Of a stretch of DNA of 41,328 nucleotides, positions 1-41,328 are shown piece by piece. The DNA comes from an uncultured Gammaproteobacteria bacterium (GTDB lineage Bacteria; Pseudomonadota; Gammaproteobacteria; DRJJ01): positions 1 through 41,328 of the forward strand of contig CAMYJU010000023.1 of assembly GCA_947258795.1 (NCBI GenBank), in the 5' to 3' direction. A program made the translations under genes and the position numbers. How positions within the stretch are numbered: position 1 is the first letter of the stretch; each line of letters starts with the position of its first letter. Under the pieces are notes generated by a model. That model had not been told where the DNA came from. It was given only the letters and a program-made list of their open reading frames with translations, and searched no databases.

Positions 1-333
<333 letters not shown>

Positions 334-486
334 AAAGATTTAGTCACTTTACGGGTGACAATTCCTTATCGATACTGAACTACCATTACATCTGACATAA
401 TTGACATATATAAGGTAACTCACATCGTATTAATGTGTGATTATCACACCCGACGCAAGCACCCACACAAATTACTTAATCCTGAT

Positions 487-520
487 TTGATAAAGAACCA
501 CGGCTGAGAACTCGCTCAGC
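487..520 (-). promoter_or_regulatory. rrn leader antitermination site (boxB-boxA)
   Basis: On the minus strand the order is a short hairpin GCTGAG-6 nt-CTCAGC (503-520, boxB-like) followed by TGGTTCTTTATCAA (487-500), which matches the boxA consensus TGCTCTTTAACAA closely. This is the usual position between the rRNA promoters and the 16S 5' end, where Nus factors assemble the rRNA antitermination complex. The call rests on motif and position only. Confidence 0.75.
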
Positions 521-531
521 TGAGCAAAACT

Positions 532-559
532 ATTATACAGGTATCCAGGAATCCGTCAA
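532..559 (-). promoter_or_regulatory. rRNA promoter P2
   Basis: On the minus strand TTGACG (559-554), a 16-bp spacer and a perfect TATAAT (537-532) lie just upstream of the boxB/boxA leader. AT-rich DNA upstream of the -35 (AAATATTTCC-like) could act as an UP element. The 16-bp spacer is the usual one for rRNA P1/P2 promoters. Confidence 0.75.
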
Positions 560-639
560 TAATATGCCGGAAATATTTCCGACCTTTTGACTGTCCAACC
601 AGGCCTGATTTGCGCCCGTTTCCCTGTACGAGGGGGCGC

Positions 640-667
640 ATTATACGCACCGTATTCGGCACGTCAA
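640..667 (-). promoter_or_regulatory. rRNA promoter P1
   Basis: A second TTGACG (667-662), 16-bp spacer, TATAAT (645-640) arrangement lies 108 bp upstream of P2. It is followed by a GC-rich discriminator (GCGCCCCC), typical of stringently controlled rRNA promoters, and preceded by an A-tract (AAAAAAAATTAATGG) suitable as an UP element. Confidence 0.75.
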
Positions 668-732
668 CACATTCCATTAATTTTTTTTCATGCGGGTGTC
701 AGCCCGCTACAGAAGGCCGTTTTTTCAGGGCT

Positions 733-2373
733 TCAGGGCGCAACGGTAAAGAAGAAAGTGGCCCCCTGCCCGGGACTGGAATCGGCCCAGACCCTGCCCT
801 CGTGACGCAAAATAATGCGTTTTACGGTGGCCAGCCCGATACCGGTGCCTTCGAACTGGTCTGCCCGGTGTAGGCGCTGGAAAACCCCGAACAGCTTTTC
901 GTAGTAACTCATATCAAAACCGACCCCATTATCCCTTACAAAAATAATAGTTTCGTCGTCCTGATGCTTGCTACCAAGCTCTATGCTGGCATCGTCCTGT
1001 TTGGCCGTGTATTTCCAGGCATTGCTAATCAGGTTCTGTATCACCAGCAGCATCAGCACCGGATCCGCCATCACTTTCTCGTCAATCTCACAACTGAATT
1101 CGACCCGACGGTCTGGGTCACCCTGCTGCAGTTGGGCCATGGTCTGCCGGGCCATATCACACAAGTCCACGCTCATGCGTTTGAATTCCGTACGCCCCAG
1201 CCGCGACAATTCCAGTAGGTCATCGATCAGCACCCCCATATGCTGTGTAGCCCGGCATACCCGCAGCAGATACCCCCTGCCCTGCTCATCGATCTGATCA
1301 CCATAATCTTCCAGTACCGCCTTGCTGAAGCCGTCAATACTGCGCAACGGCGCTCGCAAATCGTGTGACACCGAGTAGCTGAATGATTCCAGCTCGCGGT
1401 TGCTTTCCTGCAGTGCCCGGGTGCGTTTTTCGACCAGCTCCTCCAGGCTGTCCTTGCTCTGTTGCAGCTGCTGGCTGACCTCAAAACGCGCGATCTCAAC
1501 CGCGAGCCGGTTCGCGAACAGGCCGAGGATCGGACCCGCCCATTCCTCGACCTCGAGCGGGTTAACATCCATCACCGACACCAGACCCATCATTTCCCCT
1601 TCAGCCACCATTGGGTGCCCGAAATAACTCTGTATCCCCATCTGGATCAGCATTTCATCTTCAGGGTAACGTGCGCCGGCACTGTCCGAAACCAGTTCCA
1701 TTTTCAAGTCCATCACGTCCTTGCAGGGCGTCCCTTCCAGTGAATAGGTGAAATTGTCGACAAACTGGTCACCGGCCCAGACCACCAGGGTCTGCACATG
1801 GGCCCTGTCCGGCAGCAGGCGCCCGACAAACGCAAAACGGGTACCGTACAACTGCGCCAGGGAGCGTGCGCTTTCCTTCAGGAACTCATCGAACTTCATC
1901 AGATGAGTCGCCCGTGCCAGGGAGTTGATCGCCTGATCCGCCTTGTGCTTCAGCGAGATATCCCTGAGTATCAGCACCACCGCAGAGTGCCGCTCATCGT
2001 CACTAACTTTCAGGCTCTTGATACGCACATCAACCGGGATGGTTCTGCCCTGGCTGGTGCGAGTCAGCCATTCGTAGTCAACCTGGTTACCACGCCTGAC
2101 GGATTCAAAAAGCTTGCGCGCATTCTTGATATCAGACTCGTCAGCCAGTAAATCCTCAAACCGCATCCCGAACACTTTCCTGTGTTCATAGCCATAGGCA
2201 TCCAGCGCCGCCTGGTTCGCATCCAGCACGCGGCCGTTATGGCTCAGGATGAAGATCATGTCCGGTGAGGCGTCGAAGATCAGCTTGAACCGTTCCGCAC
2301 GATTATTGAAATCATCCGACTCTGCACTAAAATCTTTTTTTCCCGACACAGGATGCTTGCCACTACTGTCCAT
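733..2373 (-). CDS. PAS-GAF sensor histidine kinase
   Basis: A soluble, probably cytoplasmic two-component sensor kinase of about 546 residues. A PAS domain (about 27-141, with the PDMIFIL...VLDAN pattern) is followed by a GAF-like domain (about 150-296), a short coiled coil, a HisKA domain with the phosphorylated His in SVSHDLRAPLRS (about residue 337) and a HATPase_c domain with N box NLISNAWKYT, G1 DNGVGFD and G2 GTGIGLATV. No transmembrane segment is visible, so the signal is probably internal or shared with a partner. The ATG at 2373 is preferred over an upstream in-frame TTG because CAGGAG lies 6-8 bp before it. No response regulator is adjacent. Its C-terminal part resembles the kinase remnant at 35096-35400. 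The ligand is unknown. Confidence 0.9.
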   Translation of the reverse strand: MDSSGKHPVSGKKDFSAESDDFNNRAERFKLIFDASPDMIFILSHNGRVLDANQAALDAYGYEHRKVFGMRFEDLLADESDIKNARKLFESVRRGNQVDYEWLTRTSQGRTIPVDVRIKSLKVSDDERHSAVVLILRDISLKHKADQAINSLARATHLMKFDEFLKESARSLAQLYGTRFAFVGRLLPDRAHVQTLVVWAGDQFVDNFTYSLEGTPCKDVMDLKMELVSDSAGARYPEDEMLIQMGIQSYFGHPMVAEGEMMGLVSVMDVNPLEVEEWAGPILGLFANRLAVEIARFEVSQQLQQSKDSLEELVEKRTRALQESNRELESFSYSVSHDLRAPLRSIDGFSKAVLEDYGDQIDEQGRGYLLRVCRATQHMGVLIDDLLELSRLGRTEFKRMSVDLCDMARQTMAQLQQGDPDRRVEFSCEIDEKVMADPVLMLLVIQNLISNAWKYTAKQDDASIELGSKHQDDETIIFVRDNGVGFDMSYYEKLFGVFQRLHRADQFEGTGIGLATVKRIILRHEGRVWADSSPGQGATFFFTVAP

Positions 2374-2487
2374 ATATGTCTCCTGTAGCTCTATCCCTGG
2401 AATACTCACCAGCAAGCTTTTGAAAATCTTCTCTGCATTTCAAACATTTTTTTAAAATATAGCAGAGACCGGTGTTTTAATCTGACA

Positions 2488-2632
2488 CTAAGCACTGTCC
2501 CCTGTAATTTTCAGTATTGCCGCGATGGTTTCATCACTATGTACCTGCCTGGCTGACAGGTTGATGGCAACGCGTGGCGGCAATGGCTGATGTTCTTCTG
2601 TCTGATGCATGTATCCCTTGCCATGATTAATG
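2488..2632 (-). pseudogene. remnant of an EAL-domain (c-di-GMP phosphodiesterase) gene
   Basis: The minus strand encodes about 47 residues including PPRVAINLSARQVHSDETIA, which matches the conserved RVAVNLSARQF region of EAL domains. The open stretch is bounded by TGA upstream and TAG downstream, and no EAL or later catalytic motifs are nearby. It is too short to function and is best read as a decayed fragment left between the kinase and tyrS. Recognition is by eye only. Confidence 0.6.
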
Positions 2633-2780
2633 TATCAATACTGATACCACAACTGCATCGAACAAGACGGTGATTGAGGAATCAATAATATTAGCTATAG
2701 CCTTACCTTTAGGCGTGCATCTGGCACGTGATAGCCTTCCCGATTATTAAATTGTAAATTTTTATAACAACGATCGCGTA

Positions 2781-2909
2781 TTAGCCTACAACCACCTCAG
2801 CAAACCGCCGTTTGCCAACCTGATAAACATGCTTGCTACCTGCCTTGATTTGCAACGTGCTGTCCTCGATGCGTTCGCCATCGATACGTACCGCCCCCTG
2901 CTTGATCAT
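2781..2909 (-). pseudogene. detached S4 RNA-binding domain of tyrosyl-tRNA synthetase
   Basis: A 42-residue reading frame beginning [16 protein letters not shown] and ending RRFAEVVVG has the core of the S4 domain normally found at the C terminus of bacterial TyrRS. It lies in a different frame from the catalytic part: the TGA ending that frame and this ATG overlap as ATGA. The first helix region of the S4 domain, roughly 20 residues, is missing compared with intact family members. Either the join is a genuine deletion plus frameshift or it is a sequence error. Because of the ATGA overlap, translation as a separate peptide by coupling is conceivable but unproven. Confidence 0.75.
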
Positions 2910-3925
2910 ATGCCGATCTGCCCCTCATTGGCGGAAACGGTTTTTTGTTCGATATCCTCCGGCATCGCACCTTTCTGGAACCGGGCAATAAAGGCCTCAC
3001 GCGCGTTCTCCGCGGCATCGCGATCATGAAATCGTTCGATGATCTCCTCGGCCAGCAGGAACTTGATATCACGCGGATTCTTGCCTTCACTGATCTGCTG
3101 CTGGAAACCCTCAATCTGTGCAACCGGACGGAAGCTGAGTAGTTCAAAATAACGCCACATCAGTTCATCCGAGATCGACATGATCTTGCCAAACATATCG
3201 TCAGCCGGATCTGCGATGCCTATATAGTTACCCAGTGACTTGGACATCTTCTGCACACCGTCCAGCCCCTCGAGGATCGGCATGGTAATCACCACCTGCG
3301 GCTCCTGGCCATACTGTTTTTGCAACTCACGCCCGACCAGCAGATTGAATTTCTGGTCCGTGCCACCGAGTTCGACATCGGCCTTCATCGCCACCGAGTC
3401 ATAGCCCTGGATCAATGGATACAAAAACTCATGGATAGAGATGGACTGCCCGCTCTTGTAACGCTTGCTGAAATCATCACGCTCCAGCATACGTGCAACC
3501 GTATGTCGTGCCGCCAGCTGGATCAGGTCGGCTGAATTCATTTCCCCCATCCAGCTCGAATTGAACATGACCAGGGTTTTTTCAGGGTCCAGGATCTTGA
3601 ATATCTGTTGCTCGTAGGTTTTCGCGTTTTCAATCACGTCATCGCGGGTTAACGGTGGACGCGTTGCGCTCTTGCCGGTCGGGTCACCGATCATGCCGGT
3701 AAAATCACCGATCAGGAACATCACCTCGTGACCCAGGTCCTGGAACACGCGCAGCTTGTTGATCAGTACCGTATGCCCGAGATGCAAATCAGGCGCGGTC
3801 GGATCAAAACCAGCCTTGATCCTTAATGGTTTGCCACGTTTGAGTTTATCGGCCAGATCCTGTTCCAACAGGATTTCGTCTGTACCCCGCCCGATCTGGA
3901 CGAGTGCATCAGCAACGGATGTCAT
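2906..3925 (-). CDS. tyrS: tyrosyl-tRNA synthetase, catalytic part (C-terminus frameshifted)
   Basis: Class I aminoacyl-tRNA synthetase that charges tRNA-Tyr. The Rossmann-fold catalytic domain is complete: [15 protein letters not shown] (HIGH motif), the tyrosine-binding region with YPLIQGYDS and [10 protein letters not shown], and the KMSKS loop in [12 protein letters not shown]. The frame ends at residue 339 after [19 protein letters not shown], whereas the family is about 400 residues and continues through an S4 anticodon-arm-binding domain. That domain is present downstream in another frame (2781-2909) with about 20 residues lost at the junction. The start at 3925 follows an AGAGG element. 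Divergent from the M23 peptidase, a common gammaproteobacterial arrangement. Without S4 the activity would be weakened, so a second TyrRS gene elsewhere or a sequencing error should be suspected. Confidence 0.9.
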
Positions 3926-4149
3926 GATTTACCTCTTGCTTGTTATTCCGAGCTTTAATTGAAACGGCACAAGATACTGTATCCAGCCCAGCACTGTACA
4001 GCCTGATCCGGGCAATATGATAAAATCAGTCTAAATCATATATAGTTACGGGTATTTGAAAAACCGCCATAACTATTTATTTTTTATGGGTAAAACCCCT
4101 GCACACAGCCTGCTGGCGTGACGGGATACACTTTTTACGTAATCTTGCG

Positions 4150-4178
4150 TTGACCTGCCTAAAGCAACACGCTAGTCT
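4150..4178 (+). promoter_or_regulatory. candidate sigma-70 promoter for the M23 peptidase gene
   Basis: TTGACC, a 17-bp spacer and TAGTCT lie 45-73 bp upstream of the peptidase start in the divergent intergenic region shared with tyrS. The -35 is near consensus and the -10 is weak. I see no other feature in 3926-4222 apart from general AT-richness. Confidence 0.35.
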
Positions 4179-4222
4179 AGTCGATAATATCAATAATTCC
4201 GGCATATTAGGGCATTTTTGTA

Positions 4223-5755
4223 ATGCGGGACTACAAGTACAGAATCGAACCTCTGGGATCAAAAAAGAACCTCAGGCTAGCGCATTTCTCACGCACGGTA
4301 ATGCTAAGTAGCATTGCGATCGCCAGTGTCGTCGCACTGATGTTTCTGCCAGATGAATCCGAACCCGTTCGTTCAGCTGTCGCCGACAGCATGATTGAAA
4401 CCGAGCTGGTGCTCAGCTTCGCAGACGAAACCCAACAGCAGCCAAGCAAAACGTTCCTGCCTGCACTGGACGCAGAACCGGTATCGTTACCATTAGCTAT
4501 CGAACAAACAGACAAGGTACAGGAAAAAGAAACCATTGAACCGGTCGCTCACAGCCCGGTTGCCAATCCGGTTCCCTCCACGGTTTCCTCGACAGTTTCA
4601 AAAGAAGACATCAACAATGCACTGGATGCGATCGACCCGGCCGCACTTTCCTGGCAAACCGTCAAGGTCAAGTCCGGAGACAGCATGGCGCGGATATTCA
4701 GGCGCGCCGGCCTGTCCGCCAGTGAACTGCATGCGATTATGCAGTCTGACAAAAAGGCGAAGAAGCTGCGCAATATCAACCCGGGCCAAAAAATAAGGCT
4801 GGCAACCGGAGCGGATGGCAAACTACAGCAACTCGAATACAAGATTAACGAAATCACCACACTGAGCATACATCGCGAACTGGGTGGTTACCGTACACAA
4901 CTTAAATCGCGCCAATACGAAACCCGTATTGCGCATGCCGCCGGCACCATCCACCAGTCGCTGTTTCTGGCCGGCATGGAAGCGGGACTGACCGACAGTA
5001 TGACTATGGACCTGGCCGGCATCTTCGGCTGGGATATCGACTTCGCACTGGATATTCGCTCTGGCGACCGCTTTGTCGTGGTCTACGAGGAAAAATTTCT
5101 CGATGGTCGCAAGGTGCGTGACGGCAACATTTTGGCCGCCGAATTTATCAACAACAACAAAACCTATCGATCCATCCGCTTTACCAACACGGCAGGCCGT
5201 ACCGGCTTTTATGATGAAAACGGTCACAGCATGCGCAAGGCATTTTTACGTACCCCGGTCGATTTTTCCCGGATCAGCTCACGCTTCAGTTCCGGCCGTA
5301 AACACCCGGTACTGAACCGGATCCGTGCACACAAAGGCGTGGACTATGCGGCATCACGCGGTACACCGATTCGCGCCACCGGCGACGGCAAGATTATCTA
5401 CCGTGGACGCAAGGGCGGCTATGGAAAAACCGTGGTAATCCGGCATGGTTCGCGCTACACCACGCTGTACGCCCATTTGAATAATTACAACCGCAAAGCA
5501 CGCCTGGGAACACGGGTCAAACAGGGTCAGATTATCGGCTACGTCGGCAGCACCGGACTGGCGACCGGTCCACACCTGCATTACGAATTCCGGCTGAATG
5601 GCGTACACCGCAATCCGTTAACCGTACGCCTGCCAAAATCCGAATCACTGGCCAAAAAGTACATGAAAGACTTCAAGCAGCAGGCCGCACCCCTGCTCGC
5701 AAAACTGGATACCCTGAGCCGCACCTTGGTGGCCATGTCGTCAGGCACAAACTAA
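4223..5755 (+). CDS. M23 family murein endopeptidase (MepM/YebA-like)
   Basis: Predicted periplasmic, membrane-anchored peptidoglycan DD-endopeptidase of 510 residues. An N-terminal hydrophobic segment (about 27-46) is followed by a Pro/Val-rich linker, an OapA/LysM-like domain (VKVKSGDSMARIFRRAGLS onward) and the C-terminal LytM domain. The zinc ligands are visible as HKGVDYA (HxxxD) and HLHYEF (HxH), so it is likely catalytically competent. Length and domain order fit MepM/YebA, which cuts cross-links to allow wall expansion. It is followed 8 bp later by anmK, an association with wall turnover and recycling conserved in Pseudomonas-type genomes. The start has only a weak ribosome site, and a start a few codons later is possible. 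Confidence 0.9.
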   Translation: MRDYKYRIEPLGSKKNLRLAHFSRTVMLSSIAIASVVALMFLPDESEPVRSAVADSMIETELVLSFADETQQQPSKTFLPALDAEPVSLPLAIEQTDKVQEKETIEPVAHSPVANPVPSTVSSTVSKEDINNALDAIDPAALSWQTVKVKSGDSMARIFRRAGLSASELHAIMQSDKKAKKLRNINPGQKIRLATGADGKLQQLEYKINEITTLSIHRELGGYRTQLKSRQYETRIAHAAGTIHQSLFLAGMEAGLTDSMTMDLAGIFGWDIDFALDIRSGDRFVVVYEEKFLDGRKVRDGNILAAEFINNNKTYRSIRFTNTAGRTGFYDENGHSMRKAFLRTPVDFSRISSRFSSGRKHPVLNRIRAHKGVDYAASRGTPIRATGDGKIIYRGRKGGYGKTVVIRHGSRYTTLYAHLNNYNRKARLGTRVKQGQIIGYVGSTGLATGPHLHYEFRLNGVHRNPLTVRLPKSESLAKKYMKDFKQQAAPLLAKLDTLSRTLVAMSSGTN

Positions 5756-5763
5756 GCCCGCAT

Positions 5764-6891
5764 GTGAGCCATCCGTCTCCAGAGTACTATATAGGTCTGA
5801 TGTCCGGCACCAGCCTGGACGCGATCGACGCGGCCTTGCTCGATCTGGCCCATGGGCAAATCAGGCTGCTGGACACCCTCAATCACCCGCTACCCGATGC
5901 ACTGCGACAACAGGTTCTGCGACTCAACCAGCCTGGCCAGCCAGATGAACTGCACAGCATGGCGATTACCGATCGCGAGCTGGCGGGTGTATTCGCTCAG
6001 GCAGTCAAGGAGTTGTTACAGCACAGCGGCATCAAGCCCGACGAGATCACGGCCATCGGTAGCCACGGGCAGACCGTACGCCATCAACCCGGCATCGACA
6101 CGCCCTATACCATGCAGATCGGCGATCCGAACCGCCTGGCCGAGTTAAGCGGCATCACCACCATCGCTGATTTCCGGCGTCGTGACATCGCCGCCGGTGG
6201 CCAGGGTGCACCGCTGGCCCCGGCCTTTCATGCCGCCATGTTTCACAGCGACCAGCAAAACCGGGCGATCCTGAATATTGGCGGTATGGCCAACCTGACC
6301 CTGTTAGCGGCTGACCGGAACATACCCGTCAGCGGTTTTGATACCGGACCCGGTAATGTCTTGCTCGATGCGTGGTATCAACGCCACCATCCGGCTGCCT
6401 ATGATCAGCATGGCCAATGGGCAGGCAGCGGGCAGGTCGCGGACAGCCTGCTGGCCAGACTGCTCTGCCACCCGTTCTTCAAACTCGAACCGCCGCGCAG
6501 TACCGGCCGGGAACAGTTCAATATCGATTATCTGGACAGCGAACTGGAGGATCATCAACAGGACCTGGCAGCGGCTGACGTCCAGGCCACCCTGGCTGAA
6601 CTGACCACGCGCAGCATCGCGCAGGCACTGACAACATGGGCCGACGACTGCGAGCGTCTGCTGCTTTGTGGCGGCGGTGCCTACAACACCGACCTGGTCG
6701 CACGCCTGCGCCGGCATTTACCCGATATCCAGGTCGATACCACCGCCTCCTGCGGTATGGCACCGGAGTGGATCGAGGCCGCCGCGTTTGCATGGCTGGC
6801 GAAACAGACCCTGCATCATCAAACCGGCAACCTGCCTGCAGTGACCGGTGCCGATCACGCAGTCATACTCGGCGGCATTTACCCGGCCTGA
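5764..6891 (+). CDS. anmK: anhydro-N-acetylmuramic acid kinase
   Basis: Converts 1,6-anhydro-MurNAc from recycled peptidoglycan to MurNAc-6-phosphate using ATP. The 375 residues match the family length and carry its motifs: YIGLMSGTSLDAIDAAL at the N terminus, GSHGQTVRH, DFRRRDIAAGGQGAPLAP, NIGGMANLT and GFDTGPGNVLLDAW, with a late LLLCGGGAYN ATP-binding segment. The start is GTG at 5764 (an overlapping ATG runs straight into TGA). It follows the M23 peptidase closely, so the two are probably co-transcribed. The 3' end is followed by the Fur-box region of the iron permease. Confidence 0.95.
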   Translation: MSHPSPEYYIGLMSGTSLDAIDAALLDLAHGQIRLLDTLNHPLPDALRQQVLRLNQPGQPDELHSMAITDRELAGVFAQAVKELLQHSGIKPDEITAIGSHGQTVRHQPGIDTPYTMQIGDPNRLAELSGITTIADFRRRDIAAGGQGAPLAPAFHAAMFHSDQQNRAILNIGGMANLTLLAADRNIPVSGFDTGPGNVLLDAWYQRHHPAAYDQHGQWAGSGQVADSLLARLLCHPFFKLEPPRSTGREQFNIDYLDSELEDHQQDLAAADVQATLAELTTRSIAQALTTWADDCERLLLCGGGAYNTDLVARLRRHLPDIQVDTTASCGMAPEWIEAAAFAWLAKQTLHHQTGNLPAVTGADHAVILGGIYPA

Positions 6892-6919
6892 GCCTCCCTT
6901 CACCTTCACTATTTCAGCC

Positions 6920-6967
6920 TTGTCAGGCCGGTTATTTTGGTGTAAATTATAATCATTCTCATTTGCA
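6920..6967 (+). promoter_or_regulatory. promoter with Fur box upstream of the FTR1 gene
   Basis: TTGTCA (6920-6925), a 17-bp spacer and TAAATT (6943-6948) form a plausible promoter. Overlapping its -10 is TATAATCATTCTCATTTGC (about 6948-6966), which fits the hexamer pattern of gammaproteobacterial Fur boxes. Repression by Fe2+-Fur of the downstream iron permease is the simplest reading. Confidence 0.7.
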
Positions 6968-6997
6968 TTACTAATTGTATCATTCAGGTATCCTGCC

Positions 6998-8923
6998 ATG
7001 TCCTTTCGTCAGACCATTCGCCGATTAACCCTGTTTATCCTGTTAGGCCTGTCCGGCATTCATACCTGTCTGGCATCGAATGATGCGGAGATCGCACTGC
7101 ATGCATTGGACTATATCGGCATTGACTATCCGGAAGCTGTCAAGAACGGCCAGATCATAAGCCCCGAGGAATACGCTGAACAGATCGAGTTCGCCCAGCA
7201 GGTTACCCGTATCCTGAACGAACAATCACAACCCGAACTGGCAGAACTGGCCGGAGAATTGAGCCGCGCGATCGACTCCAGGCTGACGGCTGACACCATC
7301 CGCGACCTCACCCAGCAAATCAGTGAAGGCATCATCGGCCGGTTCAATATCGTCACCGCACCTCGAAAGACCCCGGATATCGAACTGGGCCAGAAGCTTT
7401 ATTCCGAACAGTGTGTGTCCTGTCATGGCGTCTCTGGTATGGGTGACGGTCCGCAGGCCCGTCAACTGGAACCCCTGCCAACCAACTTCCATGACCAGGC
7501 CAGGGCGGCCGAGCGTACGGTGTTTGGTCTGTACAGCACCATCACCCAGGGAGTGGATGGCACTGGCATGGCAGCCTACAGTCATCTGAGCGCGCACCAG
7601 CGCTGGTCGCTCGCTTTTTATGTCAGCCAGTTTGCGTTCAGTGACAGTCAGCGCGCTCAAGGACAGACGTTATGGTCTGATAGTAAGCGTCTTGAGGGCC
7701 TTGGCAGTATGGCTGAACTAACCCGGCTCAGTCCGCGCGCTGCGCAGGCACTGGGTGCTGAACAACTGATCCAGCTGGCCTGGCTACGCAGCAACCCTGC
7801 TGCGATAAATGCCGGCAGCCGATCACCGCTGACGGTGGCCGCTACACAGTTGCAGGCCAGCAAGGACGCCTATGACAACAAACAGCCGCAACTGGCCTAC
7901 CAGCTGGCATTGTCCGCCTACCTGGATGGCTTTGAACTGGCCGAGTCCAGCCTCAGGGCGGTCGATGTCGCACTGGTTAAAGACATCGAAAGCAATATGC
8001 TGAACTACCGTGCTGCGATCAAGGCCGACAAGGGTCCCGTTACGGTTACTGCCTTACATAATAAAATACAGGAACTGCTGACCACAGCGAGCAATACCCT
8101 GTCGACCAAAAAACTGTCCGGGCGCGCCGCGTTTGTCAGCGCGATGGTGATCCTGTTACGTGAGGGCCTGGAGGCCATCCTGATCCTGGCTGCGTTGTCC
8201 AGCGTGCTAATCAAGAGCGGACGTCGTGACGCCCTGCTGTATCTGCATATCGGCTGGATCAGTGCGCTGATACTGGGCGCCGTGACCTGGTACATCGCCA
8301 GCCATGTGGTCACCATCTCGGGTGCGAGCCGCGAAATGACCGAAGGCATCACCGCCCTGCTCGCGACCGCGGTATTGCTATACGTCGGCTTCTGGCTGCA
8401 TGGCAAGACCCATGCGGTACGCTGGCAACAGTATGTCCGCGATCGCATCCAGAAAGCACTACATGGTGGTGCGCTATGGGTGCTGGCCGGCATCGCGTTT
8501 CTGGCAGTGTATCGGGAGATATTTGAGACCATACTGTTCTACCAGGCGCTCTATCAGCAGGTGGAGGCCGGTGGCAACCAACTGCTGACCTCGGGTATCG
8601 TCACCGCCGCCTTCATACTGCTGGCGATGACCTGGATCATCCTGCGCACCAGCCTGAGGTTGCCCTTGCGCCTGTTCTTCCAGGTCAACTCGGCGATCAT
8701 GCTGATCCTCGCGTTTACATTTGCCGGTCACGGCATAGCGGCATTGCAGGAGGCTGGCGTGATTCCGGTCAGCTTATTGCCGTTACCAGAATTCAGTCTG
8801 CTTGGCATCTACCCGACCTGGCAGACCCTGCTGATACAGACCGCTCTGCTGATCCTGTTTGCTGCGTACTTCCTGTATGAACGTCATACCCGTGCGCAAC
8901 TAAAAGACAGTCATCAGACATAA
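6998..8923 (+). CDS. cytochrome c / FTR1-family iron permease fusion
   Basis: A 641-residue inner-membrane protein. A signal peptide (about 1-27) is followed by a periplasmic region with a c-type heme site CVSCH (139-143), a probable axial Met near 191 (GTGMAAYSHL), then a helical linker and about seven transmembrane helices from residue 378 onward. The membrane part carries the two REXXE iron-binding motifs of FTR1/EfeU permeases, REGLE (388-392) and REIFE (506-510). The architecture suggests that the heme domain handles electrons for Fe2+ oxidation or Fe3+ reduction coupled to import, by analogy with Fet3-Ftr1 and EfeUOB; the direction is not decided by sequence. No separate EfeO/EfeB is nearby. 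The Fur box upstream supports iron-starvation control. Confidence 0.9.
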   Translation: MSFRQTIRRLTLFILLGLSGIHTCLASNDAEIALHALDYIGIDYPEAVKNGQIISPEEYAEQIEFAQQVTRILNEQSQPELAELAGELSRAIDSRLTADTIRDLTQQISEGIIGRFNIVTAPRKTPDIELGQKLYSEQCVSCHGVSGMGDGPQARQLEPLPTNFHDQARAAERTVFGLYSTITQGVDGTGMAAYSHLSAHQRWSLAFYVSQFAFSDSQRAQGQTLWSDSKRLEGLGSMAELTRLSPRAAQALGAEQLIQLAWLRSNPAAINAGSRSPLTVAATQLQASKDAYDNKQPQLAYQLALSAYLDGFELAESSLRAVDVALVKDIESNMLNYRAAIKADKGPVTVTALHNKIQELLTTASNTLSTKKLSGRAAFVSAMVILLREGLEAILILAALSSVLIKSGRRDALLYLHIGWISALILGAVTWYIASHVVTISGASREMTEGITALLATAVLLYVGFWLHGKTHAVRWQQYVRDRIQKALHGGALWVLAGIAFLAVYREIFETILFYQALYQQVEAGGNQLLTSGIVTAAFILLAMTWIILRTSLRLPLRLFFQVNSAIMLILAFTFAGHGIAALQEAGVIPVSLLPLPEFSLLGIYPTWQTLLIQTALLILFAAYFLYERHTRAQLKDSHQT

Positions 8924-8968
8924 GATATCAGACCCCAGACATCTGATATCTGTCACCTGACCTCTGGT

Positions 8969-10126
8969 TCACCCTCGTTGTTCTATCGGAACATATTTTC
9001 GATTTGAACCGCCAGTGTAGACCTGGGTCGGCCTGAAGATACGATTATCACCGAGCTGTTCACGCCAGTGCGCGAGCCAGCCGGCGGCACGTGATACCGC
9101 AAACAGGCAGGTGAACTGATCGACCGGGATACCCATCTCCAGATACAGCACACCGGAATAGAAATCCACGTTCGGGTAAACGCCCTTGGCGCCCAGACGA
9201 TCTTCACAGACCTTCTCCACCGCCTTGGCCGTTTCAAACAGCGGGTTGACCTCGCCGCGGGTCTCGACCAGCTTGTTGACCTCGCTCTCAAGGATTTTCG
9301 CGCGTGGGTCCTTGGTCTTGTACTCACGATGCCCCATGCCCCAGATGACTTCCTTATTGGCCAGGCGCTTGTCGATATAGGCCGCGGCATTGCTCGGCGA
9401 GCCGACCTCGCGCAGCATCTCGACCACCTTTTCGTTCGCACCACCATGCAGCGGTCCGGCTAGCGTGCCGATCGCAGCGGCGATCACACTGTACGGACTT
9501 GACAGGGTCGACGCAGTCACCAGTACCGCAAAGGTCGAGGCATTAATCGTGTGCTCGGCATGCAGCACCAGGCATAAATCCAGTATCCGGGCGAGCTCGG
9601 GATCCGGTTCCCTGCCGATCAGCATATACAGATAATTTTCAGCGTAAGTCAGGTCATCACGTGGCGTGACCGGATCATAGCCATTGCGAATATGCTCCCA
9701 CATCGCCACGATAGTGCCCATACGTGCGATGATCTTCACGGTCATGTTATGCACGTAGTTCAGGTCTTCACAGATGTCACTGCCGGTCAGGCATTCATTA
9801 CCCGGATAAAACATACCGAGACTGGCAATCGCCGTCTGCAACATCTCCATCGGGTGGCCACGCGCTGGCAGTGTTTTCATCAGGTCGCGGATCTGGTATT
9901 TCACCTTGCGGTTGTGGCGGACTTCCTGATCAAATTCGGCCAGGGCAGCGGCTGTCGGCAATTCACCGTCGAGCAATAACAGTGTGGTTTCCTCGAAGGT
10001 GCTCTCCAGCGCCAGTTCCTCTATCGAATAACCGCGATAGGCCAGGATACCCTTCTCGCCATCGATATCCGATATATTTGATTTGGTTGCCGGCACCCCG
10101 GCCAGACCTGGCAAGTACTCGCTCAT
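8969..10126 (-). CDS. gltA: citrate synthase
   Basis: Condenses acetyl-CoA and oxaloacetate into citrate, the entry step of the TCA cycle. The 385 residues have the short citrate/methylcitrate-synthase layout: GILAYRGYSIEELA at the N terminus, LHAEHTINASTFAVLVTAST, the catalytic-His region GPLHGGANEKVVEML, GMGHREYKTKDPRA and the catalytic Asp region NVDFYSGVLY. A 2-methylcitrate synthase cannot be ruled out from sequence alone, but no prp genes are near. It is convergent with the iron permease; the short gap 8924-8968 contains near-repeats of ATCTGATATC that could form a weak hairpin. Confidence 0.88.
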   Translation of the reverse strand: MSEYLPGLAGVPATKSNISDIDGEKGILAYRGYSIEELALESTFEETTLLLLDGELPTAAALAEFDQEVRHNRKVKYQIRDLMKTLPARGHPMEMLQTAIASLGMFYPGNECLTGSDICEDLNYVHNMTVKIIARMGTIVAMWEHIRNGYDPVTPRDDLTYAENYLYMLIGREPDPELARILDLCLVLHAEHTINASTFAVLVTASTLSSPYSVIAAAIGTLAGPLHGGANEKVVEMLREVGSPSNAAAYIDKRLANKEVIWGMGHREYKTKDPRAKILESEVNKLVETRGEVNPLFETAKAVEKVCEDRLGAKGVYPNVDFYSGVLYLEMGIPVDQFTCLFAVSRAAGWLAHWREQLGDNRIFRPTQVYTGGSNRKYVPIEQRG

Positions 10127-10637
10127 CCTGTTTCCCCTGACCTGATAATCTTTATATCCGGTCTTTTAGTTAGACAAAAATGCTTCATTCAGGTTTCTTA
10201 ACACCAGCTTATTTTGGGATAGCGCCGTCCCTTCAATATGCTTGTACTACGCCTTGATCCAGGCACAACTGACTGACTTTAAGCAGGTATTCTTCATAAA
10301 CGACTTACTTTTTAAGGTGTTACCTTGTAAAAGCTGCTCATTGATACAAAGACGGCACCACCAAGCACTCAAACCCGTAAAGACGCTGTTGCATCGGATC
10401 TTGCGATTAGCTTTCTTCCTGCACCGCGCTACCCGCTGTTTATCGACCTAATTATCAATCTTTGGGTCTGGAAAGATGCTGAACAACCAATACTATCCTC
10501 TCGTATCCCTGCTAACAAGTTAGCCTGGCTCCGGCGCCATGACAGTTTGACCACAGAAATCAGTCATTACCATATATGAATAGTGGACATGATCCTTTTT
10601 TTCATGTGATGATCTGGAAATGACACTGAGACACAGA
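10127..10637. other. intergenic region without a recognisable gene
   Basis: About 510 bp between the start of citrate synthase and the erpA terminator. Short open stretches occur on both strands, but none has a convincing start, ribosome site or recognisable product. The part next to 10126 should hold the citrate synthase promoter on the minus strand, but I could not pick a clear one. Confidence 0.5.
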
Positions 10638-10665
10638 TAAAAAAACGGGGCGCATGCGCCCCGTT
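10638..10665 (-). terminator. intrinsic terminator downstream of erpA
   Basis: On the minus strand the perfect inverted repeat AACGGGGCGCATGCGCCCCGTT is followed by a run of seven T, 20 bp after the erpA stop. It is a textbook Rho-independent terminator ending the argC-erpA minus-strand group. Confidence 0.9.
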
Positions 10666-10684
10666 CAACTAACATGACTATCGG

Positions 10685-11038
10685 TTACATAGAGAAAGAT
10701 GACCCACAACCACAGGTCGTGGTCGCATTGGGATTGCTGATTACAAAACGTGCACCTTGCAGGTCATCGATATAATCCACCGACGCGCCGGCCAGGTACT
10801 GGAAGCTCATCGGGTCGATCAGCAGTTTGACGCCACCGTTTTCAATGGTCACATCGCCTTCATTGGCATTTTCATCAAAATCGAAGCCATACTGAAAACC
10901 GGAGCAACCACCGCCGCTCACATAAACCCGTAACATCAGCTTGCCGTTGTTCTCTTCCTCAATCAGGCTGCGCACTTTCTGCGCGGCGCTGTCGGTAAAA
11001 GTGATCGGGCTGGCAGTCTCAACCTGTACACTGCTCAT
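10685..11038 (-). CDS. erpA: iron-sulfur cluster insertion protein ErpA
   Basis: A-type carrier of 117 residues that delivers Fe-S clusters to apo-enzymes. The three conserved cysteines are visible: C in [13 protein letters not shown] and the C-terminal CGCG in [11 protein letters not shown]. Length and the N-terminal [14 protein letters not shown] segment fit ErpA rather than IscA. GGAG precedes the ATG. It is the last gene of a minus-strand group with bactofilin and argC, as in Pseudomonas-type genomes, and is followed by a strong terminator. A second, divergent A-type carrier is encoded at 20505-20897. Confidence 0.93.
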
Positions 11039-11107
11039 GAAAATTCTCCGCTGTAATTCAAGATTGGCTGATATAATAGACTTACCAGAGTAAATCAGTC
11101 AACTTTA

Positions 11108-11542
11108 TCAGTCCGAGCTGGCCGCCGTCTGCATCACCGGTTCTACCAGTTTTTCCTTTTCCTTCAATGTCTTGGGTTGCTCCAGGGCCTGATGTACCAG
11201 GCTGCCATTTACCTCGGCACCCATGGCCATCTCAATCAGATTATAGTAGACATTGCCCTGCACCCTGGCCTTGGCAGCCAATTCGATACGCTCTGCCGCA
11301 TAGACGTCGCCTATGACCTGGCCGTTGAGCACGACATGCGGCACCCGCACCTCACCTTCAACCCGGCCATTCTCACTGATGGTCAACACCGAATTACTGT
11401 CATCCGCGGCCTGAACATTACCATTCACGGCTCCATCAATATGCAGCCCGCCGCTGAACACCACGTCTCCGGTAACCTCTGTACTCTGCCCGACCAGCGT
11501 ATCTATACGTTCTGTCCGGTGCCCTTTGCGTCCTCCAAACAT
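11108..11542 (-). CDS. bactofilin (CcmA/BacA family cytoskeletal protein)
   Basis: A polymer-forming protein of about 144 residues. The central region has the repetitive beta-helix pattern of bactofilins (GDVVFSGGLHIDGAVNGNV, GRVEGEVRVPHVVLNGQVIGDVYA, ARVQGNVYYNLIEMAMGAEVNG). N- and C-terminal tails are short and polar. The ATG at 11542 is chosen because AGGAGAG lies just upstream; an earlier in-frame TTG has no such site. Bactofilins form membrane-associated scaffolds that recruit wall-modifying or other localised proteins; the partner here is unknown. It sits between erpA and a DUF6776-like gene. Confidence 0.9.
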   Translation of the reverse strand: MFGGRKGHRTERIDTLVGQSTEVTGDVVFSGGLHIDGAVNGNVQAADDSNSVLTISENGRVEGEVRVPHVVLNGQVIGDVYAAERIELAAKARVQGNVYYNLIEMAMGAEVNGSLVHQALEQPKTLKEKEKLVEPVMQTAASSD

Positions 11543-11628
11543 AAACTCTCTCCTGCACAACGGCTCGGGTAATCTTTATTAATGAGATATCTACATTCTG
11601 ACAGGTGCGTACCGACAATTCCAGAAAA

Positions 11629-12384
11629 TCAGCCCTGTTTTGTGGCCTGTTTGACACGCCAGGCTTGCCGTTTTGTGTCGCCATTAACCTTTTTACGCTT
11701 GGGTTTAATCGACACCACCACATGCTGCGGTTCAAACCCGTCCGGTAATACCAGGCGCCCCTTGACCCGGTTAAAGTATTTGAAGCTCAGCGTGATCGGT
11801 AGCTTGCGGCCCGGTTGTAGTGATGACAACGGCAAGGTGACCGGCTTGCCGTTCCGGGTACCTTCCAGCTTCAGCTCCAGCGTTCCGGTGATACGGCGAT
11901 GCCTTTTTTTCAGCCCCTGTTTGTGAATCACGGTCAGGTTGTACAGGTATTCCCGTTCCTGCTCACCAGGAGACAGTTTGACTGTATGGATATACAGACC
12001 ATTGCGGCCCTGTTTGGGTGATACGATACCGCGGTAAAAGGCCAGCTCCTCGCGCATGGCCTGGGAATCCTGCTGGTTTTGTGCCAGCTCATCGCGCACC
12101 AGTTGCGCGGCATGCTTGGACACCTCACCGGCAATTTCCAGTCTGGCGACCTCGGCACGCAACTCAGCGATTCGGTCCTCCAGCTTTTGCTGCTCACGTT
12201 GCCAGTCATCTCTGGCTGTATCAAACTCGGCGCTGTCATAGCCGGCATGCTGGCGACCATAATCGAAGATAAACCAGGCCACCACCAGTATCGAGATCAA
12301 TACCGCTACAACCAGCAGGCGCATTTTCCACGGCTCGTGCGTGCGCACGATCAGTCTTGATTTGGCCACGCGCGGGTCTTTCAC
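11629..12384 (-). CDS. DUF6776-like membrane-anchored coiled-coil protein
   Basis: A 251-residue protein with a cytoplasmic basic N terminus, one transmembrane helix (about 22-42), a coiled coil (about 57-125, rich in E/Q/R/L heptads) and a C-terminal beta-rich periplasmic domain ending in a basic tail. Length and position between argC and bactofilin match the DUF6776 family of unknown function. Its GTG start overlaps the argC stop as GTGA, so the two are translationally coupled. A role with bactofilin at the envelope is possible from gene order but unproven. Confidence 0.75.
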
Positions 12385-13409
12385 GGCAACACTGCGATCG
12401 CGTTCAGCCCCAGCTCTTCTTCCAGGCCAAACATCAGGTTCATATTCTGCACTGCCTGTCCGGCAGCGCCCTTGACCAGGTTATCGATTACCGACAGCAC
12501 CACCGCTGTATCCCGGTCCTGGGGCTGGTGGATTGCAATGCGGCAATGGTTACTGGCCCGAACCGTTCGTGTCTCGGCATGACTGCCGGCAGGCAATACA
12601 TCAACAAACGGCTCGTCGATATAACGCTGTTCGTAGAGCTGCTGCAGGTCTTCCTGCTGTTTGACTCTGGCATACAGCGTCGCATGTATGCCACGGATCA
12701 TCGGTGTCAGATGCGGCACAAAGGTCAGGCCTACCGGCATGCCGACGGCCGATTCCAGGGTCTGACGTATCTCGGGTAAATGCCGGTGACCCGGTACCGC
12801 ATAGGCCTTCATGTTTTCACTGGCCTCGGCCAGTAAACTGCCGACACTGGCGCCACGGCCTGCACCACTGACCCCTGATTTGGTATCGGCGATCAGCTGT
12901 TCAGGATCAACCAGTTGCTTTTCAATCAGCGGCAGAAAACCCAGTGAAACCGCCGTCGGGTAACAACCCGGGTTGGCAACCAGGTGGGCGTTCCGGATCG
13001 ATTCACGATTGAGTTCTGGCAGGCCATAAACGGCGGCGTCCAGCAGCTCCGGACAGGCATGCTCCATGCCGTACCAGTGTTGCCACTCGGTGGCATCCTT
13101 GAGACGGAAATCCGCAGCCAGGTCCACCACCCTGACCCCGGCATCCAGCAGGCTTGGCACCAGGGTCATCGCCGTACCATTGGGTGTCGCAAAAAAGACC
13201 ACGTCACAGGTAGTCAGCACCTGCACATCGGGTTCGCTAAATTCCAGGTCACAGGCGCCACGCAGGTTTGGAAACAACTCAGACACCGCGCGTCCGGCCT
13301 CGGCCCGCGAGGTAATCACAGCGAGATCTACTTCCGGATGTGCTGCCAACAGGCGCAGTAATTCAACGCCTGTATAACCGGTTCCACCTACGATGCCTGC
13401 TTTTATCAT
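12381..13409 (-). CDS. argC: N-acetyl-gamma-glutamyl-phosphate reductase
   Basis: NADPH-dependent reduction of N-acetyl-glutamyl phosphate to the semialdehyde, third step of arginine biosynthesis. The 342 residues begin with the dinucleotide-binding [17 protein letters not shown] and carry the catalytic cysteine in [16 protein letters not shown] (Cys149), plus [10 protein letters not shown] and the late [14 protein letters not shown] segment. Length fits the ArgC type 1 family. First gene of a group running argC - DUF6776 - bactofilin - erpA. Confidence 0.95.
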
Positions 13410-13691
13410 TTATATTACCGCTGATCATCTTTAATACGTCATAATGAGGGACACATATTATCGACTTTAACGGATATGCGAAAGCTCGGACGGGAATTTA
13501 CGATGACGCAAAAAATAAAAGCGACCGAAGCCGCTTAAGTGGTGGTGATATTTATCGTTATAGTTATACCTGAACAATCCATACACCCACCATATACAGG
13601 CATATAAATACTAATCGAAAACTAATCCATATTTAATTTCAGGTCAAGCTTTTTTTGCATACAATTCATTATATTAGAGTATTATAACAAT

Positions 13692-15032
13692 ATGTTTTCT
13701 CATATTAAGCACACCAGCAAGGAATTGATCTCGCCCCAGGCCTGGCGCGGGCGCCTGGTATTCTGGACCGGCGCGATACTGGTTGGACTGGCCGCGGTCC
13801 TGTTCGCCGAAGGCAGTGACTATGCCTATCATTTGCATAAACAACTGATGGCAATCTCGCCATGGGCAACACTGATCCTGGCACCGGCTGGCCTGGTGTT
13901 AATCGCCTGGCTCAACCGCAAGCTGTTCCCGGGTGCCCAGGGCAGCGGTATCCCGCAGGCCATCGCCGCGATCGAAATGACCAATTCGAGCTACCGGCGC
14001 AGCCTGCTCACCTTTCGTATCGCGATCGGAAAAATCCTGTTGACCCTGATGGGTCTGAGCTGCGGGGCCTCGATCGGACGCGAAGGCCCAAGCGTACATA
14101 TCGGCGCCGCGATCATGTTCTCGCTCGGACGCCTGGCGAAACTGCCCTCCGAGTACCTGGAACGCGGATTAATCCTGGCCGGTGGCGCCGCCGGCATTTC
14201 GGCCGCATTCAATACCCCGCTGGCAGGAATCATATTCGCGATAGAGGAAATGAGCCGCTCATTTGAACAGCGCAGCAGTGGTACGCTGCTCACCGCGGTG
14301 GTGATTGCCGGTATCACCGCGGTTGCGCTACTGGGCAACTACACCTATTTCGGTGTGTCGAACGCGACCCTGGACCTGGTCAGCAGTGCCTGGCTGGCGG
14401 TATTCGCGGTCAGTATCGCCGGAGGTGTGGCCGGTGGCCTGTTCAGCCTGTTTTTGATACGCGGCAGTCGCTGGATCGCCCCCTGGCATAATCGCCGACC
14501 GCTGATGATCGCCGCGATCTGCGGCGTTACGATTGCGATAATCGGACTGGTTTCCGGTGGCACCTCATACGGCACCGGTTACGACGAGGCACGCATCCTG
14601 GTTACCGGCGAAGGCGACCTGGACGGTTCTTATGCGTTCTTTAAAATTCTGGCAACGATTGCGTCGTATCTTAGTGGCATACCCGGCGGGATATTCGCGC
14701 CGTCATTGGCCACCGGTGCGGGTATCGGTGACAATATGGCAAGACTGTTCACTTCCATTCCTGCCGATGCCATCGTCATCATTGGCATGGTCGCGTATTT
14801 CTCGGCCGTGGTGCAGGCGCCGATCACCTCGATCGTGATCGTGATGGAAATGACCGCCAACCAGACCCTGCTGCTACCGATCATGGCCGCGTCTTTCATC
14901 GCCTACGTCATATCCCGCACGATTTGCCCTGAGCCGATCTACCGCGCATTGGCGCTGCCGTTTCTGGAACTGGCCAGAAAGGAAGAGACGCCCAAGGAGC
15001 CTGATCCGTCCCAGAGTGACCGGACCCTGTAG
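13692..15032 (+). CDS. ClC-family chloride channel / H+-Cl- exchanger
   Basis: A 446-residue multi-pass membrane protein. Selectivity-filter motifs are in order: GSGIPQ (about 84-89), GREGPSV with the gating glutamate at about 131, and GGIFAPSLATGAGIGD. FAIEEMSRS (Glu185/186) preserves the internal proton-pathway glutamate of ClC-ec1, favouring an exchanger over a channel. No C-terminal CBS domains are present. The 282-bp upstream region (13410-13691) is AT-rich near the start with no clear regulator site. The following thioredoxin-like gene begins 9 bp after the stop. Confidence 0.92.
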   Translation: MFSHIKHTSKELISPQAWRGRLVFWTGAILVGLAAVLFAEGSDYAYHLHKQLMAISPWATLILAPAGLVLIAWLNRKLFPGAQGSGIPQAIAAIEMTNSSYRRSLLTFRIAIGKILLTLMGLSCGASIGREGPSVHIGAAIMFSLGRLAKLPSEYLERGLILAGGAAGISAAFNTPLAGIIFAIEEMSRSFEQRSSGTLLTAVVIAGITAVALLGNYTYFGVSNATLDLVSSAWLAVFAVSIAGGVAGGLFSLFLIRGSRWIAPWHNRRPLMIAAICGVTIAIIGLVSGGTSYGTGYDEARILVTGEGDLDGSYAFFKILATIASYLSGIPGGIFAPSLATGAGIGDNMARLFTSIPADAIVIIGMVAYFSAVVQAPITSIVIVMEMTANQTLLLPIMAASFIAYVISRTICPEPIYRALALPFLELARKEETPKEPDPSQSDRTL

Positions 15033-15041
15033 ATCAGTCAC

Positions 15042-15554
15042 ATGAGCAAGGCAAAAAAAACCAGCATCGTCGTGACACTGCTGCTGTTACTGATAACAGG
15101 CACCCTGTTCGGAATAGATCGTTACCACACAAACAACTCGGCGCCTGATATACAAATGCAGACCGCAAGTGGCGACATCATCGACCTGCGCCAACGCAAT
15201 GCGCCGACACTGGTGGTGTTCTGGGCCACGACCTGTGCCAGTTGCCTGAAGGAACAACCCGCGCTGGTCAAGCTGTACCGCGAACTCAAGGACCAGGGGC
15301 TGAGCATCATCGGGGTCAGCATGTATTATGACCCGCCGATCCAGGTAGACAAACTGGTTAAACAACGCAACATCCCGTACCCTGTGGTCATGGATGTACA
15401 GAAAAAGGTTGCCACGGCGTTCAGACTGAAACCCATGGTCACTCCGACGACCATACTGATTGCGCCAGACAACCGTATCGTGTTGCGCAAAAGCGGTGTA
15501 CTGGACATGACCGCGTTACGAAAACAGGTCGTCGATCTGCTCAACAACAACTAA
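15042..15554 (+). CDS. TlpA/ResA-like membrane-anchored thioredoxin
   Basis: A 170-residue protein with an N-terminal membrane anchor (about 8-25) and a periplasmic thioredoxin-fold domain. The redox site is CASC in VFWATTCASCLKEQP, followed by the AhpC/TSA-like IGVSMYYD segment and a cis-Pro region TPTTILI. Such proteins reduce disulfides in the periplasm, for example in cytochrome c maturation or copper-site assembly. It lies 9 bp after the ClC gene and 12 bp before hemJ, so all three may be co-transcribed. The substrate is unknown. Confidence 0.87.
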   Translation: MSKAKKTSIVVTLLLLLITGTLFGIDRYHTNNSAPDIQMQTASGDIIDLRQRNAPTLVVFWATTCASCLKEQPALVKLYRELKDQGLSIIGVSMYYDPPIQVDKLVKQRNIPYPVVMDVQKKVATAFRLKPMVTPTTILIAPDNRIVLRKSGVLDMTALRKQVVDLLNNN

Positions 15555-15566
15555 GGAGCCTCTGAA

Positions 15567-15992
15567 ATGCTCTGGTTAAAAGCACTACATCTAATTTTCA
15601 TGACCACCTGGTTTGCCGGACTGTTCTATTTGCCACGCCTGTATGTTTATCACAGCATGAGTGACGACAGTATCTCGAATGATCGATTCAAGATCATGGA
15701 ACGCAAACTGTTTTTCGGCATCATGACCCCCGGCATGATCCTGACCATGGTATTCGGCCTATGGATGCTCGCGGATGGCGCCTGGGCGGCCTTCGGCAGC
15801 CACCTGTGGTTACAGGCAAAGCTGGCACTGATCCTCGCGCTGATTATCTACCACCTGATGTGCGGCAAGTTCCTGTTCGCGTTCCGTGACGACCGCAATA
15901 CCCGCAGCCATGTCTACTATCGCTGGTTCAATGAAGTGCCGGTATTGTTTCTGATCGCGATCATCCTGCTGGCCGTGTTACGCCCGATTTAG
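15567..15992 (+). CDS. hemJ: protoporphyrinogen IX oxidase HemJ
   Basis: Membrane enzyme of the HemJ (UPF0093) family, 141 residues, four transmembrane helices. It oxidises protoporphyrinogen IX to protoporphyrin IX in heme synthesis. The N-terminal LKALHLIFMTTWFAGLFYLP with the conserved histidine and the RLYVYH, MERKL, PGMILTM segments are typical. AAGGAG precedes the ATG. Together with argC, it belongs to a neighbourhood also seen in Pseudomonas. The following 16S-to-16.1 kb gap holds only the yggX promoter. Confidence 0.92.
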   Translation: MLWLKALHLIFMTTWFAGLFYLPRLYVYHSMSDDSISNDRFKIMERKLFFGIMTPGMILTMVFGLWMLADGAWAAFGSHLWLQAKLALILALIIYHLMCGKFLFAFRDDRNTRSHVYYRWFNEVPVLFLIAIILLAVLRPI

Positions 15993-16055
15993 CCGGTGTC
16001 AGGGCGCAAACCCGGAAAACGGGTATACAATCGTAAATTCATATAAATACTAAGG

Positions 16056-16083
16056 TTAAAATCCCTGCATACAATGCTAGAAT
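16056..16083 (+). promoter_or_regulatory. candidate promoter for yggX
   Basis: TTAAAA, a 16-bp spacer and TAGAAT lie 37-64 bp upstream of the yggX start. Moderate match to sigma-70 only. Confidence 0.35.
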
Positions 16084-16119
16084 AGAACGCTGTATCCAAT
16101 GGATTTAAAGGAATTCGTC

Positions 16120-16401
16120 ATGAGCCGCATGGTCATGTGTACCGTATTGAAACAAGAGGCACCCGGGCTGGAACACCCGCCACACCCCGGCGAGCTGGGT
16201 CAACGTATCTATGAAAACGTATCGGCCGAGGGCTGGACAAAGTGGCTCGAGAATCTGACCATGATCATTAATGAAAATGGCCTGAACACGGCCGATCCGC
16301 GCAGTATTGAACTGATCGAGCAACACATGCTCGGTTTTCTGTTCGACGAAGGCAGTTTCTCCGGCGCGGGCGCGTTTCAGCCACCCAAGGCGAAGAAGTA
16401 A
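16120..16401 (+). CDS. yggX: Fe(2+)-trafficking / oxidative damage protection protein YggX
   Basis: A small cytosolic protein of 93 residues. It matches the YggX family through an N-terminal conserved cysteine (MVMCTVLKQEAPGLE), HPGELGQRIYENVSAEGW and LTMIINENGLN, with the usual C-terminal FLFDEG segment. YggX protects Fe-S enzymes from oxidative damage and may move Fe2+. The start at 16120 is chosen because AAAGGA sits 7 bp upstream and the family begins MSR; an earlier in-frame ATG at 16099 would add seven residues. It is convergent with the PilZ gene with only 2 bp between stops. Confidence 0.93.
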   Translation: MSRMVMCTVLKQEAPGLEHPPHPGELGQRIYENVSAEGWTKWLENLTMIINENGLNTADPRSIELIEQHMLGFLFDEGSFSGAGAFQPPKAKK

Positions 16402-16403
16402 GG

Positions 16404-17003
16404 CTAATCCACTTCCCCCGCTTCACGCTCTTTACGGCGCAGGATGGTATCGCGGTGGATTGAATGCTTGACCAGCAGGTCGCGGTCACGCTCCCGCATC
16501 TCGTTAAATTCGACTGCTACATGATACCCGCCTCCGGATTCCGGTTCACAAGCGACCACCCGGGCGATGGCCAGCACACCGACCAGATCCGGGTACAACA
16601 CCATGCGTATTTCCAGCATATCGTTTTCGTCGAAACTAGCCTCGCCATGAAACGCAACGCCACCGGCACTGAGACTGACCGCCTTTAACGGCAGTTCTTC
16701 CGCATGCATGCTGTCCAGTACCATGTATTGCGCCAGACGATTCAGTTTGTTGTCCAGCTTGGATAAATAGGCACTCAGCTCCTGGGACTTGCCCGGCATA
16801 TTGTGCAGCAAGCGTTGCATATCCGCAGTCTGGGCTGTAAACGTGGCCGCCAGCGTAAAACGATCCGGGATAGCATCACACATCTTGCCACGCGCCATTT
16901 CCAGATCGTCTTCATTATCGATCTTGTGTACGCTCAGTGTCACGTCATCGGATACCCGGAAATATTCACGTCGTTCAGACTCTCGTTTGGTTGGCGAATT
17001 CAT
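16404..17003 (-). CDS. PilZ-domain c-di-GMP-binding protein
   Basis: A 199-residue cytoplasmic protein. It has the split PilZ signature: RREYFRV near the N terminus (RxxxR-type) and SLSAGGVAFHG in the middle (D/NxSxxG-type, here with S before LSAGG). A helical segment of about 80 residues between the two parts is an insertion relative to minimal PilZ domains. GGGAGA precedes the ATG. It is the third gene of a motA-motB-pilZ group, which suggests a c-di-GMP-responsive brake or modulator of the stator, in the manner of YcgR; that role is inferred from context. Confidence 0.85.
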   Translation of the reverse strand: MNSPTKRESERREYFRVSDDVTLSVHKIDNEDDLEMARGKMCDAIPDRFTLAATFTAQTADMQRLLHNMPGKSQELSAYLSKLDNKLNRLAQYMVLDSMHAEELPLKAVSLSAGGVAFHGEASFDENDMLEIRMVLYPDLVGVLAIARVVACEPESGGGYHVAVEFNEMRERDRDLLVKHSIHRDTILRRKEREAGEVD

Positions 17004-17036
17004 TGCGTTGTCTCCCTGCTGTCTGTGTTATCGCGT

Positions 17037-18176
17037 TCACTGCCTGTTTTTTGCATCGGTTGGCCTGATCATCACGAATGGCTCCATAAATACACCACGC
17101 GTAACGGTCGGATCAAGATCACCCTCTGGAATACCAGAAGTATTATCAATGATCGTCTTTTTAACACTGGCGTCCTGTCCCGGTGGCTCTGCCTTCTTGT
17201 CCAGACCGGCTTTCTTTTCCAGTTGCTCGACGTTGCTGTCCTCAAAGATATCATCACCTCGGGTCAGCATAATCTCGACACGCCGGTTCCTGGAACGGTT
17301 TGCCGGGGTATTGTTCGGAACGATCGGCATGGTATCCGCGTTACCTTCGACCTTGAAACGCTGCTCCCTGATCTCGGCCAACTCGTGCAGTTCACGCATC
17401 ACCACAACCGCACGCATGGCCGACAGGTCCCAGTTGGACAGAAAGTAGTAGTTATGGATAGGCCGGTTATCGGTATGCCCTGCTACCGTAATCTTACCTT
17501 TAGTGGTACGCAGCACCTTGCCGACACGCAGCAGGATATCCTCGAAGCCCTCCTTCAGGGTAGCGCTACCCGGGGTAAACGCAATCTGGTCGCGTATCCT
17601 GATCAGGATCTTCAGATCTGTCCCCTCGACCTCGACGGCACCATCCTTGATTTCTTTCGCCAGCGCCTTGCGAATTCGATCGGCATTCAGCGCCATCATC
17701 CTGGCCCACTTGTCCTGCTTGCCTTTGCCCTTGCTATCGGCTTTTTTCTTTTCAGCTTTTTTATCAGACTTGGTCTTTTTCTGGTCAGATTTCTTGCTTG
17801 CTTTCTGCGCATCGCGTTTCATAATCGTACTGGCACCCTTCCTGCTCGAACTGCTGCCTTCGGTCGCAAGAAACGATTTGAGTGTGTCGGAGGTTTTTTG
17901 CTGTACCACGTTCAGTACAGTCGGTTGAGGCAATGCCGGACTGAATTCACGCGCCACGACATTGATACCGCGCGGTGGCTCCCTGACCTTGATCTTGCGC
18001 TGCACACCGAAGGCGTCGGACATGGAACCGGCAATCTGCTTGTACTTGTTGACGTCCATTTCCGAGAATGACAGCAACAGCACGAAAAAACACATCAGCA
18101 ATGACATCAGATCAGCAAATGTCATTACCCATGCCGGCAGGCCGGTCTGTTCTTTCTTTTGTGGAGCGTCTTCCAT
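17037..18176 (-). CDS. motB: flagellar stator protein MotB/PomB
   Basis: Peptidoglycan-anchored stator subunit, 379 residues. A short cytoplasmic tail leads to the single transmembrane helix with the ion-carrying aspartate (MTFADLMSLLMCFFVLLLSFSEM, Asp22, given here in part: FADLMSLLMCFFVLLL). The plug region NKYKQIAGSMSDAFGVQ follows. A C-terminal OmpA-like domain carries AGHTDNRPI and NRSRNRRVEI. The sequence near the helix is closest to Na+-driven PomB, but ion choice is not certain. Residues about 130-175 are an unusual Lys/Ser/Asp-rich low-complexity stretch, which makes the protein longer than typical PomB (about 315). Confidence 0.93.
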   Translation of the reverse strand: MEDAPQKKEQTGLPAWVMTFADLMSLLMCFFVLLLSFSEMDVNKYKQIAGSMSDAFGVQRKIKVREPPRGINVVAREFSPALPQPTVLNVVQQKTSDTLKSFLATEGSSSSRKGASTIMKRDAQKASKKSDQKKTKSDKKAEKKKADSKGKGKQDKWARMMALNADRIRKALAKEIKDGAVEVEGTDLKILIRIRDQIAFTPGSATLKEGFEDILLRVGKVLRTTKGKITVAGHTDNRPIHNYYFLSNWDLSAMRAVVVMRELHELAEIREQRFKVEGNADTMPIVPNNTPANRSRNRRVEIMLTRGDDIFEDSNVEQLEKKAGLDKKAEPPGQDASVKKTIIDNTSGIPEGDLDPTVTRGVFMEPFVMIRPTDAKNRQ

Positions 18177-18214
18177 CGCGATTATCTATCGTAGCGTCAG
18201 GTTCCAGTCAGGCT

Positions 18215-18982
18215 TCAGGCGGCATCCTGATCTTCAACCGCCCGTTTGCTGACCGGCAGATAGGTCATCAGCATTTCGCGCATGACACGCGGGTTGATAC
18301 CTTCCTGTATCGAATTGATCGCCTCGAGAATCAGGCTTTTGTTCAGTCGTTCCTCATCGCTGCGATGCGCCAGTTTGTCGGCAATTGGCAGCGCGATGAC
18401 TGTAGCGACTATCGCACCATACAAGGTAGTAAGCAACGCTACCGCCATCGCCGGACCAATCTGTTTCGGGTCGTTCATGTTCGACAACATTTGCACCAGA
18501 CCGATCAACGTGCCGATCATACCCATGGCCGGTGATACGTCACCCAGGGCCTTGAAGATGGCCTGACCTTTTTCGTGCCGTTCAATAGTCAGGTTGATGT
18601 CCTTGGACAGCATCGCGCGAATAATCTCCGGCTCCTGCCCGTCCACACAAAACTGCACACCACGTTTCAGAAATGGATTGTCGATCTCCACGCTTTCCAG
18701 GCCCAGCAGACCTTCCTTTCGGGCAATATTGGCCAGCTCGACACCCTGCTCGACCAGATCGACCGGGCTTTCGGATTTATGCAAAAAGGCCTTCAACGCA
18801 ACCTTGAAAGCGCCTAAGGTGTGAGACATTGGAAACTTCATCAACACCACCAGCAGCGATCCGCACACCACGATCAGTATCGACGGCACGTTGATAAAAA
18901 CCAGCACACTGCCACCCACAAAGATGGCGGCCGTAATAATACCCAGGGCACCCAGTAATCCGATTAACGTCGCCAGATCCAC
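18215..18982 (-). CDS. motA: flagellar stator protein MotA/PomA
   Basis: Four-helix stator subunit of about 255 residues that, with MotB, conducts ions to power rotation. PomA-type features are visible: VDLATLIGLLGALG at the start, INVPSILIVVCGSLLVVLMKFP, the proline-rich DVSPAMGMIGTLIGLVQML, and the ADKLAHRSDEERLNKSLI cytoplasmic segment. The GTG at 18982 is preferred because AGGAGA lies about 8 bp upstream and PomA homologues begin MDLATLLG; a longer frame reaching 19039 has no such support. It is 38 bp upstream of motB and preceded by a sigma-28-type promoter. Confidence 0.93.
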   Translation of the reverse strand: MDLATLIGLLGALGIITAAIFVGGSVLVFINVPSILIVVCGSLLVVLMKFPMSHTLGAFKVALKAFLHKSESPVDLVEQGVELANIARKEGLLGLESVEIDNPFLKRGVQFCVDGQEPEIIRAMLSKDINLTIERHEKGQAIFKALGDVSPAMGMIGTLIGLVQMLSNMNDPKQIGPAMAVALLTTLYGAIVATVIALPIADKLAHRSDEERLNKSLILEAINSIQEGINPRVMREMLMTYLPVSKRAVEDQDAA

Positions 18983-19044
18983 AGCGAATCTCTCCTGATA
19001 ACGGTTAAAGTCCAGCTTCGGGGTCATCCCCGAATACACACCGT

Positions 19045-19071
19045 TTATCGGCCAGCGGGCGTCATTTCTTA
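19045..19071 (-). promoter_or_regulatory. sigma-28 (FliA) type promoter for motA-motB-pilZ
   Basis: On the minus strand TAAGAAAT, an 11-bp spacer and a perfect GCCGATAA match the class III flagellar consensus TAAAGTTT-N11-GCCGATAA (full -10, partial -35). It lies about 65 bp upstream of the motA GTG. This places the stator genes in the late flagellar regulon. Confidence 0.7.
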
Positions 19072-19230
19072 ACCGCTAACAAACACTTATTCACCAGGCA
19101 GACCGTTTATTACCATTCTTTTATTATGGTAAAATAAGCCTATGAATATCAACGTTGTTGTATCGCTGTCGCGTCAAATAAGGCGTAGATAGATTTGGAA
19201 AGACACCAAATAGGGTCTACAACAAGTAAT

Positions 19231-20544
19231 TTATTGTGGTTGTAGCGCAAGGACCGGCGCGGTAACAACATGCAGACAGGCATGGGCCTCGCGCAGGGCC
19301 TGCTCTGCCTGCGCAGGGGTATCGGCCCGGGCAAAGATAAAGCCCAGGTAACTGGCTCCCTCCGGCAAGGGGGTCAGTTCATATCCCTGCCGAATACTGA
19401 TCTCCAGATCGACTATGCCGGGGACCTTGATCGCATCACTGACTCCCTCCACCCGGCGCAGGATGCCTTGCTGCCTGATCGGGATCATCAACACACCGGC
19501 CGCACCGCTCATCGTCGATATTTCGGAAGGCATACCAGCCGCCCGGGCGAGGATGATAGACTCCAGAGACTGCCCGGTCGCAAAACGGATCAACCGTGCG
19601 CATTGCCCACCGATGGACCTCGATGCCAGTTCCAGCAGCCAGGCATCGCCAGCATCCAGACGACATTCGGCGTGGACAGGTCCTTCGCGCAGGCCATAGG
19701 CCGAACAGGCCTGGGCGACACGCAGCCGCACCTTTTCCAGCAATTCAGGCGCATGTCGTGACGGCGTGATGTAATAGGTCTCTTCGAAGTACGGGCCGTC
19801 CAGCGGATCGGGCTTGTCAAAAAAGGCCAGCGGCAACAACTCACCATCAAAAAGCAGACCCTCAAATGCCAGTTCAGGCCCTTCGAGAAAGGATTCGATC
19901 AGCATATGCCGGCGCTCGTATTCATCCGGCAGGCCTTCCTGGTCGAGTATCCGTCCGATGCGGTTCACGGCCTGTGCAAGTGCCGCCGGGGTATCAGCCC
20001 GAATCACGCCACGGCTGCCCGATAGTGATAATGGCTTGACGACACAGGGGTAAGCGAAATTATCGATTTGTTTTTCCAGCGGTTGATCGCGGTTGATCAG
20101 CCGGAAATCCGGAACCGGCAGACCGGCCTGCCGCTGCCGCTCGCGCGCCAGATCCTTGCGTCGTGACAGCCGTGCTGCTTCCGCGGTGTTGTGACGCAGA
20201 CCCAGGCCGGCCGCCAGTTGCGCGGCAATCTCGATGGTGGTGTCATCGGTGCCGACGACGGCCTGAACGGGTGATGCCTGAAGCCGTTTACGGATCAGTT
20301 GCAAGGCCTGTTGCGGCCTGGAAAAATCGACATGCATGCCCTCGTCGAGCTGACTGACCAGTGCATGTTCACCCTCGGAAACCACCAGGCACTCCATACC
20401 CAGTTGGCGGGCTGCCTGCAAATAGGGAGCAATACGATAGCTGTTCGGCGGGGCGACCAGCAGGACGCGGGAGACCGCTTGATCACGGTCCCCGCTCAGA
20501 GAATTCAGCCGCAACCGCCGCCAGCCGCGCCACAGGCGCCGCAT
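19231..20544 (-). CDS. ATP-grasp ligase with LAL_C2-like C-terminus
   Basis: An ATP-dependent carboxylate-amine ligase-like protein of up to 437 residues. An N-terminal Rossmann-like part (RVLLVAPPNSYRIAPYLQAA) is followed by an ATP-grasp fold with PCVVKPLSLSGSRGVIRA (ATP loop), MLIESFLEGPELAFEGLL and the metal-binding end AWLLELASRSIGG. The C-terminal segment GVLMIPIRQQGILRRVEGV resembles the LAL_C2 domain of L-amino-acid ligases. The substrate is unknown. The ATG at 20544 overlaps the end of the upstream A-type carrier by 40 bp; a TTG start close to that carrier's stop is an alternative. Probably co-transcribed with the carrier. Confidence 0.8.
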   Translation of the reverse strand: MRRLWRGWRRLRLNSLSGDRDQAVSRVLLVAPPNSYRIAPYLQAARQLGMECLVVSEGEHALVSQLDEGMHVDFSRPQQALQLIRKRLQASPVQAVVGTDDTTIEIAAQLAAGLGLRHNTAEAARLSRRKDLARERQRQAGLPVPDFRLINRDQPLEKQIDNFAYPCVVKPLSLSGSRGVIRADTPAALAQAVNRIGRILDQEGLPDEYERRHMLIESFLEGPELAFEGLLFDGELLPLAFFDKPDPLDGPYFEETYYITPSRHAPELLEKVRLRVAQACSAYGLREGPVHAECRLDAGDAWLLELASRSIGGQCARLIRFATGQSLESIILARAAGMPSEISTMSGAAGVLMIPIRQQGILRRVEGVSDAIKVPGIVDLEISIRQGYELTPLPEGASYLGFIFARADTPAQAEQALREAHACLHVVTAPVLALQPQ

Positions 20545-20897
20545 GTACCGGAACCGCCGGTTGCCTGGAAGACGTTATTGAAAACAAAACTGGCACCGGT
20601 TGGCCGTTCGACATAGTCGATCTCAACACCGCGTAAATAGCCCAGCGCCACACTGTCGACATACACCTTGAACTTGCCGGCATCGAGCACGGTATCGTAA
20701 TCATTACGCGCATCGGTAAAGGTCATGCCGTAGGTCATGCCACCACAGCCACCGCCGCTGACATAGATACGCACCGCTTCGATCTCGTCGTCCGCGTCAT
20801 CCATTAATTCATCGATTTTTTCACCTGCCAGATCACTGATCTTGATGTCCTCGGGACTCAGATCAGATTGAAACATGGCTTCTGCTGTTTGTGCCAT
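20505..20897 (-). CDS. HesB/IscA-like A-type Fe-S carrier with Gly/Cys-rich tail
   Basis: A 130-residue HesB-fold protein. The core VRIYVSGGGCGGMTYGMTF holds the first conserved cysteine, and the end GTCGACGAAGGGCG replaces the usual CGCG with a Gly/Ala-rich tail carrying three cysteines. An acidic N-terminal extension of about 25 residues precedes the domain. The ATG at 20897 follows GGAG; an upstream in-frame TTG is discarded. It overlaps the ATP-grasp gene and is divergent from the Fur-controlled porin operon, so the shared intergenic Fur box could affect both. A role in Fe-S transfer is inferred from the family. Confidence 0.85.
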   Translation of the reverse strand: MAQTAEAMFQSDLSPEDIKISDLAGEKIDELMDDADDEIEAVRIYVSGGGCGGMTYGMTFTDARNDYDTVLDAGKFKVYVDSVALGYLRGVEIDYVERPTGASFVFNNVFQATGGSGTCGACGAAGGGCG

Positions 20898-21076
20898 AAC
20901 ACTCTCCAATATCAGACTTGTATACCCGGATAGTATGGTCAGTTGCCAACTGAATCAAGTAAACACCCGGCAATCTGTAATGGAATTGTCATATCATCAG
21001 CCCGGACTAAAACCCTGTCTTTAAAACTATCTATTTATTTCAATTAGTTATATCAATATCCGAGTTATTTGCTATT

Positions 21077-21098
21077 GCTAATGATAATGATTTGCATT
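21077..21098 (+). promoter_or_regulatory. Fur box upstream of the porin operon
   Basis: GCTAATGATAATGATTTGCATT contains two consecutive GATAAT/GATTTG-type hexamers of the Fur consensus (AATGATAATGAT). It lies 66-87 bp upstream of the porin start in the divergent region shared with the A-type carrier gene. Confidence 0.7.
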
Positions 21099-21163
21099 TA
21101 GCTTTTTATTTGAATAGAATGGACAACCACAAATACAGAGATTTATTTTCAGGAGTATCAACC

Positions 21164-22393
21164 ATGTTACAAACTACCCGATTAATGGCTGTGGTGTTGC
21201 TGGGCTTCTCATTACCGGTCTACGCCGCCAGCGACACCCCACCCGATATGAAGACCATGTGGAAACTGTTGCAACAGCAGCAGGCCGAAATCAAGAAGCT
21301 CAAGACCGAGAACAAACGCCTGTCCGAAAAGGTCGACATGGCCGGTGATATGGCCGAAGAGGCAATCAAGACACAGTCAAGCGCACATAAGGTGGCCCCG
21401 TCGGGGACCTCTATGCACAAGACGCATGGAGCGAATATGCAAAAAACCAGTATTGGCGGCTATGGCGAACTGCATTACAACAATCTCGACAGCAAGAATG
21501 AGATCGACTTCCACCGCTTTGTATTGTTCTTTGGACATGAGTTTAGTGACTCGATCCGCTTTTTCTCGGAACTGGAACTGGAACACTCACTCGCCGGTGA
21601 AGGTAAGGAAGGTGAGGTTGAGCTGGAGCAGGCCTATGTCGAGATGGATCTGGGCGAAAACCACCATGCCAAGGCCGGTCTGTTCCTGCTCCCGGTCGGT
21701 ATCCTGAACGAGACCCACGAACCAAACACTTTCTATGGCGTCGAGCGCAATCCGGTTGAAAAGAACATAATCCCGACTACCTGGTGGGAAGGCGGCGTTG
21801 GGGCGAATGGTCAGATCGCTCCGGGATGGTCATACGATGTCGCCATTACCTCAGGTCTTAAAGTTGGCAGTGACTACAAGATCCGTGGCGGTAGACAGAA
21901 GGTTTCCGAAGCCGTTGCCAATGACCTGGCCTATATCGGCAGGATCAAGTGGACCGCTATCCCGGGTATCGAACTGGCTGCCACCGCGCAGTACCAGGAA
22001 GACATCACCCAGGGCAACGACCCGACTGCCGGCAGCGCCACCCTGATCGAAACCCACGCCGTGATACGCAAGGGTCCCTATGGCCTGCGTGCACTGTATG
22101 CGCAGTGGGATCTTGATGGCAGTGGCCCGGCAGCAGTCGGTAAAGACGAACAGCACGGCTGGTATATCGAACCGTCCTACCGGATCAATAACAACTTCGG
22201 TGTGTTTGCACGCTACAATGAGTGGGATAACAGTGACGGTAGCGGCAGCACGACTGATACAAAAAATGAACAGTGGAACCTGGGTGTGAACTACTGGCCA
22301 CACGAAAATGTTGTACTGAAACTGGATGTCCAGGACCAGAGTGGCGCCAAAGATGACGATGGCTTCAATCTGGGTGTCGGCTACCAGTTCTAA
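21164..22393 (+). CDS. outer-membrane porin, Fur-box controlled
   Basis: A 409-residue outer-membrane beta-barrel protein. A signal peptide (about 1-22, cleaved after VYA) is followed by a coiled coil (about 28-60) as in trimeric or murein-associated porins, a Met/His-containing linker, then a porin barrel from SIGGYGELHYN onward with alternating strands and a C-terminal NLGVGYQF ending in Phe, the BAM recognition signal. It resembles the phosphate-selective porin O/P superfamily in layout. The ATG at 21164 is chosen because AGGAGT lies upstream. With the Fur box and the two redox-type genes that follow, it likely serves iron acquisition; the substrate is not known. Confidence 0.85.
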   Translation: MLQTTRLMAVVLLGFSLPVYAASDTPPDMKTMWKLLQQQQAEIKKLKTENKRLSEKVDMAGDMAEEAIKTQSSAHKVAPSGTSMHKTHGANMQKTSIGGYGELHYNNLDSKNEIDFHRFVLFFGHEFSDSIRFFSELELEHSLAGEGKEGEVELEQAYVEMDLGENHHAKAGLFLLPVGILNETHEPNTFYGVERNPVEKNIIPTTWWEGGVGANGQIAPGWSYDVAITSGLKVGSDYKIRGGRQKVSEAVANDLAYIGRIKWTAIPGIELAATAQYQEDITQGNDPTAGSATLIETHAVIRKGPYGLRALYAQWDLDGSGPAAVGKDEQHGWYIEPSYRINNNFGVFARYNEWDNSDGSGSTTDTKNEQWNLGVNYWPHENVVLKLDVQDQSGAKDDDGFNLGVGYQF

Positions 22394-22411
22394 TACCGAT
22401 ATAATCGGTAT

Positions 22412-22984
22412 ATGAAAGCGGTAATCAACATTCACACGTCTGACGTCGGCAGCAGCCTTTTGTGGTTGCTGCCGTTCGTCATTCTTGCTCTGCTGTTCTA
22501 CGGAAACGTCTGGGCACGTGGTGTCTACCAGGAACCCGATGCATTTGTGCAGGAGGCATTTGATGGCAAGCCACCCGAGGCGCGACTACTGTGGCTGACC
22601 AGCGGCATTCGCCCAAAAGCTAAACAGATACTGGGTCATGAACCGGCAACCAGGCGCGTCCGCTACTGGACCAGTAACGGACGCAGTGTCTGGATACTGG
22701 ATGAAATCGGCAAGGACCAACCCATCACCACCGGTTTTATTGTCAACCAGGGCAAACTGGAAAAAGTGAAGATACTGGTATTCCGCGAAAGCCGCGGATA
22801 CGAGGTGCGTTATCCGTCCTTCACCGACCAGTTCAACCAGGCCGGACTGACTAACAATATGGGACTGGACCGGAACATCGACGGCATCTCCGGCGCAACC
22901 CTGTCTGTACGCGCGGTGAGCAAGCTTTCGCGACTGGCCCTGTACTATCACGCTATCATTCAGAAAAACAATGACGCACCCTAG
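22412..22984 (+). CDS. FMN-binding domain membrane protein
   Basis: A 190-residue protein with one N-terminal transmembrane helix (about 14-33) and an extracytoplasmic FMN-binding domain. The motif DGISGATLSVRAV near residue 155-167 matches the S/TGAT-S/T site at which FMN is covalently attached in NqrC/RnfG-type domains. It follows the porin by 18 bp and overlaps the PepSY gene by 14 bp, so the three form one operon. A role in periplasmic electron transfer, perhaps to ferric chelates, is inferred from the Fur box and neighbours. Confidence 0.85.
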   Translation: MKAVINIHTSDVGSSLLWLLPFVILALLFYGNVWARGVYQEPDAFVQEAFDGKPPEARLLWLTSGIRPKAKQILGHEPATRRVRYWTSNGRSVWILDEIGKDQPITTGFIVNQGKLEKVKILVFRESRGYEVRYPSFTDQFNQAGLTNNMGLDRNIDGISGATLSVRAVSKLSRLALYYHAIIQKNNDAP

Positions 22985-23759
22985 CCGGCACAAACGCAGA
23001 AAAAAATGGCATTCATTGTATGTATGGCACCGCTATATCGGCCTGACTGCGGCCCTGTTTGTGTTACTGCTCGCGACTACCGGCCTGGCGCTCAATCACT
23101 ATACCTCACTCGGTCTGGATAAACGCTTTGTAACAAACCAGTGGCTACTGGATACGCTTGAGATCAGGCCCCCAGATACGGCCAGCAGCTATCAGCACCA
23201 GGGTCACCAGACCGTATTGCTCGAGCCTTTACTCTGGCTGGATAACAGACAACTGGCGGGCGAGTATCACAGTGTCACCGGTCTGATCCGTACGGACGAC
23301 ATGCTGATTCTGGCAACGCCCGGGGAACTGCAACTGTTCAGCATCCAGGGCGAGCTGATCGATCGCCTGCGTAGCCAGGACGGCTTGCCTAACGCGATAC
23401 GACGCATCGGTCTGTCGGACCAGGGGCGTCTGGTTATCGAGACACCATTAGGCCGGTTTAAGGCAGACCGGGACATGCTGAAATGGCAAGGCTGGAGTGG
23501 CGAGGCCGCCTGGTCGACTGCCGTCGATATCGATCCGCCCAGACTGCAACAACTGCAACAGCGCTGGCGCAATCAGGCTCTGAGCTGGGGCAAGATCATT
23601 CTTAAGTTGCACACCGGCAGATTGTTCGGCAACAAGGGTGTGCTGGTCATGGATGGCGCCGCGATCCTGCTGGTGTTCCTGTCGATCAGTGGCTTGTGGC
23701 TGTGGTTGCGCATTATGATACGCCAGAGAAAACACCGAAAACACCGGCATCACTCATAA
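22971..23759 (+). CDS. PepSY-associated transmembrane protein
   Basis: A 262-residue inner-membrane protein. The start HSLYVWHRYIGLTAALFVLLLATTG is the typical PepSY_TM helix with the HRYIG histidine motif (short form quoted: WHRYIGLTAALFVLLL). A periplasmic domain of about 150 residues follows, then a second helix pair region with LKLHTGRLFGNKG and a C-terminal helix ILLVFLSISGLWLWLRI before a basic tail. Members of the PepSY_TM group, such as PiuB, are found with siderophore uptake and reductase genes and may carry heme between paired histidines. Translation is coupled to the FMN-binding gene by overlap. Confidence 0.82.
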   Translation: MTHPSRHKRRKKWHSLYVWHRYIGLTAALFVLLLATTGLALNHYTSLGLDKRFVTNQWLLDTLEIRPPDTASSYQHQGHQTVLLEPLLWLDNRQLAGEYHSVTGLIRTDDMLILATPGELQLFSIQGELIDRLRSQDGLPNAIRRIGLSDQGRLVIETPLGRFKADRDMLKWQGWSGEAAWSTAVDIDPPRLQQLQQRWRNQALSWGKIILKLHTGRLFGNKGVLVMDGAAILLVFLSISGLWLWLRIMIRQRKHRKHRHHS

Positions 23760-23773
23760 GCTGTTTCAATCGA

Positions 23774-24112
23774 TTAGCGATAGCGCATGCGCACGCCATG
23801 CTCGAGTGACAGTGTAATCTCTTCTGGCATCAGTTCAGCCGGGAACAGCACCCCGGATATACGGGCGTCGTGTATACTCGCCCCTTGCAGATTGGCCTGA
23901 CTCAGGTCCACACCTCGTAAATCAGTTTTACGGAAATAACAGTTGGACAGATCCAGGCCGCTGGCATCGATGCCTTGCAGGTTCATATTGCGGAAATCAA
24001 AGCCGCTCATACTCACCGTTTCCCCACCGGTCTTTTTTTGATTAAAGGTTTCGACATCACCGGCACGCAGCAACTGGTACATCGGCTCATCTGATATGAT
24101 CGGCTTGCCCAT
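23774..24112 (-). CDS. pentapeptide-repeat protein
   Basis: A 112-residue soluble protein whose middle (about 37-85) shows A(D/N)LXX-type repeats: FRNMNLQGIDASGLDLSNCYF and RKTDLRGVDLSQANLQGAS. This makes roughly eight pentapeptides forming a short right-handed quadrilateral helix. The flanks are not recognised. It follows ptsP by 22 bp on the same strand, so it may be co-transcribed. Function unknown. Confidence 0.8.
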   Translation of the reverse strand: MGKPIISDEPMYQLLRAGDVETFNQKKTGGETVSMSGFDFRNMNLQGIDASGLDLSNCYFRKTDLRGVDLSQANLQGASIHDARISGVLFPAELMPEEITLSLEHGVRMRYR

Positions 24113-24134
24113 TATAAGTCACCCTTCATTGTTA

Positions 24135-26402
24135 TTATCCACCGGCTCGGATCAACCGTCCCAGTCCCGCCTCGATCAATGCCTGGTTCAGTTCATCGCG
24201 GATTGATCTGGCGTTCTCCATACTCAGTGCGCGGGTCAACAGCTCTTTTGCGTGGCGGCGCGTAAAACTGCGTATCACCCATTTGACCTGTGGTAACTGC
24301 GTGGTTGACATGCTCAGACTGTCGACCCCCATACCTAATAATAGCACCACTGCAGCCGGATCACCGGACATCTCGCCACAGATACTGACCGGCCTGTTGT
24401 ATAAACGACCGGCGTTAACAACCTGCATCACCGCCTGTAACACGGCCGGATGCAATGAGTCGTACAGCTTGGCCACGCGCGAGTTGTTTCGATCTACCGC
24501 CAGCATGTACTGGGTCAGGTCATTGGTACCGACCGAAAGAAAATCCACTCGTGTGACGATCTGTTCGACCTGGTATACCGATGAAGGCACCTCGATCATC
24601 ACGCCGACGTCAGGCCAGGTGAGATGTTCATCTTCCTCATCCAGCTCTTCGAATGCCTGGTCGATAAGATTCAGGGCCACCTGCACCTCCTCGACATCAG
24701 TCACCATCGGCAACATCACGCGCAGATTACCGAGACCGGCATTGGCACGCATCGCAGCACGAATCTGGGTCAGAAATATTTCCGGGTGATCCAGCGTGAC
24801 ACGGATACCACGCCATCCTAAAAACGGGTTTTCTTCATGGATCGGAAAATAGGGCAAGGATTTGTCACCACCGATATCCAGGGTACGCAAGGTCACCGGA
24901 CGCGGGTGAAACGATTCCAGCACATGCCGGTAGATACGCGTCTGCTCTTCCTCGCCGGGGAAATGGTCGCGTGCCATGAATGGCACCTCGGTGCGATACA
25001 GACCTATACCCTCGGCACCGCTTTCCACCGATGGCCCGATATCGGCCAGCAGCCCGGTATTGACGTATAGCGATACCCTAGCACCATCCACGGTCTCGGC
25101 AGACAAATCGCGTAACGCATCCAGTTCATGGTTAAGCTCCACCTGCTCGTCCAGCAGGCGGTCGTATTCCTGCTGGACCACGGAAGACGGTTCTATATAG
25201 ATACGGCCCTGATAACCATCGGCGATGACCATGCAGCCGTCGGCACGACTCAGATCCAGGTCGGCTACGCCCATTACCGCCGGGACACCCATCGCCCGCG
25301 CCAGGATAGCCGCATGAGAAGATTGTGAGCCACGCACCGAGATGATGCCACCGAGCTTGATCGGCGCCAGCTGCGCCAGCTGGGTCGCGCTGATCTCTTC
25401 ACCCATGATCACGCTGCCCTCTGTAACCTGTTCGAGCGGGTCGGCCTTTTCCTGCAAAATCATCAGCAACCGGCGGCCAATCTCGCGCATATCCTCTGCA
25501 CGTTCGCGCAAATAGCTGTCACCCATTTCTTCAAAACGGCGTATTTGCCGCAAGACCACGCGCCTGACCGCGCCCTCGGCCCAGTTACCGGCGTGTATTT
25601 CCTTGATCGTGCCCTGGATCAGGGTTTCGCTGTTCAGCATTAGCAGATAGGCGTCAAACAGGGCGTAGTCTTCCTGCGGCAACAATTGCCGCATGCGTTC
25701 CTTCAGATTCAGCATCTCCTTTTGCAGAATGGTAACTGCGGTCTTGAAACGGGCGACCTCGTCTTCAACGTCCTTGCATTGACGGTCAGGGATACTTTGC
25801 AGACGCATCGGCGAATACAACACCAGGGCCTTGCCGATACCGATACCCTGTGAACCGGGTACACCGAGCAAATAACGCTCATGCGCTGGCCGGTTGAGCG
25901 ATTGCGATTCAGTGGCGCTCATCAGTGCCTCGGCATGGGCGATGGAACCGGCCAGTTGCGCGGCCAGTGTTACCAGAAAGGCGACCTGGTCCTCATCGAA
26001 ACGACAGACGCGCTTGCGCTGCACCACCAGTACACCCAGCACCTTGCGTTGCTGGATAATCGGCACACCCAGGAAGGAGTGATACTCGTCTTCATTCAGT
26101 TCGGCGACATGGACGAATTCCTTGTGATTTCTGGCATCCGCCAGGTTGACCGGTTCCGCCCGTCTGGCGATCAGCCCGACCAGTCCCTCGTTCATATTCA
26201 ACCGCACTGCACCGGGCATACGCAGATCCAGACCATTGGTAATCATCATGATCAGTTGTTCCTGCTCGAAGTCGCTCAGATATACCGAGACGACCTCCGC
26301 GGACAGAATGGACTGCACACCACGCACGATGATTTGCAGCAAATCATCAAGATCCTGTGCGGCATTGGCTTCCTGGGTCAGACGTTGCAGTGTTTCCAGC
26401 AT
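24135..26402 (-). CDS. ptsP: PEP-protein phosphotransferase PtsP (nitrogen PTS enzyme I)
   Basis: Transfers phosphate from phosphoenolpyruvate to NPr in the nitrogen-related PTS. The 755 residues show an N-terminal GAF domain (about 1-160), the EI N-domain, the phosphohistidine at about His363 in GSQSSHAAILARAMG, and the PEP-binding TIM barrel with TLDIGGDKSLPYF, FLSVGTNDLTQYMLAVDRNN and ICGEMSGDP. The start MLETLQRLTQEANAAQDL matches family members. In Pseudomonas-type genomes it lies next to rppH and a HAD phosphatase, as here. The 257-bp gap to rppH (26403-26659) shows nothing recognisable. Confidence 0.95.
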   Translation of the reverse strand: MLETLQRLTQEANAAQDLDDLLQIIVRGVQSILSAEVVSVYLSDFEQEQLIMMITNGLDLRMPGAVRLNMNEGLVGLIARRAEPVNLADARNHKEFVHVAELNEDEYHSFLGVPIIQQRKVLGVLVVQRKRVCRFDEDQVAFLVTLAAQLAGSIAHAEALMSATESQSLNRPAHERYLLGVPGSQGIGIGKALVLYSPMRLQSIPDRQCKDVEDEVARFKTAVTILQKEMLNLKERMRQLLPQEDYALFDAYLLMLNSETLIQGTIKEIHAGNWAEGAVRRVVLRQIRRFEEMGDSYLRERAEDMREIGRRLLMILQEKADPLEQVTEGSVIMGEEISATQLAQLAPIKLGGIISVRGSQSSHAAILARAMGVPAVMGVADLDLSRADGCMVIADGYQGRIYIEPSSVVQQEYDRLLDEQVELNHELDALRDLSAETVDGARVSLYVNTGLLADIGPSVESGAEGIGLYRTEVPFMARDHFPGEEEQTRIYRHVLESFHPRPVTLRTLDIGGDKSLPYFPIHEENPFLGWRGIRVTLDHPEIFLTQIRAAMRANAGLGNLRVMLPMVTDVEEVQVALNLIDQAFEELDEEDEHLTWPDVGVMIEVPSSVYQVEQIVTRVDFLSVGTNDLTQYMLAVDRNNSRVAKLYDSLHPAVLQAVMQVVNAGRLYNRPVSICGEMSGDPAAVVLLLGMGVDSLSMSTTQLPQVKWVIRSFTRRHAKELLTRALSMENARSIRDELNQALIEAGLGRLIRAGG

Positions 26403-26659
26403 GTCAGAATGTTATATCTTCTCTCCCCTCCCCATGTTCAGCCAGCAAACCAGAAGCAGAAGCCAGGGCTCCCGGGAGGGTTTTGTTTAATACGCGACGC
26501 AACAGGCTAATGCGCGTCAAGGCAATACAGGCATCATGCAGGATTTGGCCTGGCTTTACCAGTAAGTATTTATTCTATAGGGATTTATCGACCCGGATGG
26601 ATAATCAGGCCGGGATAGACAGACGCCAAAACGGTAGATCCGGCACTGCTAACGGTGCA

Positions 26660-27187
26660 TTAGCGCCTCAAACCGTAGCGACCGCGTCGACGGATCTTTT
26701 TCTGTGATACATTCGGGAAGATCAAGGGTTCAAATTCCTTCAAGGCCTTTTCATAAACCTTGCGCTTGAACGACACCACTTCCCGTAAAGGCAGCCAGTA
26801 ATCCACCCAACGCCAGTGGTCGAACTCGGGCTTGTCGCTGTTGCCCAGTTTAACCAACCCGTCGTCACCGTTCAGGCGCAGCAGATACCATTTCTGTTTC
26901 TGCCCAATGCACAATGGCCGGGCTTCATAGCGGATCAGGTGTTTGGGTAACTGATAGCGCAGCCAGCTGCTAGTGCAGCTGACGATCTCGACATCGTCCA
27001 CACTCAGCCCGATTTCTTCGGACAACTCACGATACAGGGCCTGCTCATGGGTCTCACCCTTCTTGATACCGCCCTGCGGAAACTGCCAGGCGTCTTTGCC
27101 GCCGACACGGCGCGCCCACAGCACCTTACCCTCGGCACTGCTGACGATAATCCCCACATTGGCACGGTACCCGTCTGCGTCTATCAC
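26660..27187 (-). CDS. rppH: RNA pyrophosphohydrolase
   Basis: Nudix hydrolase of 175 residues that removes pyrophosphate from 5'-triphosphorylated mRNA and so starts decay. The Nudix box GX5EX7REUXEEXGU is complete in [20 protein letters not shown]...GL. It starts [15 protein letters not shown], typical of RppH, and has the C-terminal FEPLIF segment and a basic tail [10 protein letters not shown]. It is divergent from the HAD gene. Confidence 0.95.
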
Positions 27188-27391
27188 CTTGTTTTCCCTT
27201 AATCTATCTTGCTATGCTATTTTCCACATTTCTGCAAGGGTATCAAATTAGCATTTCGTCAAATACTAACCTTTCCCGCGGAGACTGTTATAAAACGCAC
27301 ATAATAGCCTGCAATACAATTAAAGGCTAATCAAATACATAGCGTCCATGTATACTAGCGCATTGATATTCTGGAGGTTCGGGAAGGCAAC

Positions 27392-28066
27392 ATGACACTG
27401 GCCATATTTGATCTGGACAATACCCTGCTCGGCGGTGACAGCGACTACCTCTGGGGTCAGTTCCTGGTGGAAAAGGGGGTAGTCGACGGCGAGTCCTATG
27501 AGCGCAAAAACCAGCGTTATTACGAAGAATACAAACGTGGAGAGCTCGATATATTCAAATTTCTGCAATTTTCATTGCAACCGCTGTCCGAGCATGACCC
27601 GGACACACTGGACAGCTGGCATCGCGAGTTTATGCAGGCCAAGGTCCGGCCACTGATCAGCGACGCCAGCCGTAAACTGATCGCCAGTCATGCTGAACGT
27701 GGCGATACCTTATTAATCATTACCGCCACCAACCAGTTTGTGACCGCACCGATCGCCAGGGAGCTGGGTATCACCAACCTGCTCGCAACCACCCCGGAGC
27801 AGGTCGATGGTCGCTATACCGGCCGGGTCGAGGGTATCCCCTGTTACCAGGACGGCAAGGTCAAGCGCCTGCACGTATGGATGGACGAACACGGATACAA
27901 CCTGGATGGCAGCTGGTTCTATAGTGACTCACACAACGACCTGGCCCTGCTGCAGGAAGTCAGCCACCCGGTCGCGGTGGACCCGGACGACAGTCTGCGC
28001 GAAACCGCGATGCGCAATGGCTGGCCGGTAATCAGCTTGCACAATAACAGCCCGGTCGAGGCGTGA
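27392..28066 (+). CDS. HAD superfamily IB phosphatase
   Basis: A 224-residue cytosolic hydrolase. The nucleophile motif FDLDNTLL (Asp7, Asp9), motif II in LLIITATNQFV, and the motif III/IV region GSWFYSDSHNDLALL are all present with a SerB/HAD-IB-type cap. Relatives have been called phosphoserine- or histidinol-phosphatase-like; the substrate cannot be assigned. GGAGG precedes the ATG. It is adjacent to rppH and ptsP as in Pseudomonas. btuC starts 12 bp after its stop, so read-through is likely. Confidence 0.87.
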   Translation: MTLAIFDLDNTLLGGDSDYLWGQFLVEKGVVDGESYERKNQRYYEEYKRGELDIFKFLQFSLQPLSEHDPDTLDSWHREFMQAKVRPLISDASRKLIASHAERGDTLLIITATNQFVTAPIARELGITNLLATTPEQVDGRYTGRVEGIPCYQDGKVKRLHVWMDEHGYNLDGSWFYSDSHNDLALLQEVSHPVAVDPDDSLRETAMRNGWPVISLHNNSPVEA

Positions 28067-28078
28067 TTCCGGCATCCA

Positions 28079-29101
28079 GTGTCAGATCAGGATCAAATAA
28101 TACGAATAGCCGGCCGCGGACGCTATCTGACTGCTCTGTTGGTACTGATGCTGCTGTGCGGCCTGACCCTGCTGCATGCGCTGGTCAGCGGCAGTGTGCC
28201 CATCCCATTCGCAACGGTGTTGCAGTTACTCGGCGGGCAGGCCGCTGACCCGGCTGCCGGCCAGCTGCAAACCATCATCCTGCAACTGCGTCTGCCGCGC
28301 GCATTGGCCGCGATGGTTACCGGCGGTCTGCTGGCCATGGCCGGCGCCTATATGCAGGTGCTATTACGCAATCCGCTGGCTGATCCGTATGTACTCGGCG
28401 TTTCCGGCGGTGCTGCGATCGGTGCTTTGCTGGCCCTGATGCTGGGCCTGGGTAGTTCACTGGTCTCCGGCGGTGCCCTGTTCGGCGCACTGGCCAGCAT
28501 GCTGCTGGTGTTCGGTCTGAGCCATCGACATAACAACTGGTACAGCGAACAATTACTGCTGACCGGGATCGTGGTTGCAACCGGCTGGGGTGCGTTGATC
28601 AGCTTTATCCTGGCGATCAGTCCGGATCAACAGTTACGCGGTATGTTGTTCTGGTTAATGGGTGATATGAGCCATAGCGACACACCGACACTGGAGGCCA
28701 TGCTGTTACTGGTCTGCGTGATCATCAGCCTGCCACTAGCGACGCGCCTGAATCTGTATGCCCAGGGACCGATGCGCGCCGCGTCGCTGGGCGTCGCGGT
28801 ACAACCCTTGCAGTGGACCATCTTTGTGATTGCCTCGATCATGACCGCAACAGCGGTACAACTGGCCGGTGCAATCGGGTTTATCGGACTGGTGATACCG
28901 CACATCATGCGTCGCGTGGTCGGCGCTGATCATCGCATTTTAATACCGGCATCTGCACTGGGTGGCGCGATACTGTTGTTACTGGCCGATACACTTGCGC
29001 GTACCGTATTCACACCGATGCAATTGCCCACCGGGGTGTTGACCGCGATGCTGGGCGTACCCTTGTTCCTGTACCTGCTTAACAAGGGCCGCCGCACATG
29101 A
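28079..29101 (+). CDS. btuC: FecCD-family ABC permease, probably cobalamin importer BtuC
   Basis: Inner-membrane permease of 340 residues with about ten transmembrane helices. FecCD signatures are visible: LRLPRALAAMVTGGLLAMAGAYMQ near the N terminus (short form: RLPRALAAMVTGGLLAMAG), NPLADPYVLGVSGGAA, and GFIGLVIPHIMRRVVGADHR near the end. The family imports cobalamin, heme or siderophores. Cobalamin is favoured because a B12 riboswitch and a cobalamin adenosyltransferase are 1-3 kb away. The start is GTG at 28079. Its TGA overlaps the ATG of the ATPase gene as ATGA. No periplasmic BtuF is in the window. Confidence 0.82.
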   Translation: MSDQDQIIRIAGRGRYLTALLVLMLLCGLTLLHALVSGSVPIPFATVLQLLGGQAADPAAGQLQTIILQLRLPRALAAMVTGGLLAMAGAYMQVLLRNPLADPYVLGVSGGAAIGALLALMLGLGSSLVSGGALFGALASMLLVFGLSHRHNNWYSEQLLLTGIVVATGWGALISFILAISPDQQLRGMLFWLMGDMSHSDTPTLEAMLLLVCVIISLPLATRLNLYAQGPMRAASLGVAVQPLQWTIFVIASIMTATAVQLAGAIGFIGLVIPHIMRRVVGADHRILIPASALGGAILLLLADTLARTVFTPMQLPTGVLTAMLGVPLFLYLLNKGRRT

Positions 29102-29865
29102 CTGTCCTGAGCTGTCAGCAATTACAGCTCAATGTGCCGGGCAAGACCCTGGTCAGCGGTCTTGACTGGGATATCGAAGCAGGTCAATTCTGGCTGGTGA
29201 TCGGGCGTAACGGCAGCGGCAAAACTACCCTGTTACAGACCCTGGCCGGACTGCGTCCAGCCGCTGGTGGTGAAATCAGCTTGCACTCACAGCCGCTGCA
29301 GCAGTACCGCCGACGCCAGATCGCGCAGCGTATGGCGATACTGTTTCAGCATCAGGAAAGCGGCTTTCCGATTACGGTACAGGAATCCGCACTGGCCGGT
29401 CGTCATCCACACCGGGGTCTGTGGGACTGGTCAGACCAGGATCAGCATGAAACGGTATTCAGTGCCTTGCAAACCATGGACCTGGCATCCGTGATGCAGC
29501 TGCCGGTCGACCAGTTGTCCGGTGGCGAACGCCGGCGACTGGAACTGGCCACGCTGCTGATACAGGATCCGGAACTGTACCTGCTCGATGAACCGACCAA
29601 CCACCTGGACCTGCATCACCAGATCAGTACGTTGGAACATTTCTCCGGCCTGGCCGCTGCACCACAACACTGTGTGGTCATGGCCAGTCATGAATTGAAT
29701 CTCGGCCTGCGCTATTGCAGCCATGTGCTGTTGCTATACGGGAATGGTGCATGGGAGGCCGGCAGGATAGACGAGGTGATCGACCCGGAACGACTGGAAC
29801 GACTCTACCAGCATCCGATGACCGTGCAGCCGGGTAGCCATGGGAACATCTACCTGCCGGCCTAG
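29098..29865 (+). CDS. btuD: ABC transporter ATPase, probably BtuD
   Basis: Cytoplasmic ATPase of 255 residues that powers the adjacent permease. Walker A GRNGSGKTTLL, Q-loop LFQHQES, signature LSGGERRRLELA, Walker B YLLDEPTNHLD and the H-loop VMASHELN are all intact. It overlaps btuC by 4 bp. It is convergent with the metallo-beta-lactamase gene: the two coding regions abut with no gap. Confidence 0.87.
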   Translation: MTVLSCQQLQLNVPGKTLVSGLDWDIEAGQFWLVIGRNGSGKTTLLQTLAGLRPAAGGEISLHSQPLQQYRRRQIAQRMAILFQHQESGFPITVQESALAGRHPHRGLWDWSDQDQHETVFSALQTMDLASVMQLPVDQLSGGERRRLELATLLIQDPELYLLDEPTNHLDLHHQISTLEHFSGLAAAPQHCVVMASHELNLGLRYCSHVLLLYGNGAWEAGRIDEVIDPERLERLYQHPMTVQPGSHGNIYLPA

Positions 29866-30813
29866 TCAGGTGACCCGATCGAGCCAGCAGTCCAGTCCCT
29901 GCGCATTCAGCATACAATCCATGTCCAGCAGTCTCTTGATACGTGGCAGATCGGATTTACAGCCATGCGCTTTCAGCTCGTCAAAACAGTAGCTTTCCAG
30001 TGCCATCGCGATCTCATCGACGCGATTGCGATGGTGTCGATGCGCCTCGGCCACATCGACAAAATGCTGCACCCGTCGTAACAGGGCATTGATCACCGTG
30101 GCACTCATCTCGATTGCGCCGAAATGGGTCAGAAACAGTTTATCGATTTCCAGCTCGGCCAGGCGTGTGACCGTATAGCTCAGTTCTTTCGGATCAAACT
30201 GCACCGGCGTGGTGGTCGGCAGGATAAACGGGCCATTCTCGGTTTCAAACTCGGGATAGGCCAGGCCAAAGGTATCACCGGTAAACAGGCCCTTGCTGAC
30301 CGAGTCCAGCATACAATAATGATGGCGTGCATGGCCGGGGGTATCGAAGAATGTCCATTCCCGCCCACGCCATTCCAGCACGTCCCCTTCATACACCTCG
30401 ATCACACGGTTTTCGTCAACCGGCCTGACCTCGCCGAACTCCTTCGCAAAAGCCTGTTCGCCATACACGGCGGTCGCCCCGGCAATCAGCTTGGCCGGGT
30501 CGATCATGTGTTTCGCACCACGTGGGTGTACAACCAGTTTCGCGTTCGGGCAGACTGACATCAGCAGGCCGGCCGCACCGGCATGATCCAGATGCACATG
30601 CGTGACCATGATGTAGTCAACATTCTTCGGACTGATGCGGTGCTCAGCCAGCGCATCGAGCAGGACGTTCGCACAGGCAGCCACACCGACATCGACAAAC
30701 GCGACCCGGCCACGGCTGATGATCAGATGACTGGCAACCAGGTGCTTGCGCCTGAAACCGGTATCGATGGTAAAAATCCCGTCTCCCTGATCTGTCTGGA
30801 TTTTACTAACCAT
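29866..30813 (-). CDS. metallo-beta-lactamase fold hydrolase
   Basis: A soluble 315-residue MBL-fold protein. The metal motif THVHLDHAGA (His72, His74, Asp76, His77) is intact, followed by the GHARHHY histidine, FTGDTFGLAYPE aspartate and THFGAIE histidine, so a dinuclear site is likely. The ATG at 30813 is preferred; an upstream extension would run into the riboswitch region on the other strand. It sits between btuCD and the B12 riboswitch operon in the opposite orientation. The substrate is unknown and a link to cobalamin is only positional. Confidence 0.85.
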   Translation of the reverse strand: MVSKIQTDQGDGIFTIDTGFRRKHLVASHLIISRGRVAFVDVGVAACANVLLDALAEHRISPKNVDYIMVTHVHLDHAGAAGLLMSVCPNAKLVVHPRGAKHMIDPAKLIAGATAVYGEQAFAKEFGEVRPVDENRVIEVYEGDVLEWRGREWTFFDTPGHARHHYCMLDSVSKGLFTGDTFGLAYPEFETENGPFILPTTTPVQFDPKELSYTVTRLAELEIDKLFLTHFGAIEMSATVINALLRRVQHFVDVAEAHRHHRNRVDEIAMALESYCFDELKAHGCKSDLPRIKRLLDMDCMLNAQGLDCWLDRVT

Positions 30814-30870
30814 ACATTTAATATATATCAAAACCCTGTCTTGACAAAAAGATATTATTACCACAGGATG

Positions 30871-31050
30871 AGCGCGTACACAGGTGTCCTCGCCGGCTGA
30901 CCATGATCCGGCGCCCGAACACGGGAAACAGGATGAAACGGGAAGTCGGTGCGTGGTTGTGCACACAATTCCGACGCTGCCCCCGCAACGGTAGGTGAAC
31001 ACGCTTTTCAGTATGCGTGTACACAAGCCCGGAGACCGGCCTGCAGTACA
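30871..31050 (+). ncRNA. cobalamin (B12) riboswitch
   Basis: The conserved core GACGCTGCCCCCGCAACGGTA (30973-30993; shown in part as GCTGCCCCCGCAAC) is followed by a variable arm and the B12 box AAGCCCGGAGACCGGCCTGC (31025-31044). Upstream GGGAA and CGGTG elements match the rest of the aptamer. A TTGACA at 30841 could be the -35 of its promoter. It lies upstream of a TonB-like gene and a cobalamin adenosyltransferase, both consistent with B12 feedback. Confidence 0.9.
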
Positions 31051-31060
31051 CCAGACTGGC

Positions 31061-31116
31061 GGCGTGTTGCGGAGGGCGACAGCTTGTTATCAGGCCTTCC
31101 TGCACACGTCATTTTT
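31061..31116 (+). terminator. terminator hairpin of the riboswitch expression platform
   Basis: GGCGTGTTGCGGAGGGC (31061-31077) can pair imperfectly, with G-U pairs, to GCCTTCCTGCACACGTC (31094-31110), followed by a run of six T (31112-31117). This is an intrinsic terminator placed between the aptamer and the coding region. It suggests transcriptional attenuation when B12 is bound. Confidence 0.65.
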
Positions 31117-31140
31117 TAGTACCCGGCTCGAAGTATCATC

Positions 31141-31866
31141 ATGCTGTCACTGTTAATGGAGCATCGCCTGATCGTATCACTATTGTCTGTGTCAGCAGCA
31201 TTACACGGTGGCGTGTTGCTTTACAAAGGTGATGGCCAGTCCAGCATCCGTGCCAGCTCCGAGACACCGATCAACATAACCCTGATCCAGCCTTCCCCCG
31301 CAGCCAACGTCGGCACAGCCAGCCCTGTCAAACAGGTTAAAACAGAGCGCAAAAAACAGGCCCCATCACACCAGCCCGGCAAACAGGGCTCGAAATCCAG
31401 TACCGGCACTGCTGTCAGCCAGGCACCGGTAAAAAAACATCCTGTCAACCGGGTCAAAAAATCCACACAGCCACCCAGGACTGTTGTGGCCAGTGTATCA
31501 AAACAACTGCGGGACACGGAGCAGACCCGGGCACAACCGGATCCACCCGAGCAACTGCCCGAACCGACCAGCGCGGCTGTGCATAGCCAGTTACGTACCG
31601 CGCTGCAATCGCGCCTGCGTTTCAATCATTATTATCCGCGTTCGGCCATACGGCGCGGCTGGGAAGGTCGCGTGGACCTTGCGATCAGGCTGGATACGCA
31701 AGGCCAGATCGGCTCGGTTCGCGTACTGAAGTCATCCGGGCATTATGTGCTCGATCAGGCAGCCATCAACAGCGTCGAGCAACTCGAGCAACTGCCCGAA
31801 GCCGTCAGTCTGCTGGAACTGCAATCTATAGAACTGACCTTGCCGGTCATCTACCGCCTGGAGTAA
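31141..31866 (+). CDS. TonB-family protein under B12 riboswitch
   Basis: A 241-residue energy-transducing protein. An N-terminal helix (about 10-27) is followed by a long Pro/Lys/Gln/Ser-rich periplasmic spacer (about 45-145) and a C-terminal TonB domain with YPRSAIRRGWEGRVDLAIRL and VRVLKSSGHYVLDQAAI. It would link the proton motive force to an outer-membrane receptor, presumably for cobalamin given the riboswitch. No TonB-dependent receptor and no ExbB/ExbD are in the window. The start at 31141 has a weak ribosome site; an in-frame ATG five codons later is possible. Confidence 0.85.
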   Translation: MLSLLMEHRLIVSLLSVSAALHGGVLLYKGDGQSSIRASSETPINITLIQPSPAANVGTASPVKQVKTERKKQAPSHQPGKQGSKSSTGTAVSQAPVKKHPVNRVKKSTQPPRTVVASVSKQLRDTEQTRAQPDPPEQLPEPTSAAVHSQLRTALQSRLRFNHYYPRSAIRRGWEGRVDLAIRLDTQGQIGSVRVLKSSGHYVLDQAAINSVEQLEQLPEAVSLLELQSIELTLPVIYRLE

Positions 31867-31869
31867 ACC

Positions 31870-32442
31870 ATGGGACACCGACTATCAAAAATATATACCC
31901 GTACCGGCGATACCGGTAGCACCGGACTCGGAGATGGCTCACGCGCCGACAAGGACAGTCCTCGCATTACCGCGATAGGTGAGGTCGATGAACTGAACAG
32001 CTTAATCGGCGTCGTGTTAAGTCATGAACTGCCGGAACCCGTGCGCATCTGTCTAACGGAATGCCAGCATCGCCTGTTTGATATCGGCGGTGAGCTATCC
32101 ATCCCCGGCCATCGCATGATCAACCCGGATCATATCGCCTGCCTGGAACGCGACCTGGAAGCCTTCAACCGGGAACTGCCGATGATGAAGGAATTTATCC
32201 TGCCCGGCGGCACACCGGCAGCCGCACACAGTCATCATGCGCGCACCGTGTGCCGGCGTGCCGAACGCAGCCTGGTCAGTCTGAACCGGCATGAGTCCGT
32301 GAGCCCGGAACTGCTGGCCTACCTGAACCGGCTGTCCGACCTGTTGTTTGTGGTTGCCCGCGTGCTTGCACGGACCGATGGCAAACAGGAAGTGCTGTGG
32401 CAGAACCCGAAGAAAACATCCTCTAAGGACCAGGGGCCATAG
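31870..32442 (+). CDS. cob(I)alamin adenosyltransferase (PduO type)
   Basis: Transfers the adenosyl group of ATP to cob(I)alamin, making coenzyme B12. The 190 residues start with the hallmark KIYTRTGDTGSTGLGDGSR (ATP loop), followed by IGEVDELNSLIGV, and later the RAERSLVSL segment with conserved Arg and LNRLSDLLFVVAR. PduO/MMAB-type rather than CobA-type. It follows the TonB-like gene by 3 bp, with GGAG in that gene's last codons acting as ribosome site, so both are under the riboswitch. Confidence 0.93.
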   Translation: MGHRLSKIYTRTGDTGSTGLGDGSRADKDSPRITAIGEVDELNSLIGVVLSHELPEPVRICLTECQHRLFDIGGELSIPGHRMINPDHIACLERDLEAFNRELPMMKEFILPGGTPAAAHSHHARTVCRRAERSLVSLNRHESVSPELLAYLNRLSDLLFVVARVLARTDGKQEVLWQNPKKTSSKDQGP

Positions 32443-32540
32443 CGACCTGCAACACGGTGAAGCGTATACCCGGCATGTTGGTTATACAACAGAAAACCAG
32501 TATCAAATCAGCCTGACCACCGTTATAGAAAGTATGTGCT

Positions 32541-32939
32541 TCACTCAGAAACTTTTTTATCAAACATATGAAAATCAATCAGCCCCGCTTGTGGGTGCTC
32601 CGGACCCGGCACCTTGACGATCATTTCCAGACCCAATTCACTGTTCGCCGCAACCCATTGCTGCAGGTCATAACTCATCCACTGCTTGTATGCATAGATA
32701 TCCCGTTTCAACTTGACCTTCATTACCGTTGAAGCCTCCTGCGCAAACACATCCCCGTGAATATTGACCCGGGTACTGATCGGTTCTCCGGCACGGAAAT
32801 GCAGAATGAAATCCTGGTCACTGGGTACCTGCTCGCCAAACGGCACCACCGGCACCCCTTTCAGATCTGCCGGTATCGGTGCCATCGCACATGCGCTCAG
32901 CAGGCCCGTCATCAGCATTACAGTCAATATTTTTCGCAT
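32541..32939 (-). CDS. small predicted lipoprotein of unknown function
   Basis: A 132-residue protein with a lipoprotein signal peptide ending in the lipobox LLSAC (Cys at about 17), followed by a domain of about 110 residues with beta-strand character (DFILHFRAGEPISTRVNIHG). I do not recognise the family. Its start faces the two inverted repeats at 32994-33033, so it may share the regulator encoded at 34097-34420. AGGAGA precedes the ATG. Confidence 0.75.
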   Translation of the reverse strand: MRKILTVMLMTGLLSACAMAPIPADLKGVPVVPFGEQVPSDQDFILHFRAGEPISTRVNIHGDVFAQEASTVMKVKLKRDIYAYKQWMSYDLQQWVAANSELGLEMIVKVPGPEHPQAGLIDFHMFDKKVSE

Positions 32940-32993
32940 TTTTCTCTCCTTATGTGACTAATATGGTTGGTGTTTTCTGCAAACATGGGTTAA

Positions 32994-33033
32994 ACTCTGA
33001 ATTACAGAGTAAATATACTCTGCGTTTCAGAGT
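32994..33033. promoter_or_regulatory. double operator: two perfect ACTCTG-N5-CAGAGT repeats
   Basis: Two 17-bp perfect inverted repeats, ACTCTG-AATTA-CAGAGT (32994-33010) and ACTCTG-CGTTT-CAGAGT (33017-33033), have centres 23 bp apart, about two helical turns. They lie between the divergent lipoprotein and membrane-protein genes, just upstream of AAGGAG and the ATG at 33051. The identical arms and the winged-helix gene in the operon suggest dimer-binding sites for autoregulation. Confidence 0.7.
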
Positions 33034-33050
33034 AAGTCAAGGAGTCCGCT

Positions 33051-34091
33051 ATGACGCGTACGAGTGCGAGCGAACAAATCGAAGCTATCCATTCGATGAT
33101 GTCTACCGGGCATCACAGTGTGCGGATCGAAACACATACCCTGGTGATATGGGGCATCACTGCTGCCCTGATCATTTTATTCACTGCAGACATATTTAAT
33201 CATGAGCGCTTCCCAGATCTGGCGATTCGTTCTATCAGTATGACTGCGTTTATTACTGTCATATTGATCATCGCCGGGACACTTGAATATCGACTCACGC
33301 GCAAGAATCGCGAGCAACGTGATGAGACCGTGTCGTTCGTACAAACACAACTGATCAAGGTATGGTGGTTGATATTGGCCCTGCTGGTTATCATTAACAT
33401 GGCCATGCAGTTCTTTGGTGGCGGTTACATGCTGTACAGCCTGACCCTGTCATTTATGGGTATGGCACTTTACATACACGGACTGTTCTCACGACAGATG
33501 TTGTCCTGGGCCGGGGTATGCATGATTATCCTGGGCCTGACCACGCTCGCAGCTAAACTACCCTTGCAGTTGATCGAATGGATCACGATCTTCTGTTACG
33601 GAGTCGGATGGCCTTTGCTGGCCTGGGCAATCAATCATCGCGGCATAAATAAGAACCAGTTACACCGACTCCTATTCACACTGATATGGCTGAGTGTCAT
33701 CCTGGTACCAGCGTACACGGTCACCCTGATGGCATCGGAAGCGGCAACCGCACCTTACATCACCCTGGATGAATACCGACAACTTCCAGCTGCACCTTCA
33801 GGCAAACATATTGTTCAACTCCCCGCCGGTACAGACATACCGATCAATTATAATGTCCAGGGTGGTATACTGGATATTCCGGATAAACCTGAACTGGCGT
33901 TTACACTGGCAAAGGATATAGCGATAGAGATAGAGAATGGCAAGCCGACCGGACGATTCCAGATTGCAGACCAGTCTTGGCAGGAATTCAGGTATAACTT
34001 CCGTATACGCTTCACCCGTCTGCTCAGCAGGCTCGCTCCCGATCAGGGCCCACGGATCGATGTCAATATGAAAGTGATCAACCAGGACTGA
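33051..34091 (+). CDS. seven-helix membrane protein with C-terminal soluble domain
   Basis: A 346-residue inner-membrane protein of unrecognised family. About seven hydrophobic helices span residues 28-235 (LVIWGITAALIILFTADIF, ISMTAFITVILIIAGTLEY, VWWLILALLVIINMAMQFF and others). A hydrophilic C-terminal domain of about 100 residues follows (GKHIVQLPAGTDIPINYNVQ onward). An N-terminal cytoplasmic segment contains EQIEAIHSMM. AAGGAG precedes the ATG. It is 5 bp upstream of a winged-helix regulator and behind the double operator, so it is probably the regulated target. Function unknown. Confidence 0.8.
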   Translation: MTRTSASEQIEAIHSMMSTGHHSVRIETHTLVIWGITAALIILFTADIFNHERFPDLAIRSISMTAFITVILIIAGTLEYRLTRKNREQRDETVSFVQTQLIKVWWLILALLVIINMAMQFFGGGYMLYSLTLSFMGMALYIHGLFSRQMLSWAGVCMIILGLTTLAAKLPLQLIEWITIFCYGVGWPLLAWAINHRGINKNQLHRLLFTLIWLSVILVPAYTVTLMASEAATAPYITLDEYRQLPAAPSGKHIVQLPAGTDIPINYNVQGGILDIPDKPELAFTLAKDIAIEIENGKPTGRFQIADQSWQEFRYNFRIRFTRLLSRLAPDQGPRIDVNMKVINQD

Positions 34092-34096
34092 CTGAC

Positions 34097-34420
34097 ATGG
34101 ATGCCCCGTCGTTACCAGATCTCGATAACGTACTGCACCAGCCGGTCAGGACACGCATCGCCGCGTTTCTGGCTGCACGCGGCGAAGCCACTTTCAAGGA
34201 ACTGAAAAAAGAACTGGATATTACTGACGGTAACCTGGACGCACATCTGAAAAAACTGCTGGCCAGTGACTATCTGGTCTCGACCAAGCAGCCTGCAACC
34301 AAAGGCCGACCACAGACACTGTTTCGGCTAACTCCGGCAGGCCGGGAGGCCTTCGAGGAATATATCGAAACCCTGAAGCGCGTGCTAAGCCCGATCTTCA
34401 ATATCCATGAGGACCAATAA
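34097..34420 (+). CDS. winged-helix transcriptional regulator
   Basis: A 107-residue DNA-binding protein. VRTRIAAFLAARGEATFKEL and ITDGNLDAHLKKLLASDYLV form the recognition helices of an ArsR/MarR-like winged helix (HTH_27 type), followed by the wing TKGRPQTLFRLTPAGREAF. No metal-binding cysteines are seen, so an ArsR metal sensor is unlikely. It is the second gene of an operon with the membrane protein. The two inverted repeats at 32994-33033 are its likely binding sites. Confidence 0.85.
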   Translation: MDAPSLPDLDNVLHQPVRTRIAAFLAARGEATFKELKKELDITDGNLDAHLKKLLASDYLVSTKQPATKGRPQTLFRLTPAGREAFEEYIETLKRVLSPIFNIHEDQ

Positions 34421-34494
34421 ACCGTATAGCATCCCGCTCGCAATACCCAACGGGCATCGCGTCACTCGGGTAGCTCTATAAAAATCACAAACGA

Positions 34495-34968
34495 TTAGTT
34501 CGTCACCTTCCAGCTACCATCCGGTTGTCGACATGCGGTGCCGTATAGCTTGTCCTTCTTGCCACCTACCACTGCATCCACGGTGTATTCACGACAAGGA
34601 CCACTGGCATCACCATAGGTGCGGGTCGGGGTCACGGTATACTGGTTACCGCTGTCCGGGTTGACCCATTGTGAAGGCACACCGGTGCGCACGGTTTCGA
34701 GTGAGTGCGCTGTCTTCAAACGATCAGCCTCATCCATGGACCTGCCAACATTCCCGCCGATTGCAGCGCCGATCATGGTACCGGCAATAACCGCCGCGGT
34801 ACGTCCGTCGCCCTTGCCAACCTGGTTACCGAGTATGCCACCCAGCACACCACCAATGATCATACCTGCCTGCTCATTCTGACCGCGTGAATCCATATTG
34901 GCGCAAGCAGAGAGAAACACGGCGATAAACGCAATCGTCAACACACGAAATACAACTGTTTTTTTCAT
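34495..34968 (-). CDS. glycine-zipper lipoprotein (17-kDa surface antigen type)
   Basis: A 157-residue outer-membrane lipoprotein. The signal peptide ends in LSAC (Cys22). A Gly-rich segment MIIGGVLGGILGNQVGKGDG and MIGAAIGGNVGRSMD forms the glycine zipper. The C-terminal surface-antigen domain contains YTVTPTRTY, PCREYTVDAVVGGKKDKLYG and TACRQPDGSWKV, typical of the family often found as envelope-stabilising or immunodominant lipoproteins. A Fur-like box lies just upstream. Convergent with the winged-helix gene. Confidence 0.88.
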   Translation of the reverse strand: MKKTVVFRVLTIAFIAVFLSACANMDSRGQNEQAGMIIGGVLGGILGNQVGKGDGRTAAVIAGTMIGAAIGGNVGRSMDEADRLKTAHSLETVRTGVPSQWVNPDSGNQYTVTPTRTYGDASGPCREYTVDAVVGGKKDKLYGTACRQPDGSWKVTN

Positions 34969-34984
34969 GGGATAATCCTCCGCT

Positions 34985-35003
34985 TAATAATAATCATTAT
35001 GCG
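34985..35003 (-). promoter_or_regulatory. Fur-like box upstream of the glycine-zipper lipoprotein
   Basis: TAATAATAATCATTATGCG agrees with the inner part of the Fur consensus (ATAATCATTAT) and lies 17 bp before the ATG. The AT-rich context lowers certainty. Confidence 0.5.
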
Positions 35004-35095
35004 CCAATTCGACAGACGCGCAATGGTACAGATCAGTAAAACTGATACATATTAATCAATTCTGGTATTAATGACAGCGGAAGAACCGGAACAGT

Positions 35096-35400
35096 TCAAC
35101 CCAGTGTGAAATAAAAGGTCGAGCCCCGGTCGGGTTCAGACTTTGCCCAGACCTCACCTTCATGTCGTTCGATAATGCGTTTGACAGTCGCCAGCCCGAT
35201 ACCGGTACCCTCATATTCATTTCCATGCAGCCGTTCAAACACACCGAACAGTTTAGCGGTATAGGCCATATCGAAGCCTGCGCGATGATATCCGGTGCAA
35301 CCGTGATTTCAATGTCACGTTCTGGTTCCTGCTCGCGGTACTGTTCGATTATTTTGCTGACCTTCGCGCTCAGCCTGGCTACAACAATGTTCGCAGACGC
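35096..35400 (-). pseudogene. histidine-kinase remnant with internal deletion
   Basis: In one minus-strand frame the segment [33 protein letters not shown] (quoted in part: [19 protein letters not shown]) corresponds to the linker just after HisKA. About 30 bp on, in another frame, [38 protein letters not shown] and STFYFTLG give the end of the HATPase_c domain. The ATP-binding N box and the G1 start are missing, and the 5' part is lost at the end of the neighbouring hydrolase gene. It resembles the kinase at 733-2373, but is not identical. Not functional. Confidence 0.8.
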
Positions 35401-36236
35401 CGTGTCATCCTGGTGCCGATCTTCTTGTAACCATCTGTATTTGGATGAATTTCATTCAGCCAGTCATTGCTCGCAAACACCGTACCCGGATCCGCCCGTT
35501 TCAACACACCCTGGGTTGTGACCACGTGAAAGTGCGGCAATTTATTGGTGCCGCCGCGCCCCAGACTCTTGATCGTATCGCGCAGGCGGCCCAGCAGGTA
35601 GTCGGAAATATCGTCCCATCGCGATTCCGGGATCCGGGCCTTGATCAGCGCCTTATAGAGCCAGGGCCCAAGCACCTTGTTACCAAAGAAACGCGCCGGT
35701 GAATTACGTGGCGTGACCCAGTCATAGGTATGCACCACGATGGGCTTGTTGGCGCAGCTGCTGCCCGCTTTGTCGCGCTGATCAACAATACGACTGTATC
35801 CATCGATGATGTTTTGCATGGTTTCTAGTATTTGCGCTTCCTTACAGTATGCCGCCGGATCAGTCGGCGCAGCACCTCTCGGTTTTTTGATAATTTTTTT
35901 TGCATCATCGATCAGGTCATTGCCACCGCCACTAAGCAGGATCGCATCCCACTGTGAACCATGCAATGCGCTCATGGCATCGCGCAGACTGTTATTCCTG
36001 GCGATTTTCGCCATGTTGCGTATCGTGTCTCCGGGCCTCGCACAGTTGACGATCACCGTAGGCGAGTCGAAGCGCATGGTAAACAGGATATTGGACGTTG
36101 GTATCCCGGCGATAGAAAACCACGAATCACCTTCGGCCAGAATACGGTAATCGTAGAACTCATCATCCGGATTACACTGCGGATCTTCTTCGTCATAACA
36201 GACATTCATCCAGCTGATAACATGTGCAAGAGCCAT
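35379..36236 (-). CDS. SGNH/GDSL-like hydrolase, paralogue 1
   Basis: A 285-residue protein without signal peptide. Block I is AEGDSWFS (Ser38), a block II Gly lies in NCARPGDTI, block III is SGGGNDL (Asn106) and block V is NEIHPNTDGYKK (His264), where the usual catalytic Asp three residues before His is Asn261. The N-terminal DEEDPQCNPDDEFYDYR is strongly acidic and shared with the next gene. Probable esterase or lipase-like fold; the substrate is unknown. It lies 166 bp downstream of its paralogue on the same strand. Its 3' end overlaps the kinase remnant by about 20 bp. Confidence 0.78.
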   Translation of the reverse strand: MALAHVISWMNVCYDEEDPQCNPDDEFYDYRILAEGDSWFSIAGIPTSNILFTMRFDSPTVIVNCARPGDTIRNMAKIARNNSLRDAMSALHGSQWDAILLSGGGNDLIDDAKKIIKKPRGAAPTDPAAYCKEAQILETMQNIIDGYSRIVDQRDKAGSSCANKPIVVHTYDWVTPRNSPARFFGNKVLGPWLYKALIKARIPESRWDDISDYLLGRLRDTIKSLGRGGTNKLPHFHVVTTQGVLKRADPGTVFASNDWLNEIHPNTDGYKKIGTRMTRRLRTLL

Positions 36237-36261
36237 GGCCCAGTCCTCCCTGATATCGTAG

Positions 36262-36281
36262 TATGATAATTATTACTAATT
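36262..36281 (-). promoter_or_regulatory. weak Fur-like AT-rich box
   Basis: TATGATAATTATTACTAATT lies 26-45 bp upstream of the SGNH paralogue 1 start. It contains GATAAT plus a degenerate partner. The match is weak and could be a chance AT-rich promoter element. Confidence 0.25.
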
Positions 36282-36402
36282 CGGAGTATAGAAAGATTTT
36301 CAGGCTTTTGCCCTGTTTACCGGAACTGTCCGTCCATACTTATCAGTGTTGTTTCATTATCTGAGATAAAAGAATGACCAGGACACCCAAACATGACAAG
36401 GA

Positions 36403-37254
36403 TCAGGGCAATAACTGATATATGCGGCTTTCGACTATACCACTCAGCTTTTTATAGCCATCGGCGGTTGGATGCGCCTCATCTGACCAGTCGTGACTGT
36501 TGCCCCTGGCACTGGGGTCCGCCCTTTTCAGGGTATCCTGACCGGTCACTACATGGAAATTCGGCAAGGCGTCATCGCCCTGTGACAGCTCCAGTAGTGT
36601 GTCGCGCAGGCGCCCGATCAGGTAATCGGAAATCGCATTCCAGTGAACCGGATCGATTTGTGCCTTGCTCAGGGCCTTGTACAGGTAAGCCCCGGACAAG
36701 GGTATGCCGAAAAAACGCGACGGGGCGTTACGCGGTGTAATCCAGTCATAGCTATGTGCAATTACCGGCTTGCCACTGCAACTGCTGTTCGGACCATCGC
36801 GCAACTCGATCACCGTGCGATAGCTCGCGCGTATAACCTGCAACTGTTCCTGCAAACGGGCCTGGTCACAATAGCTCGATGGCTCTGCGCCATCGTCAGT
36901 CGAGCGGATAATCTGTCCAGCGTTTTTAATCAGATGCATCGCGCCACAGCTGAGCAGGATGGCATCCCAACGGCTTCCATGCGATTCGCTGATCGCGTGA
37001 TAAAAATCGATATTGCCAGGCGCCCTGGTAGCCAATCGCTGACAGTTGCCGCTGGATGCGCAGTTGACGATCACTGTCGGCTCCCTGAAACGCATTGGAA
37101 ACAGCAGGTTCGAGCCGGGGTTTCCGGAAGAGGAAAACCATGAATCGCCCTCGGCCAGGATACGATATTCGTAATAATCGTCATCCGGGTTCCACTCAGG
37201 GTCCTCTTCATCGTATTCCACTTCATTCCAGGTGAGTATACGTGCGCGTTTCAT
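36403..37254 (-). CDS. SGNH/GDSL-like hydrolase, paralogue 2
   Basis: A 283-residue homologue of the preceding gene, collinear along its whole length. Block I AEGDSWFS (Ser38) and block V DEAHPTADGYKK (Asp258, His261) are intact, but block III reads SCGAMHL where paralogue 1 has SGGGNDL, so the oxyanion-hole Asn is missing. The shared acidic start (DEEDPEWNPDDDYYEYR) and central HSYDWITPRNAPSRFFG / HTYDWVTPRNSPARFFG segment show recent duplication. No signal peptide. It follows the coiled-coil protein gene by 73 bp on the same strand, so the three may be one transcript. Function unknown. Confidence 0.76.
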   Translation of the reverse strand: MKRARILTWNEVEYDEEDPEWNPDDDYYEYRILAEGDSWFSSSGNPGSNLLFPMRFREPTVIVNCASSGNCQRLATRAPGNIDFYHAISESHGSRWDAILLSCGAMHLIKNAGQIIRSTDDGAEPSSYCDQARLQEQLQVIRASYRTVIELRDGPNSSCSGKPVIAHSYDWITPRNAPSRFFGIPLSGAYLYKALSKAQIDPVHWNAISDYLIGRLRDTLLELSQGDDALPNFHVVTGQDTLKRADPSARGNSHDWSDEAHPTADGYKKLSGIVESRIYQLLP

Positions 37255-37327
37255 ATGCCTTCCCGATTTATTTAACTGTCAGGATAATAGAAGCACGGTC
37301 CAGAGGCCAGGCAGGTGATAGAGAATT

Positions 37328-37975
37328 CTATTTCAGCAACGTGGCGACCTGGTCGCGTAGAAAAGCGCTCTCGTCTTCCAGCACAAAAATACAATCACCC
37401 ATCTCACGTTGCCGGTTTACCAGGCTGTCCAGCAAACCGGACAGTTCGGCCTTGACTGATTTATCTGCAATATTGGTATCGACATACTGCCTGAGCTGCT
37501 CAATCTCGTCTTTTGTTGTTGAAAACAGCTCGCGTATACCAGTCTCGTCCTCCATAAAACGCGCGTGCAGGCAGTTGTATAGTTCGTGTTTTTTCAGCAG
37601 CTCTTCGAAAGACTTGTGATAATGCGCCCAGAAACTGTCATCCCGCTCTTCCGGAATTTTTGCGTATTCTTTTTCCAGGTTCAGCAGGTCCGCCCTGACT
37701 AACAGTACAGCCTCATGTTCCAGATCGCACCAGCTTTTCCGCTTTTCCTGATTCAGACCCAGTGCACTGTGACGGTCTGTGGTCATCCGGCTCTCACTCT
37801 TAAAATACAAGCTGGCATCGGGCTTCCTGTTTTTCAGCTCATCGATCATTTCCTGCCCGGATGACAAGCTGTTTTTCATTCTCATCAGCACATAAGCCAG
37901 GCCCGCGCTCAACACCAATAGTACGATCAATAATTCCACCAGAATCACAAATACAATGGTATTCACTTCGATCAT
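37328..37975 (-). CDS. membrane-anchored coiled-coil protein of unknown function
   Basis: A 215-residue protein with an N-terminal transmembrane helix (about 7-29, VFVILVELLIVLLVLSAGLAYV) and a long, charged, mainly helical remainder. Predicted coiled-coil stretches lie near residues 85-140 and 150-205 (LEKEYAKIPEER, DEIEQLRQYVDTNIADK). No recognised domain. It heads a minus-strand group with the two SGNH paralogues. A scaffolding or sensing role is possible, but nothing in the sequence shows it. Confidence 0.7.
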   Translation of the reverse strand: MIEVNTIVFVILVELLIVLLVLSAGLAYVLMRMKNSLSSGQEMIDELKNRKPDASLYFKSESRMTTDRHSALGLNQEKRKSWCDLEHEAVLLVRADLLNLEKEYAKIPEERDDSFWAHYHKSFEELLKKHELYNCLHARFMEDETGIRELFSTTKDEIEQLRQYVDTNIADKSVKAELSGLLDSLVNRQREMGDCIFVLEDESAFLRDQVATLLK

Positions 37976-38249
37976 TACTCACTCCATGATCAACGGCCTG
38001 TTAGCTGATAGCGAGCCTGCCGCCCACAATAAAACCACATTACCAGACAAATATAGTACATATAACCTTATTGTCATCAGTTGATCAGTCGCCACACCAG
38101 GAATGGGCGTACTGAAAATTCTTTGTCTGTCAATGACATATTGCTGACAGCGGACTATTCTGTTGCGCCAGGATCACTTATTATTGCCGGAATATCCAGG
38201 GTTCAGAATCAGATAACAAGGCCGAAAACAACGATAGTAGGACAATCAT

Positions 38250-38348
38250 ATGAAGATACTGGTTATCGAACCATCCAAACTCATTCAGCAGATGCTGGAG
38301 CAGATGATTCAGAACATTGGTTTTGAGGTCGTCGCCCCTTTGCATTAA
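38250..38348 (+). pseudogene. truncated response-regulator (REC) gene
   Basis: The reading frame begins MKILVIEPSKLIQQMLEQMI and matches the first beta-strand and helix of CheY-like receiver domains. Homology stops after GFEVV at 38330, exactly where the transposase-derived sequence begins; the frame then ends at TAA 38346-38348. The acidic pocket is only partly represented and the phospho-acceptor Asp region is lost. AGGAC precedes the ATG. 37976-38249 shows nothing else recognisable. Confidence 0.72.
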
Positions 38349-38535
38349 CAGGATAACTGCTCCACTGGTAATCGCCTGAATGAGTAACCATTGCAGCCCT
38401 GACCGGATTCATTTCGATATAACGCATACAGGTCAATAAATAATTTTCACTATCAATCAAGCTTGCTTTAAAACGCCCCTCCCACAAGGTCCCCGTACGT
38501 CCATATATCTTGTTGATATAACGCACATATCGTCT
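38331..38535 (-). pseudogene. internal fragment of a RAYT/Y1 transposase gene
   Basis: These 205 bp align without gaps to 39505-39709, with about ten differences by eye. They encode the middle of the transposase (RYINKIYGRTGTLWEGRFKA, YIEMNPVRAAMVTHSG). The fragment lacks both ends and the HUH histidines. It abuts the broken receiver gene on the left and repeat copy A on the right. Confidence 0.88.
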
Positions 38536-38570
38536 AATATTAGCAACAATTGTTCTCTGACCCCGTTTTT
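38536..38570 (+). repeat. RAYT-associated repeat, copy A
   Basis: AATATTAGCAACAATTGTTC followed by TCTGACCCCGTTTTT. Other copies are at 39199 (inverted), 40013 and 40549. It lies 10 bp after the stop of the secreted-protein gene at 38581-38919 and directly at the edge of the transposase fragment. Confidence 0.85.
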
Positions 38571-38580
38571 CCTTGGAATA

Positions 38581-38919
38581 TTACTGGATATAGCCCCAGC
38601 CCCAATCTTCCATGACACCATAGACATCGCAACTGCCAGTCCCTCTCGCATACACCTTCTTGCCTGATGCCTTGGCCGCAAGTACTACAGAAAGGATTGA
38701 GCGGCCACCTGCTGTATTGGTATCAAATGCCATCGATCTGGTATAGGCCGTCTGCGTGCAGGATGGAGGTGTATTGGTCAGGTCTGATATGAATCTAACC
38801 AAGCCCAAACCGTTCCTGTCTACACGGACAAAATCGATATCTAGCATTTGCGCAACACCCTCTGCTCGTGCAGTGGCAGCTAAAACAAGCAACAAGAAAA
38901 GGTAAATAATTTTTTTCAT
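38581..38919 (-). CDS. small secreted protein, family copy 1
   Basis: A 112-residue protein with a signal peptide (about 1-19, cleaved after ARA). The mature part has two cysteines (SCTQTAY and SCDVYG) that may form a disulfide, and the pattern GGRSILSVVLAAKASGKKVYA - GTGSCD shared with the genes at 40111-40455 and 38984-39220. GGAG precedes the ATG. The family is not recognised with confidence; it recalls small secreted proteins with a SubB-like cysteine pair, but that is only a resemblance. Followed by repeat copy A. Confidence 0.75.
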   Translation of the reverse strand: MKKIIYLFLLLVLAATARAEGVAQMLDIDFVRVDRNGLGLVRFISDLTNTPPSCTQTAYTRSMAFDTNTAGGRSILSVVLAAKASGKKVYARGTGSCDVYGVMEDWGWGYIQ

Positions 38920-38983
38920 TCAGAACTCCATCAGTTTAAAGAATCACTCGCTACTAACAGCGTGCATCAAAAATCAATACTCC

Positions 38984-39220
38984 CTACCAGACACCAAATA
39001 TCATTATATTGACAATCTTTGGCGCGGTATTTGTATTGGCAGGTGGATTCATAGATGCGCATCCACTTACTCTCAACACTATAGAGTGCCTCTTGTTTAG
39101 CCCTTTCATAGCTACCTGTAACATCGCATTGGGTCCCACACTTCCATCGTCCACTATGACCGCCCTGTCATTGTGAGTACAACCTTGAGCAGGAATGAAA
39201 AAAACCGGGTCAGAGAACAA
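38984..39220 (-). pseudogene. truncated secreted-protein gene (family copy 3), start inside repeat B
   Basis: The C-terminal 65 residues (CTHNDRAVIVDDGSVGPNAM, LQVAMKGLNKRHSIVLRVSG, CAS, ending IMIFGVW) resemble the two intact secreted family members in the position of both cysteines and the GxxxxxLxxA segment. The N-terminal signal peptide is absent: the frame instead opens in repeat copy B (MFSDPVFF). This is a 5'-truncated family member. Confidence 0.6.
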
Positions 39221-39233
39221 TTGTTCCTAATAT
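39199..39233 (-). repeat. RAYT-associated repeat, copy B (inverted)
   Basis: On the minus strand ATATTAGGAACAATTGTTC then TCTGACCCGGTTTTTT. It is in inverted orientation to copies A, C and D and overlaps the last codons and TAG stop of the transposase gene. Confidence 0.85.
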
Positions 39234-39952
39234 ACCAAATAGCCAGAATGATAATTCGCAATATTTTCCTCAACACTTGGCCTGCCCGGCCTACCCAACT
39301 CTATTTTCCGCTTGGTCATCGTTTCTATCTTTTCTTTAAAATAGCTGCGCCCCAGCACCAATTCATGATTCAAAGCCTCCCTGATCTCATGTAACGCATT
39401 ACTATCGATGTGATCCATGAATAGCTCTCTGTAGGCCTCCTGCCGTTGGACAGGAGTTCCACCCAGGCTGTTATACACCGGATGCTGCTCAATCAGATCA
39501 GACCGTCGCCCCTGTGCATTAACAGCATAACTGCTCCACTGGTAATCGCCTGGATGAGTAACCATTGCCGCCCTGACTGGATTCATTTCGATATAACGCA
39601 TACAGGTCAGTAAATAATTTTCACTATCAATCAGGCTTGCTTTAAAACGCCCCTCCCACAAGGTCCCCGTACGTCTGTATATCTTGTTGATATAACGCAC
39701 ATAGCGTCTGCCCAATGACTGCATCATCTCCGATATTGCAAACTCTGCCATCGGCGTTACCAACAGATGCACATGATTTGTCATCAATACATAGGCATGA
39801 ATTCGGCAGTCATACTTGCTCGCAGCCTCTTTCAAGTCAGACAAATAGCGATAATAGTCTGACTCATCAAAAAAACACGGCTCGCGGTTATTGCCCCGCT
39901 GTATCACATGTTGCGGCACACCCACCAGATTAAACCTTGGTTTACGTGGCAC
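39227..39952 (-). CDS. REP-associated tyrosine transposase (RAYT, Y1/HUH)
   Basis: Single-strand transposase of 241 residues in the IS200-like Y1_Tnp family. It starts (GTG) PRKPRFNLVGVPQHVIQRGN, contains the HUH metal motif in MTNHVHLLVTP and the likely catalytic Tyr in RRYVRYINKIYRRTG, followed by LWEGRFKASLIDSENYLLTC and NPVRAAMV. The GTG at 39952 follows a strong AAGGAGGTG. RAYTs act on REP-like repeats nearby. It is intact, so it may be the source of the partial copy at 38331-38535. Confidence 0.92.
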   Translation of the reverse strand: MPRKPRFNLVGVPQHVIQRGNNREPCFFDESDYYRYLSDLKEAASKYDCRIHAYVLMTNHVHLLVTPMAEFAISEMMQSLGRRYVRYINKIYRRTGTLWEGRFKASLIDSENYLLTCMRYIEMNPVRAAMVTHPGDYQWSSYAVNAQGRRSDLIEQHPVYNSLGGTPVQRQEAYRELFMDHIDSNALHEIREALNHELVLGRSYFKEKIETMTKRKIELGRPGRPSVEENIANYHSGYLVY

Positions 39953-39996
39953 ACTTCACCTCCTTATGAGTATCGCCATCATGGCTTGTTTAATTT

Positions 39997-40105
39997 TTTA
40001 GTAGCAACCTCTTATATTAGCAACAATTGTTCTCTGACCCCGTTTTTCTGACCCCGTTTTTCTCCGTTTTTCTTTCCTGACCCCGTTTTTCTTTCCGTTT
40101 TTCTT
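39997..40105 (+). repeat. RAYT-associated repeat, copy C with degenerate tail
   Basis: TTTAGTAGCAACC (39997-40009), then ATATTAGCAACAATTGTTC and TCTGACCCCGTTTTTC (40013-40047), followed by at least two more TGACCCCGTTTTTCT-like blocks and TCCGTTTTTCT fragments up to 40105. It ends 6 bp before the stop of the next secreted-protein gene and forms the right boundary of the RAYT unit. Confidence 0.82.
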
Positions 40106-40110
40106 TTATT

Positions 40111-40455
40111 TTACAGACCTCTTATATATATTGGTTCTTCCCTATCTCCCCAAGAATCGCATGTATTGCTACCATTTACAGTAATAGTTTTACCTGACGA
40201 GTATGCAGCCAGTACTAACGAGTACATAGCACGACCTGATTCCTGTTCAAGCGACATCGCCCAGGCTTTACCATTTGCAATAGTACTGCACGCAGGCGCT
40301 CCTGCTCTACTTCCATCCATCTCAAACATAAACACACCTGCACCATTTCCTCCCTGTTTATGAACAAGTAGATTTACAATTTTACCTGTTGCTGTGCCAG
40401 ATACGGCTGAAAAAGGTATACAGGTTATAATCAAACCAAATAATAATCTTTTCAT
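40111..40455 (-). CDS. small secreted protein, family copy 2
   Basis: A 114-residue protein with a signal peptide (about 1-19) and the same layout as the gene at 38581-38919: ACSTIANGKAWAMSLEQESG then RAMYSLVLAAYSSGKTITVN, and NTCDSWGDREE. The two cysteines are conserved. It is flanked by repeats C and D. The base composition is AT-richer than the core genes. Function unknown. Confidence 0.78.
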   Translation of the reverse strand: MKRLLFGLIITCIPFSAVSGTATGKIVNLLVHKQGGNGAGVFMFEMDGSRAGAPACSTIANGKAWAMSLEQESGRAMYSLVLAAYSSGKTITVNGSNTCDSWGDREEPIYIRGL

Positions 40456-40533
40456 ACTTAACTCATCTCTTTAATTAATTTGACCTACTTTTTACATATG
40501 GCTATCGCAATTCACACATAATAAAAAATATTT

Positions 40534-40623
40534 CTAGCAGCAACCGCTAATATTAGAAACAATTGTTCTCTGACCCCGTTTTCCTGTTCTTTAACTGTTT
40601 CGTTCTCTGACCCCGTTTTTCGT
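40534..40623 (+). repeat. RAYT-associated repeat, copy D plus partial copy
   Basis: CTAGCAGCAACCG (40534-40546), then AATATTAGAAACAATTGTTC with TCTGACCCCGTTTTC (40549-40583). A partial copy, GTTCTCTGACCCCGTTTTTCG (40602-40622), follows. It ends just before the stop of the gene at 40628-41089. Confidence 0.82.
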
Positions 40624-40627
40624 TTTT

Positions 40628-41089
40628 TTATTTAAATCTCTCAATAGCGGTCGATGGTCTCTTCCCAAACCCTTTAAAATATCTTTCCATACCATCAATT
40701 AGATAATTAGGTGAATTTTTTTTATATGTGAAAATGATTTTCCTTAAGTCGTCATCACCATGACTAGAATAAGATATCTTTAAAAGTATTCTGTCATTAG
40801 ATATTTCTCTAACTTCATAACTATATACATTATCAATATCTGTACCTATTTTTATTTCTTTCTTTATAACATTTATATTATGCGATACATTTTCATCTTT
40901 AACATTTACGACAGCATCCAGCCACTCCTCCAGATATCCTCGTGAAAAATATCCCAACACCGATATATCTTCTTGCTCTAACGCATTTCTATAGTTTCTA
41001 AAGCTTTCTATAACTAATTGATCAGATCCATATACGTTAGTAATCTGTATATTAGTAAGAACAATTAATATGACAATATTTTTTAACAT
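40628..41089 (-). CDS. AT-rich secreted protein of unknown function
   Basis: A 153-residue protein with a signal peptide (about 1-21, cleaved after VYG). The mature part is mixed helix and strand (ESFRNYRNALEQEDISVLGY, SRGYLEEWLDAVVNVKDENV), without cysteines, and resembles no family I know; a DUF4440/NTF2-like fold is conceivable from the RNYRNALEQEDI start. Markedly AT-rich, which suggests recent acquisition. Followed directly by repeat D. Confidence 0.68.
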   Translation of the reverse strand: MLKNIVILIVLTNIQITNVYGSDQLVIESFRNYRNALEQEDISVLGYFSRGYLEEWLDAVVNVKDENVSHNINVIKKEIKIGTDIDNVYSYEVREISNDRILLKISYSSHGDDDLRKIIFTYKKNSPNYLIDGMERYFKGFGKRPSTAIERFK

Positions 41090-41105
41090 AAATTATACCC
41101 AAAGT

Positions 41106-41328
41106 TTAGCAGTTACCACCACTGGCTTGACACGTCTGGCGGTCAATATATTGATTTCTATTTACTAGCCCCCGTGTAGCAGGGCCTATTAAACCAGAGC
41201 TATTTATAAATGCACTACGTACATTAATGGTTCTACTGTAACTTATTTTAATATCACCTATTATAATTCCAACTGGTATAGTTACCTTGCCAGTAAAAGT
41301 TAAGCCGCCTGATTTAGTAGCAACCACA
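41106..41328 (-). CDS. C-terminal part of an uncharacterised protein (runs off window)
   Basis: At least 73 residues are open to the window edge, ending TCQASGGNC. A Gly/Ile/Thr-rich beta-like pattern is visible (GKVTIPVGIIIGDIKISYSR). The true start may lie outside the window. Within its first codons is TTTAGTAGCAACC (plus strand 41313-41325), identical to the outer edge of repeat C, so the 5' end may derive from a repeat junction. Confidence 0.45.
   Translation of the reverse strand, partial: VVATKSGGLTFTGKVTIPVGIIIGDIKISYSRTINVRSAFINSSGLIGPATRGLVNRNQYIDRQTCQASGGNC

Follow-up and report, generated by a model that had tools for sequence, protein, structure and literature searches.

The small winged-helix regulator encoded by the second gene of a two-gene operon in the 41,328-nucleotide window (the whole stretch of DNA analysed, from an uncultured gammaproteobacterium) is probably an autorepressor that shuts both its own operon and a divergent lipoprotein gene, the signal being most likely relayed by its membrane-protein partner. 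The operon begins with the gene of this partner (33051–34091, + strand; 346 residues, characterised by AlphaFold and Pfam search), followed by the regulator gene (34097–34420, +; 107 residues). The lipoprotein gene (32541–32939, − strand; 132 residues) codes for a product with lipobox LLSAC and Ala at position +2. The 111 bp of intergenic DNA between it and the operon contain two operators, O1 (ACTCTG-AATTA-CAGAGT, 32994–33010) and O2 (ACTCTG-CGTTT-CAGAGT, 33017–33033), whose centres are 23 bp apart. A sequence-only reading of this DNA had described the same layout, and it holds: both palindromes are perfect and were correctly placed, the AlphaFold model features seven membrane helices, the divergent gene faces the operon and encodes a lipobox, and the regulator matches PF13601 (HTH_34) at 77 bits (cut-off 27, E=1.2e-21) over profile positions 1–79 of 80.

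The motif was sought before homologous operons of other genomes, as that reading had suggested. Twin operators precede all ten related operons that have upstream DNA, including one on an alphaproteobacterial plasmid; a failure of the repeats to be conserved there, which that reading had named as a refutation, is therefore not observed. Eight of these relatives were found by protein search alone (G080, G238, G226, G184, G392, G385, G383 and a plasmid of Azospirillum oryzae), and in each of them the two operators lie 30–85 bp before the first gene. The other two, G178 and G213, which also encode the regulator, came to light in a blind search of genomes for the twin pattern; a further relative, G386, is interrupted by a contig end and stands outside the count of ten. 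The blind scan matched 4 of 369 genomes, every match being located before an operon of the HTH_34 regulator, and its reversed control matched none of the 369. In the window and its ten relatives 20 of the 22 operator sites are perfect and two carry one mismatch. The membrane proteins of the relatives have only 26–41% identity to that of the window and, because the proteins are so divergent, the operator sites must be under strong selection. Centre spacings at the 11 loci are 22, 22, 23 (six times), 24, 24 and 34 bp, the last one (G184) being equal to 23 bp plus one helical turn. The helical phase between the twin operators is maintained in the relatives (22–24 bp, or 34 bp). Two dimers had been proposed to bind on one DNA face; the spacing of 23 bp does not place them on exactly the same face, as it amounts to about 2.2 helical turns and sets the sites ~70 degrees apart around the helix.

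The occurrence of the module is patchy. The membrane protein is found in 6 of the 369 genomes of the class, with the regulator present in all six; the module occurs in one of 20 genomes in the family of G080 and is absent from the one same-genus genome (81% complete). It is complete in the A. oryzae plasmid NZ_CP054620.1 (L059 3992–5846), which has the twin operators and carries the lipoprotein gene inside the operon. The membrane protein of this plasmid is annotated as 'MFS transporter permease', an assignment to which its sequence gives no support. Recurrent neighbours across the loci are, besides the lipoprotein, limited to Omp85-type genes near L042–L044: in L043 and L044, which belong to two related genomes, the operon has Omp85-superfamily genes in tandem on its flanks, and a similar gene adjoins it in L042.

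The regulator, of about 100 residues, is essentially the 80-position HTH_34 domain and has no ligand domain. It also matches PadR at 28.0 bits (cut-off 27), far below its HTH_34 score. A match to Csa3, considered as a possible indication of a role in defence, was discarded because it reflects a generic winged helix only. The protein would act as a dimeric autorepressor with one dimer bound per 17-bp palindrome. Its link to the operators is best seen in G213, where the twin operators are followed by a DUF1835-type gene and the regulator gene, without the membrane protein. The operator is thus tied to the regulator gene rather than to the membrane-protein gene. Self-regulation, which had been proposed from the window, is well supported on comparative grounds by this tracking together with the presence of twin operators before all relatives with upstream DNA. 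In G080 the gene order is membrane protein, DUF1835, regulator. The DUF1835 matches have E-values of 5.9e-5 and of 4.6e-4 (just below cut-off). DUF1835-type genes directly before HTH_34 are found in L011 (5008–6316) and L004 (2526–3925), apparently as alternative or additional partners. The recognition helix of the window regulator is predicted to be TDGNLDAHLKKL (34220–34258, +). The motif GNL[DE] is present there in 12 of 12 regulators of the ACTCTG group, and Ala, Ser or Gly occupies the last position in 11 others. The acidic residue after GNL, Asp48 in the window regulator, is confined to the ACTCTG group; such a distribution fits a residue that defines operator specificity, although it may reflect a single evolutionary event that separates one clade from the rest.

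More distant HTH_34 genes are likewise found downstream of a membrane-protein gene. Palindromes related to the operators (ACTTTG/AGTTTG-N5-CAAA) precede distant HTH_34 operons of several phyla and possibly of one archaeon. Those with the same 17-bp geometry are ACTTTGTATCACAAAGT in Bacteroides, ACTTTGTATAACAAAGT in Thermomicrobium, AGTTTGTGATACAAACT in a Chloroflexota plasmid and AGTTTGTAGTGCAAACT in G259, with a possible one, ACTTTGCATTGCAAACT, in the archaeon Natronosalvus. G139 (L028 3425–4251) codes for a different membrane protein–HTH_34 pair which has its own twin operators, ACTTTCC-N5-GGAAAGT, 31 bp apart. Related palindromes are carried by roughly half of 20 distant loci; they are individually significant in L060, L061, L066, L073 and L028, and not in the others. 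Since about half of the loci show nothing convincing, a family-wide palindrome for HTH_34 can be proposed only in part. At distant loci the regulator is accompanied by CreD, by ABC transporter genes or by membrane proteins of unrelated type. A plasmid of Bacteroides finegoldii (L060 1880–4155) features a membrane protein–HTH_34–creD operon behind ACTTTG-N5-CAAAGT, an arrangement that is a possible clue to control of CreD outside CreBC.

The AlphaFold model of the window membrane protein (mean pLDDT 76.6) comprises an amino-terminal amphipathic helix (residues 6–19), the seven membrane helices and a carboxyl-terminal beta domain (residues 236–345; 33756–34088, +), which blastp and hhalign identify as shared with the lipoprotein. 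Given a cytosolic amino terminus, the odd number of helices places the beta domain probably in the periplasm. No Pfam family matches the membrane protein above cut-off. The domain of the lipoprotein is related to residues 234–340 of the membrane protein (hhalign profile E=1.8e-8), and blastp between orthologs reaches 2e-6 for the lipoprotein against the carboxyl-terminal domain. Lipoprotein orthologs are divergently encoded in L005, L010 and L044. In Azospirillum the gene lies between those of the membrane protein and the regulator, and its product is similar to the window lipoprotein (blastp 5e-23). By these sequence relationships the lipoprotein is part of the module; it is absent from several relatives. 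The view of the locus as an envelope unit, put forward earlier, is strengthened by the common domain and by the position of the gene within the Azospirillum operon. By the +2 rule of lipoprotein sorting established for enterobacteria, Ala at this position suggests that the window lipoprotein is probably located in the outer membrane. Its structure model has low confidence (pLDDT 61). Searches for relatives of solved structure for the two proteins gave none at useful scores by sequence and none by Foldseek, and VIA-align returned nothing better than middling matches to helical bundles (best Z 6.8). Neither protein matches the defence systems of PADLOC.

Among the membrane proteins, the amino-terminal helix, the segment that leads into helix 1 and the helix 2–3 loop are better conserved (0.71–0.76) than the periplasmic domain (0.49). 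The lack of a ligand domain in the regulator, together with the better conservation of the membrane protein on its cytosolic side, makes it most likely that the signal reaches the regulator via its membrane partner. The seven-helix protein would sense the state of the envelope through the periplasmic domain that it has in common with the lipoprotein, and would capture or release the regulator at the conserved cytosolic face (amino-terminal helix and helix 2–3 loop). We infer this relay, and the nature of the signal, by analogy with known systems (see below). The relay is not obligatory: the regulator operon of G213, which has no membrane protein, shows that a different partner can serve the regulator. 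A less likely alternative is that the autorepressor detects a cytosolic small molecule directly, as is the case for many MarR- and PadR-type proteins; the membrane protein and lipoprotein would then be effectors only, such as a transporter or a pair for immunity or repair, with no role in signalling. The tracking of the regulator by the operators even where the membrane protein is missing would be expected in that case, and the unrelated membrane proteins, CreD and ABC transporter genes beside distant regulators could all be outputs. Such an account sits less well with a regulator of ~100 residues devoid of a ligand domain and with conservation centred on the cytosolic face of the membrane protein; in addition, the recurrence of a membrane-protein gene directly upstream in distant phyla suggests a working pair. 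Extending the membrane relay to the whole group leads to a more speculative picture that we put forward as tentative: an as yet undescribed envelope signalling family in which a minimal HTH_34 repressor, acting on a deeply conserved 17-bp operator, would be held or released by interchangeable membrane partners. In the window it would read the state of a domain that the inner-membrane protein and a lipoprotein of the outer membrane have in common, a single twin-operator switch thus receiving input from both sides of the periplasm.

The placement of the operators relative to predicted promoters bears on how the regulator acts. The putative lipoprotein promoter (33012–33040, −) consists of TTGACT (33040–33035), a 17-bp spacer that contains O2, and TATATT (33017–33012). 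Equivalent minus-strand promoters with the same placement are found in L005, L010 and L044, the other loci in which the lipoprotein is divergent, as well as in L042 and L043. The predicted operon promoter (32991–33019, +) is TAAACT, 17 bp, TATACT (33014–33019), with O1 across the spacer; an alternative −35 hexamer is TTAAAC at 32990, with an 18-bp spacer. It is weak in the window (8 of 12 consensus matches), and strong promoters occupy the same place in L025 (TTGACA-16-TATAAT) and L026 (TTGACA-17-TATATT). A transcript hairpin was also considered and rejected, the sole terminator-like match being operator O2 itself on the minus strand. Each operator occupies one promoter's spacer while overlapping the start of the opposite promoter. 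Repression in both directions is consistent with this overlap, from which we infer that the regulator represses. The dimer at O1 would fill the spacer of the operon promoter; the dimer at O2 would cover the start region of that promoter and, on the opposite strand, fill the spacer of the lipoprotein promoter. Occupation of the two sites would thereby shut the membrane protein/regulator operon and the lipoprotein gene. The location of O1 between the −35 and −10 hexamers could also be read as that of an activator site, as in MerR-type promoters. We regard this as very improbable: MerR promoters have spacers of 19–20 bp against 15–18 bp here, the start region is covered by O2, the consensus promoters of some relatives (TTGACA-16-TATAAT in L025) need no activator, and the regulator does not belong to the MerR family.

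O1 and O2 are the only perfect copies of ACTCTG-N5-CAGAGT in the 3.36-Mb genome; with up to two mismatches allowed, 1.1 matches are expected by chance in the whole window. A wider regulon was sought genome-wide at the same tolerance; the motif gave 66 sites and its reversed control 67. The lack of excess means that the operator motif reveals no wider regulon, and it apparently marks a single target locus in this genome; the bound dimers would accordingly have apparently no other target there. The local HTH_34 protein is predicted to bind the operators. That they serve another regulator encoded elsewhere while the HTH_34 protein acts at different sites is highly improbable, given the co-occurrence of operator and HTH_34 regulator in every relative with upstream DNA (one of them without membrane protein), the absence of other perfect sites from the genome, and the same palindrome geometry at distant HTH_34 operons.

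Known systems offer partial parallels to the autorepressor and its membrane partner. In Bacillus subtilis SdpI–SdpR the membrane protein, in response to an external signal, retains the repressor at the membrane (PMC1626106). As in the window, two genes form an operon that pairs a polytopic membrane protein with a small regulator, an autorepressor in the Bacillus case. However, the window regulator reaches 14.1 bits with the SdpR model, whose cut-off is 100, and its membrane protein, with no Pfam family above cut-off, is not recognised as SdpI; the window module has in addition a lipoprotein with the outer domain of the membrane protein, twin operators and a divergent promoter. In the HAAS–PadR dyad a stand-alone winged-helix regulator always accompanies a membrane protein, and the dyad has been put forward as a substitute for two-component systems in envelope signalling (PMC11237479). 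In Listeria, where PadR repressors control membrane-protein operons, LstR and LltR act mainly on the operons that encode them (PMC6624303). The pairing of a winged-helix regulator with a membrane protein is common to these cases and to the window, whose regulator fits HTH_34 (77 bits) far better than PadR (28 bits). The membrane protein has no match to HAAS, DUF1700 or DUF1048 at E<=1, and a single amphipathic helix precedes its first membrane helix, in contrast to the three helices of the HAAS domain (PMC11237479). Archaeal PH1061 (PDB 1ub9), of the same HTH_34 family, is the nearest solved structure of the regulator. The membrane protein–HTH_34–creD loci of Bacteroidota are similar in the order of their first two genes and in ACTTTG-N5-CAAAGT before the first gene, but have another membrane protein, a single operator seen and CreD instead of the lipoprotein; CreD (PF06123) has no match in the window membrane protein and is a separate gene that adjoins a distant HTH_34 gene. 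The literature searched on HTH_34/PF13601, DUF1835 and ACTTTG operators yielded nothing on a membrane protein–HTH_34 pair and no paper naming HTH_34/PF13601 or its operators. The combination of a membrane protein–autorepressor pair with twin operators, a joint divergent promoter region and a putative outer-membrane partner carrying the same domain thus appears to be new. Through this module the HTH_34 family gains a candidate operator, together with a defined partner and a regulon of one target, and the few kinase-independent membrane protein–repressor pairs would gain a proteobacterial, lipoprotein-linked member. Should the related palindromes of distant phyla prove genuine, HTH_34 targets could be predicted broadly from the operator.

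Other features of the window were also noted. A glycine-zipper lipoprotein of the 17-kDa surface antigen type (34495–34968, −) is convergent with the operon and is not common to the relatives examined. Farther downstream, two tandem proteins that are 51% identical are encoded at 35379–36236 and 36403–37254 (−): the first matches GDSL lipases, and the second, without Pfam match, may have lost the catalytic motif. The window starts with a partial 16S rRNA gene (1–333, −) truncated by its edge. At lower coordinates than the lipoprotein gene, a cobalamin riboswitch (Rfam RF00174, 61.8 bits; 30881–31043, +) precedes a TonB-like gene (31141–31866) and a cobalamin adenosyltransferase gene (31870–32442), which form a corrinoid uptake cluster with a permease/ATPase pair resembling BtuC/BtuD at 28079–29865.
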